From contig NZ_JAHDAU010000004.1 in NCBI RefSeq assembly GCF_021991835.1, forward strand, positions 248,001 through 312,000: DNA of 64,000 nt. Reading direction: 5' to 3'. The position numbers were made by a program, and so were the translations under genes. This document shows positions 1 through 64,000 of the stretch, piece after piece (within the stretch, counting starts at the first letter, position 1; every line of letters begins with the position of its first letter). The notes under the pieces were generated by a model. It saw only the letters and a program-made list of their open reading frames with translations, did not search any database and was not told the origin of the DNA. Source of the DNA: Polaribacter sargassicola. GTDB lineage: Bacteria; Bacteroidota; Bacteroidia; Flavobacteriales; Flavobacteriaceae.

Positions 1-1115
1 CCGTAATTACATTTTTATTATTTACCGTTTCTTGTAAAAAGGAAACGGTAAAAACTACTAAAAAAACAAAACCCGAAAGTGCTATTAAATATGCAAAAGG
101 TTTTGATATTGTTGATGAAAATGGAGTTAAAAAACTTATAATTAAATCTGCTTATCAAAATTCTGATAAAGTTTTTGAATACATTATTAAAAGAAAAACA
201 GATGCTAAAATAAGAGAGTTTAATACTTCTATGATTTCTACACCTATTGAAAAAATAGTAGTTACCTCAACAACACACATACCAATGGTAGAGTTGTTAA
301 ATAAAGAAACTTCTATTGTTGGTTTTCCTTATGCTAAATATGTATCATCAGAAAAAACAAGAGCTTTAATTGATACAGGAAAAATAATAGAAATAGGAAA
401 AGAAAGTTCTTTAAATACAGAAATATTACTCGATTTACAACCAGAATTGGTTGTTGGTTATAGTGTTTCTTCTGCAGATAAATCTTTAACCACTATAAAA
501 AAAGCGGGTATTAATGTTATTTATAATGGAGATTGGTTAGAAGAAACTCCATTAGGAAGAGCAGAATGGATTAAATTTTTTGGTGTTTTATTTGATAAAG
601 AAAAACAAGCCGATAGTATTTTTAAAACTATTGAATCAAATTATTTAGAAGCTAAAAATATTGCTTTAAAATCTACAAAAAAACCAACTGTTTTATCTGG
701 TGCAATTATGAGTAAAGATATTTGGAACTTACCTGCCGGAGAAAGTTTTGTTGCTACTTTTTTAAAAGATGCTAACGTTAATTATTTGTGGCAAGAAACA
801 AAAGGAAAAGGAAGTTTGTCTTTAAGTTTTGAGAGTGTTTTTGATAAAGGAAAAGATGCTGATTTTTGGATTGCTCCTGGTTATTTTTCTTCTAAAGAAC
901 AACTTTTACAAAGCAATCAATTATATGAAAAATTTGATTCTTTTAAAACGGATAACATCTACACTCCATCAACTAAAAAAGGAAAAACAGGCGGTGTTAT
1001 TTATTATGAATTGGCTACAACAAGACCAGATTTGGTTTTAAAGGATATTATTAAAATTACAAATCCAGAATTACTACCAAACTACGAATTTACTTTTTTT
1101 GAAAAAATGAAATAA
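1..1115 (+). CDS. ABC transporter substrate-binding lipoprotein (BtuF/FepB-like), 5' end missing
   Basis: The reading frame is open from the first complete codon at base 3, so the gene starts before the window. An ATG at 231 is internal and not the start. The visible N-terminus is a hydrophobic stretch ending in the lipobox-like FTVSC, with the Cys codon at 33-35, which implies a membrane-anchored lipoprotein. The body looks like a helical-backbone metal or cobalamin-type periplasmic binding protein: a segment around VVTSTTHIPMVELL, then DLQPELVVGYS, then a late helix-rich lobe. Such proteins deliver iron-siderophore, heme or B12 to an ABC importer. The ligand cannot be told from sequence alone. 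No permease or ATPase gene follows, so partners must lie upstream or elsewhere. Confidence 0.82.
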   Translation, partial: VITFLLFTVSCKKETVKTTKKTKPESAIKYAKGFDIVDENGVKKLIIKSAYQNSDKVFEYIIKRKTDAKIREFNTSMISTPIEKIVVTSTTHIPMVELLNKETSIVGFPYAKYVSSEKTRALIDTGKIIEIGKESSLNTEILLDLQPELVVGYSVSSADKSLTTIKKAGINVIYNGDWLEETPLGRAEWIKFFGVLFDKEKQADSIFKTIESNYLEAKNIALKSTKKPTVLSGAIMSKDIWNLPAGESFVATFLKDANVNYLWQETKGKGSLSLSFESVFDKGKDADFWIAPGYFSSKEQLLQSNQLYEKFDSFKTDNIYTPSTKKGKTGGVIYYELATTRPDLVLKDIIKITNPELLPNYEFTFFEKMK

Positions 1116-1154
1116 AAAAAAGCCTTCAGTTAATTTATAAAAAATAACTGAAGG
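1115..1154 (-). terminator. Intrinsic terminator of the LuxR-type gene
   Basis: Perfect 10-bp arms (ccttcagtta at 1123-1132, its complement at 1145-1154) enclose a 12-nt loop. The U-run lies on the minus-strand side (the A-run just before 1123 on the plus strand), so it ends transcripts arriving from the gene at 1271-2587. It may also slow plus-strand transcripts. Confidence 0.7.
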
Positions 1155-1237
1155 TAAATAAAAGTTGGGGGAAGGCATACAAAATGTATACGCTCTCCAA
1201 AAATAGCCATAAACCCATAAAAACAAAGTATATAGAC

Positions 1238-1268
1238 GGGTAGTTTAAGGGTAGTTTGAGGGTGGTTT
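1238..1268. repeat. Three tandem GGGTAGTTT-type repeats with 11-nt period
   Basis: GGGTAGTTT occurs at 1238-1246 and 1249-1257, and GGGTGGTTT at 1260-1268, each 11 nt apart, i.e. about one helical turn. The array lies between convergent genes, just after the LuxR-type stop codon. Function unknown. Confidence 0.55.
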
Positions 1269-1270
1269 TT

Positions 1271-2587
1271 TTAAATTTTAAAAGTTAGAGCCTCTTTTCT
1301 ACTTTTAATCTCTAATTTTTCATAAATATTTTTAATATGAAATTTAACAGTATTTATAGATATATTTAAATCGCTTGCAATTTCTTTATTAGATTTAGCT
1401 AGTACAATTAAATCAAAAATCTCCTTTTCTCTTTTACTTAACTCTGTTAAATTTTGCTCTTTGTTTGACTGATTATCATTAGTAGATTTTGCTAATTCTT
1501 TAGAGTAATTTATAATTTCATTTTTCATGAATTTGTTTTCATTAATCAAAACATTCATTCTATATAAAACAGCAAAAGAAAGCGTTATCATCTCTACAAA
1601 AGCACCTATTTTTATACTTAAAGAATCTACATTTATAATTGACAAACCTAAAAATTTTAAGACAAAATAATCAATTGCTGAAAACAATATAATAGCATCT
1701 GCAATTACTAAAATTTTAGTGTAAAAATTTTTATTAAATAATATTATACCGCAAACCCAATAAATAGTCACCAATGAAAAAACAAGAATATTTAAAATTA
1801 ATAGATTATAATAATTAGTACAAACTAAAAATAGAATAGCAAAAACAAGAATGCAAAATCCTAAAAATTTTGTGTATTTTTTAAGGTTAGGAAAATAAGT
1901 ATCAATAAACAAATAGCTTACAGCAAACTTAGATGAAAAGTAAGCCATTGACACATAATTAATAACCATAATTAACTCGTTTAAATACCCCGTAATATTG
2001 TAGTAATTAAGCATCCCATCCATCGTAAATATTCCAAAACACAATGTAAATTGAAAAAACGCATAGTAACAGAAGACCTTATCTTTAAATAAAAAGTAGT
2101 AAATAAAGTTTAAAAATATTATTAAAATAGAAAAACCGTAGTAAAACCCATTGATTAATAGTGAGTTTGTTTCCTCAAAAATAATATCCTCTAAACTATT
2201 AAGCTCTACAGGAATATAAGAATGAAACTTTGGTTTCACTCTTATGTAAAAATCATTATCTCTAGAAAATTTATAGCTTAAATATCTTTGATTTGGTATT
2301 TTCTCTAATTTAATAGTATCAATATAAGCGTCTGCAAAATAATATCTATCATACACCATCTTAAAAATATATTTTAATGATGTTTTATAAGCTGGCACTT
2401 TAAACCAATAAGCTACCTCATTATTACCATACCCTTCTTTAATTTCTTTTTCTAGTAATAAAAAATTTTCCTTTTTTACTTCATTTAATGAGAGGGTACC
2501 TTTTATATCTTGGTAATAATAAATTTCTTCTTGCGAAAACGCAGTTATACCTAAAAAGATAAATAGTAGAAAAAAAACAAATTTCAT
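1271..2587 (-). CDS. 7TMR-DISM membrane sensor with LuxR-type HTH output
   Basis: 438 aa. It opens with a signal peptide ending near AFSQ (residues 1-19). An extracytoplasmic domain of about 120 residues follows, resembling the 7TMR-DISM sensor domain (AYWFKVPA, FYIRVKPKF). About seven hydrophobic helices come next (around 145-350), then a short polar linker and a C-terminal GerE/LuxR HTH (LSKREKEIFDLI, then SNKEIASDLNISINTVKFHIKNI). This is the Bacteroidota type of one-component receptor in which an outer-domain signal is passed through seven helices directly to a DNA-binding domain. It is the last gene of a minus-strand run behind the racemase (61-nt gap) and is followed by an intrinsic terminator. 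Ligand and regulon are unknown. The flanking GGGTAGTTT array is a possible but untested target. Confidence 0.85.
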   Translation of the reverse strand: MKFVFFLLFIFLGITAFSQEEIYYYQDIKGTLSLNEVKKENFLLLEKEIKEGYGNNEVAYWFKVPAYKTSLKYIFKMVYDRYYFADAYIDTIKLEKIPNQRYLSYKFSRDNDFYIRVKPKFHSYIPVELNSLEDIIFEETNSLLINGFYYGFSILIIFLNFIYYFLFKDKVFCYYAFFQFTLCFGIFTMDGMLNYYNITGYLNELIMVINYVSMAYFSSKFAVSYLFIDTYFPNLKKYTKFLGFCILVFAILFLVCTNYYNLLILNILVFSLVTIYWVCGIILFNKNFYTKILVIADAIILFSAIDYFVLKFLGLSIINVDSLSIKIGAFVEMITLSFAVLYRMNVLINENKFMKNEIINYSKELAKSTNDNQSNKEQNLTELSKREKEIFDLIVLAKSNKEIASDLNISINTVKFHIKNIYEKLEIKSRKEALTFKI

Positions 2588-2648
2588 TAATAAAATTATT
2601 TATAAAGTATATTCTACTTTTTTAGGTGAAGATTCTGTTGAAAGAATA

Positions 2649-3365
2649 TTATTGCTGTTGTTGCTGTTGTTGCTGATAATTGGTTGAAAACTCAAAAGCT
2701 GCTGTTGCATGAATTTTAGTGGTATCAAAAACAGGTATAGAAACATCTTTTTGTTTTATTAATAAAGGAATTTCTGTGCAACCTAAGATAACACCTTCCG
2801 CCCCTTTTTTAATTAATTTTTCTATTATTGTCAGGTATTTTTCTTTAGATATTTCATTTATAACACCAGAGGCAAGTTCGTTATAAATTACGTTATGAAT
2901 AAGTTCTCTATCTTCCTCTTCCGGAATAACAGCTTCAATATTAAAAGATTTTAAAACATCAATAAAAAAATCTTTTTCCATAGTATATTTAGTACCTAAT
3001 AAAGCAACCTTACTCAGCTTTCTCTCAATTATTTTTTTGGATGTAGCTTCTGCAATATGAATTACAGGAATTTTTACTGCTTTTCTAACAGCATCTATAC
3101 ACAAATGTATTGTATTGGCACAAATTATAATACAAGTTGCGCCAGCATCTTGTAGGTTTTTACCTGTTTTTGCCATTAATTCATCTAACAAATCCCATCT
3201 GTTTTCTTTTTGAAGTTGTGATATTTTACCAAAATCAAAAGAATTAATAACAACTTCTGCAGAGTGTGTTTTACCTAAATTATCTGCATTTAGTCGATTT
3301 AAAATTCTATAATATAAAACTGTTGATTCTGGTGTTATTCCGCCAATTAAACCTATCTTTTTCAT
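2649..3365 (-). CDS. Aspartate/glutamate racemase family protein with poly-Gln tail
   Basis: 238 aa, close to the usual length of the family. MKKIGLIGGITPEST is the classical N-terminus of the broad-specificity aspartate/glutamate racemases (YgeA/RacX type). The two catalytic cysteines are visible in the CANTIH motif and in the LGCTEIPLL motif. The enzyme would interconvert L- and D-amino acids in the cytoplasm. The start lies 12 nt after the parC stop codon, so it is probably co-transcribed with parE-parC. The C-terminus ends in eight consecutive glutamines made of CAA/CAG repeats (2652-2675), an uncommon tail that may be a slippage-prone tract. The substrate (Asp, Glu or another residue) cannot be decided here. 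Confidence 0.88.
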   Translation of the reverse strand: MKKIGLIGGITPESTVLYYRILNRLNADNLGKTHSAEVVINSFDFGKISQLQKENRWDLLDELMAKTGKNLQDAGATCIIICANTIHLCIDAVRKAVKIPVIHIAEATSKKIIERKLSKVALLGTKYTMEKDFFIDVLKSFNIEAVIPEEEDRELIHNVIYNELASGVINEISKEKYLTIIEKLIKKGAEGVILGCTEIPLLIKQKDVSIPVFDTTKIHATAAFEFSTNYQQQQQQQQ

Positions 3366-3377
3366 AAACTATAAGAA

Positions 3378-6104
3378 CTAAAATAATTTTGTTTGGCTTT
3401 CATCATCTCTTTTTTTCTCTTCTGCCTTCTTTTTTGCAATAGATTTTTGCAAAGCTATTTTTGCTTTTTCTTCAGCAGAAAGTTCTTCTAAAACAGGCTT
3501 TTTGGTAACTACTTCTGGCAAATCAATTGGTAATTTTTCTACAGTTTCTTCCTGTTCATCTTCTTCATCTTCAGACACCTCTTCTTCTGGCTCTTCATAA
3601 GGTAAAGATTCTAATAGATTTACTTGTCTTATTCTTTCTGTAGTTAATTGATTTCCTAGAGCTTTAATTCCTTTTACAGCAATAAATTCTTCTAAATTTA
3701 CTTCTTCGTTTTCTAAACTTCTCTTAGAATACACAATTTCTACAATTGGTCTGCAATCTGTTACAACAATCTCTAATTTAGATTTTGGATGTTCAGAAAT
3801 AAAAGCCTCTTCTTTTTCTGTAGTTTCAATCATAAAGCGTTTTATATAATAACGCTCTTTTTCTCCATCAAAATACACAGCAGAAATAGGTTTGTTAGGC
3901 ATCCATTTTTCTAAGACAATCATATCATTATCAAAATGCATTGCTAAATCTGGTTTTACAGCTTTAGCTTTACCGCTTTGTGTAATAATTAATAATTTAT
4001 CTTCTGCTTTAAACTCTCCCAACAAATCTCCTCTATTATCAACATTTAAACGCTGTACGGTTTCATCAAACCAAATTTTTCGTGGTTTTAATGTAGAAAC
4101 ACCTTCTGATTTAAACTCTACTTTTCTAATAGCGTATTTAGTAATTGTATTACCTCTTACAGCTCTTCCTTTAACAGCAAGATCTGCAAAATCTATATCC
4201 CATTTTAGCTTTTTAACACTACCTACAGAACGTAAATTAATAGTAACAACCTCTGCTTCTCCATTTGGATTTGCCGTAAAATAATGTACAATAGAGCCTT
4301 TATTTCCGTTGGTTAAATCGTACTCTTTGTCTCTTGTTACAGATAACACATTAAAACGTTTCATATAACTTGGCCCACGAGATCCGTCTCTGTACATAAA
4401 ATTATAAACTGTTCTTCTATCTTTCTTTTTAAAGACAGCAACATGAATAATATCTTTACCAACAAACGTTTTTGCATCAATCTTGGTAACCATCATTTTA
4501 CCGTCTTTTCTAAAGATAATTACATCATCAATATCAGAACAATCGGTAACAAATTCATCTCTTCTTAATGATGTACCAATAAAGCCTTCTGCTCTATTAA
4601 CATATAATTTAGCATTTTTCATAGCTACTTTAGAGGCAACTATATCATCAAAAATTCTAATTTCGGTTTTACGTTCTTTTCCTTTACCGTAAGTATCTTT
4701 TAAACGTTTAAAATAATCGATAGCAAAGTCTATTAAATTTGCTAAATGATGTTTTACACCCGCAATTTTTTCTTCTAAACTTTCTATAAATTGCTTGGCT
4801 TTATCAATATCAAATTTTGATATTTTTTTAATTCTGATTTCTGTTAAACGTGTTATATCTTCTACAGTTATAGCACGTTTTAAGTGTTTAATGTGTGGCT
4901 TTAATCCTTTATCAATTGCTTCGATTACACCTTCCCAAGTTTCTTCTTCTTCAATATCTCTATAAATTCTATTTTCTATAAAAATACGTTCTAGAGAAGA
5001 AAAATGCCATTGTTCTTCTAATTCATTTAACTGAATTTCTAACTCTCTTTTTAATAATTCTACCGTTAAATCTGTTGAATGTTTTAACAATTCTGAAACA
5101 CCTAAAAATACGGGTGTATTTTCTTTAATTGTACAGCATAATGGAGAAATTGAAGTTTCGCAATTTGTAAATGCATACAAGGCATCAATAGATTTATCTG
5201 GCGATACATTTGGTGGCAAATGCACTAAAATTTCTACTTCTGCAGCCGTATTATCTTCAATCTTTTTTATTTTAATTTTACCTTTTTCATTAGCTTTTAA
5301 AATACTATCTATTAAAGATGATGTTGTGGTAGAAAAAGGAATTTCATTAATTACCAATGTTTTTTTATCTAATTGAGAAATTTTAGCTCTTACCCTAACT
5401 TTTCCTCCTCTTTTTCCATCGTTATAATGAGAAAAATCGGCAATTCCGCCAGTTAAAAAATCGGGTACAATTTTAAAACTTCTACCTTTTAAATATTTAA
5501 TAGAAGCATCAATTAATTCGTTAAAATTGTGTGGTAATATTTTGGTTGATAAACCAACTGCTATTCCTTCTGCTCCTTGTGCTAATAAAAGTGGGAATTT
5601 TACTGGTAAATCTATCGGTTCTTTTCTACGACCATCATAAGAAAGTTTCCATTCTGTTGTTTTCGGGTTAAAAACAACATCTAAAGCAAATTTAGACAAA
5701 CGTGCTTCGATATATCTTGATGCTGCTGCACGGTCTCCGGTTAAAATATTACCCCAGTTCCCTTGCATATCAATCAGTAATTCTTTCTGACCAATTTGCA
5801 CCATTGCATCTGCAATTGAAGCATCTCCATGCGGGTGATATTGCATGGTATGACCAACAATGTTTGCTACTTTATTGTAACGTCCGTCGTCTAAATCTTT
5901 CATAGAATGCATAATTCTACGTTGTACTGGTTTTAAACCATCTTCTAACGAAGGAACAGCTCTTTCTAAAATTACATACGAAGCATAATCTAAAAACCAT
6001 TCTTTGTACATTCCTGTAACTTTGGTAATGGTTTCTTCTTGAGGATTTTCTCCCTCGTTAATTAATTCTTCTTCGTGTTCGTTGTCGTTTATTTCTTCAC
6101 TCAT
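3378..6104 (-). CDS. parC: DNA topoisomerase IV subunit A
   Basis: 908 aa. This is the DNA-cleaving subunit of topoisomerase IV, which decatenates daughter chromosomes. A 30-residue acidic N-terminal extension precedes the conserved breakage-reunion core (DYASYVILERAVPSLEDGLKPVQRR, then HPHGDASIADAMV). The catalytic tyrosine is Tyr131 in AAASRYIEARL. The C-terminal beta-pinwheel region lacks the GyrA-box that is present in the 51668-54172 gene, and the parE gene lies upstream, which supports ParC over GyrA. The tail after about residue 820 is very acidic and then Lys-rich (EEEVSEDEEDEQEE, ending RDDESQTKLF), of low complexity. The operon order is parE, a 66-aa ORF, parC, racemase. Confidence 0.95.
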   Translation of the reverse strand: MSEEINDNEHEEELINEGENPQEETITKVTGMYKEWFLDYASYVILERAVPSLEDGLKPVQRRIMHSMKDLDDGRYNKVANIVGHTMQYHPHGDASIADAMVQIGQKELLIDMQGNWGNILTGDRAAASRYIEARLSKFALDVVFNPKTTEWKLSYDGRRKEPIDLPVKFPLLLAQGAEGIAVGLSTKILPHNFNELIDASIKYLKGRSFKIVPDFLTGGIADFSHYNDGKRGGKVRVRAKISQLDKKTLVINEIPFSTTTSSLIDSILKANEKGKIKIKKIEDNTAAEVEILVHLPPNVSPDKSIDALYAFTNCETSISPLCCTIKENTPVFLGVSELLKHSTDLTVELLKRELEIQLNELEEQWHFSSLERIFIENRIYRDIEEEETWEGVIEAIDKGLKPHIKHLKRAITVEDITRLTEIRIKKISKFDIDKAKQFIESLEEKIAGVKHHLANLIDFAIDYFKRLKDTYGKGKERKTEIRIFDDIVASKVAMKNAKLYVNRAEGFIGTSLRRDEFVTDCSDIDDVIIFRKDGKMMVTKIDAKTFVGKDIIHVAVFKKKDRRTVYNFMYRDGSRGPSYMKRFNVLSVTRDKEYDLTNGNKGSIVHYFTANPNGEAEVVTINLRSVGSVKKLKWDIDFADLAVKGRAVRGNTITKYAIRKVEFKSEGVSTLKPRKIWFDETVQRLNVDNRGDLLGEFKAEDKLLIITQSGKAKAVKPDLAMHFDNDMIVLEKWMPNKPISAVYFDGEKERYYIKRFMIETTEKEEAFISEHPKSKLEIVVTDCRPIVEIVYSKRSLENEEVNLEEFIAVKGIKALGNQLTTERIRQVNLLESLPYEEPEEEVSEDEEDEQEETVEKLPIDLPEVVTKKPVLEELSAEEKAKIALQKSIAKKKAEEKKRDDESQTKLF

Positions 6105-6117
6105 GTATTAGAAATAA

Positions 6118-6318
6118 TTATTTTTTAGATTCTTTAGGTTTAATTTGCAATGCAATAATGATTAACACCCCTGCTAATACACCAAAAATTGCTCCTGAAT
6201 TTTCTTTGTTTGATAAATTATGCCAATCTATTTGTAACACCCAAAACATTATAAATAATGCCAATACTCCACTAATAATACTTTTAATTGCTTTTGTATT
6301 ACGCTTCCTCTTCAACAT
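6118..6318 (-). CDS. Small two-helix membrane protein between parE and parC
   Basis: 66 aa. A basic N-terminus ([12 protein letters not shown]) is followed by two hydrophobic helices (about 13-30 and 42-59) and a Lys-rich tail (KPKESKK), consistent with an inner-membrane hairpin with both ends in the cytoplasm. Its first 20 nt overlap the end of parE and it stops 13 nt before parC, so translation is probably coupled. No family is recognised. The overlap, sensible topology and operon position argue that it is a real gene rather than a chance frame. Confidence 0.6.
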
Positions 6319-8158
6319 AATCTAACTCAACTTTTAAGTTTTCTATGATAAATTTCTGTCTGTCAGGAGTATTTTTACCCATATAAAATTGCAACATTTG
6401 TTCTATAGACATTTCTTTGTCTAACATTACTGGGTCTAAACGAATATCATTTCCTATAAAATGTACAAACTCATTTGGAGAAATTTCCCCCAAACCTTTA
6501 AATCGAGTTATTTCTGGCTTTCCTCTTAATTTTTCTATTGCTTCGCGTTTTTCTTCATCAGAATAACAATAGAAAGTTTGTTTTTTATTACGCACTCTAA
6601 ACAAAGGCGTTTCTAAAATAAATAAATGTCCTTCTTTAATCAATTCCGGAAAAAATTGCAAAAAGAACGTTATCAACAATAAACGAATGTGCATACCGTC
6701 TACATCGGCATCGGTAGCAATTACAATATTGTTGTATCGTAAATCTTCTAAGCCATCTTCTATATTTAAAGCGGCTTGTAAAAGATTAAATTCTTCATTT
6801 TCATACACAATCTTTTTGCTTAATCCGTAAGAGTTTAAAGGCTTTCCTTTTAAACTAAAAACAGCTTGTGTATTTACATTTCTAGATTTTGTTATAGAAC
6901 CCGATGCAGAATCTCCCTCTGTAATAAACAAAGTAGTTTCTAAATAATTTTCTTTTTTAACATCGCCTAAATGAATTCTACAATCGCGTAATTTTTTATT
7001 GTGTAAACTAGCTTTTTTTGCTCTGTCTTTTGCTAATTTTCTAATACCTGAAAGTTCTTTTCGCTCTTTTTCTGCTTGTAATATTTTCTTTTGCAGTATT
7101 TCTGCAACGTCAGGATTTTTATGTAAAAAATTATCTAATTTGGTTTTTAAAAAATCGTTTATATAAGTTCTTACCGTTGGCAAATCTCCTCCCATATCTG
7201 TAGAACCTAATTTGGTTTTTGTCTGACTCTCAAAAACAGGTTCCATCACTTTTATAGCAATAGCAGAAATAATTGATTTTCTAACGTCTGAAGCTTCAAA
7301 ATTTTTACCATAAAAATCTCTAATTGTTTTTACAATCGCTTCTCTAAAAGCAGCTTGATGTGTACCTCCTTGTGTGGTATGTTGCCCATTTACAAAAGAA
7401 TGATATTCTTCTGAATATTGAGTTTTACTATGTGTAATGGCAACTTCTATATCATCTCCTTTTAAATGAATTATCGGGTACAACATGTCTTCTACATTGT
7501 TGTTATCTTCCAGTAAATCTTTTAATCCGTTTTTAGAAAAGAATTTTTCTCCATTAAAAATGATGGTTAAACCTGGATTTAAATACACATAATTCTTAAA
7601 CATTTTAGCTACATACTCATTTCTAAATTTGTAGTTTTTAAAAATGGTTTCATCTGGCACAAAAGAAACTTTTGTTCCTTTTCTACGAGATGATTCTTCT
7701 AAAAATTCTTGATTTTCTAAATTACCCTGGCTAAATTCTGCAGAAGCAGATTTTCCTTCACGAGAAGATTCTACTCTAAAATAAGATGATAATGCATTAA
7801 CAGCTTTTGTACCTACCCCGTTTAAACCTACAGATTTTTTAAATGCTTTAGAGTCGTACTTACCACCAGTATTCATTTTAGACACAACATCAACCACTTT
7901 ACCTAGTGGTATACCTCGCCCATAATCTCTAACAGTTACTTTGTTTTCTTTAATAGAAATTTCGATGGTTTTACCAGCACCCATCACATATTCATCAATA
8001 GAGTTATCTAAAACTTCTTTTACCAAAATATATATACCATCATCGGCAGAAGAACCGTCACCCAATTTACCAATGTACATTCCTGGACGCATTCTAATAT
8101 GCTCTTTCCAATCTAAAGACCTGATATTATCTTCTGTATATTTTGTTTCTTGACTCAT
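6299..8158 (-). CDS. parE: DNA topoisomerase IV subunit B
   Basis: 619 aa, normal for ParE and shorter than most GyrB proteins. The GHKL ATPase domain shows [15 protein letters not shown] (N-box with the catalytic Glu), DYGRGIP and [14 protein letters not shown]. The TOPRIM domain shows [12 protein letters not shown] and [12 protein letters not shown], the metal-binding acidic residues. It ends with the conserved [13 protein letters not shown] region and a short tail. It supplies ATP hydrolysis for topoisomerase IV. First gene of the minus-strand operon parE, 66-aa ORF, parC, racemase. A DnaA-box-like motif lies about 80 nt upstream. Confidence 0.95.
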
Positions 8159-8240
8159 GAAATATCTTACTGTTATTTAGGTTTGAAGTCTCGCTAAAAT
8201 AGCATTCTAGATGATAAAATAAAACAAGTAACTTAATTAG

Positions 8241-8249
8241 TTATCAACA
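8241..8249 (+). promoter_or_regulatory. DnaA-box-like TTATCAACA upstream of parE
   Basis: TTATCAACA differs by one base from the DnaA box TTATCCACA. It is 83 nt upstream of the parE start. The same 9-mer, in a similar surrounding sequence, occurs 99 nt upstream of gyrA (54271-54279). Binding is inferred only. Confidence 0.35.
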
Positions 8250-8350
8250 AGTATTTCAACGAAAATCTTAAGCTTTAAAAATATAAAAAACACAATAAAA
8301 AACAATATGTTATATTTTTAAACATATAATAATATACTAAACAATTTAAT

Positions 8351-8358
8351 TACTTTTG
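8351..8358 (+). promoter_or_regulatory. Probable -7 element of lysA
   Basis: TACTTTTG matches the Bacteroidota -7 consensus TAnnTTTG exactly and lies 26 nt before the GTG start of lysA. I do not see a clear -33 TTG at the expected distance. Confidence 0.4.
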
Positions 8359-8383
8359 GGGCTTAGTAATAAAATCATACAAA

Positions 8384-9613
8384 GTGGAAAGATCACAATT
8401 ATTAGAGTTAGCAAATAAATACGGAAGTCCTTTATATGTTTACGATACAGACAAGATAGAATCTCAATACAACAGATTAACAAATGCTTTTAGTGGCGTT
8501 AAAAACTTAAAGTTAAATTATGCTGTTAAGGCACTTTCTAACATTAATATTTTAAAGTTCTTTAAAAATTTAGGTTCTGGTTTAGATACGGTTTCTGTGC
8601 AAGAAGTACAATTGTGTTTAACTACTGGTATTGCACCACACGATATTATTTATACACCAAACGGAGTTTCTTTATCAGAAATTGAAGAAGTTGCTAAATT
8701 AGGTGTTCAAATAAATATTGATAACCTATCTATTTTAGAGCAGTTTGGTCAAAAACATCCAGATATTCCTGTTTGTGTGCGTATAAATCCACACATTATG
8801 GCTGGTGGAAATTCTAAAATTTCTGTAGGTCATATTGATTCTAAGTTCGGAATTTCTATTCACCAAGTACCACACATTAAACGTGTTGTAGAAAATACAG
8901 GGATGAATATTAACGGAATTCACATGCACACAGGTTCTGATATTTTAGATATCGATACTTTTTTACGTGCTTCTGATATTTTATTTGGTGTTGCAAAACA
9001 ATTTGAAAACATCGATTTTATAGATTTTGGTAGCGGATTTAAAGTACCTTATAAAGAAGGTGATATTTCTACAGATATTGAGCAATTAGGATTACAATTA
9101 TCAGAAAGATTCAACGAATTTTGTGCAGATTATGGTAAAGACATTACTTTAATGTTTGAACCTGGTAAGTTTTTAGTTTCTGAAGCTGGTTCTTTTTTAG
9201 CAAAAGTAAACGTTGTTAAACAAACAACCTCTACTGTTTTTGCTCATGTAGACAGTGGTTTTAATCACTTAGTAAGACCAATGATGTACGATTCTTATCA
9301 TCATATTACAAACATTTCTAATCCAGAAGGTAGAGATCGTTATTATTCTGTTGTAGGTTATATTTGTGAAACAGATACTTTTGCATCTAACAGAAGAATT
9401 TCAGAAATTTCTGAAGAAGATATTTTATGTTTCCATAATGCCGGAGCATACTGTTTCTCTATGGCTTCTAACTATAATTCTCGCTACATCCCTGCAGAAG
9501 TTATGGTGTATAAAGGACAAGATTATTTAATTAGAAAAAGACAAACTATTCAAGATATTTTACACAATCAAGTAGTAATTGATTTGTCTAAAACAGAAAA
9601 AGTAGAAGCTTAA
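8384..9613 (+). CDS. lysA: Diaminopimelate decarboxylase
   Basis: 409 aa. PLP enzyme of fold type III that converts meso-diaminopimelate to L-lysine, the last step of lysine synthesis, in the cytoplasm. The PLP lysine is Lys49 in NYAVKAL, and the barrel shows GIHMHTGSDI and DFGSGFKVPY. The C-terminal beta domain has the conserved CETDTFA segment (the Cys contributed across the dimer interface) and HNAGAYCFSMASNYN near the end. The start is GTG: no in-frame ATG lies near, and the alignment of the N-terminus (NKYGSPLYVYD) fits family length. It stands alone, preceded by a TAnnTTTG box and followed by a hairpin terminator. Confidence 0.93.
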   Translation: MERSQLLELANKYGSPLYVYDTDKIESQYNRLTNAFSGVKNLKLNYAVKALSNINILKFFKNLGSGLDTVSVQEVQLCLTTGIAPHDIIYTPNGVSLSEIEEVAKLGVQINIDNLSILEQFGQKHPDIPVCVRINPHIMAGGNSKISVGHIDSKFGISIHQVPHIKRVVENTGMNINGIHMHTGSDILDIDTFLRASDILFGVAKQFENIDFIDFGSGFKVPYKEGDISTDIEQLGLQLSERFNEFCADYGKDITLMFEPGKFLVSEAGSFLAKVNVVKQTTSTVFAHVDSGFNHLVRPMMYDSYHHITNISNPEGRDRYYSVVGYICETDTFASNRRISEISEEDILCFHNAGAYCFSMASNYNSRYIPAEVMVYKGQDYLIRKRQTIQDILHNQVVIDLSKTEKVEA

Positions 9614-9635
9614 AATTAGCCTTTTTACAAATTAT

Positions 9636-9675
9636 AAATCCATCAGAAAATATATTTTTTGGTGGATTTTTTTAT
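9636..9675 (+). terminator. Intrinsic terminator after lysA
   Basis: Stem aaatccatc (9636-9644) pairs with ggtggattt (9661-9669) with one G-U pair, followed by a run of T. Confidence 0.7.
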
Positions 9676-9709
9676 TAAATTTACGTATTAAAATTAAAAC
9701 AATTTAAAA

Positions 9710-10321
9710 ATGAAAATTCTAGGAATAGGAAGTAACTACGTTACTGATTTAAAAGATATTGAAGAAAAAAAGAAAGGTAAAAAATTTATTTTTTCTAAAC
9801 CAGAATCTAGTTTAGCTGTTAATTGTGATGTAGCATATCCTAGTAGTATTACCAACGAATTAATTTACGAAGTAGAATTAGTGGTTAAAATTGGTAAAGA
9901 AGGTAAAAATATTACTAAAGAAGAAGCAAACTCTTACATTTCTGAAATTGCTGTTGGTATAGATTATACAGCTACAGATATTTTGAAAGATGCTAGAGAA
10001 ACAAAGCATCCTTGGGAATTTGCGAAAGGTTTTGATGGTGCAGCACCAATTTCTAGCTTTAAACCTGTTGCAGATTATGATTTAGGTGATATTGATTTTG
10101 ACCTAAAAATTAACGGAGAAGAAAAACAAAAAAGTAATACAGCTTATATGATTAACGATTTTGCTGATATTATTGTATTTATTTCTAAATATATGACCTT
10201 ACAACCTGGCGATTTAATTTTTACAGGAACACCTGCTTTAGGTAAAGGAGAAATTTTTAAAGGAGATCATTTACAATGTTCTGTAAACGGAGAATTATTG
10301 TTAGATTTTAAAATGATATAA
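9710..10321 (+). CDS. Fumarylacetoacetate hydrolase family protein
   Basis: 203 aa, the short single-domain form of the FAH superfamily. Typical signatures are the metal-binding region around LIYEVELVVKIGKEGKNI (acidic residues for Mg), AVGIDYTATDIL, WEFAKGFDGAAPISSF, and the C-terminal GDLIFTGTPALG. Members hydrolyse or decarboxylate diketo and oxo acids (fumarylpyruvate, acylpyruvates, oxaloacetate). For short stand-alone bacterial members the substrate is usually acylpyruvate or oxaloacetate, which I infer only by family. It is flanked upstream by the lysA terminator and downstream by a palindromic element and a GNAT gene. Confidence 0.88.
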   Translation: MKILGIGSNYVTDLKDIEEKKKGKKFIFSKPESSLAVNCDVAYPSSITNELIYEVELVVKIGKEGKNITKEEANSYISEIAVGIDYTATDILKDARETKHPWEFAKGFDGAAPISSFKPVADYDLGDIDFDLKINGEEKQKSNTAYMINDFADIIVFISKYMTLQPGDLIFTGTPALGKGEIFKGDHLQCSVNGELLLDFKMI

Positions 10322-10322
10322 T

Positions 10323-10388
10323 TGTCTGTTAGAGCGCAGTCCAGAACTATTAATTTTAGTTAAGGTTTCGATTGCGCTCAACCTGGCA
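10323..10388. repeat. Palindromic intergenic element (GCGCAGTC type)
   Basis: The left half (10323-10348, core gagcgcagtc) and right half (10362-10388, core gattgcgctc) form an imperfect inverted repeat with a short AT-rich centre. It starts right after the FAH stop codon. From memory, very similar GAGCGCAGTCGA-type palindromes are scattered through flavobacterial intergenic regions. Not verified here. Confidence 0.6.
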
Positions 10389-10408
10389 AAACCTTATAAT
10401 ACTTTTTG

Positions 10409-10924
10409 ATGAAAATAAGACTTTCTAAAATTGAAGATGTTCCGCAAATTGAAACCATTATTAATGATGCTAAAAACTATTTAGCTTCTTTAAAAATTGA
10501 TCAATGGCAAAATGGTTATCCAAATGCAATACAAGTAGAACAAGATATTTTAAATCAAGAAAGCTACGTTGTTGTAAATGACAAAAATACAGTTATGGCA
10601 ACAGCTATGTTTACCTTAAGAAAAGAACCAACATATAAAAAAATTATAGACGGAAATTGGTTGATTGATGAAAACAAAGTTTACGGAGTTATACATCGTT
10701 TAGCAATTAAAAAAGAGTTTAGAAAATTAGGTTTGGCAACTTTTCTTTTTGATGAATTTCATCAACAATTAAAAGATAAAAACATAGAAAGTTTAAAGAT
10801 TGATACGCACGAAGACAATCTAGGAATGCAAGCTTTAATCAAAAAATTAGATTACAAATATTGTGGAATTATTTACACAAGCTACAATGCAAAACGTTTG
10901 GCTTTTGAAAAAGTAATTTTTTAA
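10409..10924 (+). CDS. GNAT family N-acetyltransferase
   Basis: 171 aa from the ATG at 10409. A TTG one codon earlier is also in frame but unnecessary. The GNAT fold is indicated by the N-terminal MKIRLSKIEDVPQIETII, the beta-strand GVIHRLAIKKEFRKLGLATFLFDEF that carries the acetyl-CoA pyrophosphate loop (R/K-x-x-G-L-A here, a variant of Q/RxxGxG/A), and the following IESLKIDTHEDNLGMQALIKKLDY helix-strand. It would transfer an acetyl group from acetyl-CoA to an unknown amine in the cytoplasm. It lies between two palindromic elements, and the second follows its stop codon by 5 nt and may act as its transcript end. Confidence 0.85.
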   Translation: MKIRLSKIEDVPQIETIINDAKNYLASLKIDQWQNGYPNAIQVEQDILNQESYVVVNDKNTVMATAMFTLRKEPTYKKIIDGNWLIDENKVYGVIHRLAIKKEFRKLGLATFLFDEFHQQLKDKNIESLKIDTHEDNLGMQALIKKLDYKYCGIIYTSYNAKRLAFEKVIF

Positions 10925-10929
10925 AAAAG

Positions 10930-11066
10930 ACTTCTCGATACAAAATTCTTAAAAAAAAAGAATTTCACTCGAAGTGACAGTCTGTTTATTATCAAACTTA
11001 AAACATTATCACATAATGTCACTTCGAGTGATTTTCTGACAAAGGAAGAAAATTGTATCGAGAAGT
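10930..11066. repeat. 137-bp nested palindromic element
   Basis: Two perfect inverted repeats are nested: acttctcgatacaa (10930-10943) with its complement (11053-11066), and tcactcgaagtgaca (10965-10979) with its complement (11017-11031). The whole can fold into a long interrupted hairpin. It fills most of the space between the GNAT gene and tex. I recall similar ACTTCTCGATACAA / CACTTCGAGTGA elements in other flavobacteria. Copy number cannot be checked here. Confidence 0.7.
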
Positions 11067-11102
11067 TTTTCATCTCAAAACACAAAATAAAACTATATTT
11101 AC

Positions 11103-11138
11103 AACCTCATAAATTCATTTTTATGAGGTTTCTTTTTT
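11103..11138 (+). terminator. Intrinsic terminator just before tex
   Basis: Stem aacctcataaa (11103-11113) pairs with tttatgaggtt (11120-11130), followed by a T-rich tract. It lies only 23 nt before the tex ATG, leaving little room for a separate promoter after it, so tex may be transcribed from a promoter overlapping this hairpin (TATATTTA at 11094-11101). Confidence 0.65.
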
Positions 11139-11160
11139 CTGATAAAATTCAAATAAAAAA

Positions 11161-13284
11161 ATGCAATTACACCAATACATAACACAACAAACTCAACTTT
11201 CATCAAAAGCTGTAGAAAATACTATTTCTTTATTAAATGAAGATGCTACAATTCCTTTTATAGCTAGGTATAGAAAAGAAATGACAGGTAATTTAGATGA
11301 AATTGAAATTGGAGAAATTGTAAAATTTAAAGAAACTTTTGAAACGTTAGAAAAGCGTAAAAAAGCTATTTTAAAAACGTTAGAAGAACAACAAGTTTTA
11401 TCTACCGAATTAGATAATAAAATCAACAATTCTAAAGATTTAATTGCTTTAGAAGATTTGTATTTACCCTTTAAAAAGAAACGAAAAACCAAAGCAGAAA
11501 CTGCAAGATTACAAGGCTTAGAACCATTAGCAAAAATGATGATGAGTCAGCGTGTAAATGATTTAGAATACACAGCATCTAAATACACATCCAACGAAGT
11601 TGAAACTGTTGAAAATGCTTTAGAAGGCGCACGTTTTATTATTGCAGAATGGATTAACGAACGTACAGATATTAGAAATAATATTCGCTACCAATTAGAG
11701 CGTTTTGCACAAATTTCATCCAAAGTAATTAAAACTAAAAAAGACGATGAAAAAGCACAAAAATTTAAAGATTATTTTGATTGGAATGAATCTTTAAGTA
11801 GAATTCCGTCTCATCGGTTTTTAGCCATTTTACGTGCAGAAAAAGAAGGTTTTATTAGAGTTAAAATAGAAATTGACACCGAAAGAGCGCTTCAAAAAAT
11901 GGAAGACAGAATTATTCGCAGTCAAAATGAATGTTCAGAGCAAATTCAATTAGCTATTAAAGACGCTTTTAAACGTTTGCTTTTTCCTTCGTTATCTAAT
12001 GAAACTCTAACTGTTGCCAAAGAAAAAGCAGATGAAGCTGCCATTGTAGTTTTTTCTAAAAACTTAAAACAATTATTATTAGGATCGCCTTTAGGTGAAA
12101 AACGAGTTTTAGCAATTGATCCTGGTTTTAGATCGGGCTGTAAAATTGTTTGTTTAAACGCACAAGGCGATTTAAAACACAATGAAACCGTATTTCCACA
12201 TGCTCCACAAAATCAATCTTTTGATGCAATTAAAAAAATTAGTTCGTTAGCAGAAGCACATAAAATTGAAGCCATTGCTATTGGTAACGGAACCGCTTCT
12301 AGAGAAACCGAACAATTGATAAAAAAGATTCAGTTTAAACACCAAGTGGATGTTTTTGTGGTTAGTGAAGCTGGCGCATCTATTTACTCGGCTTCTAAAA
12401 TTGCTAGAGATGAGTTTCCTAATTATGATGTTACCGTTCGTGGTGCTGTTTCTATAGGACGAAGATTGCAAGATCCTTTGGCAGAATTGGTTAAAATTGA
12501 TGCAAAATCGATTGGAGTTGGTCAATATCAGCACGATGTAGATCAAACCAAATTAAAAAAATCTTTAGACACAACTGTAGAAAGTTGTGTAAATACCATT
12601 GGCGTAAACATAAATACAGCAAGTGAATCTTTATTAAGTTATGTTTCTGGTATCGGACCAAAATTGGCAGAAAACATTGTAAATTACAGAAACGAAAATG
12701 GTTCTTTTTCTTCTAGAAATGAAATTAAAAAAGTACCACGATTAGGAGGAAAAGCTTACGAACAAGCTGCTGGTTTTTTAAGAGTTAAAAACAGTAAAAA
12801 TCCGTTAGATGATTCTGCTGTACACCCAGAAAGTTATGCTATTGTAGACAAAATGGCAAAAGACATCAATAAAAAAGTAACCGATTTAATTGGGAATTCT
12901 GCATTGATTCAGAAAATTAATCTACAAAATTATTGTACAGAAAATATTGGTTTACCTACATTAAAAGACATTGTAAAAGAGTTAGAAAAACCAGGTGTAG
13001 ATCCTAGAGAAAAAGCAAAAGTGTTTTCTTTTGATAAAAACATAAAAACCATTTCAGATTTAAGAGTTGGTCAATTATTACCCGGAATTGTAAATAATAT
13101 TACCAATTTTGGTTGTTTTGTAGATATTGGAATTAAAGAAAGTGGTTTAATTCATGTTTCTAATTTGTCTGATACTTTTGTAAAAGACGTAAATACAATT
13201 GTAAGTTTGCAACAACAAATAATAGCCAAAGTTTTAGAAGTTGATGTGATTAGAAAACGAATTCAATTAGCTTTGGTGAAGTAA
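11161..13284 (+). CDS. tex: Tex-family RNA-binding transcription accessory protein
   Basis: 707 aa, within the usual 700-780 range. Domain order is typical of Tex: an N-terminal helical region (ATIPFIARYRKEMTGNLDE), a YqgF/RNase H-like domain (VLAIDPGFRSGCKIVCL), a helix-hairpin-helix region (TASESLLSYVSGIGPKLAENIVNYR and VPRLGGKAYEQAAGFLR), and a C-terminal S1 RNA-binding domain (LPGIVNNITNFGCFVDIGIKESGLIHVS). Tex is a bacterial homologue of eukaryotic Spt6 and associates with nucleic acid and the transcription machinery. It is followed after 25 nt by a 48-aa ORF that may be co-transcribed. Confidence 0.93.
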   Translation: MQLHQYITQQTQLSSKAVENTISLLNEDATIPFIARYRKEMTGNLDEIEIGEIVKFKETFETLEKRKKAILKTLEEQQVLSTELDNKINNSKDLIALEDLYLPFKKKRKTKAETARLQGLEPLAKMMMSQRVNDLEYTASKYTSNEVETVENALEGARFIIAEWINERTDIRNNIRYQLERFAQISSKVIKTKKDDEKAQKFKDYFDWNESLSRIPSHRFLAILRAEKEGFIRVKIEIDTERALQKMEDRIIRSQNECSEQIQLAIKDAFKRLLFPSLSNETLTVAKEKADEAAIVVFSKNLKQLLLGSPLGEKRVLAIDPGFRSGCKIVCLNAQGDLKHNETVFPHAPQNQSFDAIKKISSLAEAHKIEAIAIGNGTASRETEQLIKKIQFKHQVDVFVVSEAGASIYSASKIARDEFPNYDVTVRGAVSIGRRLQDPLAELVKIDAKSIGVGQYQHDVDQTKLKKSLDTTVESCVNTIGVNINTASESLLSYVSGIGPKLAENIVNYRNENGSFSSRNEIKKVPRLGGKAYEQAAGFLRVKNSKNPLDDSAVHPESYAIVDKMAKDINKKVTDLIGNSALIQKINLQNYCTENIGLPTLKDIVKELEKPGVDPREKAKVFSFDKNIKTISDLRVGQLLPGIVNNITNFGCFVDIGIKESGLIHVSNLSDTFVKDVNTIVSLQQQIIAKVLEVDVIRKRIQLALVK

Positions 13285-13309
13285 AATAATAGTTTCTTAA
13301 ATTTATAAA

Positions 13310-13456
13310 ATGAGCAATAAAACAGAAAAAAATGATCTTTGGGACGACTTAACAGACGCTCAAAAGAATGAAATACATCAAGAAGTTAATGAATTAAGCA
13401 AAAAGAAAAAAACAACTTGGGAAGATGTTAAGAATGAGCTTTCAAAATTAAAATAA
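13310..13456 (+). CDS. 48-aa antitoxin-like small protein, orphan
   Basis: An ATG at 13310 opens 48 codons: a short acidic start (LWDDLTDAQKNEIHQEV), a basic run KKKK, and the end TTWEDVKNELSKLK. The pattern of an LW-D-x-L start, an amphipathic helix and a terminal W-E-x-V/F-K-x-x-L segment resembles the C-terminal half of the RelE-linked addiction-module antitoxin family that normally runs to about 70 residues. No toxin gene follows: the next 150 nt hold a terminator and then topB. It could be an orphan antitoxin, a decayed module or an unrelated small acidic protein. Confidence 0.5.
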   Translation: MSNKTEKNDLWDDLTDAQKNEIHQEVNELSKKKKTTWEDVKNELSKLK

Positions 13457-13497
13457 TATATATTCTATTTACTGAACAATATATAAATATCAGTTTT

Positions 13498-13540
13498 AGT
13501 CCTTCAGCTTTAAAAAAATACTGAAGGACTTCTATTTTAT
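13498..13540 (+). terminator. Intrinsic terminator after tex and the 48-aa ORF
   Basis: Perfect 10-bp arms agtccttcag (13498-13507) and ctgaaggact (13521-13530), followed by a T-rich stretch. Confidence 0.65.
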
Positions 13541-13609
13541 TAACAATTGTAAAAAGAACATCTTTAAATATATAATAATTCCTTAATTTCGAGCCCGCAA
13601 AAATAATCA

Positions 13610-15985
13610 ATGAAAGTCTGTATTGCCGAAAAACCATCTGTAGCAAGAGAAATTGCTAATATTCTAGGAGCCAACACAAAACGCGATGGCTTTTATGAAG
13701 GAAATGGCTATGCGGTAACGTATACTTTTGGGCATTTATGCACACTTTTAGAACCCAAAGATTACAAACCACATTGGAAAAGTTGGGATTTAAATAATTT
13801 ACCAATGTTACCAGAACGTTTTGATACCAAAGTTACGGGTGATGCTGGTATTAAAAAGCAATTTAATATTGTAAAAAGTCTTTTTGAAAAAGCAGACGTT
13901 ATCATTAATTGTGGAGATGCTGGTACAGAAGGAGAATTGATTCAGCGTTGGGTAATTAACCAATGTAATTACAAAGGAAAAGTACAACGTTTATGGATTT
14001 CTTCGCTTACAGAAGAAGCTATTAAAGATGGTTTTAACAATTTAAAACCTGCAGAAGATTACGATAATTTATACTACGCTGGTTATTCTCGTGCTATCGG
14101 AGATTGGTTGTTAGGTTTAAATGCAACGCGTTTATATACCGTAAAATTTGGTGGTTTTAAACAAGTTTTATCGGTTGGTAGAGTGCAAACTCCTACCCTA
14201 GCTATGTTGGTAAATCGATATCTTGAAATTAGAGATTTTAAACCTCAACCTTATTGGGAATTACAAACTGCCTACAGAAACACACTTTTTAATTACGAAG
14301 ATGGGCGTTTTCTTAAAAAAGAAGACGGACAGGTTTTAGCCGATAAAGTTGCGCAATCTGATTTTGAGGTTGTTTCTGTTACCAAAAAGAAAGGAAAAGA
14401 ATATGCACCAAAACTGTTCGATTTAACAGGCTTACAAGTATATTGTAATAATAAATTCGGTTTTTCTGCAGATGAAACTCTAAAAATAGTTCAGAAGCTA
14501 TATGAAATGAAAGTAGTTACATACCCAAGAGTAGATACTACTTTTTTACCGAATGATGTATACCCAAAAATTGCTGGTATTTTATCTAAATTAACCAAAT
14601 ACAACGAGTTAACTCAGCCACTTTTAGGTCACAAAATAAAGAAAACAAAACGTGTTTTTGATGACAAAAAAGTAACCGATCACCACGCAATTATTCCTAC
14701 AGGAATTGAAGGAAATTTACAGTACAATCAACAACAAGTATATGATATAATAACGCGTAGATTTATTGCTGTTTTTTACCCAGATTCTGATGTTTCTAAT
14801 ACTTCGGTAATTGGTAAAGCTGCAGATGTTCCTTTTAAAACAACCGGAAAAGAAATTATAAACAAAGGTTGGCGTGTTGTTTTTGAAACAAACGAAAGTA
14901 AGATTAAAAAAGAAATGAATGAGAAATTGACCTTACCTTCTTTTGTAAAAGGAGAAAAAGGACCTCATGAACCTTCTTTTTTAGAAAAGGAAACCAAACC
15001 ACCAAGAAATTATACAGAAGCAAGTTTATTACGCGCCATGGAAACTGCCGGAAAGCAAGTTGATGATGATGAAATGCGCGAATTAATGAAAGAAAACGGA
15101 ATTGGAAGACCTTCTACAAGAGCAAGTATTATAGAAACTTTATTCCGTAGAAAATATATTGAACGTAAAAAGAAATTGGTTTTACCAACCCAAACCGGAA
15201 TCGATTTAATTAATATTATTGACAACGAATTATTAAAATCTGCCGAATTAACCGGACGATGGGAAAAACGTTTAAAAGAAATTGAACGTGGCGATTTTAA
15301 TGCCGGAACTTTCATAAATAATATGAAAAAAATGGTAGACCAGTTAGTGTATGAAGTCCGTTCTAATACATCTAAAAAAAGAATTTCCTCGAATGCGACT
15401 ACAAATTCGAGCACAGTAGAGAACTCGTCAAAATCAAAACCCAAAAAAGCATCAACAAAAAAACAGGTTGCAGGTAAAACCTGCCCAAAATGTAATAAAG
15501 GAACTCTATTAAAAGGATCTTCTGCTTTTGGTTGTTCTGAGTATAAAAACAATTGCGATTTAAAAATTCCGTTTGTAATTTACGGTAAAAAAGTTTCTGA
15601 AAATCAATTAATAAGATTAATAGACAAAGGTTGTACAACCAATTTAAAAGGATTTACAACAGATACAGGAAAAGTTGAAGGATTGATGCGTTTTGATGAT
15701 AATTTTGCCTTAAAACTAGAACCGAAAAAAAACGTCATTGCGAATGAAACGAAGCAATTTGTTAAAAATAATGAGATTACTTCGTCGAAAACTCCTCGTA
15801 ATGACAGCAATAAAATAATTTGCCCTAAATGTAAAAAAGGAACTGTTTTAAAAGGAAAAACAGCCTATGGTTGCTCTGAGTATAAAACAGGCTGTGATTT
15901 TGTTTTTACTTTTGAAAACATCAAAAAAATAGCCAATGGAAAACCATTGACTAAAGATTTGGTTTTAAAAATTATCAGTCAATAA
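13610..15985 (+). CDS. topB: DNA topoisomerase III (type IA), with an in-frame palindromic insertion
   Basis: 791 aa. Type IA topoisomerase that relaxes and decatenates DNA through a single-strand break. The TOPRIM start MKVCIAEKPSVAREIA and NCGDAGTEGELIQRW carry the acidic metal residues. The active-site tyrosine lies in VVTYPRVDTTFL. The conserved MKENGIGRPSTRASIIETL follows. After about residue 585 there is a Ser/Lys-rich linker, then two similar zinc ribbons: C625-x2-C628 with a GCSEYKNNC second half, and C738-x2-C741 with GCSEYKTGC. Residues 708-732, between the ribbons, are encoded by a palindromic repeat (15733-15805) that keeps the frame open. The enzyme core is intact. The insertion is in a spacer unlikely to disturb catalysis. 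Confidence 0.93.
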   Translation: MKVCIAEKPSVAREIANILGANTKRDGFYEGNGYAVTYTFGHLCTLLEPKDYKPHWKSWDLNNLPMLPERFDTKVTGDAGIKKQFNIVKSLFEKADVIINCGDAGTEGELIQRWVINQCNYKGKVQRLWISSLTEEAIKDGFNNLKPAEDYDNLYYAGYSRAIGDWLLGLNATRLYTVKFGGFKQVLSVGRVQTPTLAMLVNRYLEIRDFKPQPYWELQTAYRNTLFNYEDGRFLKKEDGQVLADKVAQSDFEVVSVTKKKGKEYAPKLFDLTGLQVYCNNKFGFSADETLKIVQKLYEMKVVTYPRVDTTFLPNDVYPKIAGILSKLTKYNELTQPLLGHKIKKTKRVFDDKKVTDHHAIIPTGIEGNLQYNQQQVYDIITRRFIAVFYPDSDVSNTSVIGKAADVPFKTTGKEIINKGWRVVFETNESKIKKEMNEKLTLPSFVKGEKGPHEPSFLEKETKPPRNYTEASLLRAMETAGKQVDDDEMRELMKENGIGRPSTRASIIETLFRRKYIERKKKLVLPTQTGIDLINIIDNELLKSAELTGRWEKRLKEIERGDFNAGTFINNMKKMVDQLVYEVRSNTSKKRISSNATTNSSTVENSSKSKPKKASTKKQVAGKTCPKCNKGTLLKGSSAFGCSEYKNNCDLKIPFVIYGKKVSENQLIRLIDKGCTTNLKGFTTDTGKVEGLMRFDDNFALKLEPKKNVIANETKQFVKNNEITSSKTPRNDSNKIICPKCKKGTVLKGKTAYGCSEYKTGCDFVFTFENIKKIANGKPLTKDLVLKIISQ
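15733..15805. repeat. Palindromic dispersed element inserted in frame within topB
   Basis: Outer arms gtcattgcga (15734-15743) and tcgtaatgac (15796-15805) pair with one mismatch. Inner arms cgaagcaat and attacttcg also pair with one mismatch. This is the layout of the GTCATTGCGA...CGAAGCAAT intergenic palindromes that I recall from many bacterial genomes including flavobacteria. Here it is translated (NVIANETKQF ... SSKTPRNDS) and adds about 25 residues between two zinc ribbons. Confidence 0.72.
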
Positions 15986-16015
15986 TTTTTAAAATAGTTA
16001 TAAAAACACAGCTTA

Positions 16016-17812
16016 TTATTCTGCGTACATTTTATCTATAAGTGTCTTATATTTTTTCTGAATTACTTTACGTTTTAATTTTAACGTTGCTGTAATTTCT
16101 CCTGCTTCTATAGTAAATTCTTTAGGTAATAAAGTAAACTTTTTTATTTGCTCAAATTTAGAAAACTCTTTCTGCAATTCTTCAAAACGTTTTTCTAACA
16201 TTGTTTTAATTTGATTGTTTGCAATTAAATCTTCTATATTTTTAAAACTAATTTTATGCTCTACTGCATATTTTTTAATATTTTCAAAACTTGGTACCGC
16301 TAAAGCAGTCACATATTTTTGTTGATCTCCTATAACAGCAATTTGCTCTATAAAAGAATCGCTAACTAAAGCCGTTTCTAACTTTTGCGGAGCAATATAT
16401 TTTCCTCCAGAAGTTTTCATCAAATCTTTAATTCTATCTGTAATTATTAAATTTCCAGATGCATCTATTTTTCCTGCATCACCAGTTTTAAACCATCCAT
16501 TTTCAAAAACAGCTGCAGTTGCTTCTGGCTTTTTGTAATACCCTTTCATTACTCCAGGTCCTTTTACTAAAATTTCGTTATTATCGCCAATTTTAATTTC
16601 AGAACCAATAATTGTTTTTCCTGCAGAATTAAATTCAAAATGATGATCTCCAAATAAAGTAACCGTTGCTGTTGTTTCTGTTAAACCATAACCACATTTT
16701 ACATTTAATGCAAAAGAATGGAAAAACGAAACCAAATCTGCACCTAACGGAGCACCACCACATGGCATAAATTTTATATTTCCGCCAAATACACCACGTA
16801 ATTTACTTAACACCAATTTATCTGCTATTTTATATTTTAAACCTAGCATTAATGGCACTTTTTTATCTAGTCTTTTATGTTTATTATGATAATTATTTCC
16901 AATACCTAAAGCCCAACTAGCTAATTTCATTTTTGCAGGAGAAGCTTCTTTTCTTTTTTCTTGAATTGCATTAAAAATTTTCTCAAAAATTCTTGGTACC
17001 GTACACATTAAAGTTGGTTTTACCTCTTTTAATACATCGGCTATTTTTTTTGGATCTTGATTAAAGTATACTTGAATACCTTGCTGTAAACAGAAAAACA
17101 CCCAACTACGCTCGTAAATATGACTTAATGGTAAGAAACTTAAAGAAACATCATTTTCATTAACATCTAACTCTGCTTCGTGTGCTTTTAAAGACGATGC
17201 AAAATTATTATGATCTAACATTACACCTTTTGGTTCTCCGGTTGTACCAGAAGTATAAATAATACTTGCTAAATCATCTAATTCAGATTCAAAATGACGC
17301 TTTTCTAATTCGGTTTCAATACTTTTTGGAAATTCTGCATTGATAAAATCTGTAAAGTAAACAGCATTCTTAAGATTTTTTAAATCTACTGTTTTAGTTA
17401 ACGCAACAATTAATTTTAAATATTGATTGTTTTCTGATATTTCTGCTGCTTTATCAAACTCTTCTTGATCTCCAACAAATAATACACTAACCTTTGCATC
17501 GTTTACAATATATGCTGCTTCTTTTTTAGAATTGGTTGCATAAATAGGAATTGTTACAGCTCTTGTTCCCATAATACCTAAGTCTGCAATAATCCATTCT
17601 GTCATGTTTTGAGCAAAAATCCCAATATTATCTTGCTCTTTTACTCCAAAATTAATTAAAGCTTTAGAAACTTGCTGAACTTGAAAGTAAAAAGAATCCC
17701 AAGAAACACCTTTCCAACTTTTAGAAGCTTCATCTTTATAAAAGATAGCTTTTTTAGTAGTAAACTTTTTAGTATTCTCTTTAATTACTTTCAGTAAATG
17801 TTTGTAATTCAT
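16016..17812 (-). CDS. Long-chain fatty acid-CoA ligase (AMP-forming)
   Basis: 598 aa, typical of FadD15-like long-chain acyl-CoA synthetases. The adenylation signature IIYTSGTTGEPKGVML (P-loop) is present, followed by SFLPLSHIYERSW, the KCGYGLTETTATV motif, GWFKTGDAG, and the C-terminal DRIKDLMKTSGGKYIAPQ with the hinge. The final lysine-rich part LKLKRKVIQKKY carries the expected catalytic-lysine region. It activates fatty acids with ATP and CoA for degradation or lipid synthesis, at the membrane or in the cytoplasm. Monocistronic by position: convergent with topB (30 nt apart) and divergent from the desaturase-family gene. Confidence 0.92.
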   Translation of the reverse strand: MNYKHLLKVIKENTKKFTTKKAIFYKDEASKSWKGVSWDSFYFQVQQVSKALINFGVKEQDNIGIFAQNMTEWIIADLGIMGTRAVTIPIYATNSKKEAAYIVNDAKVSVLFVGDQEEFDKAAEISENNQYLKLIVALTKTVDLKNLKNAVYFTDFINAEFPKSIETELEKRHFESELDDLASIIYTSGTTGEPKGVMLDHNNFASSLKAHEAELDVNENDVSLSFLPLSHIYERSWVFFCLQQGIQVYFNQDPKKIADVLKEVKPTLMCTVPRIFEKIFNAIQEKRKEASPAKMKLASWALGIGNNYHNKHKRLDKKVPLMLGLKYKIADKLVLSKLRGVFGGNIKFMPCGGAPLGADLVSFFHSFALNVKCGYGLTETTATVTLFGDHHFEFNSAGKTIIGSEIKIGDNNEILVKGPGVMKGYYKKPEATAAVFENGWFKTGDAGKIDASGNLIITDRIKDLMKTSGGKYIAPQKLETALVSDSFIEQIAVIGDQQKYVTALAVPSFENIKKYAVEHKISFKNIEDLIANNQIKTMLEKRFEELQKEFSKFEQIKKFTLLPKEFTIEAGEITATLKLKRKVIQKKYKTLIDKMYAE

Positions 17813-18100
17813 AATTAATATTTCAATTATTTTTTAAAAATAATATTTATAGGTTACAAATTTACGAATATTTAAATATTTAAACAGACAGAACCTTTTT
17901 GATTGTTGTTAATAAATAGCAATTAAAAAGAAAAGAAAAAAACATCAACAAAAAAACTCAAGGTCTTGGTTTTAAAAATTATACCGTAATTCTTCTCTTT
18001 ATAGCAACAACAAAACAATTATTTTAAAAAACTAACGTTAAAAAACTTTAGTTATTCTCTTATTTTACCTTAGTTTTATCAAAAAATTTAAAAATAGTAG

Positions 18101-19033
18101 ATGGATTTTACAAACCCACTTGTATATGGTGTTCCTTGTTTTTTAGGACTTATTTTAGTCGAATTAACATATAGCAAACACAATAAAAAAGAAAAAAGCA
18201 AAAAAATTTATAATTGGAAAGATTTAGCAGCAAGCCTTACAATGGGTATTGGTTCTGCAGTTTTAGCACCTTTAACAAAAACAATTGCAGCAATTGTACT
18301 TTTTAATTTTGTGTATGAAATTTTTAATCCATTAGTAGATGGTGTTCGTACCAATATTATGGGTTACGAATCTTTTGGTTATGCTTGGTATGTTTGGATT
18401 ATTTGTCAATTATTAGATGATTTTAGCTATTATTGGTTTCATAGACAAAACCATAATGTTCGTTTTTTATGGGCTGCACACATAGTGCATCATTCTTCTG
18501 ATAATTTTAATTTAGGAACTGCGGTTAGAAATGGTTGGTTTACCATTTTTTACAAACCATTTTTTTATATGTGGATTACTGCTATTGGTTTTCCGCCAGA
18601 AATGTTAGTTGTTTGTTTGGGTATTGAGGCTTTATGGCAATTTCAATTACACACCGTTTACATTGGTAAATTAGGTTTTTTAGACAAAATATTTAATACA
18701 CATACTATGCACCAAGTACATCATGCTCAAAATTTTGAGTATATGGATAAAAATCATGGTGGATTTTTAAATATTTTTGATAGAATTTTTGGTACTTTTA
18801 AAGAATATGATGAAACTATTGATATAAAATACGGAGTTACAACACCGCCAAATTCTTACAATCCGTTTGTAATTTTAACGCATGAATACAAAGATATTTG
18901 GAATGATATGAAAAAATCTAAAAATTGGTATCATAAATTTATGTATGCTTTTGCTCCTCCGGGTTGGAGCCACGATGGTAGTTCTTTAACCATAAAACAA
19001 CAACGTAAATTATTAAAAGAAAATAAAATATAA
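18101..19033 (+). CDS. Sterol desaturase / fatty acid hydroxylase family membrane protein
   Basis: 310 aa. Membrane di-iron oxygenase of the fatty acid hydroxylase superfamily. The histidine clusters are all visible: HRQNH (His114, His118), HIVHH (127, 130, 131) and HTMHQVHH (201, 204, 207, 208), with hydrophobic helices at the N-terminus, around 50-75 and 145-175. Such enzymes hydroxylate or desaturate lipids, carotenoids or sterol-like substrates. The actual substrate is unknown. Preceded by a 288-nt AT-rich spacer with a possible -7 box (TACCTTAG) about 30 nt before the ATG, and followed by a strong terminator. Confidence 0.88.
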   Translation: MDFTNPLVYGVPCFLGLILVELTYSKHNKKEKSKKIYNWKDLAASLTMGIGSAVLAPLTKTIAAIVLFNFVYEIFNPLVDGVRTNIMGYESFGYAWYVWIICQLLDDFSYYWFHRQNHNVRFLWAAHIVHHSSDNFNLGTAVRNGWFTIFYKPFFYMWITAIGFPPEMLVVCLGIEALWQFQLHTVYIGKLGFLDKIFNTHTMHQVHHAQNFEYMDKNHGGFLNIFDRIFGTFKEYDETIDIKYGVTTPPNSYNPFVILTHEYKDIWNDMKKSKNWYHKFMYAFAPPGWSHDGSSLTIKQQRKLLKENKI

Positions 19034-19070
19034 AAAAATCTGTCAGTTTAAAAACTGACAGATTTTTTAC
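19032..19070 (+). terminator. Intrinsic terminator after the desaturase-family gene
   Basis: Near-perfect hairpin aaaaaatctgtcagttt / aaactgacagatttttt with a two-to-three base loop and terminal T-run, directly after the stop codon. Confidence 0.8.
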
Positions 19071-19120
19071 TTTATAAATTATTGAATTGTTCTTACGGCT
19101 TTACAAAAAGCTTATCAATT

Positions 19121-19210
19121 GGTTTAGCCCTGATTGTAGCTTTTGTTTGAGCTCTTTTTTATTCCTTTTTAGGATAAAAAAAGCGAGTGCGGAAAGCAGG
19201 AAATAGCTTC
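19121..19210. repeat. Conserved structured intergenic element (TAGCCCTGAT ... GGAAAGCAGG type)
   Basis: The segment runs from ggtttagccctgattg (19121) to ggaaagcaggaaatagct (ending about 19209), with an inner hairpin of a T-run ending in attcc against ggataaaaaa. I recall this arrangement as a frequent intergenic or transcript-end element in flavobacteria. It may correspond to an Rfam Bacteroidota motif (Flavo-1 is one candidate), which needs a covariance search. It lies just downstream of the VF530-like gene on the minus strand. Confidence 0.5.
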
Positions 19211-19218
19211 TAAAAAAA

Positions 19219-19440
19219 TTAATCTATCATATTTTTTAGGTAAAATTTTTCTACTTTTTCTCTTGCCCAAGGCGTTGTTCTTAAAAATTTTAAGCTAGAT
19301 TTATAGGTAGGATTGTTTTTAAAGGCATTTATATTTAACGCATATCCTAATTCTTCCCAACCATATTCTAAGAACAATTCTTCTAACATGGTGGCTAATT
19401 TTATACCGTGTAACGGATTATTTGGTTGTTCTTTGCTCAT
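19219..19440 (-). CDS. VF530-like small DNA-binding protein (DUF2132)
   Basis: 73 aa. The sequence [35 protein letters not shown], then [27 protein letters not shown], is the whole of the small DUF2132/VF530 family, named for a Vibrio fischeri protein with a reported DNA-binding fold. Cellular role unknown. Its ATG follows the stop codon of the PepP-like gene with no gap, so the two are translated from the same message. The conserved intergenic element at 19121-19210 lies just after its stop. Confidence 0.85.
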
Positions 19441-21066
19441 TTAATTGTCTAAATTTGGTAAAATAAACTCGTCTAAAACAGTTTTTTTTGCCATCATTTT
19501 TTCGATGTCTTCTGCTTTTCTTGGCGCTTCGCCAGATAAATTAATTGGTGTTGTTTTTGTTACTAAAATATCGTCTTCTATTCTAATACCAATTCCCCAA
19601 TATTTTTTATCACAATTACTACCTTCTGGAATGTAAATTCCAGGTTCCATAGTAACAATCATATTTTCTTCAAAAGTATTATAATTTCCTGGATCGTGCA
19701 CATCTAAACCAATATGATGACTTGTTCCGTGAGGAAAATATGGATGTTTTTCATCTATAGATTTTATAATTCCTAATTTATACAAACCTTCGTTAATAAT
19801 TTTTTTTGCTGCTTGGTTTGGAGCTTGCATACTTGTACCAATTGTATATAACTTAATACCAGCTTCTTGTGCTTTGTATACAATATCGTAAATTTCTTTT
19901 TGTTCTTTTGTAAACTTTCCACTTGCAGGAATTGTACGTGTTACATCTGCAGTAAAACCTCTATATTCTGCACCTAAATCCATTAAAACTAAATCATTTG
20001 CCACTTTGGTTTTGTTATTTTCTATGTAGTGTAAAATGCAACCGTTATTACCAGCACCAACAATAGATGGGTAACCTTCGTATTCTGCGCCGTACTTTTT
20101 ATATACAAATTCATGAATACCTTGTAATTCTGTCTCTGACATATGAGGTTTCATTGCTTTCATTACTTCTATTTGCCCAACAGCAGAAATTCTTACAGCT
20201 TTGGTTAATAATTTAACTTCTTCTGCTGTTTTTACTTCTCTCATTGTTGCTAAATGTGTTGGTAAAAACTTAACATCAATATTTGTTTTTGGTTTTAAGG
20301 CTAAAGAAACTTTTTGTTTTATTTCTTTTTTAAGTTCGTTTGAAGTTGCTGTTTTATATTTTTTAATTAACTCATCTTCTTTAACTTCATCTGAACGACT
20401 TTCTACTCTATTAATAATCTGAATAACATTTGCGCTACTTTCTACAGGTGTTTCTGCAATATTACTGTAAACGTATTCTTGAATACCCGTTAAAAATAAT
20501 TTAGGATTATAACCTGCTTTTATTTTAAATCCTTTTACCAAATCAAAAGTATCTGCATTACCGCCTAAATTTCTATAATCATCATTAAATTTTTCTATAA
20601 AAACTTTATCAAACTTTTTAAAATCGATGTTTGCATTTACAAATTCTTCTGCATTTAAAGATTTGCTAAAACCTAATTCTGTTTTAGCTCCTTCTGTTCC
20701 TAATCTTTTTCCATTCCATTGTTCTGCTCTTTTATCACGTTTTTGCACGTATAAAATTTCGTTATAAGTATTTCCATTTTCATCTGTAATAGTATCAGAA
20801 AATAAAACTAAAACCGCATTTGGTTCTCTATAACCAGTTAAGTAATAAAAATTTGGATCTTGATGAAAAACATAATCTACATCATTTGCTCTATTTCTTA
20901 ACGGATTTGCAAATAAAACTGCTACTGAGTTTGCTGGCATTTTAGATCTTAAAACATCGCGTCTTTCTTTATGGAATTCTTTAGATAAATAATCTGTTGG
21001 CGTTTGTGAAAATCCCTGAAAGGATATTGCTAAAAAAGCAATTAAAAGCGTTTTAAAAATCTTCAT
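19441..21066 (-). CDS. Secreted Xaa-Pro aminopeptidase (M24B, PepP-like)
   Basis: 541 aa including a signal peptide (residues 1-20, ending GFSQ), so it acts outside the cytoplasm, which differs from E. coli PepP. The N-terminal aminopeptidase P domain shows VDYVFHQDPNFYYLTGYREPNAVLVL. The C-terminal pita-bread domain shows the dinuclear metal ligands: Asp in LMDLGAEYRGFTADVTRTIP (two Asp), His in FPHGTSHHIGLDVHD, Glu in MEPGIYIP and Glu in GIRIEDDIL. It removes N-terminal residues before proline. A stretch in between (about 200-265) is Lys-rich and looks like a family-specific spacer. First gene of a two-gene minus-strand unit with the VF530-like gene. Confidence 0.92.
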   Translation of the reverse strand: MKIFKTLLIAFLAISFQGFSQTPTDYLSKEFHKERRDVLRSKMPANSVAVLFANPLRNRANDVDYVFHQDPNFYYLTGYREPNAVLVLFSDTITDENGNTYNEILYVQKRDKRAEQWNGKRLGTEGAKTELGFSKSLNAEEFVNANIDFKKFDKVFIEKFNDDYRNLGGNADTFDLVKGFKIKAGYNPKLFLTGIQEYVYSNIAETPVESSANVIQIINRVESRSDEVKEDELIKKYKTATSNELKKEIKQKVSLALKPKTNIDVKFLPTHLATMREVKTAEEVKLLTKAVRISAVGQIEVMKAMKPHMSETELQGIHEFVYKKYGAEYEGYPSIVGAGNNGCILHYIENNKTKVANDLVLMDLGAEYRGFTADVTRTIPASGKFTKEQKEIYDIVYKAQEAGIKLYTIGTSMQAPNQAAKKIINEGLYKLGIIKSIDEKHPYFPHGTSHHIGLDVHDPGNYNTFEENMIVTMEPGIYIPEGSNCDKKYWGIGIRIEDDILVTKTTPINLSGEAPRKAEDIEKMMAKKTVLDEFILPNLDN

Positions 21067-21267
21067 AATTAATAAGTTTGGTTGTTATTCATCCAAATGT
21101 AATATTATTTATTTCCAACTGAAAAATTTTACAAAATATTTGTGCTTGAATATTGTGTATTTTTCAATAATTTAGCCAAAAATTGAAGAAATTTACTCAA
21201 AAAAACAATAAACGATCTTTAAAAAAAGGTTTTCTCTAATAAATAAAATATAAAATTTTATAATACA

Positions 21268-22353
21268 ATGAAAAATATTGCATTACATTCTGTTCATGAA
21301 AATTTAGGCGCAAAAATGGTTCCTTTTGCAGGTTTTAACATGCCTGTACAATACGAAGGTGTTACCGCAGAGCACAATACTGTTAGAGAATCTGTTGGTG
21401 TTTTTGATGTAAGCCACATGGGTGAGTTTTTAGTAAGTGGAGAAAATGCTTTGGCTTTAATACAAAAAGTAACCTCTAACGATGCTTCTAAATTAGAAAT
21501 TGGTGATGCACAATACAGCTGTTTTCCTAATGAAGAAAACGGAATTGTAGACGATTTAATTTGTTATAAAATTGAAGATAATAAATACCTTTTAGTTGTA
21601 AATGCTTCTAACATAGAAAAAGATTGGAATTGGATTTCTAAATATAACCAAGAATTTAATGCTGATTTAAGAGATTTATCTGATGATTATTCTTTGTTAG
21701 CAATACAAGGACCAAAAGCTGTAGAAGCAATGCAATCTCTATCTTCTTTAGACCTTGCCTCTATCCCTTTTTACAAATTTAAAGTAGGTGATTTTGCCGG
21801 TATAGAAAATGTAATTATTTCGGCTACAGGTTATACTGGTTCTGGCGGATTTGAAATCTATTGTAAAAATACAGAAGTTGCTCAAATTTGGGAAAAAGTT
21901 TTTGAAGCTGGTGCAGATTTTGGAATTAAACCAATTGGTTTGGCGGCACGTGATACCTTACGTTTAGAAATGGGATATTGTTTGTATGGTAATGATATTG
22001 ATGATACAACATCGCCAATTGAAGCTGGTTTAGGTTGGATTACAAAATTTACTAAAGATTTTGTAAATGCTGATGCTTTAGCTAAACAAAAAGCAGACAA
22101 ACCAACAAGAAAATTAGTTGCTTTTGAATTAGATGTAAGAGGAATACCAAGACATGGTTATGATATTGTAGATGAAAACGGAAACGTTATTGGTAATGTA
22201 ACTTCTGGTACTATGAGTCCGTCTTTAGGAAAAGGAATTGGTTTAGGTTATGTACCTAGTACTTTGGCCAAAACTGGCTCTAAAATTAACATTCAGGTTC
22301 GTAAAAAAGCAATACCTGCAACGGTTGTAAAGTTGCCTTTTTACAAAGGATAA
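21268..22353 (+). CDS. gcvT: Aminomethyltransferase (glycine cleavage T protein)
   Basis: 361 aa, standard length. T protein of the glycine cleavage system: it moves the methylene group from the aminomethyl-lipoyl arm of H protein to tetrahydrofolate, releasing ammonia. Motifs: [28 protein letters not shown], the folate-site region [43 protein letters not shown], and the C-terminal barrel [21 protein letters not shown]. No gcvH or gcvP is adjacent, so the system's genes are dispersed, as is common in Bacteroidota. Followed by a perfect-hairpin terminator. Confidence 0.95.
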
Positions 22354-22368
22354 AAAAATAATAGTTTA

Positions 22369-22401
22369 AAAACCTCACAAATTTGTGAGGTTTTAATTTT
22401 T
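22369..22401 (+). terminator. Intrinsic terminator after gcvT
   Basis: Perfect palindrome aaaacctcacaaa / tttgtgaggtttt (22369-22394) followed by T-rich sequence. Confidence 0.8.
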
Positions 22402-22423
22402 TATAAAACAAAATTTATAAACT

Positions 22424-23422
22424 TTGGATTCTTTAACTCAAATAGTTTTAGGTGCTGCCGTTGGCGAAGCTGTTTTAGGTAAAAAAATTGGCAATAAAGC
22501 TATGTTGTACGGCGCAATTGCAGGTACAATTCCAGATTTAGATGTACTTTCTTCTTTTTTTACAGATAAAGTTACTGCTCTAGAAATACACAGAGGTTTT
22601 ACACATTCTATTTTATTTTCTATAGTTTTTGCACCAATTTTTGCTTTTATCGTTACAAAGTTAGAAAAATATAAAAGCAAAAAAGATTGGTCTTGGCTTT
22701 TCTTTTGGGCTTTTATTACACACCCTATTTTAGACGCACAAACTACTTGGGGAACACAACTTTTTTGGCCTTTAGATATTAGACTGGCTTTTAAAAATGT
22801 ATTTGTAATTGATCCTTTATATACAATTCCGTTTTTAGTTTTATTGATTCTTGCCATGCGTCAAAAAAAAGAATCTACCAAAAGACGTTATTACAATAAT
22901 TTAGGATTGATAATTAGTAGTTCTTATTTATTTATAACCTTAATTTTAAAAGGCATTTCTTATCAAACTTTTATAAAAGAGCTTAACAAACAAAACATTT
23001 CTTATAAAGAAATAGAAACCAAACCATCTCCGTTAAACACTCTTTTATGGACAGCAAATGTAGAAACTGAAAATGCTTTTTTAATAGGGCATTCATCATT
23101 TTTTGATAAAAACTCTATTCAGTTTTCTAGTTATCCTAAAAACCATCATTTACTTGGCAATTTGGCTAATCATGAAAAAGTAAAACGTATGATTGCTATT
23201 TCTAAAGGATGGTATACAATCAATCAAAAAAAAGACATTTTATATTTTAATGATTTACGTTTCGGCACTTTAAGTATAAAACCTAATGCAGATAATTTTG
23301 TTTTTAAATATAAAATTGAAATTGATAAAAATGGAAATCCTTATTTTATAGAAGAAGTTAAGGATAAAAAAGCTGGGGGAAAGTTGTTATTAGAATTGTG
23401 GACAAGAATTAAGGGTAAGTAA
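22424..23422 (+). CDS. Membrane-bound metal-dependent hydrolase family (DUF457/YdjM-like)
   Basis: 332 aa from a TTG start. No ATG lies near, and the translated N-terminus MDSLTQIVLGAAVGEAVLG is the family's conserved start, so TTG is very likely correct. Conserved polar residues within the membrane helices are IPDLDVL, EIHRGFTHSI and FITHPILDAQTTWG, which give the Asp/His set behind the metal-dependent hydrolase label. Four to five helices cover residues 1-190. A C-terminal soluble part of about 140 residues follows. E. coli YdjM is a LexA-regulated member, but the reaction is unknown. The gene starts 23 nt after the gcvT terminator and converges with the response regulator. Confidence 0.82.
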   Translation: MDSLTQIVLGAAVGEAVLGKKIGNKAMLYGAIAGTIPDLDVLSSFFTDKVTALEIHRGFTHSILFSIVFAPIFAFIVTKLEKYKSKKDWSWLFFWAFITHPILDAQTTWGTQLFWPLDIRLAFKNVFVIDPLYTIPFLVLLILAMRQKKESTKRRYYNNLGLIISSSYLFITLILKGISYQTFIKELNKQNISYKEIETKPSPLNTLLWTANVETENAFLIGHSSFFDKNSIQFSSYPKNHHLLGNLANHEKVKRMIAISKGWYTINQKKDILYFNDLRFGTLSIKPNADNFVFKYKIEIDKNGNPYFIEEVKDKKAGGKLLLELWTRIKGK

Positions 23423-23431
23423 AAACAATTG

Positions 23432-23785
23432 TTATTGTTCAAATCTCCTTATTCTTAAAGACAGATCTTTTGGATCAAATGGTTTTGTTACAAAATCATC
23501 TACTCCTAAAGAAAAAGCTTCTAAAACAACATCTTCTGCACCTAGAGATGTAAGTATAATAATTTTTATTTGATCGTTATAATTATCCTTTATCCAGGCT
23601 ACAAGTTCTAAACCTGTTATAAAAGGCATCATAATATCTAAAATTACTAAGTCTGGAGTTTCCTTTTTAATTTTTTCTAAGGCATCACTTCCGTCTACAG
23701 CGAATACAACCTCATGGTTATCGCTAATACTTAAATTAAGTAGTTTTCTACTTAACTCACTATCGTCTGCTACTAATATTTTCAT
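23432..23785 (-). CDS. Single-domain response regulator (receiver only)
   Basis: 117 aa, a receiver domain and nothing else. The acid pocket is Asp7-Asp8, the phospho-acceptor is Asp50 (VILDIMMP), the switch Thr79 (ILTS) and the conserved Lys101 (VTKPF) are all present, so it should be phosphorylatable. With no output domain it must work through a partner, CheY/Spo0F style. It is divergent from the degenerate histidine kinase that heads the polymer-synthase operon (24209 onward), sharing a 423-nt spacer, so I infer it belongs to that locus's control. Convergent with the DUF457-type gene, 9 nt apart. Confidence 0.9.
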   Translation of the reverse strand: MKILVADDSELSRKLLNLSISDNHEVVFAVDGSDALEKIKKETPDLVILDIMMPFITGLELVAWIKDNYNDQIKIIILTSLGAEDVVLEAFSLGVDDFVTKPFDPKDLSLRIRRFEQ

Positions 23786-24208
23786 ACTAAAGTTTTTAAA
23801 TTATTTATGTAAATGTATATAAAAAAATATTATTTTTTTGAGAGGTAAACTTCACCTCTTTCTCTTTTGTTTTTTTAAGCTATTTTATAGGTAAAAAGTC
23901 TCTTATTAATAAAACAACTTTAACTATAAACTAATATTTACATAAAATAAATATTTAATATTCAATATATTAACCTAAAACACAAATATTTTAACCTCTA
24001 TATTTTTCAAAAGAAATAGAAAAGAAGTTAACTGCAAATAAACCTTACAAAAAAGCAATTCATCTTTATTTTTTGGCATTCAAACCCTTTTTTTTTCTTA
24101 CCTTTTACAATGATTTTAACTTTAGAAAAAATGTAAATTATAGTATCATTTAAGATTGATTTTAAGTGTATTTAATTTTAGAAAATTAACATTTATAAAT
24201 TTTAAATT
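23786..24208. promoter_or_regulatory. 423-nt divergent promoter region of the polymer-synthase locus
   Basis: No gene seen. A TTTTTTGG at about 24069-24076 and TACCTTTT at 24099-24106 make a possible promoter for the plus-strand operon, although the spacing (about 23 nt) is a little long for the Bacteroidota consensus. A small hairpin (agaggt 23841-23846 with acctct 23854-23859) followed by a T-rich run lies in the leader of the response regulator gene. Very AT-rich throughout. Confidence 0.35.
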
Positions 24209-25522
24209 TTGGAAAAAAAACTGCTAAAAGAAAAACAATTACAAAAAGAACTCTGGAAAATTAGCGACACAATTTTTTGGAGTTTAAATTCTGTAATTTT
24301 ATTTACTATTATTTTAGATCTTATAATACTAAGTAAAAATTGGTTAGATTTTGTGCTGCTTAAATTATTTCTGTTTATTTTCTTTTACGCAGCTTACAAC
24401 TTTTTTAAGAAAACACGAGGCGCAACACCTTACCTTTTAATACATCTAATTTTATTTAGTTTTAATTTTTTAACCTTAATCTCTATTTCTCATTCTGGCA
24501 CCGTAAATACAATTGTATACACTACTGTACTTATTGTTTCGTTTGTAACTTTTAATCTAATTATTGTATGGCCTATAATTAATAGTTTTATACAATATCT
24601 TTTAGTTGTAGTGGTCTTTTCTTTGTTAGTGCTACTAGAAATTATAAACGATCCTTATCAAGTTTTAAAAGAAGGAGGTTACCTGTTTTTATCTTTAGGT
24701 TTTATAAGTTTTTTCTTACCAAAAATTAAAGAAAATGTATTAATAGAAAGAATTGAAGTAGCTTTAAAAGCAGATGAAAAGATTAACTTTTTACAAAAAG
24801 AATTATCAGAAACACAAACTAAATACAACTTATTAGAGCAAAAAGTACTGAAAAAAGAAAACGAATCTAAGTTTATGTTTCAGCAAATTAGTAATGATTT
24901 AAATAAAGTTAACGATGTTATTTCTACCGTTAATGATAATACTTCACAAGAAAGAAAGAAAAAGATAGAAGACATTAGTGACTTGATTGATAATTTAAGA
25001 AACCAAAGCTCTGTATACTTTAAACCTGTTAATTTAAATACAAATAACAAAAATTACGCTACAGACACCGTAGATGTTAAAAAAGTATATTTAGACGTAT
25101 TTAAATCTTTTACAAACAAAATTGCAGAAAAAAATATTACCGGTACAGATAAATTAATAGACACTAACCCGTTAATAATTGGTAACGAAAGAATGTTTAA
25201 AACTATAATTTATAATATTTTAAACTTTATGGTAATTTTTTCTAAAGAGAATGATGAAATTATAGTTACCATAGACAACCTTAAAAACGATACTATTTTT
25301 AGTGTTACAAATAAAACAACCGGTATAAACTCTACTGAAATAGAATCTTACTTTAGAGATTTAGAGTTTGTAAATTATGATTATCAAAAGCACAGCGATA
25401 GTGTAAAAATAGGATTAAGAATATCTAAACAATTAACACAAAAAATGAACGGATATTTTAGTTATGTCTCTTCTGAAAGTATGGGATTTGAACTTAAAAT
25501 ACAATTTGAAACATATAAATAA
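24209..25522 (+). CDS. Histidine-kinase-like membrane protein, degenerate
   Basis: 437 aa from a TTG start: an in-frame stop lies two codons upstream and no ATG is near. Five or six hydrophobic helices (about 22-170) precede a coiled coil (180-260) and a C-terminal GHKL-like region (285-437). The usual H-box is not found: the equivalent helix reads KFMFQQISNDL (221-231), with no His. The N-box is weak (TIIYNILNFMVIF, 332-344), the DxGxG box is replaced by TNKTTGINS, and only a late GLRISKQLTQKMNG (402-415) resembles the G2 region. It probably senses or scaffolds rather than autophosphorylates. First gene of the operon, 6 nt before the BcsB-like gene and divergent from a lone receiver protein. 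Confidence 0.72.
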   Translation: MEKKLLKEKQLQKELWKISDTIFWSLNSVILFTIILDLIILSKNWLDFVLLKLFLFIFFYAAYNFFKKTRGATPYLLIHLILFSFNFLTLISISHSGTVNTIVYTTVLIVSFVTFNLIIVWPIINSFIQYLLVVVVFSLLVLLEIINDPYQVLKEGGYLFLSLGFISFFLPKIKENVLIERIEVALKADEKINFLQKELSETQTKYNLLEQKVLKKENESKFMFQQISNDLNKVNDVISTVNDNTSQERKKKIEDISDLIDNLRNQSSVYFKPVNLNTNNKNYATDTVDVKKVYLDVFKSFTNKIAEKNITGTDKLIDTNPLIIGNERMFKTIIYNILNFMVIFSKENDEIIVTIDNLKNDTIFSVTNKTTGINSTEIESYFRDLEFVNYDYQKHSDSVKIGLRISKQLTQKMNGYFSYVSSESMGFELKIQFETYK

Positions 25523-25528
25523 AGCTAA

Positions 25529-27586
25529 ATGATTATGAAAAAATATTATTTTATTGTACTAACAATTTTGTTAGGAATCCATGTACAAAGTTTCGGTCAA
25601 GTAGTAGAGCATTTTAATGAATATGATTATAGTGAAGAAATCACCATTAATGGAGCTCAAGGAATGGAAGAAATTTATATTCCTGTTAAAGAAAATATTG
25701 ATATTCTAAACAGCTATATAAACTTAGAATTTATTTGCTCTAATGTTTTAGATTTTGATAAAAGCCATATGTCTGTATTAATAGCAGATACACCTATAGA
25801 AACTAGATTTCTTAAAAATCAAGATCAGATTATTAGCTTTAAAATACCTGTTAAGAAAAAGTATATTGTTTCTGATTTTATAAAAATTACTTTACAAACT
25901 AACTTAAGAATTGGAAGTGAAATATGTGAAGCCGATTCTAAAAGTGGTTTTTGGATTAAGTTAACTGAAAACTCTTTTTTCTCTTATAATTTACTTCCAT
26001 CAGAAGAAAAAATTGTTAAAAAAACAATTAGCTATACAATACCAGATATTAAGTATATCGTTTTATCTGATAATAGTGAAATTAAAGATATAGAATATGC
26101 ATCTTATATTAAGTTCTACTTAAAAAGAGTTTATGGTTTAGATACTAAGATTAAAAACATTAAAGATTATAAAAATAGCGTAATTGAAGATGCTATAATT
26201 ATAATGCCATATGACAAATTAAGTGAAAGAATTACAACAAAAACACCTACAATAGAAAAAGAAAATGTAGGTTTAGTCTCTGTTTTTAACGATCAATATA
26301 AAGACTCTACAAGCTTAAAAACATACAATGGACAAAATATTGTTGTAACAGGTAAAAGCGAAACTGGTTTTAGTAAAGCTGCTCATTACTTACTACAAAA
26401 ACACCTTATAAATTCTTCTTATGTAGATTATGTTTTTGTGCATGAAGAAGCAAAGTTATTAGACATTCCACAAAGAAAAGATTACGAACCAATTTACTTT
26501 AAAGAATTAGGCGCACAAAATAATATTTTACAAGGATTAGGTTACTTACAATCAAATGTTGCCTTACCTAGATCTAAATTTGGATCTAACGTAAAAAAAA
26601 TGGATGTTAATATAGAAGGTAAATACAGACCTTTATCAGACAATGAACAAGGTTATTTTAATCTTTATTTTAATGATATCTTTTTAACATCATACAAATT
26701 AGATAATACAGGTGATTTAAATATCAGTTTTAGTTTTGATGACATTATTATGCAACAAAACAATAACTTTAAATATGAATTTTATTTTGTTCCTGAAGGT
26801 GGAATGTGTGACACAGCAGGAGCAACATTTTACGGTCAAATAGATGCTGTTAATTCTTATTTTAAACCTGTAGGATACGATGTTTCTTCTTCGCTTTCTT
26901 TCTTTAGATTTCCAGAAAACTTTCAATCTAAACCTTTAACTATTTATACTGATTTAGATCCTGAACAAAAATTAATAAGCAGCATTTCTGAATTAATTGA
27001 TATAATTAATCCAGGAGAAACTGGTTTATCTGGGTTTATTTATCCTAAAATTAAAAACGCTACACTAAAAGAAATTGAAGCAGATTTAGAAACTTCTAAA
27101 ATTATTATTAGTAAAGAAAGTGAAAAATTTTCTACCTTTTTTGCTGAATCTGCTTATATAAAGTTTAAAAACAATGTGGTAGAATATGATTCTGAAGAAA
27201 TTAAACCTTTCTTTAATGTAGAATACGAAAAAGAGTTAGGATACAACCAACTTTTTTACCACAACAGTTCTCCTGTAATGCTGGTAAACGTACCTCAAGA
27301 ATACAATGCAAATACATTACTATCTTTAATTTCTAACATTAGAGAACAAACAATTGCAGATACAGGTAATGTAATTATAGCAGATAACAATAATGCTTAT
27401 TTCTTTGATTTAAGAATTATTAATGACAATCATGATAAAAACTATTTAAATTCTCTTTTAGACGGATTTTGGGGTAAATACAGAATTTTCATCGTTTCTA
27501 TTTTATTAATTTTAGGAATATTAGTTTTAATATTTATTTTCCAAAAATCTAAAGAATCTAAAGCAAAAATTCAAGATGAAAAATAA
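25529..27586 (+). CDS. BcsB-like cellulose-synthase regulatory-subunit homologue
   Basis: 685 aa. An alternative ATG at 25535 gives the same signal peptide (ending QSFGQ). The mature protein is periplasmic with one C-terminal membrane helix (about 650-670: YRIFIVSILLILGILVLIFIF), the topology of BcsB. BcsB-type pattern: paired jelly-roll halves, each with a two-part strand pattern (NSYINLEFICSNVLDFDKSHMSVLIADTPI early, NLYFNDIFLTSYKLDNTGDLNISFSF later), a Cys in SEICEADSKSGFWI in the first half and one in EGGMCDTAGATFYGQID in the second. It would guide a nascent polysaccharide across the periplasm, attached to the glycosyltransferase encoded two genes downstream. Similarity is by pattern only; the polymer may not be cellulose. 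Confidence 0.72.
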   Translation: MIMKKYYFIVLTILLGIHVQSFGQVVEHFNEYDYSEEITINGAQGMEEIYIPVKENIDILNSYINLEFICSNVLDFDKSHMSVLIADTPIETRFLKNQDQIISFKIPVKKKYIVSDFIKITLQTNLRIGSEICEADSKSGFWIKLTENSFFSYNLLPSEEKIVKKTISYTIPDIKYIVLSDNSEIKDIEYASYIKFYLKRVYGLDTKIKNIKDYKNSVIEDAIIIMPYDKLSERITTKTPTIEKENVGLVSVFNDQYKDSTSLKTYNGQNIVVTGKSETGFSKAAHYLLQKHLINSSYVDYVFVHEEAKLLDIPQRKDYEPIYFKELGAQNNILQGLGYLQSNVALPRSKFGSNVKKMDVNIEGKYRPLSDNEQGYFNLYFNDIFLTSYKLDNTGDLNISFSFDDIIMQQNNNFKYEFYFVPEGGMCDTAGATFYGQIDAVNSYFKPVGYDVSSSLSFFRFPENFQSKPLTIYTDLDPEQKLISSISELIDIINPGETGLSGFIYPKIKNATLKEIEADLETSKIIISKESEKFSTFFAESAYIKFKNNVVEYDSEEIKPFFNVEYEKELGYNQLFYHNSSPVMLVNVPQEYNANTLLSLISNIREQTIADTGNVIIADNNNAYFFDLRIINDNHDKNYLNSLLDGFWGKYRIFIVSILLILGILVLIFIFQKSKESKAKIQDEK

Positions 27587-28400
27587 GATTCTTTTACTTC
27601 TTTTGTTTCTACAAACCATCTGTAATTATGGGCAAAACCCTTGGCTACAATCCAAAGGAGATGTATTATTTTCTCCATCTATAACTCATTATTATACAGA
27701 TACAAAAAGAGATGAAAACAGTATCAAATCCGATTTTGATAACAATGGATATTATAAAAACAATGTGTATAAAATCTATTTTGCAACCTCATTAATCGGT
27801 AATAAGTTAGATCTTATTGGTAATATACCTTACGTAGAAAGTACATATTCTGATGATTTTAATTTTAATGAGAATAATGAATTTGGTGATGTAGAATTAG
27901 GTCTTAAAATGCATTTAAAAAAAGTTGGCGAATTTCATTACCTAATGGGATCTTTAACTTCTATAATACCAATGTATAGTAATGATGCAGAACCATTTGT
28001 GGGTTTTGGCAAATTTGGTACAGAATTAAAAATTAATATTTCTGGAAATTCTAAATGGATGGGAGTTAATGATAATTTTCATCAATTAGAATTTGGTGTT
28101 AAGCAATTTTTTGGTGGTCCTACTCAATTTAAACTATACGGCTCTCAAGGATACAGATTTACAAAAAAGTTTCTTGCTTTAGCAGATATAGATATTTTTC
28201 TCTCTAGAGGAGATAATTTTACTGTTTCTCAAGAAAATGTACAAATTACACCCGACTTTGATATTGTTAAAACAACTCTTAGTCTTGGTTATGAATTCTC
28301 ACCAAGTTTTGCTCTGTACGCAGGTGGTTTTAGCGATTTATGGAATAGAAATGTATCTATTGGTAAAGGTTGGCAAATATTTACGGTAATAAAATTATAA
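27576..28400 (+). CDS. Predicted outer-membrane beta-barrel protein of the polymer locus
   Basis: 274 aa. A signal peptide (1-19, ending CNYGQ) is followed by alternating amphipathic strands with aromatic ends (YKIYFATSLIGNKLDLIGNIPYV, DVELGLKMHLKK, LEFGVKQFFGG, TTLSLGYEFSPSFALYAGGFSDLW) and a terminal strand ending in a hydrophobic residue (FTVIKL), typical of outer-membrane barrels. It overlaps the BcsB-like gene by 11 nt, so the two are translationally coupled. It is much shorter than BcsC and has no TPR region. I infer that it is the outer-membrane exit or an accessory barrel of the polymer system. The family is not recognised with confidence. Confidence 0.65.
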   Translation: MKNKILLLLLFLQTICNYGQNPWLQSKGDVLFSPSITHYYTDTKRDENSIKSDFDNNGYYKNNVYKIYFATSLIGNKLDLIGNIPYVESTYSDDFNFNENNEFGDVELGLKMHLKKVGEFHYLMGSLTSIIPMYSNDAEPFVGFGKFGTELKINISGNSKWMGVNDNFHQLEFGVKQFFGGPTQFKLYGSQGYRFTKKFLALADIDIFLSRGDNFTVSQENVQITPDFDIVKTTLSLGYEFSPSFALYAGGFSDLWNRNVSIGKGWQIFTVIKL

Positions 28401-28406
28401 ATATCT

Positions 28407-30257
28407 ATGGCTAATTTTAATATAAACATTCATAGAAAAGAACTTTTTATAGAAAGCAAATTGCTTACTCATAAACAAGTATCTAAAATTGAAAGAATTA
28501 AAATTGGTCTAAATAAATCTTTTTTAAAGACAGCTTTAAACCATGGTTTTATTTCTAGATATCATTATAACAAAGTTATAGAAGATTTAAATTTACCCAC
28601 TCTTAACATAAATTGTGATGAAATTGAAAACTATAAATCTTTTTCTGACACTCACGAAAGATTTAATTTATTTTTAAACACTTTAATATTTCCAATAGAA
28701 CATAATAATAAAGTTGCTTTTGTTGTTGCCGATCCTTCAGATATAAATAACATAAGACTTGTTGAAGAGGAGTTAAAGGTTAAAGTTTCTGAAATTTTTG
28801 TTACTAATGAGCTAGATTTAAACAAAGCTTTGCACTTAAGATATGGTGATAAAATTTTACATAAATCTGTGTTTCATCTATATGAAAGTGATGCAGATAG
28901 TTGTGCTATAGAAACTTTTACACTAAAACAAGTAATTGCATTAGGTATCCTTTTTTTTATATTTTTAATAAGCTTATATTTTAATTTTGTTAATACTTTA
29001 ATTGGAGCAAACCTTTTATTAAATTTCTTCTTATTATTTTCTATTCTTTTTAAATTTATGCTTACTATACATGGCTCTAGAACAGAGCTAGAAAGTAAAG
29101 TAAGTAAAGAAGAAATCGATTTAATTAACGATAAAGATCTACCTATATACACAATACATTTACCTGTATTTAAAGAATCAGAAGTAATTCAAAAATTAGT
29201 TTGGAACTTAAATAACTTAGATTATCCAATAGAAAAATTAGATGCAAAATTGTTAATTGAATCTGATGATGCAATGACATATAATGCTATCAGAGAAATG
29301 AAATTTCCTACTAATTTTGAGCCAATAATAGTGCCATATGCACAACCAAAAACAAAACCTAAAGCCTGTAATTATGGTTTGTATTTTTCTAAAGGAAAAT
29401 ATTTAACTATTTATGATGCAGAAGATATACCAGATAGTGATCAATTAAAACAAACTTATAAGCTTTTTAATAAATTACCAGACGATTATATTGCCATACA
29501 ATGTGCTCTAAATTATTTTAATAAAAGTGAAAACTTTTTAACAAAAATGTTTACACTAGAGTATTCTTATTGGTTTGATTATATGCTACCTGGTTTAGAC
29601 AGCCTTAGAATACCTATTCCTCTTGGTGGTACAAGTAATCATTTTAAATTTGATAAACTAATGGAACTTGGTGGTTGGGATGGTTTTAATGTTACAGAAG
29701 ATGCAGATTTAGGTTTACGTTGTTATGCAAAAGATTACAAAATTACCGTATTAGATTCTACTACTTACGAAGAAGCTAATAACGATTTTTTTAATTGGAT
29801 TAGACAACGTTCTAGATGGATAAAAGGATACATGCAAACCTATTTGGTACATATGAGAAATCCTCTTAAATTATATAAATCAATTGGTGCTAGAGGATTC
29901 TTTGGTTTTCAGTTTTTTATTGGTGGTACTGTTTTTACTTTTTTAAGTTACCCTATTCTATTGTTATTTTTATTAATATACTTCTGTTTTAAAAGTAAAT
30001 GGATAGAATTGCTTTTTCCTGATTGGTTAATTATTATTTCTTTAATCAATTTTACATTAGGAAACTTAATAATGATTTACACAAATATGATTGCTATTTT
30101 TAAAAGAAGGTCATATTCTTTAATAATATACGCCTTAGCCAATCCAATTTATTGGTTAATGCATTCCATTTCTGCATACAAAGGATTAAATCAATTAATA
30201 ACCAAACCTTTTTATTGGGAAAAAACCAACCATGGTTTAACCAAGAAAAAGAATTAA
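28407..30257 (+). CDS. BcsA-like family 2 processive glycosyltransferase with N-terminal MshEN-like region
   Basis: 616 aa. The GT2 catalytic site is intact: ESDD (285-288), DAED (337-340, the DxD position), TED (430-432) and QRSRW (467-471), the Q-x-x-R-W signature of processive polymer synthases such as cellulose and hyaluronan synthases. Two helices (about 172-222) precede the catalytic domain and three or more follow (about 495-600). The N-terminal 160 residues (around LNKSFLKTALNHGFISRYHYNKV) resemble the MshEN/GspE-N domain seen in NfrB and in type II secretion ATPases. The C-terminal PilZ domain of BcsA is absent. Polymer unknown. Confidence 0.82.
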   Translation: MANFNINIHRKELFIESKLLTHKQVSKIERIKIGLNKSFLKTALNHGFISRYHYNKVIEDLNLPTLNINCDEIENYKSFSDTHERFNLFLNTLIFPIEHNNKVAFVVADPSDINNIRLVEEELKVKVSEIFVTNELDLNKALHLRYGDKILHKSVFHLYESDADSCAIETFTLKQVIALGILFFIFLISLYFNFVNTLIGANLLLNFFLLFSILFKFMLTIHGSRTELESKVSKEEIDLINDKDLPIYTIHLPVFKESEVIQKLVWNLNNLDYPIEKLDAKLLIESDDAMTYNAIREMKFPTNFEPIIVPYAQPKTKPKACNYGLYFSKGKYLTIYDAEDIPDSDQLKQTYKLFNKLPDDYIAIQCALNYFNKSENFLTKMFTLEYSYWFDYMLPGLDSLRIPIPLGGTSNHFKFDKLMELGGWDGFNVTEDADLGLRCYAKDYKITVLDSTTYEEANNDFFNWIRQRSRWIKGYMQTYLVHMRNPLKLYKSIGARGFFGFQFFIGGTVFTFLSYPILLLFLLIYFCFKSKWIELLFPDWLIIISLINFTLGNLIMIYTNMIAIFKRRSYSLIIYALANPIYWLMHSISAYKGLNQLITKPFYWEKTNHGLTKKKN

Positions 30258-30267
30258 AACAAAAGGT

Positions 30268-31848
30268 ATGGCTAATATTAAAGCAAAAAGCTCTTTACTA
30301 GTATTTTTTATCATTTGGTTTATTTACATTGCTTTTTTTAGTTTTGTAACCATGCTAATTCGTATGGATGGGTACATAAATTTTGAACCTTTATTTATTA
30401 CCAGCCATATTAATACTCTTTTTGATAGTGGAGAGTTAGTTAAAAACTTTTTTCTATCATACCCATTATTAACCAACTCATTAGCATATCCTTTTTCTAT
30501 ATTTAGTGCAGAAGATGCTCCTTTTTTTGCATCAGTATTTTATACTTCTTTATTTGCTACTTTTGTTGTAACTGTTGTTGGTAAAGAAAAAAGTAATACA
30601 CTTAAAGGATTCGTTTTTTTATATTTTCTAGTTAGCCCAATTACTATTTATACAGCAACTTCTGGTACATCTGTATATGCTTTTTATATTTTATATTTTT
30701 TTATTTTTTACTATCTTTTTAATTACATAAAAAACTTTACAACTTATCATATTGCTATATTAAGTATTATTTTAAGCTTAGCTACTTTTTTAGATTATAG
30801 AATTTTATGGCTCTTACCAATTCTATTTTTTTATGTATTTATCTTTAGTTTATATGGTATGAAAGGTTTAAAATCTTCTAATATTATTATTAAATATATT
30901 AAAACAACACAACACCATTCATTAAGACGAAAGTTTAGAGGTCGTTTAGGTTCTATGATATTTATTATCGGTTTTTTCCCTGTTACAAGTCTACTTTTAT
31001 ACTTTATTATAAATTATTTAATGGGTAATGATTTCTTTTACTTCTACGATTCTTTAGATACTAAATGGAATGGAAATAGCATTTTTAGTTTATTAGAAAT
31101 AAATACAATTACAAGCTTAGACAATAGAGCAGTAAACAACTTTTCGTTTTTTAATATTGTTTTATTTATATCACCTATATTTATTTTTGAAATAATAAGA
31201 CATTATAAGAAACCTTTAAATATTATTATTTTATCATTAGTACCTTTATTACTGTATACCTTATTAAGAGACAGTAATACTAATTTTATGAACTTGTCTT
31301 ACTATGTTATTATTATAGCTGCCGCCATTGCTTCTATTGCTGCTGCAACAAGTAATAATTTAAAGTTTAAAAAAGTAAGCTATTTAATTTATGCTTGTTT
31401 ATTTTCTATTAATATTTATGGTGAATATCAATATTTAAAAAAATCTTCTTTTACTTCAGAACAAATTTATTTTAATAGTGTAATTAACAAAGAACAGAAC
31501 ACTACTTTATTAGAGTACAAAGAAGGAGGAAGATATTTAGCTGCTAACACACCAGAAAATGCTATTGTTTTGTGCGATAGGTCTATTATGTATCCTTTAG
31601 TTGCTTACAATAAAGATAATAACTTCTTTATATCTAACTCTTCTACAGAGTTTAAAAATGCTATTTATAATCCTACCGAAAATTGTGATTATATTATTCT
31701 TTCTAATGCAGAATCTCCTTTTTATTATTATGATAAAGTAGAAGCTAATTTTAATAATATAGAAAAAAACGGATTGAGTGTTAATGATTATAGAACTAAA
31801 GTTATTTATTTTTCTAATACTTTTAGAATCCTTAAAGTAATCAAATAA
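30268..31848 (+). CDS. Polytopic membrane protein, possibly GT-C-type, in the polymer operon
   Basis: 526 aa with about ten hydrophobic helices up to about residue 395 and a soluble C-terminal part (about 400-526). The first loop holds RMDGYINFEPLFITSH, with an acidic pair that could be a GT-C-type catalytic site, but no established motif is recognisable. The protein starts 10 nt after the glycosyltransferase stop codon. It could be a lipid-linked-sugar glycosyltransferase, a flippase-like helper or a modifying enzyme. I do not recognise a family. The gene ends at base 31848, immediately adjacent to the stop codon of the GH5 gene on the other strand. Confidence 0.55.
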   Translation: MANIKAKSSLLVFFIIWFIYIAFFSFVTMLIRMDGYINFEPLFITSHINTLFDSGELVKNFFLSYPLLTNSLAYPFSIFSAEDAPFFASVFYTSLFATFVVTVVGKEKSNTLKGFVFLYFLVSPITIYTATSGTSVYAFYILYFFIFYYLFNYIKNFTTYHIAILSIILSLATFLDYRILWLLPILFFYVFIFSLYGMKGLKSSNIIIKYIKTTQHHSLRRKFRGRLGSMIFIIGFFPVTSLLLYFIINYLMGNDFFYFYDSLDTKWNGNSIFSLLEINTITSLDNRAVNNFSFFNIVLFISPIFIFEIIRHYKKPLNIIILSLVPLLLYTLLRDSNTNFMNLSYYVIIIAAAIASIAAATSNNLKFKKVSYLIYACLFSINIYGEYQYLKKSSFTSEQIYFNSVINKEQNTTLLEYKEGGRYLAANTPENAIVLCDRSIMYPLVAYNKDNNFFISNSSTEFKNAIYNPTENCDYIILSNAESPFYYYDKVEANFNNIEKNGLSVNDYRTKVIYFSNTFRILKVIK

Positions 31849-32862
31849 TTACAAGCAATCTATAATTTTATCAGAATTAGAAATTCCAAAATTACCTTTG
31901 TATTCCCATAAGTAAGATTTAATATTATGTTCTTTAAAAACCTCTATCAAATCTTTAAAGTATTTACATCTATAGTTTTCATCAATTGTATTAATTGCAC
32001 CAAATTCTGTACACCATAATTCTACATTATGCTCTTTAGCCCACTTAGAAATAATATCAATTTTATGACTTAAAGACGTTTTATTAGCCATGTCTTTATA
32101 GTCTTTGTAATTAACTTCACCTTCTGTACCTATTGCTTTTACATCTATTTTAGGCATTTTAATAGAATCATACGGATAAGGAATTTTTTCTGTTTTAGTT
32201 TGATTTCCTATCCAATTTGCACCTTGATGTGTAAAAATAAACGGTTCATAAAAATGAAATGTATAAACAATGTTTTTATAAGGAAATGGCTTTTTTCTAG
32301 AAAGCTCGTAAATACTATTATAATTAGTTGCTCCTATAAGTATTTTAGTTTCCTTATCTTTTTTTCTTATTTCCGGAACAATTTCTTGTACCATTTCATC
32401 CCATTTATTGGGATATAAATTAGGTTCGTTTAAAATTTCATAGAAGATAAAATTAGAATACTTTCTTAATTTACGGCTAACATATACCCAGTTTTTCTTA
32501 ATCGTTTCAATATTTGTAAACGCTGTTTCTTTCTCTAAAGTATGATCAAAATAACAAATTATTAAGGTCATATCTTTACTTTTAATATATTTTACAATCT
32601 TTACTAAATCTCTTAAAAAACTACCTTTAGATTTTTTTTTAAATTGATATTCAAAAGCAATTGGTAATCTAATGTCTTTAATTCCTTTATCATACAACTT
32701 ATCAATATCTGCAATTATCTCTTTATAATTTAATGGTTCTTGCTCCCAAAATCTTTCATAACCCGTTAAATTTATACCAACATTAAGAGTACTTTGTTGA
32801 GCTTTTACAATAGTATTGACTGATAAAAGAAGCATAATACAAACGGTTTTTGAAAAACACAT
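31849..32862 (-). CDS. Secreted glycoside hydrolase family 5-like protein
   Basis: 337 aa with a signal peptide (1-21, ending VKAQ). TIM-barrel glycosidase with the GH5 signature: the acid/base Glu146 in FYEILNEPNLY, His203 and Tyr205 in TFHFYEPF, and the nucleophile Glu286 in WCTEFGAI. GH5 enzymes cut beta-1,4 glucans or mannans. Stop codon and neighbour are tail to tail with no gap, like the bcs-linked endoglucanase BcsZ, so it plausibly trims or releases the polymer made by the adjacent operon. Substrate unproven. Confidence 0.85.
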   Translation of the reverse strand: MCFSKTVCIMLLLSVNTIVKAQQSTLNVGINLTGYERFWEQEPLNYKEIIADIDKLYDKGIKDIRLPIAFEYQFKKKSKGSFLRDLVKIVKYIKSKDMTLIICYFDHTLEKETAFTNIETIKKNWVYVSRKLRKYSNFIFYEILNEPNLYPNKWDEMVQEIVPEIRKKDKETKILIGATNYNSIYELSRKKPFPYKNIVYTFHFYEPFIFTHQGANWIGNQTKTEKIPYPYDSIKMPKIDVKAIGTEGEVNYKDYKDMANKTSLSHKIDIISKWAKEHNVELWCTEFGAINTIDENYRCKYFKDLIEVFKEHNIKSYLWEYKGNFGISNSDKIIDCL

Positions 32863-32974
32863 ATTCTATAAATTATTTTAGTAAAAATAACATCTTTTTT
32901 TACCTATTTAAATAACGATGAATGAATCTTAAATATTTTAGATGTTTAAATTTTATTTCTTCATTATCATTATC

Positions 32975-32992
32975 GTTTTTATTTACTAAATT
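32975..32992 (+). promoter_or_regulatory. 18-nt motif shared with the second thioredoxin gene
   Basis: gtttttatttactaaatt here is identical to 43827-43844 upstream of the other thioredoxin-like gene. The start codon lies 20 nt downstream (33013). Likely a shared promoter core (TAAATT as -7-like box). Confidence 0.4.
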
Positions 32993-33012
32993 GAGTGCTT
33001 AAACACAACTCT

Positions 33013-33528
33013 ATGAAATTAAAATTAATTACCCTACTTCTTTTAGTAACAGTTTTTACTCTACAAATTAATGCACAAGAAAATGCTCAAAGTATTTTAG
33101 AAAAAGCATACGTAAAAGCCAAAGCAGAAAACAAAAATGTTTTTATAAAGTATAGCGCTTCTTGGTGTGGTTGGTGTAAAAAAATGGATAAACAAATGAA
33201 AAACGAAAGTTGTAAATCTTTCTTTGATGATAATTATGTAACTGTTAACTTGGTTGTACAAGAATCTGAAAAAAATAAACATTTAGAAACTCCTGGAGCG
33301 ATGGAAATATTAACAAAACAAAAAGGAGAAAAAGCAGGTTTACCTTTTTGGGTAATTCTTGACGATACAGGTAAATTACTAGAAGATTCTTTTGACTCAA
33401 AAGGACAAAATTTAGGTTGCCCTGCAACTAAAGAAGAAGTTACTGAGTTTATAAAAATCCTTATAATTACCTCAACAATTTCTAATGAAAATCTTAAAAC
33501 AATTTCTGAAATATTTTTAGCAAAATAA
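33013..33528 (+). CDS. Secreted thioredoxin-like protein
   Basis: 171 aa from the ATG at 33013. A GTG 18 nt upstream is in frame but would place charged residues before the signal peptide. The signal peptide ends near INAQ (residue 21). The thioredoxin active site is SASWCGWCKK with Cys52 and Cys55, and the cis-proline region is GLPFWVILDDTGK. This is the periplasmic DUF255/TlpA-like type that keeps or makes disulfides. No partner gene is adjacent. It resembles the 43886-44317 gene in length, active-site position and upstream motif. Confidence 0.85.
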   Translation: MKLKLITLLLLVTVFTLQINAQENAQSILEKAYVKAKAENKNVFIKYSASWCGWCKKMDKQMKNESCKSFFDDNYVTVNLVVQESEKNKHLETPGAMEILTKQKGEKAGLPFWVILDDTGKLLEDSFDSKGQNLGCPATKEEVTEFIKILIITSTISNENLKTISEIFLAK

Positions 33529-33548
33529 TATTTTCTAATACAATTTTA

Positions 33549-33646
33549 AGAGACGTTCCTTTTTTAATCGTTTAAAAATCAATCATTAAAAAACATCTCT
33601 ATAATATAAAGAACCTCCTTCTAATTTACTTAGAAAGAGATTCTTT
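33549..33646. terminator. Two successive hairpins between convergent genes
   Basis: A first imperfect hairpin (agagacgtt... at 33549 with its complement ending near 33600) is followed by a second (aaagaacctccttcta, 33608-33623, with tagaaagagattcttt, 33631-33646). They separate the thioredoxin gene and the convergent PLP gene, so act as bidirectional terminators, moderately certain. Confidence 0.5.
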
Positions 33647-33682
33647 ATATATTCATCAAAAATAAATTTAAACTATTAAAGT

Positions 33683-35746
33683 TTAATCCAACAACGCTGC
33701 ATTATCAAGAATTAATTCTATTTTCTTAATAATTACAGTTATCTGACTCATTTGAGCTTCTATATTTCTAAAATAAATACTTATATCTCTATTTACCCAA
33801 CTTTCAGAAATAACACGTGCTCCTAAACTAATTCTTAAAACAGCACTTTGCAAATCGTTTCTATATTTTACATTAACTGCTTGACCAATATGACATTTTT
33901 GAGCAGCAAGTCTGATAATTTCTAACGAAGCACCTTCAAATTGTTCTGATAAATCTGAATTTAACAATAAATAAAGTTTTTTTACTTTATCTACAGTTAA
34001 TGCATCTCCGTTTTTAATGATAAAGAAAGGGAAAATAGTTCTAATATTTCTTATTCCGAATTCCTCATTATCATAAGGGTTTTCTTGAAATTCGTTTACA
34101 TGAAGAGGTTCTAAAAAAGAAGCTTCGTTTATAGAGTCTTCTACAAAATTACAGAACATTTCAATTCCCATATTTCTGTATAAAATAGGTGTTAAAAAGT
34201 ACTTTTCCATTTCTACAATGGCAGCTTTCCAACGCATATTAGAACCATAATTAAAACCATCACATAAATCTGTAGCACAAGACCAATTTGATGGCCAATC
34301 TGATCGATTATAGTAATCTGTTAAACCTTTTGGTAATTTTTCTGTGACAGCACTTATAGATTGACTAACTCCTTTAGGAAAAATTAATGCTCCTGAATAA
34401 GGAGGACCTGTAAAATATTTACTACCTGTAATACTAACAATATATTCTTTTTCTAAATAATTTTGAATATCTACAGGATCTAATCTAAGTTGTGCGGCAT
34501 CTATAATTACTTGTATAGACAGTCCTTTTAACGTATCTAAATCTTGCATCATTTTTTCACTAGGAGATTGATATCCTAATTTAGAATGATCCATTATATG
34601 CAATACAACGTGTTTTCCTAATTTATTAGTTTCAGAAATAGCTGTAAAAACTTCATTATCTAATTGATTTGTAGATTTTAATTGACCGTTTTCATCTCTA
34701 AAAGGAATTTTAATCAAATCTACATCTTTAAACCCTTCTATTCTATCTCCTTTTTTAGCAGGACAATTAAGTGCTGTATTGTTTTCAAAATGACATCCTT
34801 TTAAAGCTGCTGGCACACCACTACCCGTTTCATCAGAGGCAACCAATACATGTGTAATTTCTTTATTAGTTACAATTTGAGTTAATGCTGCTATTTGAAG
34901 AGATGAATCTGTACCAGAAGGAGAAAAAATAATTTCGCAAGCTTCATCTAACGTAAATATTTTTCTTAAACTATTTTTTAAAGATTCAGAAAATTCTAAT
35001 GCTGTATTTTTAAATCCTTTTTTTAAGCTATTTTTAATTAAAATGCTTCTTGCTTTATCCGTTTTATCAAAAGCAAAATTAGAAACACTTGTTGCAGTAG
35101 ATGATGCAAATGTAAATGCTTCTGGTCTAGGAAACGGTCTACAACCATATTTATTTAATAAGTAAACCTCATCAATTGTTAATCTAAGATCTCCTCCATC
35201 CATTAATAAATACTCTGTTGGTTTTGCTAAATTTTTAACAATAGGTTCCCAAGCTTTTTCAAAAACATTTGTTTCTGTACTTATTCCATGAAAAGTTTCT
35301 AATTCTTCATAATTAGACGAATTATTATCCGTAGGATTTTTAATTAAGTCTATTAAAGAAAAGTTTACATTTTCTAACTTTTCTTTATCTTCTTTAGGTA
35401 ATAATTTATAAAAAATCTTGGTTACTTCTAACGCAGAAATATCACACAAATAAGTAGCTTTTTCATTATTATTTAAAGCCTTAAACCAAAGTTGCCACTC
35501 TATACCATATCTTAAATATACTAAAGCTAGAACAGGGTTTCTTAAATATAAAGAACCTATTATAATAGATTTATTTGGTTCTATTTTAAAAACATTAGGT
35601 ACCGTATTAGAAGTAATAATATTTATATTGTTTAATTTAGGTACTGTGTTAAATCTTTTTAAAACATGTACTAAATAATTAACATTTTCTTTTTCAAATA
35701 AACTTGTTCTTTTGTATTGATTTTCAATAGGAATATTATTTGTCAT
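33683..35746 (-). CDS. PLP-dependent (class V-like) enzyme with an unassigned N-terminal domain
   Basis: 687 aa from the ATG at 35746 on the minus strand. A TTG nine codons upstream (35773) is in frame but unnecessary. Residues about 210-560 look like a fold-type I PLP enzyme: FSPSGTDSS (275-282), IIDAAQ with Asp416 (PLP N1 contact) and the Schiff-base Lys443 in SITGSKYFTGPPYSGAL. The N-terminal 200 residues have no recognised domain and include a hydrophobic stretch YLRNPVLALVYLRYG. The order fits none of the enzymes I know by name; cysteine-desulfurase, kynureninase and serine-glyoxylate types differ in the region after the lysine. Just upstream (110 nt) is a DUF134 gene on the same strand. 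Reaction unknown. Confidence 0.7.
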   Translation of the reverse strand: MTNNIPIENQYKRTSLFEKENVNYLVHVLKRFNTVPKLNNINIITSNTVPNVFKIEPNKSIIIGSLYLRNPVLALVYLRYGIEWQLWFKALNNNEKATYLCDISALEVTKIFYKLLPKEDKEKLENVNFSLIDLIKNPTDNNSSNYEELETFHGISTETNVFEKAWEPIVKNLAKPTEYLLMDGGDLRLTIDEVYLLNKYGCRPFPRPEAFTFASSTATSVSNFAFDKTDKARSILIKNSLKKGFKNTALEFSESLKNSLRKIFTLDEACEIIFSPSGTDSSLQIAALTQIVTNKEITHVLVASDETGSGVPAALKGCHFENNTALNCPAKKGDRIEGFKDVDLIKIPFRDENGQLKSTNQLDNEVFTAISETNKLGKHVVLHIMDHSKLGYQSPSEKMMQDLDTLKGLSIQVIIDAAQLRLDPVDIQNYLEKEYIVSITGSKYFTGPPYSGALIFPKGVSQSISAVTEKLPKGLTDYYNRSDWPSNWSCATDLCDGFNYGSNMRWKAAIVEMEKYFLTPILYRNMGIEMFCNFVEDSINEASFLEPLHVNEFQENPYDNEEFGIRNIRTIFPFFIIKNGDALTVDKVKKLYLLLNSDLSEQFEGASLEIIRLAAQKCHIGQAVNVKYRNDLQSAVLRISLGARVISESWVNRDISIYFRNIEAQMSQITVIIKKIELILDNAALLD

Positions 35747-35856
35747 AAGTACTTTAATTTTAATCGTTTGCAACGATACTTACTTTTTTAATTCGGTTAA
35801 AACCTTTTATTTTTTAATTATTTTTAAACTTTGGTAATAGATGTAACTCTTAAAAA

Positions 35857-36264
35857 TTAATCATTTAAACTTATCAATTCATTTTTACTACTAGTAAGAC
35901 AATCTACACAACTGGTTGTACCTATAGTGGTTTCAATCAATTTAAAACACTTTTTACATTTATACCATTCTTTTCCAAACTCAAAATCTCCTCCTTTAAT
36001 AAGAATTGATTTACCTTCTACAAATGCTTCTGCTATTTTTTTTAAGGCACTGTTATAAATTCTGGTAAGAGTTGGCCTAGATACTTCCATCATTTCTGCT
36101 GCTGTATCTTGAGATAGCTTATCATAAATAACCAACTTAACAGATTCATATTCTTCATATTGTAAAGAAATATGAGAAGAGTTACAGAATTTAATTCCAA
36201 AAGGTTTAAACCCTAACATTTTAGGTGGGCTTTTAATTTTTCTCTTTTTTTTAGGACGTGGCAT
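35857..36264 (-). CDS. DUF134-family DNA-binding protein with C-terminal Cys cluster
   Basis: 135 aa. The core SLQYEEYESVKLVIYDKLSQDTAAEMMEVSRPTLTRIYNSALKKIAEAFVEGKSILIKGGD is the DUF134 helix-turn-helix (sigma-70 region 4-like). A Lys-rich N-terminus (PRPKKKRKIKS) and a C-terminal CKKC...CVDC pair of CxxC motifs (zinc or iron-sulfur) are visible. Function in the family is mostly unknown, with some members next to metal or nitrogen-fixation-related genes. Here it precedes the PLP gene on the same strand (110 nt), which suggests it regulates that gene. Confidence 0.85.
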   Translation of the reverse strand: MPRPKKKRKIKSPPKMLGFKPFGIKFCNSSHISLQYEEYESVKLVIYDKLSQDTAAEMMEVSRPTLTRIYNSALKKIAEAFVEGKSILIKGGDFEFGKEWYKCKKCFKLIETTIGTTSCVDCLTSSKNELISLND

Positions 36265-36590
36265 TTCTTACCTTTAAAATGAGTTTACTTAGTATAAAAG
36301 AATAAAAAGTAATTTTTAAGTTTACTACTTGTTAAATCTAAAATTCTATGCAAATGTAATGAACAAACGTTCATTATAAAAAATATAATCTTCTTTTTAA
36401 GGTAATTTTTAGAAATTTATAGCGCAATTTAATTATGCAATTAAAAAACAAATGACATTAAAATTACATAAAATTGATTTTAGTGTTTTAATTTAGCATT
36501 TTAATTATTTTTTTTTGAAAAAATGTAAGGAATACCATTTTAGATCGATTATATAATTTAGATATTAAATAAACCAATTAAAAACTAATC
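36265..36590. promoter_or_regulatory. 326-nt divergent spacer with an 8-bp inverted repeat
   Basis: No gene seen. It carries the DUF134 promoter side and the 36591 gene's promoter side. The only structured feature is the inverted repeat at 36357-36376. AT-rich otherwise. Confidence 0.4.
36357..36376. promoter_or_regulatory. Operator-like inverted repeat taatgaac-N4-gttcatta
   Basis: Perfect 8-bp arms with a 4-nt spacer (36357-36364 and 36369-36376), a spacing typical of dimeric repressors such as TetR-family sites. It is 93 nt upstream of the DUF134 start and 215 nt upstream of the 36591 gene. The regulator is not identified. Confidence 0.45.
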
Positions 36591-37388
36591 ATGAAAAAAA
36601 CACTTATTACCGTAATCTCAGCATTTTCGTTATTTATAAGTTGCCAAAAACAAGCTAAAAAAGAAGTAACTGTAACAGAAAACAAAACAGAAGAAATAGT
36701 TGCTCCTACTTTTGCTGAAAACATAGAAAAAGCACATAAAAAAGCAGATTTTTTAAAGCATGAAGCAATACAGTATAATACTGTTATAGAGTTTGGTGGA
36801 AACGAAATTTTTAATGCAACTATTACAGTTTCTACAACTTCTGATATTGCAAAAATTGTATATAAAAATGGAGATGAAATTTATGTTAACAAAGAAAAAA
36901 CATTTGTTTCTCCTAGCTTAAAAGAAAATCCGCAAGTTCGTTTTCATGCATATACTTGGAATTATTTTTTCCTTTTTCCTTATAAATTAAATGATAATGG
37001 AACAATTTGGGATGATAATTTTAAAACTAATGAAACTGAAAATCCTTATAACACTGCCAAATTAACTTTTGAAGCAAACACAGGTGATGCACCAGACGAT
37101 TGGTATGTTGTTTATGAAAACAAAGAAACAAACCTTTTAAACCACGCTGCTTACATTGTTTCTTTAGGAAAAACAGTAGAAGCTGCAGAAGCAGACCCAC
37201 ATGCTATAAAATATATAGATTATAGTACTATTGATGGAATTCCTTTTGCAACAAACTGGGAATTTTATGGATGGAATCTTAATGAAGGTTTAACTACTAA
37301 AATTGGTAGCGCAGTACTAACAGATATAAAATTTGTTGAAGGTTTTAGAGAAAACTTTAAAGTACCAGAAAATTATATTGCTAAATAA
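36591..37388 (+). CDS. Predicted lipoprotein (DUF6503-like)
   Basis: 265 aa with a lipobox SLFISCQ (Cys at residue 19), so probably a periplasm-facing lipoprotein. The rest is beta-rich and resembles a family of uncharacterised flavobacterial proteins (VIEFGGNEIFNATITVSTTSDIAKI, then YFFLFPYKLNDNGT, then DWYVVYENKETNLLNHAAYIVSLGK and PFATNWEFYGWNLNEGLT). From memory this matches DUF6503, unverified. The N-terminal linker is Lys/Glu/Thr-rich. Function unknown. A terminator follows. Confidence 0.6.
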   Translation: MKKTLITVISAFSLFISCQKQAKKEVTVTENKTEEIVAPTFAENIEKAHKKADFLKHEAIQYNTVIEFGGNEIFNATITVSTTSDIAKIVYKNGDEIYVNKEKTFVSPSLKENPQVRFHAYTWNYFFLFPYKLNDNGTIWDDNFKTNETENPYNTAKLTFEANTGDAPDDWYVVYENKETNLLNHAAYIVSLGKTVEAAEADPHAIKYIDYSTIDGIPFATNWEFYGWNLNEGLTTKIGSAVLTDIKFVEGFRENFKVPENYIAK

Positions 37389-37410
37389 TTTTTAGTAATT
37401 TTTTTAATAG

Positions 37411-37455
37411 AAAAATCCTCAGAATTGTTATGTACAGTTCTGAGGATTTTTATTT
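37411..37455 (+). terminator. Intrinsic terminator after the DUF6503-like gene
   Basis: Perfect 14-bp arms aaaaatcctcagaa (37411-37424) and ttctgaggattttt (37438-37451) with a T-run after them. Confidence 0.8.
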
Positions 37456-37595
37456 ACTATCTAAATAAGAACAAACCTTTTAAGTCTATTATTTTTATTT
37501 AAATATTATTTTTTGTTTTAAATTTATGCTCTAAAAAATGATAAATAAAAGCGATAAATAAATTATATTGCATATTATTTTACAAATTAAGAATA

Positions 37596-37680
37596 ATAAT
37601 TATGGTGGAGTTCAGAATCCACTTAAAAAAACGAGGCGTATCCGAAAAGCCACATGAGTAGGTAAATTATAAATAATTAT
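37596..37680 (+). promoter_or_regulatory. Structured leader that could hide the start codon of the 37679 gene
   Basis: Arms ataattat (37596-37603) and ataattat (37673-37680) can pair, and the second includes the first two bases of the ATG. Inside are hairpins gtgga/tccac (37605-37622) and ggc/gcc (37635-37651, loop with ccgaaaa). The GC-rich insertion is unlike the surrounding AT-rich DNA. No known riboswitch is recognised. Confidence 0.35.
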
Positions 37681-38035
37681 GAAAAAGTTAATTTTTAAAT
37701 CTCTTTTTATTCTTTTAGCAACTCTTTTGTTAACAAGTTGTAATGCTAAATTATATGGAGGAATGTCTAACTCTGCTTCATTAAGTAGTAACAATTTTCG
37801 TTATATACACAAAAACTTACAAGGTAAATCTCAAGCGGTTTATATTTTAGGTGTAGGTGGTTTTAACAGACAAAGTATTGTTAATGAAGCCAAAGAAAAC
37901 CTGTTAGCTTATGCTCCGTTAGAACCTAACCAAGCATTAGTTAATGTAGTAGTAGACTTTAAGAAAACTAGATATTTAATTTTCTTTAAAAAATTAAAAT
38001 GTTACGTATCTGCAGACATTGTAGAATTTCAATAA
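37679..38035 (+). CDS. Small lipoprotein (DUF6567-like)
   Basis: 118 aa. Lipobox LLTSC (Cys21) after a hydrophobic start KSLFILLATLLL. The mature part has YGGMSNSASLSSNNFRYIHKNLQGKSQAVYILGVGG and VNVVVDFKKTRYLIFFKKLKCYVSADIVEFQ. This pattern, with a conserved NSASLSxxNF and ILGVGG, resembles a flavobacterial uncharacterised family I recall as DUF6567. Function unknown. The possible structured leader precedes it and a bidirectional terminator follows. Confidence 0.6.
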   Translation: MKKLIFKSLFILLATLLLTSCNAKLYGGMSNSASLSSNNFRYIHKNLQGKSQAVYILGVGGFNRQSIVNEAKENLLAYAPLEPNQALVNVVVDFKKTRYLIFFKKLKCYVSADIVEFQ

Positions 38036-38042
38036 ATTATAT

Positions 38043-38079
38043 AAAACGCATTAAATAAATTATTTAATGCGTTTTTTTT
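38043..38079. terminator. Bidirectional terminator between the lipoprotein and helicase genes
   Basis: Perfect palindrome aaaacgcattaaata (38043-38057) / tatttaatgcgtttt (38061-38075) with a T-run on the plus strand and A-run on the other side. It touches the helicase stop codon (38078-38080). Confidence 0.8.
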
Positions 38080-41053
38080 AAGTAGTCATTTCAAAAACAT
38101 TTAAGTGCTTCTTTAATACTCCAGAAGGTGTGTTTTTTGTTTCATCAAAAACATTGGTATCCCCAAATAAAATAAAACTATCTCTAGCTCTAGAAACTGC
38201 TACATTTAACATATTTGGTTTATTATCTCTATCAAAAAATAAAGTTCCTTCATCTTTTACTGTATATACAGAACTAAACAACACAATATTACGTTCTGCT
38301 CCCTGCAATGCATGTACAGTACCTAACTTTATATCATTTACTTTAAAACCAGAAGCGATTAAAGCTTTAGATAATTCATTTTTCTGACTAGCAAATGGTG
38401 TAATTATACCCAGAACGCTTTCTATAGCGCTAACATTATACGCTTTTTCTATAGCCTCTTTATGTCTATTTAACCATAAAATAATAGCCTTAACTTCATT
38501 TATATTATGTCTACTGTTAAATTTGCGTTCGCTAAAACCATCTATATGATACGCCATCATAGAAGGGAATATTTGATCTCTATCTGCCTTACCTTTCATT
38601 GGTTTTAAAATACCATCATAAGCCAATTCATTACAGAAAGTAATAATTTCATCATTACATCTTCTATGTTCTAACAAGAGCAAACCATTTTCTTTTTTGG
38701 TAACTAAAGAGGTTTCATATTCGCAAGCATTTTGCGCCATTTTCATGATACTTCCACTAGAGGCTAAAAAACCTACTTCTTTTAAATAGGTGTTTTGATG
38801 AGGATCTACAATAATATTTTGATCTATTAAATTACCTAAATCTATTTTTGGTGGAATAGACCAAATAGGTTCTATTTGTTTTAAATCTCCTACAACAATG
38901 GCTTTTTTGGCTATCGAAAAAATAGGAATACTAACTTCTGGTGTTACTTGCCCTGCTTCATCTATAATTAATAAATCTAAAAAATTAAATAAAGGTAAAT
39001 AATCAAAAATTGGTTTTCCTTCTTCATTTTCTCCTTTAAATTGACTGTATAAAAAATGTGTAGGTGCTGTATATAATGTAGCTACAAAACAAGGCGTAAG
39101 CATTGCTCTTCTTTTCCATTTTGCAATTACTGTTTTTTCTCCGGTTCCTTTTTCTGTATCATTTTCTAATACATCTTCTGTTTCTAAAATCCATCTTGCT
39201 TCCCAATAATGGGTTGCTAATAAAAATGCTTTGTGGCGCAAACTTAAATCTATTTCATCATAAAAAAAACGATGAGTGGTATCATTAGATTGCATTTTTT
39301 CGTATTCAAACTTCCACATTTGTTCTTCTGAAACAAAAGGATATCCTGTAATATTATTTTTCTGTTTCCAATTATTCAATTCTAGGTTAGAAGATAAGGC
39401 CAAATTAAAATTAGCAATACATTTTTTTATAAATACCAGTGCCGTATCATTATTAGTCAAGTCTTTTTCATCAACCAAAAAAATATGTGCAGGATTAGAG
39501 GAATTTTTGTCAGTAACTACTTTAAAGTATTCTTTTATTTTGCTAATAAAATTTACCTCTCTAGAAAACGACTTTATTTTGGTAATAATATTTCTCCATT
39601 CTTGTAGTTTTGTAATTTGAATGGCATTATTTTTAATATAATCTTCTTTATGTAAAAGTAATTTATTTACTTTTTCTATAGAACTTAAATAGTTTTGAGA
39701 AATACGTACCCCTACAATTAAATTGTCTTCTATGATAGCAATTTCTTCTTGTAAGTGATTACAAGCATCTTCTAAAGAACCCGCATCAAAACCAAAAAAT
39801 TCTAAATATTTATTGTAAAAAAAATGCTTTGCATCTAGCAAGTACTTTTCGTTTTCTAAATCGCATAAAGTACCTTCGTTACCAAACATATTTCCTTTTA
39901 AATAATTGATATTTTTTAAGGATTTTTCGCTTTTAGAACTAGAAGGTAAAAAAGTAGCGTAACCATTAAATCCTGGTATCCATCTTTCTGCTAAAATGCC
40001 AAAAGTACTCTTAGAGTTTACAAAACTATCTATAATATTAGTTACCGCTTGGTTGTTTGTAGAGCAAGCTAAAATAACAGGTGCTTCGTCTCCGTTTATG
40101 GCAGATTTTACCACTTCTGTAGCAACCAAACTTTGTAATAAAGTAGTTTTACCAGTACCAGGAGGTCCGTTTACTGCTGTAACAGCATTTTCTTCTGCTG
40201 TAAAATAAGATAGTAAGGTTTTTCGCTGACTGATAGAAAGCGGGAATTCGTTAGACATTTGACCTAAATGTAAATGATTATAATCTAAAAAACCTTTATC
40301 TGTTATAGGAGTTCTTCTTTGCCTAACATTAGGATTAATAATTTTAGAAATTAAGGGTAGTTCTTCGGTTTCATTAATTAAATTTTCATACAAGAAAAGG
40401 ATACTTTTTGCCGCAGATATCTTAGAACTTCTAGCAAAATAAGTAACTTTATGGTTGGTTGTGTAACTTTCTGTTTTATAATTACCTATATTTTGATAAG
40501 TAATTTCAGAAAAAATCATGTTTACATATTCCCAATAAGTATTCCATGCAATGCCTTCTTCATCTTCTGGTTCGGGTTTTTCTAAATCTCTGGCTTCTGA
40601 AATAGTTTCTATGGATGAAAAAATAAAACCATTTCCCACCTCTGCAATTGGATCTAAATAATTACGTACAATTAATGGAAATAATTCTCTAGGAGCAGAT
40701 AATTGCCCAGAACGATTTACCCTTGCTGTTATCCAAAAGGGATAAATTATCTTTTCTTTAAAATTAAGATCATTGGTTTGATACTCTAACTGAAAAGGTG
40801 CAATTATAATTTCTGCATCAAACACTTTATGCCAATTAGGACTCTCTTTTTTACTAATCCCTTTTAATCTATTAATTCTTTTCTCTTCAACATCTAACAT
40901 TTCTGTAGCATTTTTAGAGCTAATAGTTCCGGCACTTAAATCTGAATAATTTTGATGAAATAAGTTTTTAATTCTAGAAATGTCAACAGCCAAGTTTTCA
41001 CTATCTGTTAAACTGTTTTTATAATAATTTAACCAGTTTTTTACGTTACTCAT
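38078..41053 (-). CDS. Superfamily 1 helicase, UPF1/DNA2-like (AAA_11/AAA_12)
   Basis: 991 aa. Motif I GPPGTGKTTLLQSL lies near residue 295. Motif II LLIIDEAGQVTPE is near 697, in UPF1-like DEA(G) form. Then VVGDLKQIEPIW, LLLEHRRCNDEI, the motif V-like LGTVHALQGAERNIVLFSSVY and motif VI NVAVSRARDSFILFGD. A roughly 290-residue N-terminal part and a long coiled, Asn/Lys-rich insertion of about 300 residues between motifs I and II are less conserved. Such helicases unwind or remodel RNA or DNA using ATP. The role here is unknown. It is alone: no nuclease or Cas-like partner is next to it. Confidence 0.85.
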   Translation of the reverse strand: MSNVKNWLNYYKNSLTDSENLAVDISRIKNLFHQNYSDLSAGTISSKNATEMLDVEEKRINRLKGISKKESPNWHKVFDAEIIIAPFQLEYQTNDLNFKEKIIYPFWITARVNRSGQLSAPRELFPLIVRNYLDPIAEVGNGFIFSSIETISEARDLEKPEPEDEEGIAWNTYWEYVNMIFSEITYQNIGNYKTESYTTNHKVTYFARSSKISAAKSILFLYENLINETEELPLISKIINPNVRQRRTPITDKGFLDYNHLHLGQMSNEFPLSISQRKTLLSYFTAEENAVTAVNGPPGTGKTTLLQSLVATEVVKSAINGDEAPVILACSTNNQAVTNIIDSFVNSKSTFGILAERWIPGFNGYATFLPSSSKSEKSLKNINYLKGNMFGNEGTLCDLENEKYLLDAKHFFYNKYLEFFGFDAGSLEDACNHLQEEIAIIEDNLIVGVRISQNYLSSIEKVNKLLLHKEDYIKNNAIQITKLQEWRNIITKIKSFSREVNFISKIKEYFKVVTDKNSSNPAHIFLVDEKDLTNNDTALVFIKKCIANFNLALSSNLELNNWKQKNNITGYPFVSEEQMWKFEYEKMQSNDTTHRFFYDEIDLSLRHKAFLLATHYWEARWILETEDVLENDTEKGTGEKTVIAKWKRRAMLTPCFVATLYTAPTHFLYSQFKGENEEGKPIFDYLPLFNFLDLLIIDEAGQVTPEVSIPIFSIAKKAIVVGDLKQIEPIWSIPPKIDLGNLIDQNIIVDPHQNTYLKEVGFLASSGSIMKMAQNACEYETSLVTKKENGLLLLEHRRCNDEIITFCNELAYDGILKPMKGKADRDQIFPSMMAYHIDGFSERKFNSRHNINEVKAIILWLNRHKEAIEKAYNVSAIESVLGIITPFASQKNELSKALIASGFKVNDIKLGTVHALQGAERNIVLFSSVYTVKDEGTLFFDRDNKPNMLNVAVSRARDSFILFGDTNVFDETKNTPSGVLKKHLNVFEMTT

Positions 41054-41461
41054 GTATTTTTAGAATTCTTTTCTTAGTAGTTTTTCAAAAAAAAATGAGT
41101 GCGAATATAGACTTTTAGATGTGCATTTATACGAATTTTAGTGGCTATCTTTTCTCTAAAATTAAGATTAAAATATTAGTTACTGAGAGTTAAGTTTTTA
41201 ATCTTTAAAAAAAAAATCAGACTCTTAAAAAAAGTAATTTTAAACACCAATAACTAATAAAAAGTTTTAAAAATTAAAAAGCAAACATCAAAAGAAGGCT
41301 TGCACATTACTTTACTTATTTAAAGAAATAATAACGGACACAATAATACAAAGTAATAATCTTCTGAAAAATTATTGATTTTAGAAAAACTTCAAGGACT
41401 ATTTCCCTACTAAAATTAAACCATTTAGAAAAAAAAATGTCAAACAAACAAAATATTTAAA
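41054..41461. other. 408-nt spacer between the helicase and MBL-fusion genes
   Basis: No gene, tRNA or repeat seen. Very AT-rich; divergent promoters must lie here but no convincing -33/-7 pair was found. Confidence 0.5.
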
Positions 41462-43765
41462 ATGAAAAAATCCTTTTTTTTAATAATAATTTGTTTTTGT
41501 TCACAACTTTTTTCTCAAAAAAATAACAATAATTTATCTGCTACAATAATTGGTTCGGGCTCACCTAAATTTAACATAGAACGTTCTGGTCCTTCTGTAC
41601 TAATATCTTACAAGAACACTAAAATTTTGGTAGATATGGGTAATGGCACTCAAGCCAACTTAAACAAATTGAACCTAAGAATTAAAGACCTAGATGGATT
41701 ACTTTTTACGCATCATCATTTAGATCATAACGAAGAGTTTGCCCCAATTTTTATTCAATCGCTACTTGGCGGTAACAAAACAACTATTGCTGGCCCAAAA
41801 CAAACTACTTCAATTATTAACAACATCTTAGACATTTACAAAGAAGACATTAATTATAGACTATCAAAATCAGAAAGAACTTTAACGGATGTTAAATCTA
41901 ATTTTACTGCTAAAAACCTAACAGAAAATACTTCTTTTTACATTGGAGATGTTAAAATTACTTGCACGCCAGTTAACCATACTATTGCTACACTTGCTTA
42001 TCGTTTTGATGTAGGAAATGAATCTATAGTGATTTCAGGAGATTTAACTTATTCTAAATCTTTACCTACTTTGGCAAAAAATGCCGATTATTTAATTATA
42101 GATTCTGGTGGTGCTATAGAATTAGGTAAGAAAAGAAATACCAAAAGGAACAACACTAAAAACAGCCATAAAACAACCCAAAAAGCACATGTTAATTTAG
42201 CTGAAAGCTCTAAAATGGCTAAAGACGCAAATGTTAAAAATTTAGTTTTAACTCATTTCAATTTTACTAATGTTGATGAAAAAGCGACAACAACTGAAAT
42301 CAATAAAAATTATTCTGGCACGATTATATATGGAGAAGATTTAATGGTTTTACCTCTTAAAGAAAATTACAAAACAAATAGTAATTCAGCTTTAAAATAT
42401 AACTATCCAGTTGTAGATACTGGCGTAAAAGATTATTATTCTAACACCGAAAAAATAGAGAAGCCATCAGTTGGAGATTCTTTTTACGGACAAGACGCTA
42501 ATTATAATGGTAATCAGCCTTCATACACCAACAATGGAGACGGTACAGTAACAGACAATGTTACAGGTTTGATGTGGGAACAAGATATGGGAACAAAAAT
42601 GACACTTGAAGAAGCCATTCTAAAAGCAAAAAAATCTGAATTAGGAGGTTATAATGACTGGAGGGTCCCTACCATTAAAGAGCTTTATTCTCTTATACAA
42701 TTCACAGGAAAAGTAAAAGGACCAAATGCCATAGAGATGTTTATTGATACAAATTATTTTAATCAACCGTTAGGGAATAGTAAAAAAGGGGAACGAGAAA
42801 TTGATGCGCAAACATGGTCTTTAACAAAATATGTTGGCAAAACAATGAGAAATGATGAAACTATTTTTGGTGTAAATTTTGTTGATGGTAGAATAAAGGG
42901 TTACCCAAAATACAATCCAAAAACAGGCGTGAGTAATAAAATGTATTTCCGTTTAGTACGTGGAAATACCAATTATGGAAAAAATAATTTTATTGATAAT
43001 AAAGATGGTACTATAACTGATTATGCTACAGGTTTAATGTGGCAAAAAACTGATGATGGTATTGGTAAAAATTGGGAAGAAGCTCTATCTTACTCCGAAA
43101 ATCTAAAATTATCAGCCTATTCAGATTGGCGTTTGCCCAACGCAAAAGAACTTCAAAGTATTGTAGATTACACACGTTCCCCGCAAACAACCAATTCACC
43201 GGCAATAAATTCTATTTTTGAATCTACTCAAATCAAAGACCCCAAAGGAAATCTTGAACAAGATCCATTTTATTGGACCAGCACAACACATTTAGATGGA
43301 AAAAACCCTTATGCAAGTGCTGTTTATATTGCTTTTGGGGAAGCACAAGGACAAATGAATGGTAGATTAATGGATGTTCATGGTGCTGGCGCTCAAAGAA
43401 GCGATCCAAAAAGTGGAAATAAAATGGATTACCCTGAATATTTTGGTCCACAAGGCGATGTTAGATATGTTTATAACTATGTAAGATCTGTCAGAAATAT
43501 TGATATCACTAAAAATATGGAGACTACACAACAATCAGTAAAAAAGACCAAACAAACACAGAAAAATCGACAAAAAAATAATAGTCAGCGTTCACAAAAT
43601 ACAGCTCCTTCTTTTGAAAAAATGCTAAAAAACATGGATGCAAATAACGATGGTAAAATCTCTAAAGCTGAAGTAAGAGGTAAATTAAAGGAAAACTTTG
43701 ATAAACGAGATAAAAACAAAGATGGATATATTACAGAAGAAGAATTAACAAGAACTAATAAATAA
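41462..43765 (+). CDS. Secreted MBL-fold / two DUF1566 (Lcl) / EF-hand fusion protein
   Basis: 767 aa with a signal peptide (1-19, ending FSQ). Residues about 25-300 form a metallo-beta-lactamase fold: THHHLDH (HHHLDH, residues 84-89), VNHT, VISGDLTYS, LVLTHFN, with a Lys/Thr/Asn-rich spacer around 225-240. Residues about 345-500 and 505-670 are two Lcl/DUF1566 repeats, each starting with a DNGDGTVTDNVTGLMWEQ or DNKDGTITDYATGLMWQK motif and containing DWRVPTIKEL / DWRLPNAKEL. Then a Gln/Lys-rich linker and two EF-hands (from Asp726 and about 749: DANNDGKISKAE and DKNKDGYITEEE). A calcium-responsive surface hydrolase is inferred; the substrate is unknown. Confidence 0.82.
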   Translation: MKKSFFLIIICFCSQLFSQKNNNNLSATIIGSGSPKFNIERSGPSVLISYKNTKILVDMGNGTQANLNKLNLRIKDLDGLLFTHHHLDHNEEFAPIFIQSLLGGNKTTIAGPKQTTSIINNILDIYKEDINYRLSKSERTLTDVKSNFTAKNLTENTSFYIGDVKITCTPVNHTIATLAYRFDVGNESIVISGDLTYSKSLPTLAKNADYLIIDSGGAIELGKKRNTKRNNTKNSHKTTQKAHVNLAESSKMAKDANVKNLVLTHFNFTNVDEKATTTEINKNYSGTIIYGEDLMVLPLKENYKTNSNSALKYNYPVVDTGVKDYYSNTEKIEKPSVGDSFYGQDANYNGNQPSYTNNGDGTVTDNVTGLMWEQDMGTKMTLEEAILKAKKSELGGYNDWRVPTIKELYSLIQFTGKVKGPNAIEMFIDTNYFNQPLGNSKKGEREIDAQTWSLTKYVGKTMRNDETIFGVNFVDGRIKGYPKYNPKTGVSNKMYFRLVRGNTNYGKNNFIDNKDGTITDYATGLMWQKTDDGIGKNWEEALSYSENLKLSAYSDWRLPNAKELQSIVDYTRSPQTTNSPAINSIFESTQIKDPKGNLEQDPFYWTSTTHLDGKNPYASAVYIAFGEAQGQMNGRLMDVHGAGAQRSDPKSGNKMDYPEYFGPQGDVRYVYNYVRSVRNIDITKNMETTQQSVKKTKQTQKNRQKNNSQRSQNTAPSFEKMLKNMDANNDGKISKAEVRGKLKENFDKRDKNKDGYITEEELTRTNK

Positions 43766-43826
43766 AACTGTTTTATCTATTACTAATTCTCATTTACTTT
43801 CTAAAATCCTTGTGTATTTTTTATCT

Positions 43827-43844
43827 GTTTTTATTTACTAAATT
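43827..43844 (+). promoter_or_regulatory. 18-nt promoter-like motif of the second thioredoxin gene
   Basis: Identical to 32975-32992 (gtttttatttactaaatt). A related stretch (ttatttgctaaatta) occurs at 44401-44415 before the 44479 gene. Together they suggest one promoter core used by three genes. Confidence 0.4.
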
Positions 43845-43885
43845 AGTAGATCAAACATAACAACTAACCTATTACAAGTATAAAA

Positions 43886-44317
43886 ATGAAAATACTAATA
43901 AATATAACATTATTACTATTTTTTATTCAAGTTGTAAATACTCAAGAAGTTCTAGTAACTAAAGAATGGAAGGAAGCAAAAGAATTGGCTAAAAAAGAAA
44001 ATAAACAAATTTTAATAATTCTGACCGGAAGTGAATGGTGTATACCATGTAAAAAAATGGACAAAAAGGTAATTAAAAATCCTGAATTTGAAAACTATGC
44101 TGAACAAAACCTAGTTATATTTCTGATTGACCTTCCTGGTGGCGGACTTGTAATAAACAGTAAAGTTTATCAAGATTATGAAAAATTTAAAAACAAATAC
44201 CAATCTAACACATTACCTTCTCTAATACTAACGAAAAGTGATGGAACAAAAATTAAAACCTTAAAAGGGAAAATGTATAGAATAGAAAATGTAATGAAAC
44301 AATTAAAGCAAAAGTAA
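43886..44317 (+). CDS. Secreted thioredoxin-like protein
   Basis: 143 aa with a signal peptide (1-20, ending VVNTQ). The thioredoxin-type active site is SEWCIPCKKMD with Cys52 and Cys55, the same positions as in the 33013 gene. C-terminal NTLPSLILTKSDGTKIKTLKGK includes the cis-proline (TLPS). It is a periplasmic thiol-disulfide oxidoreductase, shorter than most. It follows the MBL-fusion gene by 120 nt on the same strand but has its own promoter-like motif, so co-transcription is uncertain. Confidence 0.83.
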   Translation: MKILINITLLLFFIQVVNTQEVLVTKEWKEAKELAKKENKQILIILTGSEWCIPCKKMDKKVIKNPEFENYAEQNLVIFLIDLPGGGLVINSKVYQDYEKFKNKYQSNTLPSLILTKSDGTKIKTLKGKMYRIENVMKQLKQK

Positions 44318-44478
44318 GATACCTATACTAACATTACATATTAATAATTAGCTAATACGAGCTCAATTATAAAAAACTATACCTGTTTTATATTAATAAT
44401 TTATTTGCTAAATTATCTGCTCTAATACGCTATAAAACTTAAATAGAAAAACGTTTCAAACTCTAGCTAAACAAACTG

Positions 44479-45084
44479 ATGAACTTCATAAAAAACCTCT
44501 TTGCAAAACAGAAAAAAAATGATATTGAAAACTTTATTGTTGTTACTTTAAACGACAAAATTATGCCTCTAGACAGAGGTGAAATCTACGAAGACCCTTT
44601 AGATGAATTTCTTAAGGCAAATGAAATTGGAGAAGTAACCGGAGGTGGAACAATGCAATTAAAATCTGGAGAACTTGAATACTCTGACTTAGAAATTAAA
44701 CTAAATTCAATTGAGATTGATGAAAACAATATTCTGTTAATAATCAAAAAACTTGAGGAACTTGGAGCCCCTAAAGGGTCTAAGTTAGTAATAGAAAAAA
44801 CCGACAAAGAAATAACATTCGGAAAAAAAGAAGGGTTAGGTTTATACATTGATGGCCAGAATTTAGAACCTGAAGTTTACAAAAACTCAGATATTAACTT
44901 TGTTATTTCTGAAATAAAAAGATTGACTAACGACAGTTCTGAAATCACAAAATATTGGGAAGGAGAAAGCGAAACTGCTCTTTATTATTATGGAAACTCT
45001 TATACAGAAATGAAGCAGTCTATTATAGAATTTATAAACTCTTACCCGTTATGTAAAGGTGCAAAAATTAAACAAATTGCATAA
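44479..45084 (+). CDS. Conserved-looking cytoplasmic protein of unknown function
   Basis: 201 aa, no signal peptide or membrane segment. A basic N-terminus (MNFIKNLFAKQKK) is followed by VVTLNDKIMPLDRGEIYEDPLDEFLKANEIGEVTGGGTMQL, with the glycine-rich GEVTGGG, and KKLEELGAPKGSKLVIEK. A second half (about 105-201) is alpha/beta with NSYPLCKGAKIKQI at the end. The GxVxGGGT and LEELGAPKGS motifs recur in bacterial proteins that I recall as unassigned, sometimes immunity-like. I do not assign a function. A promoter-like motif lies at 44401-44415. Confidence 0.6.
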   Translation: MNFIKNLFAKQKKNDIENFIVVTLNDKIMPLDRGEIYEDPLDEFLKANEIGEVTGGGTMQLKSGELEYSDLEIKLNSIEIDENNILLIIKKLEELGAPKGSKLVIEKTDKEITFGKKEGLGLYIDGQNLEPEVYKNSDINFVISEIKRLTNDSSEITKYWEGESETALYYYGNSYTEMKQSIIEFINSYPLCKGAKIKQIA

Positions 45085-45153
45085 AGTCAATCTTCAAAAC
45101 AACATTTAATTAATAGCTAGTTAAAACCAATTTACTGAAATTCTCTAAAATTT

Positions 45154-45161
45154 TATATTTG
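45154..45161 (+). promoter_or_regulatory. Exact -7 consensus TATATTTG before the SRPBCC pseudogene
   Basis: TATATTTG matches TAnnTTTG perfectly, 77 nt before the ATG. No -33 TTG seen at the expected distance. Confidence 0.35.
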
Positions 45162-45237
45162 GAATTTTTTATTAAACTTCATAATTAAGCAGACAACAAT
45201 TAACTGTACATAAAATTGCTAATACTTGCACTAAAAA

Positions 45238-45711
45238 ATGCCGAGAATAGAAATTAAAACAGAAATAAAAGCTGACATAAATATAGTTTTCGACTTGTCT
45301 AGAAGTATTGATTTACATAAAATATCAACTAAGCATACAAATGAAAAAGCTATTGCAGGAAAAACAAATGGGTTAATAGAAATAGAGTAAAGTGTTACTT
45401 GGAAAGCAAAACATTTTGGTATTTATCAAAATCTGACTTCTAAAATTACAGAATATAAACGACCAAAATATTTTGTAGATGAAATGGTTAAAGGAGCCTT
45501 TTCTGAATTTAAACATGAACATTACTTTAATAAATCTAATAACGGAACTTTAACGACTGATTTTTTTGATTATAAATCTCCTTTAGGAATTTTAGGAAAA
45601 TTAGCAGACAAACTATTTCTAAAAAAATATATGATTGAATTACTGACAGAACGAAACCGAATTATAAAAGAGTTTGCAGAATCCGAAAAATGGAAAGAAG
45701 TTATAAAATAA
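45238..45711 (+). pseudogene. SRPBCC/START-like protein gene broken by one in-frame stop
   Basis: From the ATG at 45238 the frame reads MPRIEIKTEIKADINIVFDLSRSIDLHKIST and goes to a TAA at 45388-45390 (codon 51, after NGLIEIE). The same frame continues unbroken with SVTWKAKHFGIYQNLTSKITEYKRPKYFVDEMVKGAF, then FKHEHYF, FFDYKSPLGILGKLADKLFLKKYM to a TAA at 45709. Together the parts give a complete SRPBCC-type protein of about 157 residues (the flavobacterial cell-division-inhibitor-like ligand-binding family). One substitution of TAA for a sense codon would restore it, so it is a recent nonsense mutation or a base-call error. A downstream ATG at 45484 could still make a C-terminal piece. Confidence 0.75.
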
Positions 45712-45741
45712 AAAATTTAGCCCCTATTTCACCCCCTTAAA

Positions 45742-45781
45742 AACAAAAAAGTCTTCAAAACCAAATGGTTAAGAAGACTTT
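45742..45781 (-). terminator. Intrinsic terminator of the tRNA cluster
   Basis: Minus-strand hairpin with arms aaagtcttcttaacc (plus-strand 45767-45781) and ggttttgaagacttt (45748-45762), followed by a U-run, just downstream of tRNA-Arg. Confidence 0.7.
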
Positions 45782-45784
45782 AAG

Positions 45785-45858
45785 TGAGCCCTGAAGGATT
45801 CGAACCTTCGACCGCCTCCTTAGAAGGGAGGTGCTCTATCCAGCTGAGCTAAGAGCCC
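45785..45858 (-). tRNA. tRNA-Arg (anticodon TCT)
   Basis: A 74-nt cloverleaf on the minus strand: acceptor GGGCTCT pairing with AGGGCTC (with G-U pairs), D-arm GCTC...GAGC, anticodon stem CCTCC with loop CTTCTAA, T-arm GAAGG TTCGAAT CCTTC, discriminator A. No encoded CCA. Anticodon TCT decodes AGA/AGG. Confidence 0.95.
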
Positions 45859-45888
45859 GTAATTTTTAAGTTGTTACGACCAACTGTG

Positions 45889-45963
45889 TCGGGGTGGCAG
45901 GATTCGAACCTGCGACCTCCTCGTCCCAAACGAGGCGCGATGACCGGGCTACGCTACACCCCG
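45889..45963 (-). tRNA. tRNA-Pro (anticodon TGG)
   Basis: A 75-nt cloverleaf on the minus strand: acceptor CGGGGTG / CACCCCG, anticodon stem CCTCG with loop TTTGGGA (anticodon TGG), T-arm GCAGG TTCGAAT CCTGC, discriminator A. 30 nt from tRNA-Arg. Confidence 0.95.
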
Positions 45964-45977
45964 AATTAAGTATTTTG

Positions 45978-46061
45978 CGGAGAGACAGGGACTCGAACCC
46001 TGGCGACAGTTACCCGTCGACAGATTAGCAATCTGCTCCATTACCACTCTGGCACCTCTCC
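45978..46061 (-). tRNA. tRNA-Ser (anticodon GCT)
   Basis: An 84-nt class II tRNA on the minus strand: acceptor GGAGAGG / TCTCTCC, anticodon stem CAGA with loop TTGCTAA (anticodon GCT), long variable arm with GTCGACGGGTAACTGTCGCC-type pairing, T-arm CAGGG TTCGAGT CCCTG. First gene of the Ser-Pro-Arg cluster. Confidence 0.95.
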
Positions 46062-46161
46062 TTTTAATGAACTTAATACATTTCTTTAAATGCGAGTGCA
46101 AATGTAATACTAGAATTAGATTTTACCAAAATTTTTCTTACTTTTTTTTAATATTTTTTTT

Positions 46162-48225
46162 CTACTCTGGGTATTCAATTCTTAGATGATAAATATTCAT
46201 CAATTTTTTCTTGATCACTTTTTTTATAATCTCTATTTCTCTAAACGTAATATCAGAATTTAAAAATTGATTATCAGCCATTTGCTTATCAATTATTTTA
46301 TCAATTAAATCACTTATAGATTGTGCTGTTGGTTTTTGTAAACTTTTAGATGCTGCTTCTGCAGAATCGCACATCATTAAAATTGCTGTTTCTTTAGAGA
46401 AAGGAATTGGCCCTTGATATTGAAATTTTGTAATATCTACTTCTGCATCGGGGTTTTGTTCTTTTTCTCTTATATAAAAATAATAAGTAATGCTTGTACC
46501 GTGGTGTGTTCTAATAAAATCGATAATTCTGTCTGGCAAATTGTATTTCTTAGCCAACTCTACCCCTTTTATTACATGGTCTGTAATAATTTTAGAGCTA
46601 TCTCTAGGTGGTAAATCATTATGAGGGTTTACACCTGTTGATTGATTTTCTGTAAAATACATTGGATTTAATATTTTACCTATATCATGGTACAAAGCAC
46701 CTGTTCTTACCAACATAGAGTTGGCGCCTATTTCATTAGCTGCTGCTTCTGCTAAATTTGCCACTTGCATAGAGTGTTGAAACGTACCGGGTGCTTTTTC
46801 ATTTAATTCTCTTAAAAGTTTTGTATTTGTGTTAGATAACTCTAATAAAGTAACATCAGAAACCAATCCAAATACTTTTTCATATATATAAATAATAATT
46901 ATTGATAAAAAAGACAACAATCCATTGGCCGCAAAAAGCATAAAATACGTCCAATTTATTTGAGATACATTTCCTTCTTTAATAATTGAAAATGCAAAAT
47001 AAGTTAGCATATAAATTAAGGTAATTTGCGCTACAGAGATAAACAAATTAGCTCTTTTATATAGTTCTGTAACGGTAAGAATAGTTACTATACCTGCTAT
47101 AATTTGTAAATAAATAAACTCAAAACTATCAGGTACAATATACCCTAATAATAACACGGTTAAAACATGAGCAAAAAAGCCTAAACGTGCATCAAAAAAA
47201 GCTTTTAAAACTATGGGTAGTATTGTTAAAGGAACAATATATAAGTATTCTGAATTGTATTTTATAACCAATGTTTGTATAAAAATCATTGAGAATACAT
47301 TAAAAAATATAAAAGTAACTTTGTTATTATTCTCAAATATTTCTAATCTATATTTTTTTAAAAATAATAAAAGTGATAAAAGTGCTAAAGCTACCAATAT
47401 GGTGTACCCTAAAATAATCCAATTATAATTAGAGTTTGTCCAAACTTGCGATTCAGATTCACTTTTTAGAGAATTTAAAATTGCTAGTTTTTTACCTTCA
47501 ACAATGTCTCCTTTTAAAATTATTAGTTTACCAACTTCTACTTTTCCTTTTGTGTAAGAAATATTTTTAATTTCATTTTCTATCATTCGATTTGTAAAAT
47601 CTTCATCATAAAAAATATTTGGTTTTATAATTTCTGATAAAAGATTTAACATCAATCGACGTTCTAAAACGTTATTAATTTTATCTACATTATCTTTAAT
47701 CATTTCTAAAACTTGGTATGGAGTTAGAAGGTTTTTAAAAATAACATCTTTTACCTCGTTTCCTTTTCTTATAGAAACTAAATCGTTAGTGTTTGTTATT
47801 TTATCTTCACTGATAGCTTGTAAAAAACCAGAGTTATAAATTTTATTAATTAAATTTTCTCCAAATTCTTTTAGATTTTCACGCTTGTTTACATTTAGCG
47901 TATCAGCATCTATTAGCTGTGCTAATTTAGTTTTGTAATTATTTTTTACAGCTAGCTCTACATCTAAATTCTGAGAGAAATACAATCTAGCATTTGCAGT
48001 AATTTCTTTCTTTTCTTTAACTATTTCTGCTTCCGTTTTCTGTATAGCAAAATCGAAAGGAGCGTATAAATTATCGTATTTCCATAACTGTCCATTACCA
48101 TATTCATATTTAAACTGTCCTCCTTTAGGAAACAAATAAACAATTGCTATTGTGGTAATTAAAAATAAAATTACCTTATAAATAATAGCATTATTTTGGT
48201 ATAATTTATTTACAAAATTGTTCAT
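46162..48225 (-). CDS. pgpH: PgpH-type 7TM-HD c-di-AMP phosphodiesterase
   Basis: 687 aa. The N-terminal extracytoplasmic 7TMR-HDED domain (about 45-270) is followed by about seven helices (270-455) and a cytoplasmic HD hydrolase (from about 470: NEKAPGTFQHSMQVANLAEAAANEIGANSMLVRTGALYHDIGKI, with the HD pair, then HGTSITYYFYI). This is the architecture of PgpH, which hydrolyses c-di-AMP to pApA. The expected His and Asp ligands are present, so activity is likely. It would limit c-di-AMP, which controls potassium and osmotic balance. Monocistronic. The gene is divergent from the thiolase. Confidence 0.88.
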   Translation of the reverse strand: MNNFVNKLYQNNAIIYKVILFLITTIAIVYLFPKGGQFKYEYGNGQLWKYDNLYAPFDFAIQKTEAEIVKEKKEITANARLYFSQNLDVELAVKNNYKTKLAQLIDADTLNVNKRENLKEFGENLINKIYNSGFLQAISEDKITNTNDLVSIRKGNEVKDVIFKNLLTPYQVLEMIKDNVDKINNVLERRLMLNLLSEIIKPNIFYDEDFTNRMIENEIKNISYTKGKVEVGKLIILKGDIVEGKKLAILNSLKSESESQVWTNSNYNWIILGYTILVALALLSLLLFLKKYRLEIFENNNKVTFIFFNVFSMIFIQTLVIKYNSEYLYIVPLTILPIVLKAFFDARLGFFAHVLTVLLLGYIVPDSFEFIYLQIIAGIVTILTVTELYKRANLFISVAQITLIYMLTYFAFSIIKEGNVSQINWTYFMLFAANGLLSFLSIIIIYIYEKVFGLVSDVTLLELSNTNTKLLRELNEKAPGTFQHSMQVANLAEAAANEIGANSMLVRTGALYHDIGKILNPMYFTENQSTGVNPHNDLPPRDSSKIITDHVIKGVELAKKYNLPDRIIDFIRTHHGTSITYYFYIREKEQNPDAEVDITKFQYQGPIPFSKETAILMMCDSAEAASKSLQKPTAQSISDLIDKIIDKQMADNQFLNSDITFREIEIIKKVIKKKLMNIYHLRIEYPE

Positions 48226-48359
48226 ATTTTTACATCTTCTATATACAAACTTACCATAAAAATTTTAGGCGGAAAATTCAAATTGAATAATAAAACTTAA
48301 ATTGATTAAAATTAGTTAATTTAGCACACAATTTTAGATTAAGCAAAAGCACAATATTT

Positions 48360-49535
48360 ATGAAAGAAGTAGTTATTATCTCTGTTGCAAGAACTCCTAT
48401 TGGAAGTTTTATGGGAAGTTTATCTACAATTTCTGCTCCTAAATTAGGAGCAATAGCCATAAAAGGCGCCCTAAAAAAAATCAATCTAAACCCTAATTTA
48501 GTTGATGAAGTTTTTATGGGAAATGTTGTTTCTGCAGGATTAGGACAAGCTCCTGCAAGGCAAGCTGCCATTTTTGCAGGAATACCAGATACAGTACCTT
48601 GTACAACTGTTAATAAAGTTTGTGCATCTGGTATGAAATCTATTATGTTAGCTGCACAATCTATTGCTTTAGGAGATGCCGAAATTGTAGTAGCTGGCGG
48701 AATGGAAAACATGAGTGCTATACCACATTATCAACATGCTAGAAAAGGCAATAAATTTGGGGCAATTACCCTAGAAGATGGTATGCAAAAAGATGGGCTT
48801 GCAGATGCTTATACCCATGATGCAATGGGTGTTTTTGCTGATATTTGTGCTACCGAATATAATTTTTCTAGAGAAGATCAAGATGATTTTGCCATACAAT
48901 CTTATAGCCGTTCTGCAACGGCATGGAAAGAGGGTAAATATAATGATGAAGTTATTTCTGTAGAAATTCCTCAAAGACGTGGAGAACCCATTATTTTTTC
49001 TGAAGATGAGGAATATAAAAATGTTAAAATAGAAAAAATTCCAACTTTAAGACCTGCTTTTACAAAAGATGGTACTGTAACAGCTGCCAATGCATCAACA
49101 ATAAACGATGGTGCTGCTGCCTTGGTTTTAATGTCTTTAGATAAAGCCAAAGAGTTAAACTTAACGCCTCTTGCTAAAATAAAAAGTTTTGCAGATGCTG
49201 CACACGAACCAAAATGGTTTACAACGGCACCTTCTAAAGCTTTACCAAAAGCTTTAGCAAAAGCGAATATATCTATAGATGATGTAGATTATTTTGAACT
49301 AAATGAAGCCTTTTCTGTGGTAGGTTTAGCAAACATGAAAATTTTAAACATTGCAAACAATAAGGTAAATGTAAATGGTGGCGCCGTTTCCCTTGGACAT
49401 CCTCTTGGTGTTTCTGGAGCCAGAATTGTTATTGCATTAACTTCTATTTTAAAACAAAAAAATGCTAAAATTGGTGCAGCAGCAATTTGCAACGGTGGTG
49501 GCGGTGCAAGTGCTTTAATAATAGAAAGAATTTAA
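48360..49535 (+). CDS. Acetyl-CoA C-acetyltransferase (thiolase)
   Basis: 391 aa, normal for thiolase II. The acylated cysteine is Cys88 in VNKVCASGMKS. NEAF (with its Asn/His-site role) appears in YFELNEAFSVVGLANM, GHPLG is in SLGHPLGVSGARI and the second catalytic Cys is in AICNGGGGAS. It condenses or cleaves acetyl-CoA units in fatty acid breakdown, acetoacetyl-CoA formation or branched-chain degradation. No beta-oxidation partner is adjacent. The NlpC/P60 gene starts 26 nt later and may be co-transcribed. Confidence 0.93.
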   Translation: MKEVVIISVARTPIGSFMGSLSTISAPKLGAIAIKGALKKINLNPNLVDEVFMGNVVSAGLGQAPARQAAIFAGIPDTVPCTTVNKVCASGMKSIMLAAQSIALGDAEIVVAGGMENMSAIPHYQHARKGNKFGAITLEDGMQKDGLADAYTHDAMGVFADICATEYNFSREDQDDFAIQSYSRSATAWKEGKYNDEVISVEIPQRRGEPIIFSEDEEYKNVKIEKIPTLRPAFTKDGTVTAANASTINDGAAALVLMSLDKAKELNLTPLAKIKSFADAAHEPKWFTTAPSKALPKALAKANISIDDVDYFELNEAFSVVGLANMKILNIANNKVNVNGGAVSLGHPLGVSGARIVIALTSILKQKNAKIGAAAICNGGGGASALIIERI

Positions 49536-49561
49536 TTACTAAAAAAACTCAATAGAACTTT

Positions 49562-50332
49562 ATGCTTTATGGCATTTGTAATTTAAGTATTGTTGCTCTT
49601 AGAGTAACACCTTTAAACTCATCAGAAATGATAAGCCAAGTATTATTTGGCGAAACTTTTAAAGTTATAGAATCTGAAAAAGAATGGAGTAAAATTTGTT
49701 TAAGTTTTGATAATTGTGAAGGATATATAGACAATAAACAATTTGAATATATTACTGAAGAACTTTACACGAAAATAGTATCGTCTAAATCTTATTATTC
49801 TGCCGAAATAATAGATTTTATAACAAATAACAAAAGTGAGTTAACAACCATTCCTTTAGGATCTAACCTACCTTTTTACAACAACAATCAACTTAAAATA
49901 AATACTAAAAACTATATTTTTGAAGGAGCTGTTGCTTCTGAAAAAAAAACAAAAAGTGATATTTTAAAAACTGCTTTTAATTTTTTAAATACTCCTTTTT
50001 TATGGGGAGGAAAAACTCCTTTTGGTATAGATTGTTCTGGTTTTACACAAATGGTATACAAACTTTGTGGCCATAATCTTTTTAGAGACGTTAAACAACA
50101 ATCTAATCAGGGAGAAGTTCTAAGTTTTATTGAAGAAAGTGAAGCTGGTGATTTAGCTTTTTTTGATAATGATGAAGGAGAAATTATACATGTAGGTATT
50201 TTATTAAATGACTACCACATTATTCATGCTCACGGTAAAGTAAGAATAGATACCTTAGACCATAGTGGTATTTTTAATGCAAATCTTCAAAAACATACAC
50301 ACAAGTTAAGAGTTATTAAAAAGATTATATAA
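49562..50332 (+). CDS. NlpC/P60 family peptidase with N-terminal SH3-like region
   Basis: 256 aa. The C-terminal 125 residues are an NlpC/P60 cysteine peptidase: Cys158 in DCSGFTQMVY, His210 in IIHVGILL and a polar third residue, His222, in HAHGKVR. The first 120 residues look like one or two bacterial SH3 segments (MLYGICNLSIVALRVTPLNSSEMISQVLFGETFKVIESEKEWSKICL). Such enzymes cut peptidoglycan peptides. There is no clear signal peptide, so export or a cytoplasmic muropeptide-recycling role (YkfC-like, with the same SH3-NlpC order) is possible, the latter more likely. Follows the thiolase by 26 nt. Confidence 0.88.
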   Translation: MLYGICNLSIVALRVTPLNSSEMISQVLFGETFKVIESEKEWSKICLSFDNCEGYIDNKQFEYITEELYTKIVSSKSYYSAEIIDFITNNKSELTTIPLGSNLPFYNNNQLKINTKNYIFEGAVASEKKTKSDILKTAFNFLNTPFLWGGKTPFGIDCSGFTQMVYKLCGHNLFRDVKQQSNQGEVLSFIEESEAGDLAFFDNDEGEIIHVGILLNDYHIIHAHGKVRIDTLDHSGIFNANLQKHTHKLRVIKKII

Positions 50333-50335
50333 TAA

Positions 50336-50366
50336 AAAATCCGAAACAATTAAGTTTCGGATTTTC
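50336..50366. terminator. Bidirectional terminator between NlpC/P60 and TPR genes
   Basis: Stem aaaatccgaaac / gtttcggatttt with a six-base loop and T-rich or A-rich flanks, between convergent stop codons. Confidence 0.78.
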
Positions 50367-50397
50367 TATTACCTTATTATATATGTAAGGTTAAGAT

Positions 50398-51642
50398 TTA
50401 TTGATCTCTCATTTCTTTAAAAATTGGTCTTAAAGCATCTGCTTTTTCTTCCATTTCTAAAGTATCATAAAGATTTAAAAGAGTTCTAACAGTGTCTAAA
50501 CTTCTACTTAAAGAATCTGCTTTTTCTAAATATGGAAGTGCTTTTCTATAAACTTCTTTTTGTTTTGCTTCTAATTCAGTATATTTTTTATTGTTAGATA
50601 AGTTTTGATTCATTTCATCTACAATCGCTTTTTCTTCACTTAAAATAGAAATTGCTAAGTTCATATATGCATCTGCATAATCTGGTTTTAACTCAATTGC
50701 TTTTTTATAAAAACTGATAGCTTCTTCTGATTTACCTTCATTTGCATTAACAACACCTAAATTAAAAAATAAACTTGGGTTTGTTGGGTCTAACTCTACA
50801 GCTTCTTCCATTAACTCTCCAAATTTATCCATCTTTTCTAGTTGAATATACATTTGAGCTTGGTTTAATAAAAGATTAATATCTTTTGGATCGTTTTTTC
50901 TAGCTTCTTCTAAAGCTTTAATTGCTAACTCAGGTTTTCCTTGATTAACATAAATATATCCCATATTTTTTATAATGTCTCCTTTTCTTGAAGGCGAAAC
51001 TTTATCAGATGGAGTTGTATATTTACCAAATTTAATCATATTGTCTCTGTTAGATTTAGTACCTAAATCTTCTTCTTGACCAGTTTCTTTATTAACCGCT
51101 ATATATTGTGTAGTAATACCTGTGTAACCAACATCTAATAATTCTTTATAGTAGTTTAAAGCAGAATCATAATCTTCATCTAAAGACGCACTAACTGCTG
51201 CGTTGTATAAAAATGTAGTATCTGCTGGGCTTAATTTATATGTTAATGCAAAGTTTCCTTTTGCATTTTTATAATCTTTATTGTTGTACTGTTCAATAGC
51301 CTTGTTAGAAACAGTTTGTACTAATTCTGCTAATTTTGGCTGTGCTTCTTTAGTATACTTTTGTTTACCTTCTGCTTTTTCAAACGCTACCAATGCATTA
51401 TAAGCATCAGCTGCTTTTTCTACATTAGACTTACCATAAGAAACTCCTTTTAAATACAAATACTTTCCTTTGTATTTAGGATCCATAGAATCTTCTGATC
51501 CTTCTAAAGACTCAATAATAGCTTGTGCTTCTTTAAGCTCTCCTTTTTTAATTGCTTTTTCAGCGGCTTTTAATTCATCTTTTTGCGCATAAGTTGCTAA
51601 TGAAAGCACACCAAATGTTAACGCCAATATTTGATTTTTCAT
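50398..51642 (-). CDS. Secreted or periplasmic TPR-repeat protein
   Basis: 414 aa with a short signal peptide (1-19, ending ATYAQ). TPR units run through the protein: KGKYLYLKGVSYGKS early, PADTTFLYNAAVSASLDEDYDSALNYYKELLDVG, NMGYIYVNQGKPELAIKALEEARKNDP, NLGVVNANEGKSEEAISFYKKAIELKPDYADAYMNLAISI. It ends with a Lys/Glu-rich helix. TPR proteins mediate protein-protein contacts; the partner is unknown. It starts 25 nt after the gyrA stop codon, so it is probably co-transcribed with gyrA, which I recall as a common flavobacterial gene pair. Confidence 0.82.
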   Translation of the reverse strand: MKNQILALTFGVLSLATYAQKDELKAAEKAIKKGELKEAQAIIESLEGSEDSMDPKYKGKYLYLKGVSYGKSNVEKAADAYNALVAFEKAEGKQKYTKEAQPKLAELVQTVSNKAIEQYNNKDYKNAKGNFALTYKLSPADTTFLYNAAVSASLDEDYDSALNYYKELLDVGYTGITTQYIAVNKETGQEEDLGTKSNRDNMIKFGKYTTPSDKVSPSRKGDIIKNMGYIYVNQGKPELAIKALEEARKNDPKDINLLLNQAQMYIQLEKMDKFGELMEEAVELDPTNPSLFFNLGVVNANEGKSEEAISFYKKAIELKPDYADAYMNLAISILSEEKAIVDEMNQNLSNNKKYTELEAKQKEVYRKALPYLEKADSLSRSLDTVRTLLNLYDTLEMEEKADALRPIFKEMRDQ

Positions 51643-51667
51643 TTTACTATTTATTAATATTTATTTA

Positions 51668-54172
51668 TTATTCTTTATTATCATCTGAGTTGTTTTCAAT
51701 TTCTGTGCCATTTTCTAATTCTTCATCAGCATTATCTTCATGAACCACTTTGGCAACAGCTGCAATACTATCATCTTCTTTAATATTTATTAAACGTACA
51801 CCTTGTGTTGCACGCCCCATAACTCTTAAATCTTCTACAGCCATTCTAATAGTAAGACCAGATTTATTAATAATCATTAAATCGTTAGAATCATCTACGT
51901 TTTTAATAGCTACTAAATTTCCTGTCTTTTCAGAAATATTTAAGGTTTTTACACCTTTACCACCTCTATTTGTAATTCTATAGTCTTCTAATTTAGATCG
52001 TTTTCCATATCCTTTTTCCGAAACTACAAGAATATTACTTTCCATGTCATTTACAGCAACCATACCTATTACCTCATCATTATCATGTTGTAAAGAAATT
52101 CCTCTAACACCAGATGCAGTTCTACCCATAGGACGTGTTTTAGCTTCTTCGAAACGGATAGATTTACCAGAGGCTAGAGCTAACATTACTTGGCTATCTC
52201 CTGTTGTTAGTTTAGCTTCAAGTAACTCATCACCCTCTTTTATAGTAATAGCATTAATACCATTTGTTCTTGGACGAGAATATTGCTCTAAAGAAGTCTT
52301 TTTAACTTGACCTTTTTTGGTTGCCATGATTACATAATGACTATTAATGTAATCTTCATCTTTTAGATCTTGTGTTACTAAGAAAGCTTTTACTTTATCA
52401 TCTTGTTCTATATTGATAAGGTTTTGCATTGCTCTACCTTTGGTGTTTTTACCACCTTCTGGTATTTCATAAACACGCATCCAAAATACTTTTCCTTTTT
52501 GGGTAAAGAACAACATGTATTGGTGATTTGTACCTACAAATAAATGTTCTAAGAAATCTTCATTTCTAGTAGTTGCTCCTTTTTGACCTCTACCTCCCCT
52601 ATTTTGAACTTTATATTCATCAAGATTTGTACGCTTTAAATATCCTGCATTAGAGATTGTTACGACCACTTTTGTATCAGGAATCATGTCTTCTATACGC
52701 ATGTCTCCACCAGCATATTCTATAACAGATCTACGCTCATCACCATATTTATCCTTTATCAATAATAACTCATCTGTAATTATTTGATAACGTCTTGGCT
52801 CATTGGCTAAAATATCTTTTAAATCTGCTATTGTTAACATGATTTCGTCGTATTCTGCACGTAATTTGTCTTGTTCTAGTCCAGTTAATTGACGCAAACG
52901 CATTTCTACAATTGCTTTGGCTTGTATTTCTGTTAACTCAAAACGTTCTATTAACTTTTCGCGAGCTTCATCTGCATTAGAAGATCCTCTAATAATAGCA
53001 ATCACTTCGTCAATATTATCAGAAGCTATAATTAAACCTTCTAAAATATGTGCTCTTGCTTCTGCTTTTTTAAGTTCAAACTCGGTTCTTCTAACAATTA
53101 CTTCATGTCTGTGCTCTACAAAATAATGAATTAATTGTTTTAAGTTTAATTGCTCTGGCTTACCATTTACTAAAGCAATATTATTTACACTAAATGAAGT
53201 TTGTAATTGTGTGTATTTAAATAATTTATTTAAAACAATATTAGGTATCGCATCTCGTTTTAAAATATACACAACACGCATTCCGTTTCTATCAGATTCA
53301 TCACGAATATTGGCAATACCTTCTAGTTTTTTATCGTTAACAAGTTCTGCAGTTTTTTTAATCATTTCTGCCTTATTAACCTGATAAGGAATTTCTGTAA
53401 CTACAATACACTCTCTTCCCTTAATCTCTTCTATAACAGCTTTAGCACGCATTACAATACGCCCACGACCTGTATGAAAAGCATCTCTAACACCATCATA
53501 ACCATAGATAATTCCTCCTGTAGGAAAATCTGGAGCAGAAATATGTTGCATTAACTCATCTATTTCAATATCTCTATTTTGAATATAAGCAACTGTACCA
53601 TTAATAACTTCTGTTAAGTTATGAGGTGCCATATTTGTAGCCATACCTACTGCAATACCTGAAGCTCCGTTAATTAATAACCCAGGAATTCTTGTTGGTA
53701 AAACTGTTGGTTCTTTAAGAGTATCATCAAAATTTAAAGTGTGATCTACAGTGTCTTTTTCAATATCAGCTAACATTTCTTCTGATATTTTTTGCATTCT
53801 AACCTCGGTATAACGCATTGCTGCTGGTGAATCTCCATCAACAGAACCAAAGTTCCCTTGACCATCAACCATCATATAACGTACACTCCAATCTTGAGCC
53901 ATACGTACCATAGAATCGTATACAGAAGTATCTCCGTGTGGGTGATACTTACCTAAAACTTCTCCAACAATTCTTGCTGATTTTTTATAAGACCCAGTTG
54001 CTTTAATCCCTAATTCATGCATACCATACAAAACCCTTCTATGTACTGGTTTTAAACCATCTCTTACATCTGGTAATGCTCTTGAAACAATAACTGACAT
54101 CGAATAATCGATGTATGCAGCTTTCATTTGCTCTTCAATGTTAATCGGAATTAACTTTTCTCCGTCTGCCAT
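51668..54172 (-). CDS. gyrA: DNA gyrase subunit A
   Basis: 834 aa. Breakage-reunion subunit of gyrase, introducing negative supercoils. The conserved start [30 protein letters not shown] leads to [14 protein letters not shown] (a quinolone-region Thr82 at the usual Ser83 position, common in wild-type enzymes) and the catalytic Tyr121 in [10 protein letters not shown]. The GyrA box appears as [10 protein letters not shown], which ParC lacks. The C-terminal pinwheel shows repeated blades and an acidic tail. Start is ATG; the TPR gene follows 25 nt after the stop. Confidence 0.95.
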
Positions 54173-54270
54173 ATATCTTTCTTATTAAAATTTAATCATT
54201 TTTTTAAAACAAGGCAAGATACTATTTCTCCCACTTTTTACAAAGGTTTAGGCTCTGTAATTAAGTTGAG

Positions 54271-54279
54271 TTATCAACA
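54271..54279 (+). promoter_or_regulatory. DnaA-box-like TTATCAACA upstream of gyrA
   Basis: Same 9-mer as upstream of parE, about 99 nt from the gyrA start. The flanking sequence is also similar: both sit after a gtaa/ttaa-rich run and before a T-rich stretch. Confidence 0.35.
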
Positions 54280-54445
54280 TTTTTTCTCAATTTTTAACAC
54301 TATTTTATTTGGCTGATTTCCAATAGTTTTCTACCTTAGTGTATTAGTCAAACTGTCAGTTTTTTACCATTGGCATCTTTTTTGTAATTAAGTACAAAAA
54401 AAAAGGACTAAATTTACAACACATCAATTATAGATAGAAAGAAAT

Positions 54446-57013
54446 ATGGACGATAATTTTTCACCAAAAGTTAGAGATGTTATAACTTTCAGTAAAGAAG
54501 AAGCGCTACGATTAGGGCATGAGTTTATTGGAACAGAACATCTTTTATTAGGCTTAATAAGAAAAGGAGAAGGCAAAGCAATAGAAATTTTAACAACATT
54601 TGATGTTGACTTAATACTATTACGTAAAAAATTAGAGCAACTAAACCCTGCGAATCCAACTTTTACAGAAAGTACTAATAAACCTAGCTTACGATTAACA
54701 AGACAAGCAGAAAAAGCACTAAAAACAACTTTTTTAGAAGCTAAATTATATCAAAGTGAATCTATAGATACAGCACATTTGTTGTTGTGCATTTTAAGAA
54801 ATGAAAATGACCCTACAACAAAGCTAATTCACAAATACCATGTTAATTATGATGAGGCTAAAAGCCTTTACAAACAATTGCATGTAGATGATATTGACAC
54901 AGAAGATTTACCTACAAACCCAATTGCAGAAACTCCTTCTGATGATGAATATCCATCAGAAAAACAAAATCCTTTTGGACAACCTCAAAAAGGAAAAACT
55001 GTAAAAAAATCTAAAACACCTGTATTAGATAATTTTGGTAGAGACTTAACAAATTTAGCCGAAAACGGAAAACTAGATCCTGTAGTTGGTAGACAAAAAG
55101 AAATTGAACGTGTTTCGCAAATATTAAGTAGAAGAAAGAAAAACAACCCAATGTTAATTGGAGAACCTGGTGTTGGTAAATCTGCAATTGCAGAAGGTTT
55201 GGCTTTAAGAATTGTAGAGCGTAAAGTTTCTAGAATTTTATTTGACAAAAGACTAGTTTCTTTAGACTTAGCTAGCTTAGTTGCGGGTACTAAATATAGA
55301 GGGCAATTTGAAGAACGTATGAAGGCTTTAATGAATGAGCTAGAAAAGAATGATGACATAATTCTTTTTATTGATGAAATTCATACAATTGTTGGTGCTG
55401 GTGGAGCAACTGGTTCTTTAGATGCTTCTAACATGTTAAAACCTGCTTTAGCAAGAGGCGAAATACAATGTATTGGTGCAACTACGTTAGATGAATTTAG
55501 AACTAACATAGAAAAAGACGGAGCATTAGAACGTCGTTTTCAAAAAGTAATTGTAGAGCCTACTTCTGTAGAAGAAACCATACAAATTTTACATAACATT
55601 AAAGCCAAATATGAAGAACATCACCATGTAAATTTTACAGATGATGCTATTAATGCTTGTGTAAATCTAACAAACCGTTATATGACTGATAGATACCTAC
55701 CAGACAAAGCTATTGACGCTTTAGATGAAGCTGGTTCTAGAATTCATATTACAAATATTGTGGTTCCTCAGCAAGTTTTAGAGTTAGAAGCTCAATTAGA
55801 AATTATAAAAGAACGTAAAACAAAAGCAGTAAACGGCCAAAAGTATGAAGAGGCAGCTAAACTTCGTGATGACGAAAAAAATATGGAAGCTGCTTTAGAT
55901 TCTGCTCAAAAACAATGGGAAGACGACTCTAAGTTAAATAGAGAAATTGTTACAGAAGACAATGTTGCAGAAGTTGTTTCTATGATGACAGGTATTCCTG
56001 TAAACAGAGTTGCAGAAGCAGAAAGCCATCGTTTACATGAGTTACCTGGCTTAATAAAAGGAAAAGTAATTGGCCAAGATGAGGCAGTTACTAAAGTTGT
56101 AAAAGCAATACAACGTAATAGAGTTGGTTTAAAAGATCCTAACAAACCTATTGGTTCTTTTATTTTCTTAGGTCAAACAGGTGTTGGTAAAACACAATTA
56201 GCTAAAATTTTAGCTAGAGAATTATTTGATTCTGATGATTCTTTAATTAGAATTGACATGAGTGAATATATGGAGAAGTTTGCTATTTCTCGTTTAATTG
56301 GTGCACCTCCTGGTTATGTTGGATATGAAGAGGGTGGACAATTAACAGAAAAAGTAAGAAGAAAACCTTATTCTGTAATCTTATTAGATGAGATAGAAAA
56401 AGCACATCCAGATGTGTTTAATATGTTATTGCAAGTTTTAGATGACGGACATATTACTGATAGTTTAGGACGAAAAATTGATTTTAGAAACACCATTATT
56501 ATTATGACTTCTAACATTGGTGCTCGTCAATTAAAAGACTTTGGTGGTGGTGTTGGTTTTGGTACAGCTTCTAAAAAAGAACAAGCAGATGCACATGCAA
56601 AATCTGTAATTGAAGGCGCTCTAAAAAAATCTTTTGCACCTGAGTTTTTAAATAGAATAGATGATGTAATTGTATTTAATGCGCTAGAAAGAGAAGACAT
56701 TCATTCTATTATAGATATTGAGTTAGATAAATTATTACATAGAATATCTAATTTAGGCTATACTTTAAACTTAAGCGAAAAAGCAAAAGATTATATTGCT
56801 GATAAAGGTTTTGATAAAAAATACGGTGCAAGACCTCTTAAAAGAGCTATTCAGAAATATATAGAAGATGCTTTGGCTGAAGAAATTGTGAACTCTAAAT
56901 TAAATGAAGGAGATACCATTATTATGGATTTTGATGAAGAAAAAAACAGACTCACAATTAATATTACCAAAGGAGAAAAGAAGAAAGAAACTCGAACAGA
57001 AACAGAGTCTTAA
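54446..57013 (+). CDS. clpC: ClpC-type ATPase of the Clp protease
   Basis: 855 aa, the usual length for ClpC. The N-domain with two Clp_N repeats ([35 protein letters not shown]), D1 Walker [17 protein letters not shown], an UVR-containing middle domain (around [19 protein letters not shown]), D2 Walker [15 protein letters not shown] and the ClpP-docking GVGFG loop before the final domain mark it as ClpC rather than ClpB. It unfolds substrates and feeds them to ClpP, in the cytoplasm, and needs adaptors. No ctsR or mcsAB is adjacent. Strong terminator after it. Confidence 0.93.
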
Positions 57014-57018
57014 AAATA

Positions 57019-57054
57019 AAAAATCCCAAACAAATTTGTTTGGGATTTTTTTTT
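57019..57054 (+). terminator. Intrinsic terminator after clpC
   Basis: Near-perfect palindrome aaatcccaaacaaa / tttgtttgggattt followed by a run of T. Confidence 0.85.
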
Positions 57055-57127
57055 ACCTATCAACTAGCATTAGATATTATTTTATTTCTAAAAAAAACTA
57101 ATTTCGCTAATATCAATTACAAACAAA

Positions 57128-58264
57128 ATGAATCAGCACAAAATATTAGCCATATTATTTATCTTTATTTTTAACATTGTATTTTCTCAAAACAAAAGAG
57201 CTAGAGATTACGGAATTAAAATAGGAGTTTTAAAAACTGGTAAATTAAACGCCATTACAGATGTTAAAGGTGTAAAAGTTGGTCATACAACACTTATAAA
57301 AGGAGACAGTATTAGAACCGGAGTTACTGCAATACTTCCTCATTCTGGTAATATATTTCAATCTAAAGTTCCGGCCGCAATTTATTTAGGTAACGGTTTT
57401 GGTAAATTAGCTGGTTATAGCCAAGTAAAAGAATTAGGTAACATAGAAACGCCAATTATTTTAACAAATACACTAAGTGTACCAGAAGCTTCTAACGCAC
57501 TTATTACTTACACGCTAAAACAAAAAGGAAATGAAAACATATTTTCTGTAAATCCTATTGTTGGTGAAACTAACGATGGATGGCTAAATGATATAAGAGG
57601 CAGACATGTAAATGAAAAACATGTTTTAGCTGCTATTAATAATGCTAAAGAAGGAACTGTAGAAGAAGGTAATGTTGGTGCAGGTACTGGTACAATTTGC
57701 TTTCAATATAAAGGAGGCATAGGAACATCTTCTAGAATAATACCCAAAAAATTTGGAGCTTATACAGTTGGTGTATTGGTACAAACTAATTACGGAGGTG
57801 TTTTACAAATAGATGGTGTGCCAATAGCTAAAGAATTAGACAATTATCCTAGAAGTTACACTTATGATGTTGATGGTTCTTGTATGATTGTTGTTATGAC
57901 AGATGCACCTCTTAGCGCTAGAAATTTAGAAAGACTTGCAAAAAGAGCCATAATGGGTTTAGCCAAAACAGGTGGTATCGCTTCTAATGGTAGTGGCGAT
58001 TATGTTATTGCAGTATCTACAGCAAAAGAAAATTTTATTCCATATCGTAATGAATCTATGTTTCTAGATAAAAAAGAATTAAAAAACGGTGCTATAACTC
58101 CACTCTTTTTAGCCGTAATAGAAGCAACAGAAGAAGCCATTATAAATTCTCTTTTTGCAGCCAAAACAATGACAGGTAGAGAAAATCACACAAAAGAATC
58201 ATTACCTATTGATGATGTTATTAAAATTATGAAAAGAAATAACAGAATAGATACCTCAAAATAA
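57128..58264 (+). CDS. Secreted P1-family (DmpA-type) aminopeptidase
   Basis: 378 aa with a signal peptide (1-20, ending IVFSQ). P1 peptidases are self-processing Ntn-like enzymes. The expected Gly250-Ser251 cleavage bond is in DVDGSCMIVVMTDAPLSARNL. The start region is KIGVLKTGKLNAITDVKGVKVGHTTL, with a TGVTAILPH segment. A GNVGAGTGTIC loop and SNGSGDYVIAVSTA are family-typical. After autocleavage Ser251 would be the new N-terminal nucleophile. It cleaves N-terminal (including beta or D) amino acids from short peptides. It stands between clpC and the hybrid regulator with no clear operon link. Confidence 0.9.
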   Translation: MNQHKILAILFIFIFNIVFSQNKRARDYGIKIGVLKTGKLNAITDVKGVKVGHTTLIKGDSIRTGVTAILPHSGNIFQSKVPAAIYLGNGFGKLAGYSQVKELGNIETPIILTNTLSVPEASNALITYTLKQKGNENIFSVNPIVGETNDGWLNDIRGRHVNEKHVLAAINNAKEGTVEEGNVGAGTGTICFQYKGGIGTSSRIIPKKFGAYTVGVLVQTNYGGVLQIDGVPIAKELDNYPRSYTYDVDGSCMIVVMTDAPLSARNLERLAKRAIMGLAKTGGIASNGSGDYVIAVSTAKENFIPYRNESMFLDKKELKNGAITPLFLAVIEATEEAIINSLFAAKTMTGRENHTKESLPIDDVIKIMKRNNRIDTSK

Positions 58265-58385
58265 TTCCTCTTTTATCTTTTTAAAAACTTTACTTTTTTA
58301 CTTAACTATTATTGTCTTTTAGTTAACACTCCATTTATGTTTAAGTAAACTTACTATTGTACGCTTGTAGGTTAAAAAACCCAGC

Positions 58386-61300
58386 ATGACAAGAGTAACC
58401 TACATCGTTTTTTTTATATTAATACAAACATTTGGACAAGAAATTAAATTTGAAAACTTTACAGTAAACAACGGTCTTTCTAATAATTCTGTAAGAGATA
58501 TAGAAAACGATATTAATGGTGGTTTATGGATTGCTACTTGGGATGGTTTAAATTATTTTGATGGTTACAAATTTACCATCTTTAAAAACGACATAGATAA
58601 TAAAAACACCATTGCAGGTAATTTTATCACTAAAATAAAAAGGGATATAAAAGGCAGAATATGGATTATTACTGAGGATAAAAAAATTAGCAGATATATA
58701 GGTAATAAAAAATTTAAAAACTTCACTTTTAAAGAAAAGCCAACTGATATTTCTATTTCTAAAAACGGTAACATTTTAGTCTACACGTCAATTAATTGTT
58801 ACGAATTTATTTCTGGTCAGTTTATAAAATCCGAAAAAACAAATGATGTTTCTGAAACAGCAACTTTAAAAAACATTCTCTTACTCAGGTATCCGCATCT
58901 TGTTATTAATGATGTTTTAAAAGACAAAACTGGTAATATTTGGTATGCAACTCTTAAAAATGGCTTATTTATCATTAAAAATAAATTAGACAAAACCAAT
59001 AATTACCATATAGAAAACTACCTAAAAGACCCTTACTCTTCTACAAGCTTTAACAGCAACGAAATAGAAACTTTACACGAAGATCTTTTTGGCAACATTT
59101 GGCTGGGCGCAAAAGATGGCGGAATTTGTATGGCTTATTCTAATTCTGATAAAATTCTTTCTGTTTCACCTCATCCTTTAGAATCGCCAAACATTCCTAA
59201 CGAAACATTACGAGCAATTACCAAAGGTTTAGATGGTAAACTTTGGCTAGGTTATTATACAAAAGGACTATATTCTTATAATTCTGAGTCTAAAAATTAC
59301 AAGAAATTTATCATTAAAGAAGCCATTCATCAACCAGATTGGAAACGTATTCGCTCTTTATTTACTGCTTCTGATGGAACAATTTGGGTAGGAACTTATG
59401 CAGGTATTATTAAAATAATGAAAAATGGATCTTATATTTTATACAATGCAGATGATTATTTAAAATTACCTAATAATCGTAATTATTCTATTTATGAAGA
59501 TGATAAAAAACAATTATGGATTGCTTGTTGGGGAGGTGTTGCTAAATTTAATTTAGACAACAATAAATTTGAAGCTTTTAATGGACAAGAATTACTAACA
59601 AAATATCATATAAGAGATTTAAAATTCTTAGATAATGAACTCATTTTAGCCACTGAAAACAATGGATTACAAATATTAAACATCAGTAAAGGAAAGCTAC
59701 AAACAATTGAAGTACAAAAAGAACTTTCTAACTACCATAAAGAAGAAAAAATTGTAAACTCTAATAATAAAAAAGTAAAATTAATAGATTTAAAAAATGG
59801 AGAACTACAAACCATTAATACTCAAAAAGGTATTTTAAGCAATAGTACTTATGCTGTTTATAAAGATAAACACACTGGTTATTATTGGGTAGCAACTCTG
59901 GGCGGTTTAAGTGTTTTTGATAAAGAAAAAGGCATCATAAAAAACATTACAGAAAAAGAAGGCTTACCAAGTCAGCTAGTTTATGGTATTTTAACCAATA
60001 ATAAAGAAGTTTGGGTTAGCACAACAAAAGGTATTGCTGTTATCAATAAAAATAATTTTGCTGTAAAAGCATTTTATCCAAAAGGTGGTTGGCAAGTTTC
60101 TGAGTTTTCTGAAGGTGCTTATTATCAAGACGCAAAAGGAGATTTATATTTTGGCGGAATTAATGGTTTAAATTATTTTAACCCTAACAACATTCAATTT
60201 AATAACACTAAAGCTAAACTTAAATTATTGGTAGATTATAATGAGAATTTTGATTCTAATATTGTAAAACAACACAATCAAAATCATATCGACATAGATT
60301 TAGTACCAATTTGTTTTCCTTTAAAAATTGAAAAAAAAATATATTACAAATTAGAAGGACACGATAATAATTGGATTTTATTAAACGTTAATAATGAAAT
60401 AAGTTACAGTAATCTTACTTCTGGCAAGTATACTTTTTTAGCTAAAGAAGGTAAAAATGGCAAAACTGAACTTCTTTTTTCTTTACAAGTAAAAAAACCA
60501 TTTTACCAAACTATTCTTTTTTACATCTTACTAACTACATTAATTTTAATTTGCGCAATTCTATTTATTTACGTTAAAAACAAAGCTGCTATTGCACAGC
60601 AAAAAAAGTTAGAAAATAAAATTATAGAGAGAACAAAAGTTATTGAAAATCAAAAAAAAGACTTACAAACCATTAATAATAAGTTAGATGAAAAAAATAA
60701 AGAAATTTTACTTCAAAAAGAAAAATTACTAGAACTACACAACAATTTAAAAAACGAAGATTTTGAAATAGAAAAATTTAAAACTTTTGTCTTATCAGAA
60801 TTTCAAGATCCTATTTCTAAAATTATAAAAAAAACAAATTCTTTAGCTGATAGTTCAGAAAACAAAAAAGAGATTCTTCAAGAATCCAATAAATTAGTCA
60901 CGCTAATTTCAGAATGGAACTACTTAAGTCACATCAAAAATATTGGTCCAATAAAAATATCTGCCGTTCATCTATTTCCGGTTTTAAAGAAAAGTATCAG
61001 TAAATTAGAAAAGTCTTTACATAATAATAAAGTTGATTTTAATTTTAACATTGACACCAATATTAATTGGGTAGAAATTGATGTTTTACGCTTTAGATTA
61101 ATGTTGCAATACTTATTCAATGACATTAGTAAATACTCAGATAAAGGAAGCAAATTAGATGTAAATATTAATTATAAAAACTCTAAATTAATTATAGAAA
61201 TTGCTTCTAATAGTAGTCTTTTAATAAACAACTGGTATAGTGTTTTACATTACAGCCCTTATTTTAAAGCCTTGCAAACATTATTGATTGATTTAAAAGG

Positions 61301-62201
61301 CGAGTTTAATAATAATGACTTAAAATCTAAATTTAAAATTGCTTTACAAATACCTGTTACTTCTATTGATACAAATAACAAGCAAATAGAAACCATTTCT
61401 TGGAAATATTTTAAAGAAGAAGAAAATTTATCTAACGATAAAAAAAATGTTTTAATTTTTAGTGATGAAGAAAATTTTACAACTGCAAATCAAATCTTAG
61501 AGCATAATAATTACAATTTAATTTTCGAAAACACTGCAAGTAATTTAAATTCTGCCACAAAACAGATTTCTTTTAATATCATTGTTTTATATCAAGTAAA
61601 TTTTTCTAAAGAACTTTTACATTTTCTAAATAATTCTGATGAAATACAAAGAAAAAAGATTCCTTTAATATACATATCCGAAGACATCAATTACGAATTA
61701 AGAGAGCAGTCTATAGAATTTGGCATAGACACTTTAATACAGCTACCTGCAAGCGAATCTTTTATTCATAAAAAAATGGATTCACTTATCAATAAAAAAC
61801 AAATTTCTACAGAAGAAAATCAATTTCAACAAAAAATATTTGACATTTTAACAAACAAAGATCAAGTATTAACTGCCAATGATAAATTACTAAAAAAGAG
61901 TTTAGAAATTATTAAAAGTGAAATACATAATGCTGCCTTTAATGTAGAAATGCTAGTAGACTTATTAGATATTTCTAGAGTAAAATGCTACAGATTATTT
62001 AAAGAAAACTTAAAACAATCTCCTTCTGATGTAATTATGTCTTTAAGACTTCAAAAAGCAGAGGTTTTACTAAAAGCTAACAAATTAAACATTTCAGAAA
62101 TTAGTTTTGAGTGCGGTTATAACGATCCTAAATACTTTGGTAAAGCATTTAAAAAGCATTTTGGTAAAAGTCCTAAAGAATTTAAAGAACAATTTAATTA
62201 A
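58386..62201 (+). CDS. Hybrid two-component-type regulator (propeller, Y_Y_Y, kinase-like, receiver-like, AraC) lacking phospho-acceptors
   Basis: 1271 aa. A signal peptide (1-18) is followed by the two-bladed propeller repeat region (about 20-600, motifs such as DINGGLWIATWDGLNYFDG and WVATLGGLSVFDKEKG). Then a Y_Y_Y-like segment (about 615-705: YYKLEGHDNNWI, then KYTFLAKEGK) and one membrane helix (about 713-735). Next comes a coiled coil and a kinase-like region, where the H-box reads LSEFQDPI with Ser804 at the His position, and a receiver-like region where the phospho-Asp is Tyr1069. The C-terminal AraC HTH is intact (VEMLVDLLDISRVKCYRLFKENLKQSPSDVIMSLRLQKAEVLL, then GYNDPKYFGKAFKKHFGKSPKEF). 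It faces susC. Confidence 0.88.
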   Translation: MTRVTYIVFFILIQTFGQEIKFENFTVNNGLSNNSVRDIENDINGGLWIATWDGLNYFDGYKFTIFKNDIDNKNTIAGNFITKIKRDIKGRIWIITEDKKISRYIGNKKFKNFTFKEKPTDISISKNGNILVYTSINCYEFISGQFIKSEKTNDVSETATLKNILLLRYPHLVINDVLKDKTGNIWYATLKNGLFIIKNKLDKTNNYHIENYLKDPYSSTSFNSNEIETLHEDLFGNIWLGAKDGGICMAYSNSDKILSVSPHPLESPNIPNETLRAITKGLDGKLWLGYYTKGLYSYNSESKNYKKFIIKEAIHQPDWKRIRSLFTASDGTIWVGTYAGIIKIMKNGSYILYNADDYLKLPNNRNYSIYEDDKKQLWIACWGGVAKFNLDNNKFEAFNGQELLTKYHIRDLKFLDNELILATENNGLQILNISKGKLQTIEVQKELSNYHKEEKIVNSNNKKVKLIDLKNGELQTINTQKGILSNSTYAVYKDKHTGYYWVATLGGLSVFDKEKGIIKNITEKEGLPSQLVYGILTNNKEVWVSTTKGIAVINKNNFAVKAFYPKGGWQVSEFSEGAYYQDAKGDLYFGGINGLNYFNPNNIQFNNTKAKLKLLVDYNENFDSNIVKQHNQNHIDIDLVPICFPLKIEKKIYYKLEGHDNNWILLNVNNEISYSNLTSGKYTFLAKEGKNGKTELLFSLQVKKPFYQTILFYILLTTLILICAILFIYVKNKAAIAQQKKLENKIIERTKVIENQKKDLQTINNKLDEKNKEILLQKEKLLELHNNLKNEDFEIEKFKTFVLSEFQDPISKIIKKTNSLADSSENKKEILQESNKLVTLISEWNYLSHIKNIGPIKISAVHLFPVLKKSISKLEKSLHNNKVDFNFNIDTNINWVEIDVLRFRLMLQYLFNDISKYSDKGSKLDVNINYKNSKLIIEIASNSSLLINNWYSVLHYSPYFKALQTLLIDLKGEFNNNDLKSKFKIALQIPVTSIDTNNKQIETISWKYFKEEENLSNDKKNVLIFSDEENFTTANQILEHNNYNLIFENTASNLNSATKQISFNIIVLYQVNFSKELLHFLNNSDEIQRKKIPLIYISEDINYELREQSIEFGIDTLIQLPASESFIHKKMDSLINKKQISTEENQFQQKIFDILTNKDQVLTANDKLLKKSLEIIKSEIHNAAFNVEMLVDLLDISRVKCYRLFKENLKQSPSDVIMSLRLQKAEVLLKANKLNISEISFECGYNDPKYFGKAFKKHFGKSPKEFKEQFN

Positions 62202-62239
62202 TTACTTTGTTACTATAGGATTTTCTTAATGTTAGCGAA

Positions 62240-62254
62240 TTGTTACTGTAACAA
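62240..62254. promoter_or_regulatory. Operator-like palindrome TTGTTAC-T-GTAACAA upstream of susC
   Basis: Perfect 7-bp arms around one base (62240-62246, 62248-62254), about 125 nt upstream of the susC ATG. A TTTGTTAC half site lies at 62206-62213 and a further inverted arrangement is not seen elsewhere in the window. A plausible binding site for the upstream AraC-type regulator, unproven. Confidence 0.45.
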
Positions 62255-62378
62255 AAGCACACCTAATCTGTTTCTTTTTTATACCAATTTGAACGTTTTA
62301 TCCACCTTACAGAAACAAAAACACCACTAATAGGGTTTTTGGCAGACTACTTTTATGTCAACCAAAAACTTAAATTAA

Positions 62379-64000
62379 ATGAAAAAATTTTACTTATTAT
62401 TAGTACTTGCCATAAGTTGCTTATCTTATACTAATGCGCAAGTTCAAGTATCAGGAAACGTGATTTCTGATGCAGATGGCATACCAATACCTAATGTTTC
62501 TGTTGTTTTAAAAGGACAACCAAACAAAGGTACAACAACAGACTTTGATGGTAATTTTGTTATTGAATTAAACCAAGAAAAAGGTACTTTAATATTTTCA
62601 TATTTAGGATACCAAACAAAAGAAGTTGCTTATTCTGGCAATCAAAATTTACAAATTAGTTTACAAGAAACAGCAAACTCTTTAGATGAAGTGGTAATTG
62701 TAGGTTATGGATCTCAAAAAAGATCTGATGTAACAGGTGCAATTTCATCTGTAAAAAGTGAAGATTTTAACAAAGGTGTAGTTGCAAATGCAGGACAATT
62801 ATTACAAGGTAAAGTTGCCGGTGTAAATGTATCTTCTTCTAGTGGAGAGCCTGGTGCAACACAAGATGTTGTTATTAGAGGTGTTGGTAGTTTACGTTCT
62901 GGTACTACTCCACTTTACATTGTAGATGGTTTTGCTTTAGATAATTCTGGTAACGGCGTTGCTTCTAATCCTTTAAACTTTATAAATCCGCAAGATATAG
63001 AAAGTATAGAGGTTTTAAAAGATGCGTCTTCTGCCGCAATTTATGGTTCTAGAGCTGCAAATGGTGTAATTGTAATTACAACCAAAAAAGGAAAGAAAGG
63101 TAAAACAAAAATAAACTTAACTCTTTCTAGTGGTTTTTCTTCATTGGCTAATAAAGTTGATGTTTTTACTGCTGATGAATTTAGAGCAAATGTAAACGCT
63201 GTAAATGGTACTTTAATTGATGGAGGAGCGGCTACAGATTGGCAAGATGAGCTAACAAGAGCTGCTGTATCTAAAAACATCAACTTTTCTATGAGTGGTG
63301 GTACAGAAAACTCTTCTTATGCTGCCTCTATTGGAGTAGATGACCAAGAAGGTATTCTAAGAAACAGTAATTTAAAACGTTACTCTGGCCGTTTAAACTT
63401 AACTCAAAAAGCTATAAATGATAAATTAAATGTAACTTTTAATTTAACAGCTACTAAATTAGATAATACAAGACCAAACTCTAGCTCTGTAGTTGGTAAA
63501 ATGTTAAGCTTAAATCCTACAGATTCTCCTTATGAAAATGGCGTTTTAAAAGGAAATTTAAGTAATGATATTTTAAATCCTTTTATAGAAGAAACTATTT
63601 ATGGAGACTATACAAACAATAACAGAATTTTAGCAAATATTTCTCCTTCTTATCAAATTATAGATGGTTTAACTTACAAATTAAACGTTGGTGTAGATTA
63701 TTCTATTACAGAAAGAGATGTACAATACATGCCTTATGCTACAGAAACGAATACAACTTTAGGTAGTGTAAATACAGCTACAACAAAAAACAGTAATACG
63801 CTTGTAGAAAACACGTTAACGTATAACTTATATAAAGAAAAAAGTAGTTTTACTTTCTTATTAGGGCATTCATATCAACAAACAGAAGTAAGTCAGAAAC
63901 AATTTTATTTAGAAGGTTTTCCTGATAATGGTGTAGAGCCAAGATACCAATTAGAAACTGCAAATCAGCAAACAATACAATCTGCGTATGCAACTATAAA
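62379..64000 (+). CDS. SusC/RagA-family TonB-linked outer-membrane protein, 3' end missing
   Basis: 540 codons are present and the frame is open at the end of the window. Signal peptide 1-20 (ending YTNAQ). The carboxypeptidase-D-like domain (about 22-100) starts VSGNVISDADGIPIPNVSVVL. The canonical SusC hinge DEVVIVGYGSQKRSDVTG begins at Asp103. The plug (about 105-230) has PLYIVDGFAL and KDASSAAIYGSRAANGVIVITTKKGK, followed by barrel strands such as INFSMSGGTENSSYAASIGVD. It takes up oligosaccharides (or peptides) through the outer membrane with TonB energy. Its SusD partner should lie just after the window. It is 177 nt downstream of the hybrid regulator, so a glycan-utilization locus begins here. 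Confidence 0.92.
   Translation, partial: MKKFYLLLVLAISCLSYTNAQVQVSGNVISDADGIPIPNVSVVLKGQPNKGTTTDFDGNFVIELNQEKGTLIFSYLGYQTKEVAYSGNQNLQISLQETANSLDEVVIVGYGSQKRSDVTGAISSVKSEDFNKGVVANAGQLLQGKVAGVNVSSSSGEPGATQDVVIRGVGSLRSGTTPLYIVDGFALDNSGNGVASNPLNFINPQDIESIEVLKDASSAAIYGSRAANGVIVITTKKGKKGKTKINLTLSSGFSSLANKVDVFTADEFRANVNAVNGTLIDGGAATDWQDELTRAAVSKNINFSMSGGTENSSYAASIGVDDQEGILRNSNLKRYSGRLNLTQKAINDKLNVTFNLTATKLDNTRPNSSSVVGKMLSLNPTDSPYENGVLKGNLSNDILNPFIEETIYGDYTNNNRILANISPSYQIIDGLTYKLNVGVDYSITERDVQYMPYATETNTTLGSVNTATTKNSNTLVENTLTYNLYKEKSSFTFLLGHSYQQTEVSQKQFYLEGFPDNGVEPRYQLETANQQTIQSAYATI

Follow-up and report, generated by a model that had tools for sequence, protein, structure and literature searches.

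A common trigger for synthase-dependent polymers is c-di-GMP, which in other proteins is bound by MshEN domains carrying the consensus RLGxx(LVI)(LVI)xxG(LVI)(LVI)xxxxLxxxLxxQ twice. In cellulose (Bcs) operons the synthase is under the control of a C-terminal PilZ and is accompanied by BcsC, which combines TPRs with a wide barrel, and by the hydrolase BcsZ, a member of family GH8. Work on iron-oxidising bacteria describes twisted-stalk clusters (sfz/sfb) of Zetaproteobacteria and Ferriphaselus, likened to xagBCD of Xanthomonas, which contain a BcsB-like protein, a GT2 that begins with a T2SSE_N domain and has TED and QxxRW motifs, a protein of about 500 aa of unknown function and a hydrolase of about 330 aa (PMC3609779, PMC8250860, PMC4643136). 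The link of these clusters to c-di-GMP was proposed from motifs (PMC8250860). For the E. coli synthase NfrB, c-di-GMP control was demonstrated experimentally (PMC8669469). No Bacteroidota version of the cluster was found in the literature, including the accessible portions of PMC7112194 and PMC12074574, in a search that most subscription journals lay outside. The locus described here lies in a 64,000-nucleotide stretch of the Polaribacter sargassicola genome (the window), and it is somewhat more probably than otherwise a Bacteroidota form of an xag/sfz-like synthase-dependent exopolysaccharide cluster, uncoupled from c-di-GMP and run by a linked kinase and receiver.

All seven ORFs of the originally predicted locus were present where they had been placed (Table 1), and Pfam upheld the identities proposed for the receiver, the BcsB-like protein and the GH5. 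The receiver showed by eye the acidic pair, the phospho-Asp and the Lys, and the region between the receiver and kinase genes presumably holds promoters, as judged from its sequence. The BcsB-like protein has hydrophobic segments at its N-terminus (residues 8-26) and as a C-terminal membrane helix (653-671). The GH5 has an N-terminal signal-like segment, with the catalytic NEP and a second Glu seen by eye, and its gene stands tail to tail with that of the polytopic protein, the stops abutting.

Table 1. Features of the exopolysaccharide locus in the window.
Feature	Position	Strand	Evidence
Stand-alone receiver (REC), 117 aa	23432..23785	(-)	Pfam Response_reg E 2.9e-27
Intergenic region separating the divergent receiver and kinase genes	23786..24208	.	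sequence read
Membrane histidine-kinase homologue (pseudokinase), 437 aa	24209..25522	(+)	HATPase_c E 7.7e-9
BcsB-like periplasmic co-polymerase	25529..27586	(+)	PF03170 E 2.2e-22, score 79.6, cut-off 21
12-stranded outer-membrane barrel, 274 aa, candidate export channel	27576..28400	(+)	AlphaFold2 model
Processive-type GT2 synthase, 616 aa	28407..30257	(+)	PF13632/PF13641; GT2 families down to 4.3e-21
MshEN-type domain of GT2, residues ~1-150	28407..28856	(+)	family profile to PilB N-domain
Polytopic protein of GT-C fold, 526 aa, probable glycosyltransferase	30268..31848	(+)	AlphaFold2 model
GH5 glycoside hydrolase, 337 aa	31849..32862	(-)	PF00150 E 2.9e-33 (cellulase/GH5)

The order kinase-BcsB-(barrel)-GT2-GT-C on a single strand recurred in the loci of the best 80 of 321 relatives, most of them from one genus, Mucilaginibacter. 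The gene order was conserved across Bacteroidota, as the synteny check proposed with the original prediction had sought, and the recurrence of order and orientation in many relatives argues for more than chance. Two plasmids outside the phylum carried related sets. Geobacillus stearothermophilus plasmid pEF60063-1 (CP128455) has BcsB-GT2-GT39 behind a ManC-like gene, and a Hyphomicrobiales plasmid has GH113, a BcsB-like protein, GT2 and a polytopic protein together. Some of these assignments fell below the Pfam cut-off (MshEN in Geobacillus, E 0.019; BcsB in Hyphomicrobiales, E 0.012), and the Hyphomicrobiales polytopic protein gave a weak profile match (E 4e-4).

The 274-aa protein had been predicted to be a barrel without TPRs; profile searches gave no TPR match, and the AlphaFold2 model (pLDDT 87.3, pTM 0.80) is a 12-stranded barrel. 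The model superposed on 4rl8 (COG4313) with Z 24.0 and rmsd 2.4 A over 235 residues, and on FapF with Z 23.4 and rmsd 2.3 over 228 residues, so that the 12-stranded fold is common to the window barrel and the COG4313/FapF channels (Z 22-24) at a sequence identity of 10-12%. A truncated BcsC was ruled out on this modelled shape. Known members of these channel families take up hydrophobic compounds or secrete amyloid protein, polysaccharide not being among their known substrates (PMC4493636, PMC5557850). Sequence searches with the barrel gave no meaningful PDB profile match and nothing in NCBIfam or PHROGs, and Pfam matched one unrelated family in 1 of 20 members. The barrel gene lay outside the operon in the Mucilaginibacter-type loci and in one further locus (L104); in six of six such genomes, a match was found either on a different stretch from the GT2 or at a distance of over 30 kb. 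Weak barrel matches (E 7e-9 and 2e-8) also occurred in two of three same-genus genomes without the cluster.

The polytopic protein is, by its AlphaFold2 model (pLDDT 84.0, pTM 0.87), a probable GT-C glycosyltransferase; the model resembled Pmt4 (Z 16.0, 350 residues, rmsd 5.0) and ArnT (Z 15.7, 400 residues, rmsd 4.9). GT-C glycosyltransferases use an acidic residue of their first periplasmic loop for catalysis. E40, a possible candidate for it, was invariant in 26 members of the family, whose profile matched the Geobacillus protein annotated GT39 (E 3.5e-9). No useful Pfam family was found in these 26 members, NCBIfam and PHROGs gave no match, and PDB sequence profiles gave none that was useful. 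The nearest PDB match of the GH5 was FnCel5A (E 4.8e-27), endoglucanases being closest; dual mannanase activity occurs among relatives, and GH113 is a mannanase family. Of the window, Leeuwenhoekiella/Salegentibacter, Cyclobacteriaceae and Sphingobacteriales-type groups, 52 loci had sufficient flanking sequence, and 49 of these had GH5. It was absent from 3 of 36 Sphingobacteriales-type loci, all three Spirosoma-group loci and all five deep loci. The ManC-like gene before bcsB in Geobacillus and the GH113 of the Hyphomicrobiales cluster favour GDP-mannose, and the polymer may be a beta-linked mannan or glucomannan, or a glucan. A literature search on bacterial mannan synthesis returned nothing specific.

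The synthase had been described as BcsA-like with DxD, TED and QxxRW motifs. TED (430-432) and QxxRW (467-471) were indeed invariant across 24 aligned homologues, but the acidic motif reads D-A-E-D (337-340), letters identical to those of NfrB, and there is no strict DxD. The GT2 domain matched BcsA in PDB sequence searches (E 8e-15), but the BcsA-like assignment had to be given up, as the protein instead carries an N-terminal MshEN-type domain, which emerged from the MshEN search proposed at the outset. Residues 1-150 of the window GT2 alone matched Pfam MshEN weakly and below cut-off (E 0.012), with matches up to E 0.1 counted, the domain was detected in every one of the 24 members aligned, the strongest at 9.4e-14, and the family profile matched the PilB N-domain (E 5.1e-6).

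The c-di-GMP residues of this domain have been lost. The window GT2 retained 0 of 7 key residues in the first half and 1 of 7 in the second, and among 80 Bacteroidota GT2s (the window and 79 loci, excluding L001-L006 as window pieces or duplicates and L082 with a GT2 below 600 aa) the counts were 0-3 and 1-3. Arg1 and Gly3 of the Arg-Leu-Gly triad occurred in none of the 80 full-length GT2s, in either half. The motif was largely kept in the two plasmid homologues, with 6 + 6 contact residues in Geobacillus (46% identical over 614 columns; motif I gives 5 in another alignment with a gap at position 1) and 5 + 4 in Hyphomicrobiales (41% identical). The contrast between kept and lost motifs is drawn with these two outsiders only, and the Hyphomicrobiales motif is imperfect. 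A Ser-Arg pair at motif II positions 13-14 (S50-R51 in the window) was kept in 80/80 of the main GT2 set, which hints at a retained function of the domain, and was not kept in five deep branches.

The predicted absence of a regulatory PilZ was confirmed for the GT2 and for the whole 3.7 Mb, 99.94% complete genome, in which the search gave no match (positive in 5 of 14 control genomes). The suggestion that the genome be checked for GGDEF proteins likewise yielded no match, with the same search positive in 8 of 14 control genomes. GGDEF was found in 2 of 26 host genomes, although one of these two hits, on a GC-rich contig, was a degenerate GGDEF-EAL, and in 1 of 31 host genomes of a second set, of which three (G144, G153, G228) repeat the first; the hosts of 54 among the 80 loci (26 + 28 new) were thus covered. 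In a further comparison none of 11 cluster-bearing genomes had GGDEF, compared with 203 of 395 in one sample of the same phylum, a contrast confounded by ancestry because only two "same class" genomes had GGDEF, and in a set where G689 repeats L050 and four other Mucilaginibacter-type genomes may repeat loci. In hosts G322 and G732 GGDEF was present, yet the MshEN motif was eroded alike. From sequence, the c-di-GMP switch seems to have been lost in this lineage. With BcsB recognised by Pfam, neither PilZ nor GGDEF in the genome and the gene order conserved, none of the results that had been named as telling against it was obtained, and the original prediction of a polymer synthase and export locus regulated unlike BcsA stood. 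The locus is a natural case in which a receptor-type domain is kept while its ligand residues are gone, and cyclases are gone in most tested hosts, so the rewiring of a biofilm synthase to another signal can be asked about.

The kinase homologue has five N-terminal hydrophobic segments and matched HATPase_c only in Pfam, with no HisKA match. The view that it is degenerate was borne out by alignment, Gln225 replacing the phospho-His with no His nearby. Ordinary phosphotransfer from the window kinase is therefore not possible. His was kept in 72 of 78 aligned homologues, so degeneracy is peculiar to the window's clade, where the window itself and L007, L008 and L009 have Gln. Kinase homologues were found in 77 of the 79 loci holding BcsB and 1.6 kb before it, and L107 lacked one. 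Receiver relatives adjoin the operon in L007 (69% identical) and L009 (67%), and 14 of 86 loci, from three groups and four of five deep branches, had a stand-alone receiver inside the gene set or no more than 1.2 kb away. These 14 fell in 663 kb of operon and 184 kb of near flank, compared with two in 463 kb of outer flank, and the count (14 + 2) was unchanged with a profile built from six other receivers. No near receiver was found in the 62 Sphingobacteriales-type loci (36 with both 1.2 kb flanks) or the six Cyclobacteriaceae loci. The proposed phosphorelay-like control is thus favoured by the kinase linkage and by the receivers of three groups and the deep branches, but not by the Sphingobacteriales-type and Cyclobacteriaceae loci.

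In the proposed mechanism, for which we infer the direction of transport and the role of each enzyme, the GT2, at the inner membrane, would polymerise an activated hexose and thread the growing chain through BcsB, in the periplasm the GT-C enzyme would decorate or modify it with sugar from a polyprenyl-phosphate donor, the 12-stranded barrel would carry the polymer across the outer membrane, and the GH5 would trim or release it. The MshEN-type domain of the synthase would no longer bind c-di-GMP in Bacteroidota, and the linked membrane kinase and stand-alone receiver would govern the synthase instead. Control of the synthase by the receiver may be direct, the simplest route being contact with the MshEN-type domain. 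That the phosphorylated receiver acts directly on the synthase-fused domain that was once a c-di-GMP receptor, with export via the barrel, is proposed tentatively and taken by itself is rather unlikely; if true, a second-messenger switch would have been turned into a two-component one that works on the enzyme itself.

The missing near receivers (0 of 68 loci in the two groups, 42 with both flanks), the pseudokinase of the window clade and the unkept Ser-Arg signature of the deep branches would also suit a synthase that is transcriptionally controlled or constitutive, its MshEN-type domain a structural or dimerisation relic and the kinase and receiver regulating something else or only expression. 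Such an arrangement is conceivable at a fairly low probability, as the domain is present in all 24 members scanned with Ser-Arg in every GT2 of the main set, the kinase homologue sits beside bcsB almost throughout, and Pfam scans of five receivers showed no DNA-binding domain. The retained domain, with Ser-Arg replacing the c-di-GMP residues, might otherwise be a second-messenger switch for another ligand (c-di-AMP, cGAMP or another nucleotide). In its favour, V. cholerae MshEN is reported to bind cGAMP more weakly (PMC5013675). The same report describes no c-di-AMP binding, the residues lost here are presumably those that bind cGAMP, and no cyclase was found among the locus genes scanned with Pfam, which makes this reading improbable. 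An ordinary Bcs operon with divergent parts, to which the BcsB match, the BcsA-like GT2 domain and the endoglucanase-like GH5 might point, is very unlikely given the lack of PilZ and TPR proteins, a GH5 not of BcsZ type, the extra GT-C protein, the MshEN N-domain and a TIGR03030 CelA score of 52.5 against a cut-off of 699.1.

Membership of the Bcs family was rejected on the same grounds: GT2 and BcsB are shared, whereas PilZ control and BcsC/BcsZ belong to Bcs. Clostridial Ccs shares GH5 and a GT2 but has PilZ and a CcsB that is not homologous to BcsB (PMC7710045). NfrB is likewise an exopolysaccharide synthase with a GT2 joined to MshEN, but there the MshEN is C-terminal with a c-di-GMP motif of 7/7 in one half and 4/7 in the other, and the outer-membrane partner NfrA has TPRs; orthology was rejected (23% local identity in the GT domain, swapped domain order, lost motif, no TPR). 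The Geobacillus pEF60063-1 cluster is Gram-positive, with the ManC-like gene in front and no barrel or kinase match within 19 kb. The locus resembles most nearly the xag/sfz type (MshEN-GT2, BcsB, ~500-aa protein, hydrolase) rather than Bcs. By published description, not sequences, it shares with xag/sfz/sfb the N-terminal T2SSE_N/MshEN GT2, BcsB before GT2, and a ~500-aa protein and ~330-aa hydrolase, here of 526 and 337 aa. It differs in adding the membrane kinase and the barrel, the latter between BcsB and GT2, in a hydrolase that is GH5, on the opposite strand and missing in some groups (Sfz4 is predicted as GH10), in the modelled GT-C fold of the ~500-aa protein, and in the c-di-GMP link proposed for those clusters, the motif being eroded in 80/80 and the genome without GGDEF. 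The third protein of xag/sfz-like clusters would thereby gain a GT-C fold and polysaccharide export a 12-stranded candidate channel. Provided that the twisted-stalk clusters of iron bacteria are true relatives, the two results would be relevant to them as well.

The locus had been described correctly: the seven open reading frames of the original prediction, a possible exopolysaccharide synthase and export locus, were all present at 23432-32862 as predicted, and Pfam bore out the receiver, HATPase, BcsB, GT2 and GH5 identities. The 274-aa and 526-aa proteins matched no Pfam family. The host genome (draft, 3.70 Mb, 99.94% complete) contained one detected BcsB gene and zero PilZ and zero GGDEF matches; the control searches were positive in 5/14 and 8/14 known genomes, respectively. 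Elsewhere in the window, a protein with the look of a PLP-dependent enzyme by eye produced no Pfam match at E 0.1 (see table).

The GT2 of the window was 616 aa long, and its first 150 residues formed the MshEN-type (c-di-GMP-binding type) domain. The MshEN match in this protein by itself was weak (E 0.012, under the cut-off), but all 24 aligned homologues gave an MshEN match with E no higher than 0.1 (best 9.4e-14), and a PDB search with the GT2 family profile hit this domain in PilB (E 5.1e-6). TED and QxxRW were invariant in the aligned homologues, and BcsA proteins were the closest solved enzymes, via the GT2 domain.

MshEN binds c-di-GMP through two 24-residue motifs (PMC5013675). Scored at seven key positions per motif, the window GT2 kept 0 + 1, the 80 Bacteroidota GT2s (window plus loci from the best 80 of 321 relatives) kept 0-3 + 1-3, while the Geobacillus and Hyphomicrobiales GT2s kept 6 + 6 and 5 + 4, respectively. 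Across the 80, Arg1 and Gly3 occurred in none in either motif, Leu2 in 1 (motif I) and 0 (motif II), and Gln24 in 3 and 1, and motif II positions 13-14 were Ser-Arg in all 80. Five deeper Bacteroidota branches scored 1-3 + 2-3, without the Ser-Arg pair. GGDEF was scarce in cluster hosts (2/26 genomes in one set, 1/31 in another), and was found in 0/11 cluster-bearing genomes against 203/395 in the same phylum sample (Fisher p 3e-4, ancestry ignored). Host matches included one typical GGDEF and one degenerate GGDEF-EAL; the latter (L092) came from a Cytophagaceae MAG, where it lay on a GC-rich contig of 12.7 kb, and is possibly foreign or contamination. Control without c-di-GMP, as originally proposed, is well supported by the eroded motif residues and the lack of PilZ and GGDEF in the window's genome.

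Direct control by phosphorelay is a plausible hypothesis. The linked kinase in the window has no phospho-His, so phosphotransfer through that residue is not possible in this organism. A kinase homologue was present in 77 of 79 loci with BcsB plus 1.6 kb ahead of it (missing from loci L107 and L082, the latter a 4.9 kb contig). Phospho-His was kept in 72 of 78 aligned homologues, the six others being from the window, Algibacter pacificus, three Wenyingzhuangia and one Pedobacter. Judged by eye, the window receiver keeps the acidic pair as well as the Asp and Lys typical of such domains. A stand-alone receiver was encoded inside the gene set, or no more than 1.2 kb away from it, in 14/86 loci: window group 3/5, Leeuwenhoekiella/Salegentibacter group 4/5, Spirosoma group 3/3, deep branches 4/5, Cyclobacteriaceae 0/6 and Sphingobacteriales-type 0/62 (36 with both flanks covered). 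Operons (663 kb) and near flanks (184 kb), together 847 kb, contained these 14 receivers, compared with 2 across the 463 kb of outer flank; these 2 belonged to signalling genes located downstream of those operons. Counts were unchanged with a profile built from other receivers. Receiver position relative to the operon varied between groups. Pfam found no output domain in the five receivers scanned, which makes a protein the likely target; the MshEN-type domain is put forward as a candidate.

The 526-aa protein was modelled as a GT-C fold (pLDDT 84.0, pTM 0.87), resembling Pmt4 (Z 16.0, rmsd 5.0, 350 residues), ArnT (Z 15.7, rmsd 4.9, 400 residues) and oligosaccharyltransferases (Z 9.7-15). The 274-aa protein was modelled as a 12-stranded barrel (pLDDT 87.3), for which the nearest structures were a COG4313 channel (Z 24.0, rmsd 2.4, 235 residues) and FapF (Z 23.4), an exporter of amyloid protein (PMC5557850, PMC4493636). 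The GH5 resembled endoglucanases.

The best 80 of 321 GT2 relatives carried Bacteroidota record titles, and the closest named loci were those of Algibacter pacificus and Wenyingzhuangia, both Flavobacteriaceae. Gene order was conserved as kinase-BcsB-(barrel)-GT2-GT-C. Full-length members in this set, window included, numbered 74 kinase, 74 BcsB, 80 GT2, 79 GT-C, 57 GH5 and 20 barrel, contig ends cutting many loci. Where the flank sufficed, GH5 was present in the window group (5/5), Leeuwenhoekiella/Salegentibacter group (5/5), Cyclobacteriaceae (6/6) and Sphingobacteriales-type loci (33/36), and in 0/3 Spirosoma-group and 0/5 deep loci. Counting the window's genome, GT2 (E <= 1e-120) occurred in 11/395 genomes of the phylum sample and BcsB (E <= 1e-5) in 4/299 of the family, and GT2 was not found in three genomes of the window's genus; the cluster is therefore widespread but patchy. 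A barrel relative lay away from GT2 in 6/6 Mucilaginibacter-type or related genomes searched, a link that is suggestive only, since weak matches also occurred in 2/3 same-genus genomes without the cluster.

In Wenyingzhuangia marina one in-frame stop splits bcsB, either a sequencing error or a broken gene. Several contigs of Mucilaginibacter loci (for example L025, L029, L030, L034, L043) stop no more than about 0.2-1 kb past the operon, beyond the GT-C gene, as if at an adjoining repeat, e.g. an rRNA operon. A conserved protein with an acyl-ACP desaturase look by eye adjoins GH5 in Mucilaginibacter loci.

Coordinates of individual features in the window and in homologous loci
Feature	Location	Coordinates	Strand	Length
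PLP-dependent enzyme-like protein	Window	33683-35773	-	696 aa
Split bcsB, W. marina	L009	5121-7178		
Split bcsB, W. marina	L004			
Degenerate GGDEF-EAL	L092 (G303:C6)	4500-8000		
Desaturase-like protein	L027	2202-3179	-	~325 aa
Desaturase-like protein	L036	2251-3231	-	~325 aa
Desaturase-like protein	L109	11315-12295	+	~325 aa

Outside the phylum, the core was also present on plasmids of Geobacillus and a Hyphomicrobiales bacterium, with GT2 identities of 46% and 41% over ~600 residues; some other matches there were weak. The GT-C family profile matched a GT39-annotated protein of the Geobacillus cluster (E 3.5e-9). In Geobacillus stearothermophilus (L087, CP128455) recombinase and transposase genes flank the cluster on each side and the plasmid was typed as conjugative; this synthase type may spread by plasmid in Gram-positives.

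NfrB (PMC8669469) also joins GT2 and MshEN, but in the opposite domain order to the window GT2. A similar core (BcsB, T2SSE_N-GT2, a ~500-aa unknown protein and a ~330-aa hydrolase) is described for the sfz/sfb clusters of twisted stalks, which have been compared to the Xanthomonas xag cluster; there, xagA and xagB are required for the biofilm increase seen in an rpfG mutant (PMC8250860, PMC4643136, PMC3609779). Judged by the published descriptions of XagB and Sfz2, the locus is provisionally assigned to the xag/sfz kind, as its variant in Bacteroidota.
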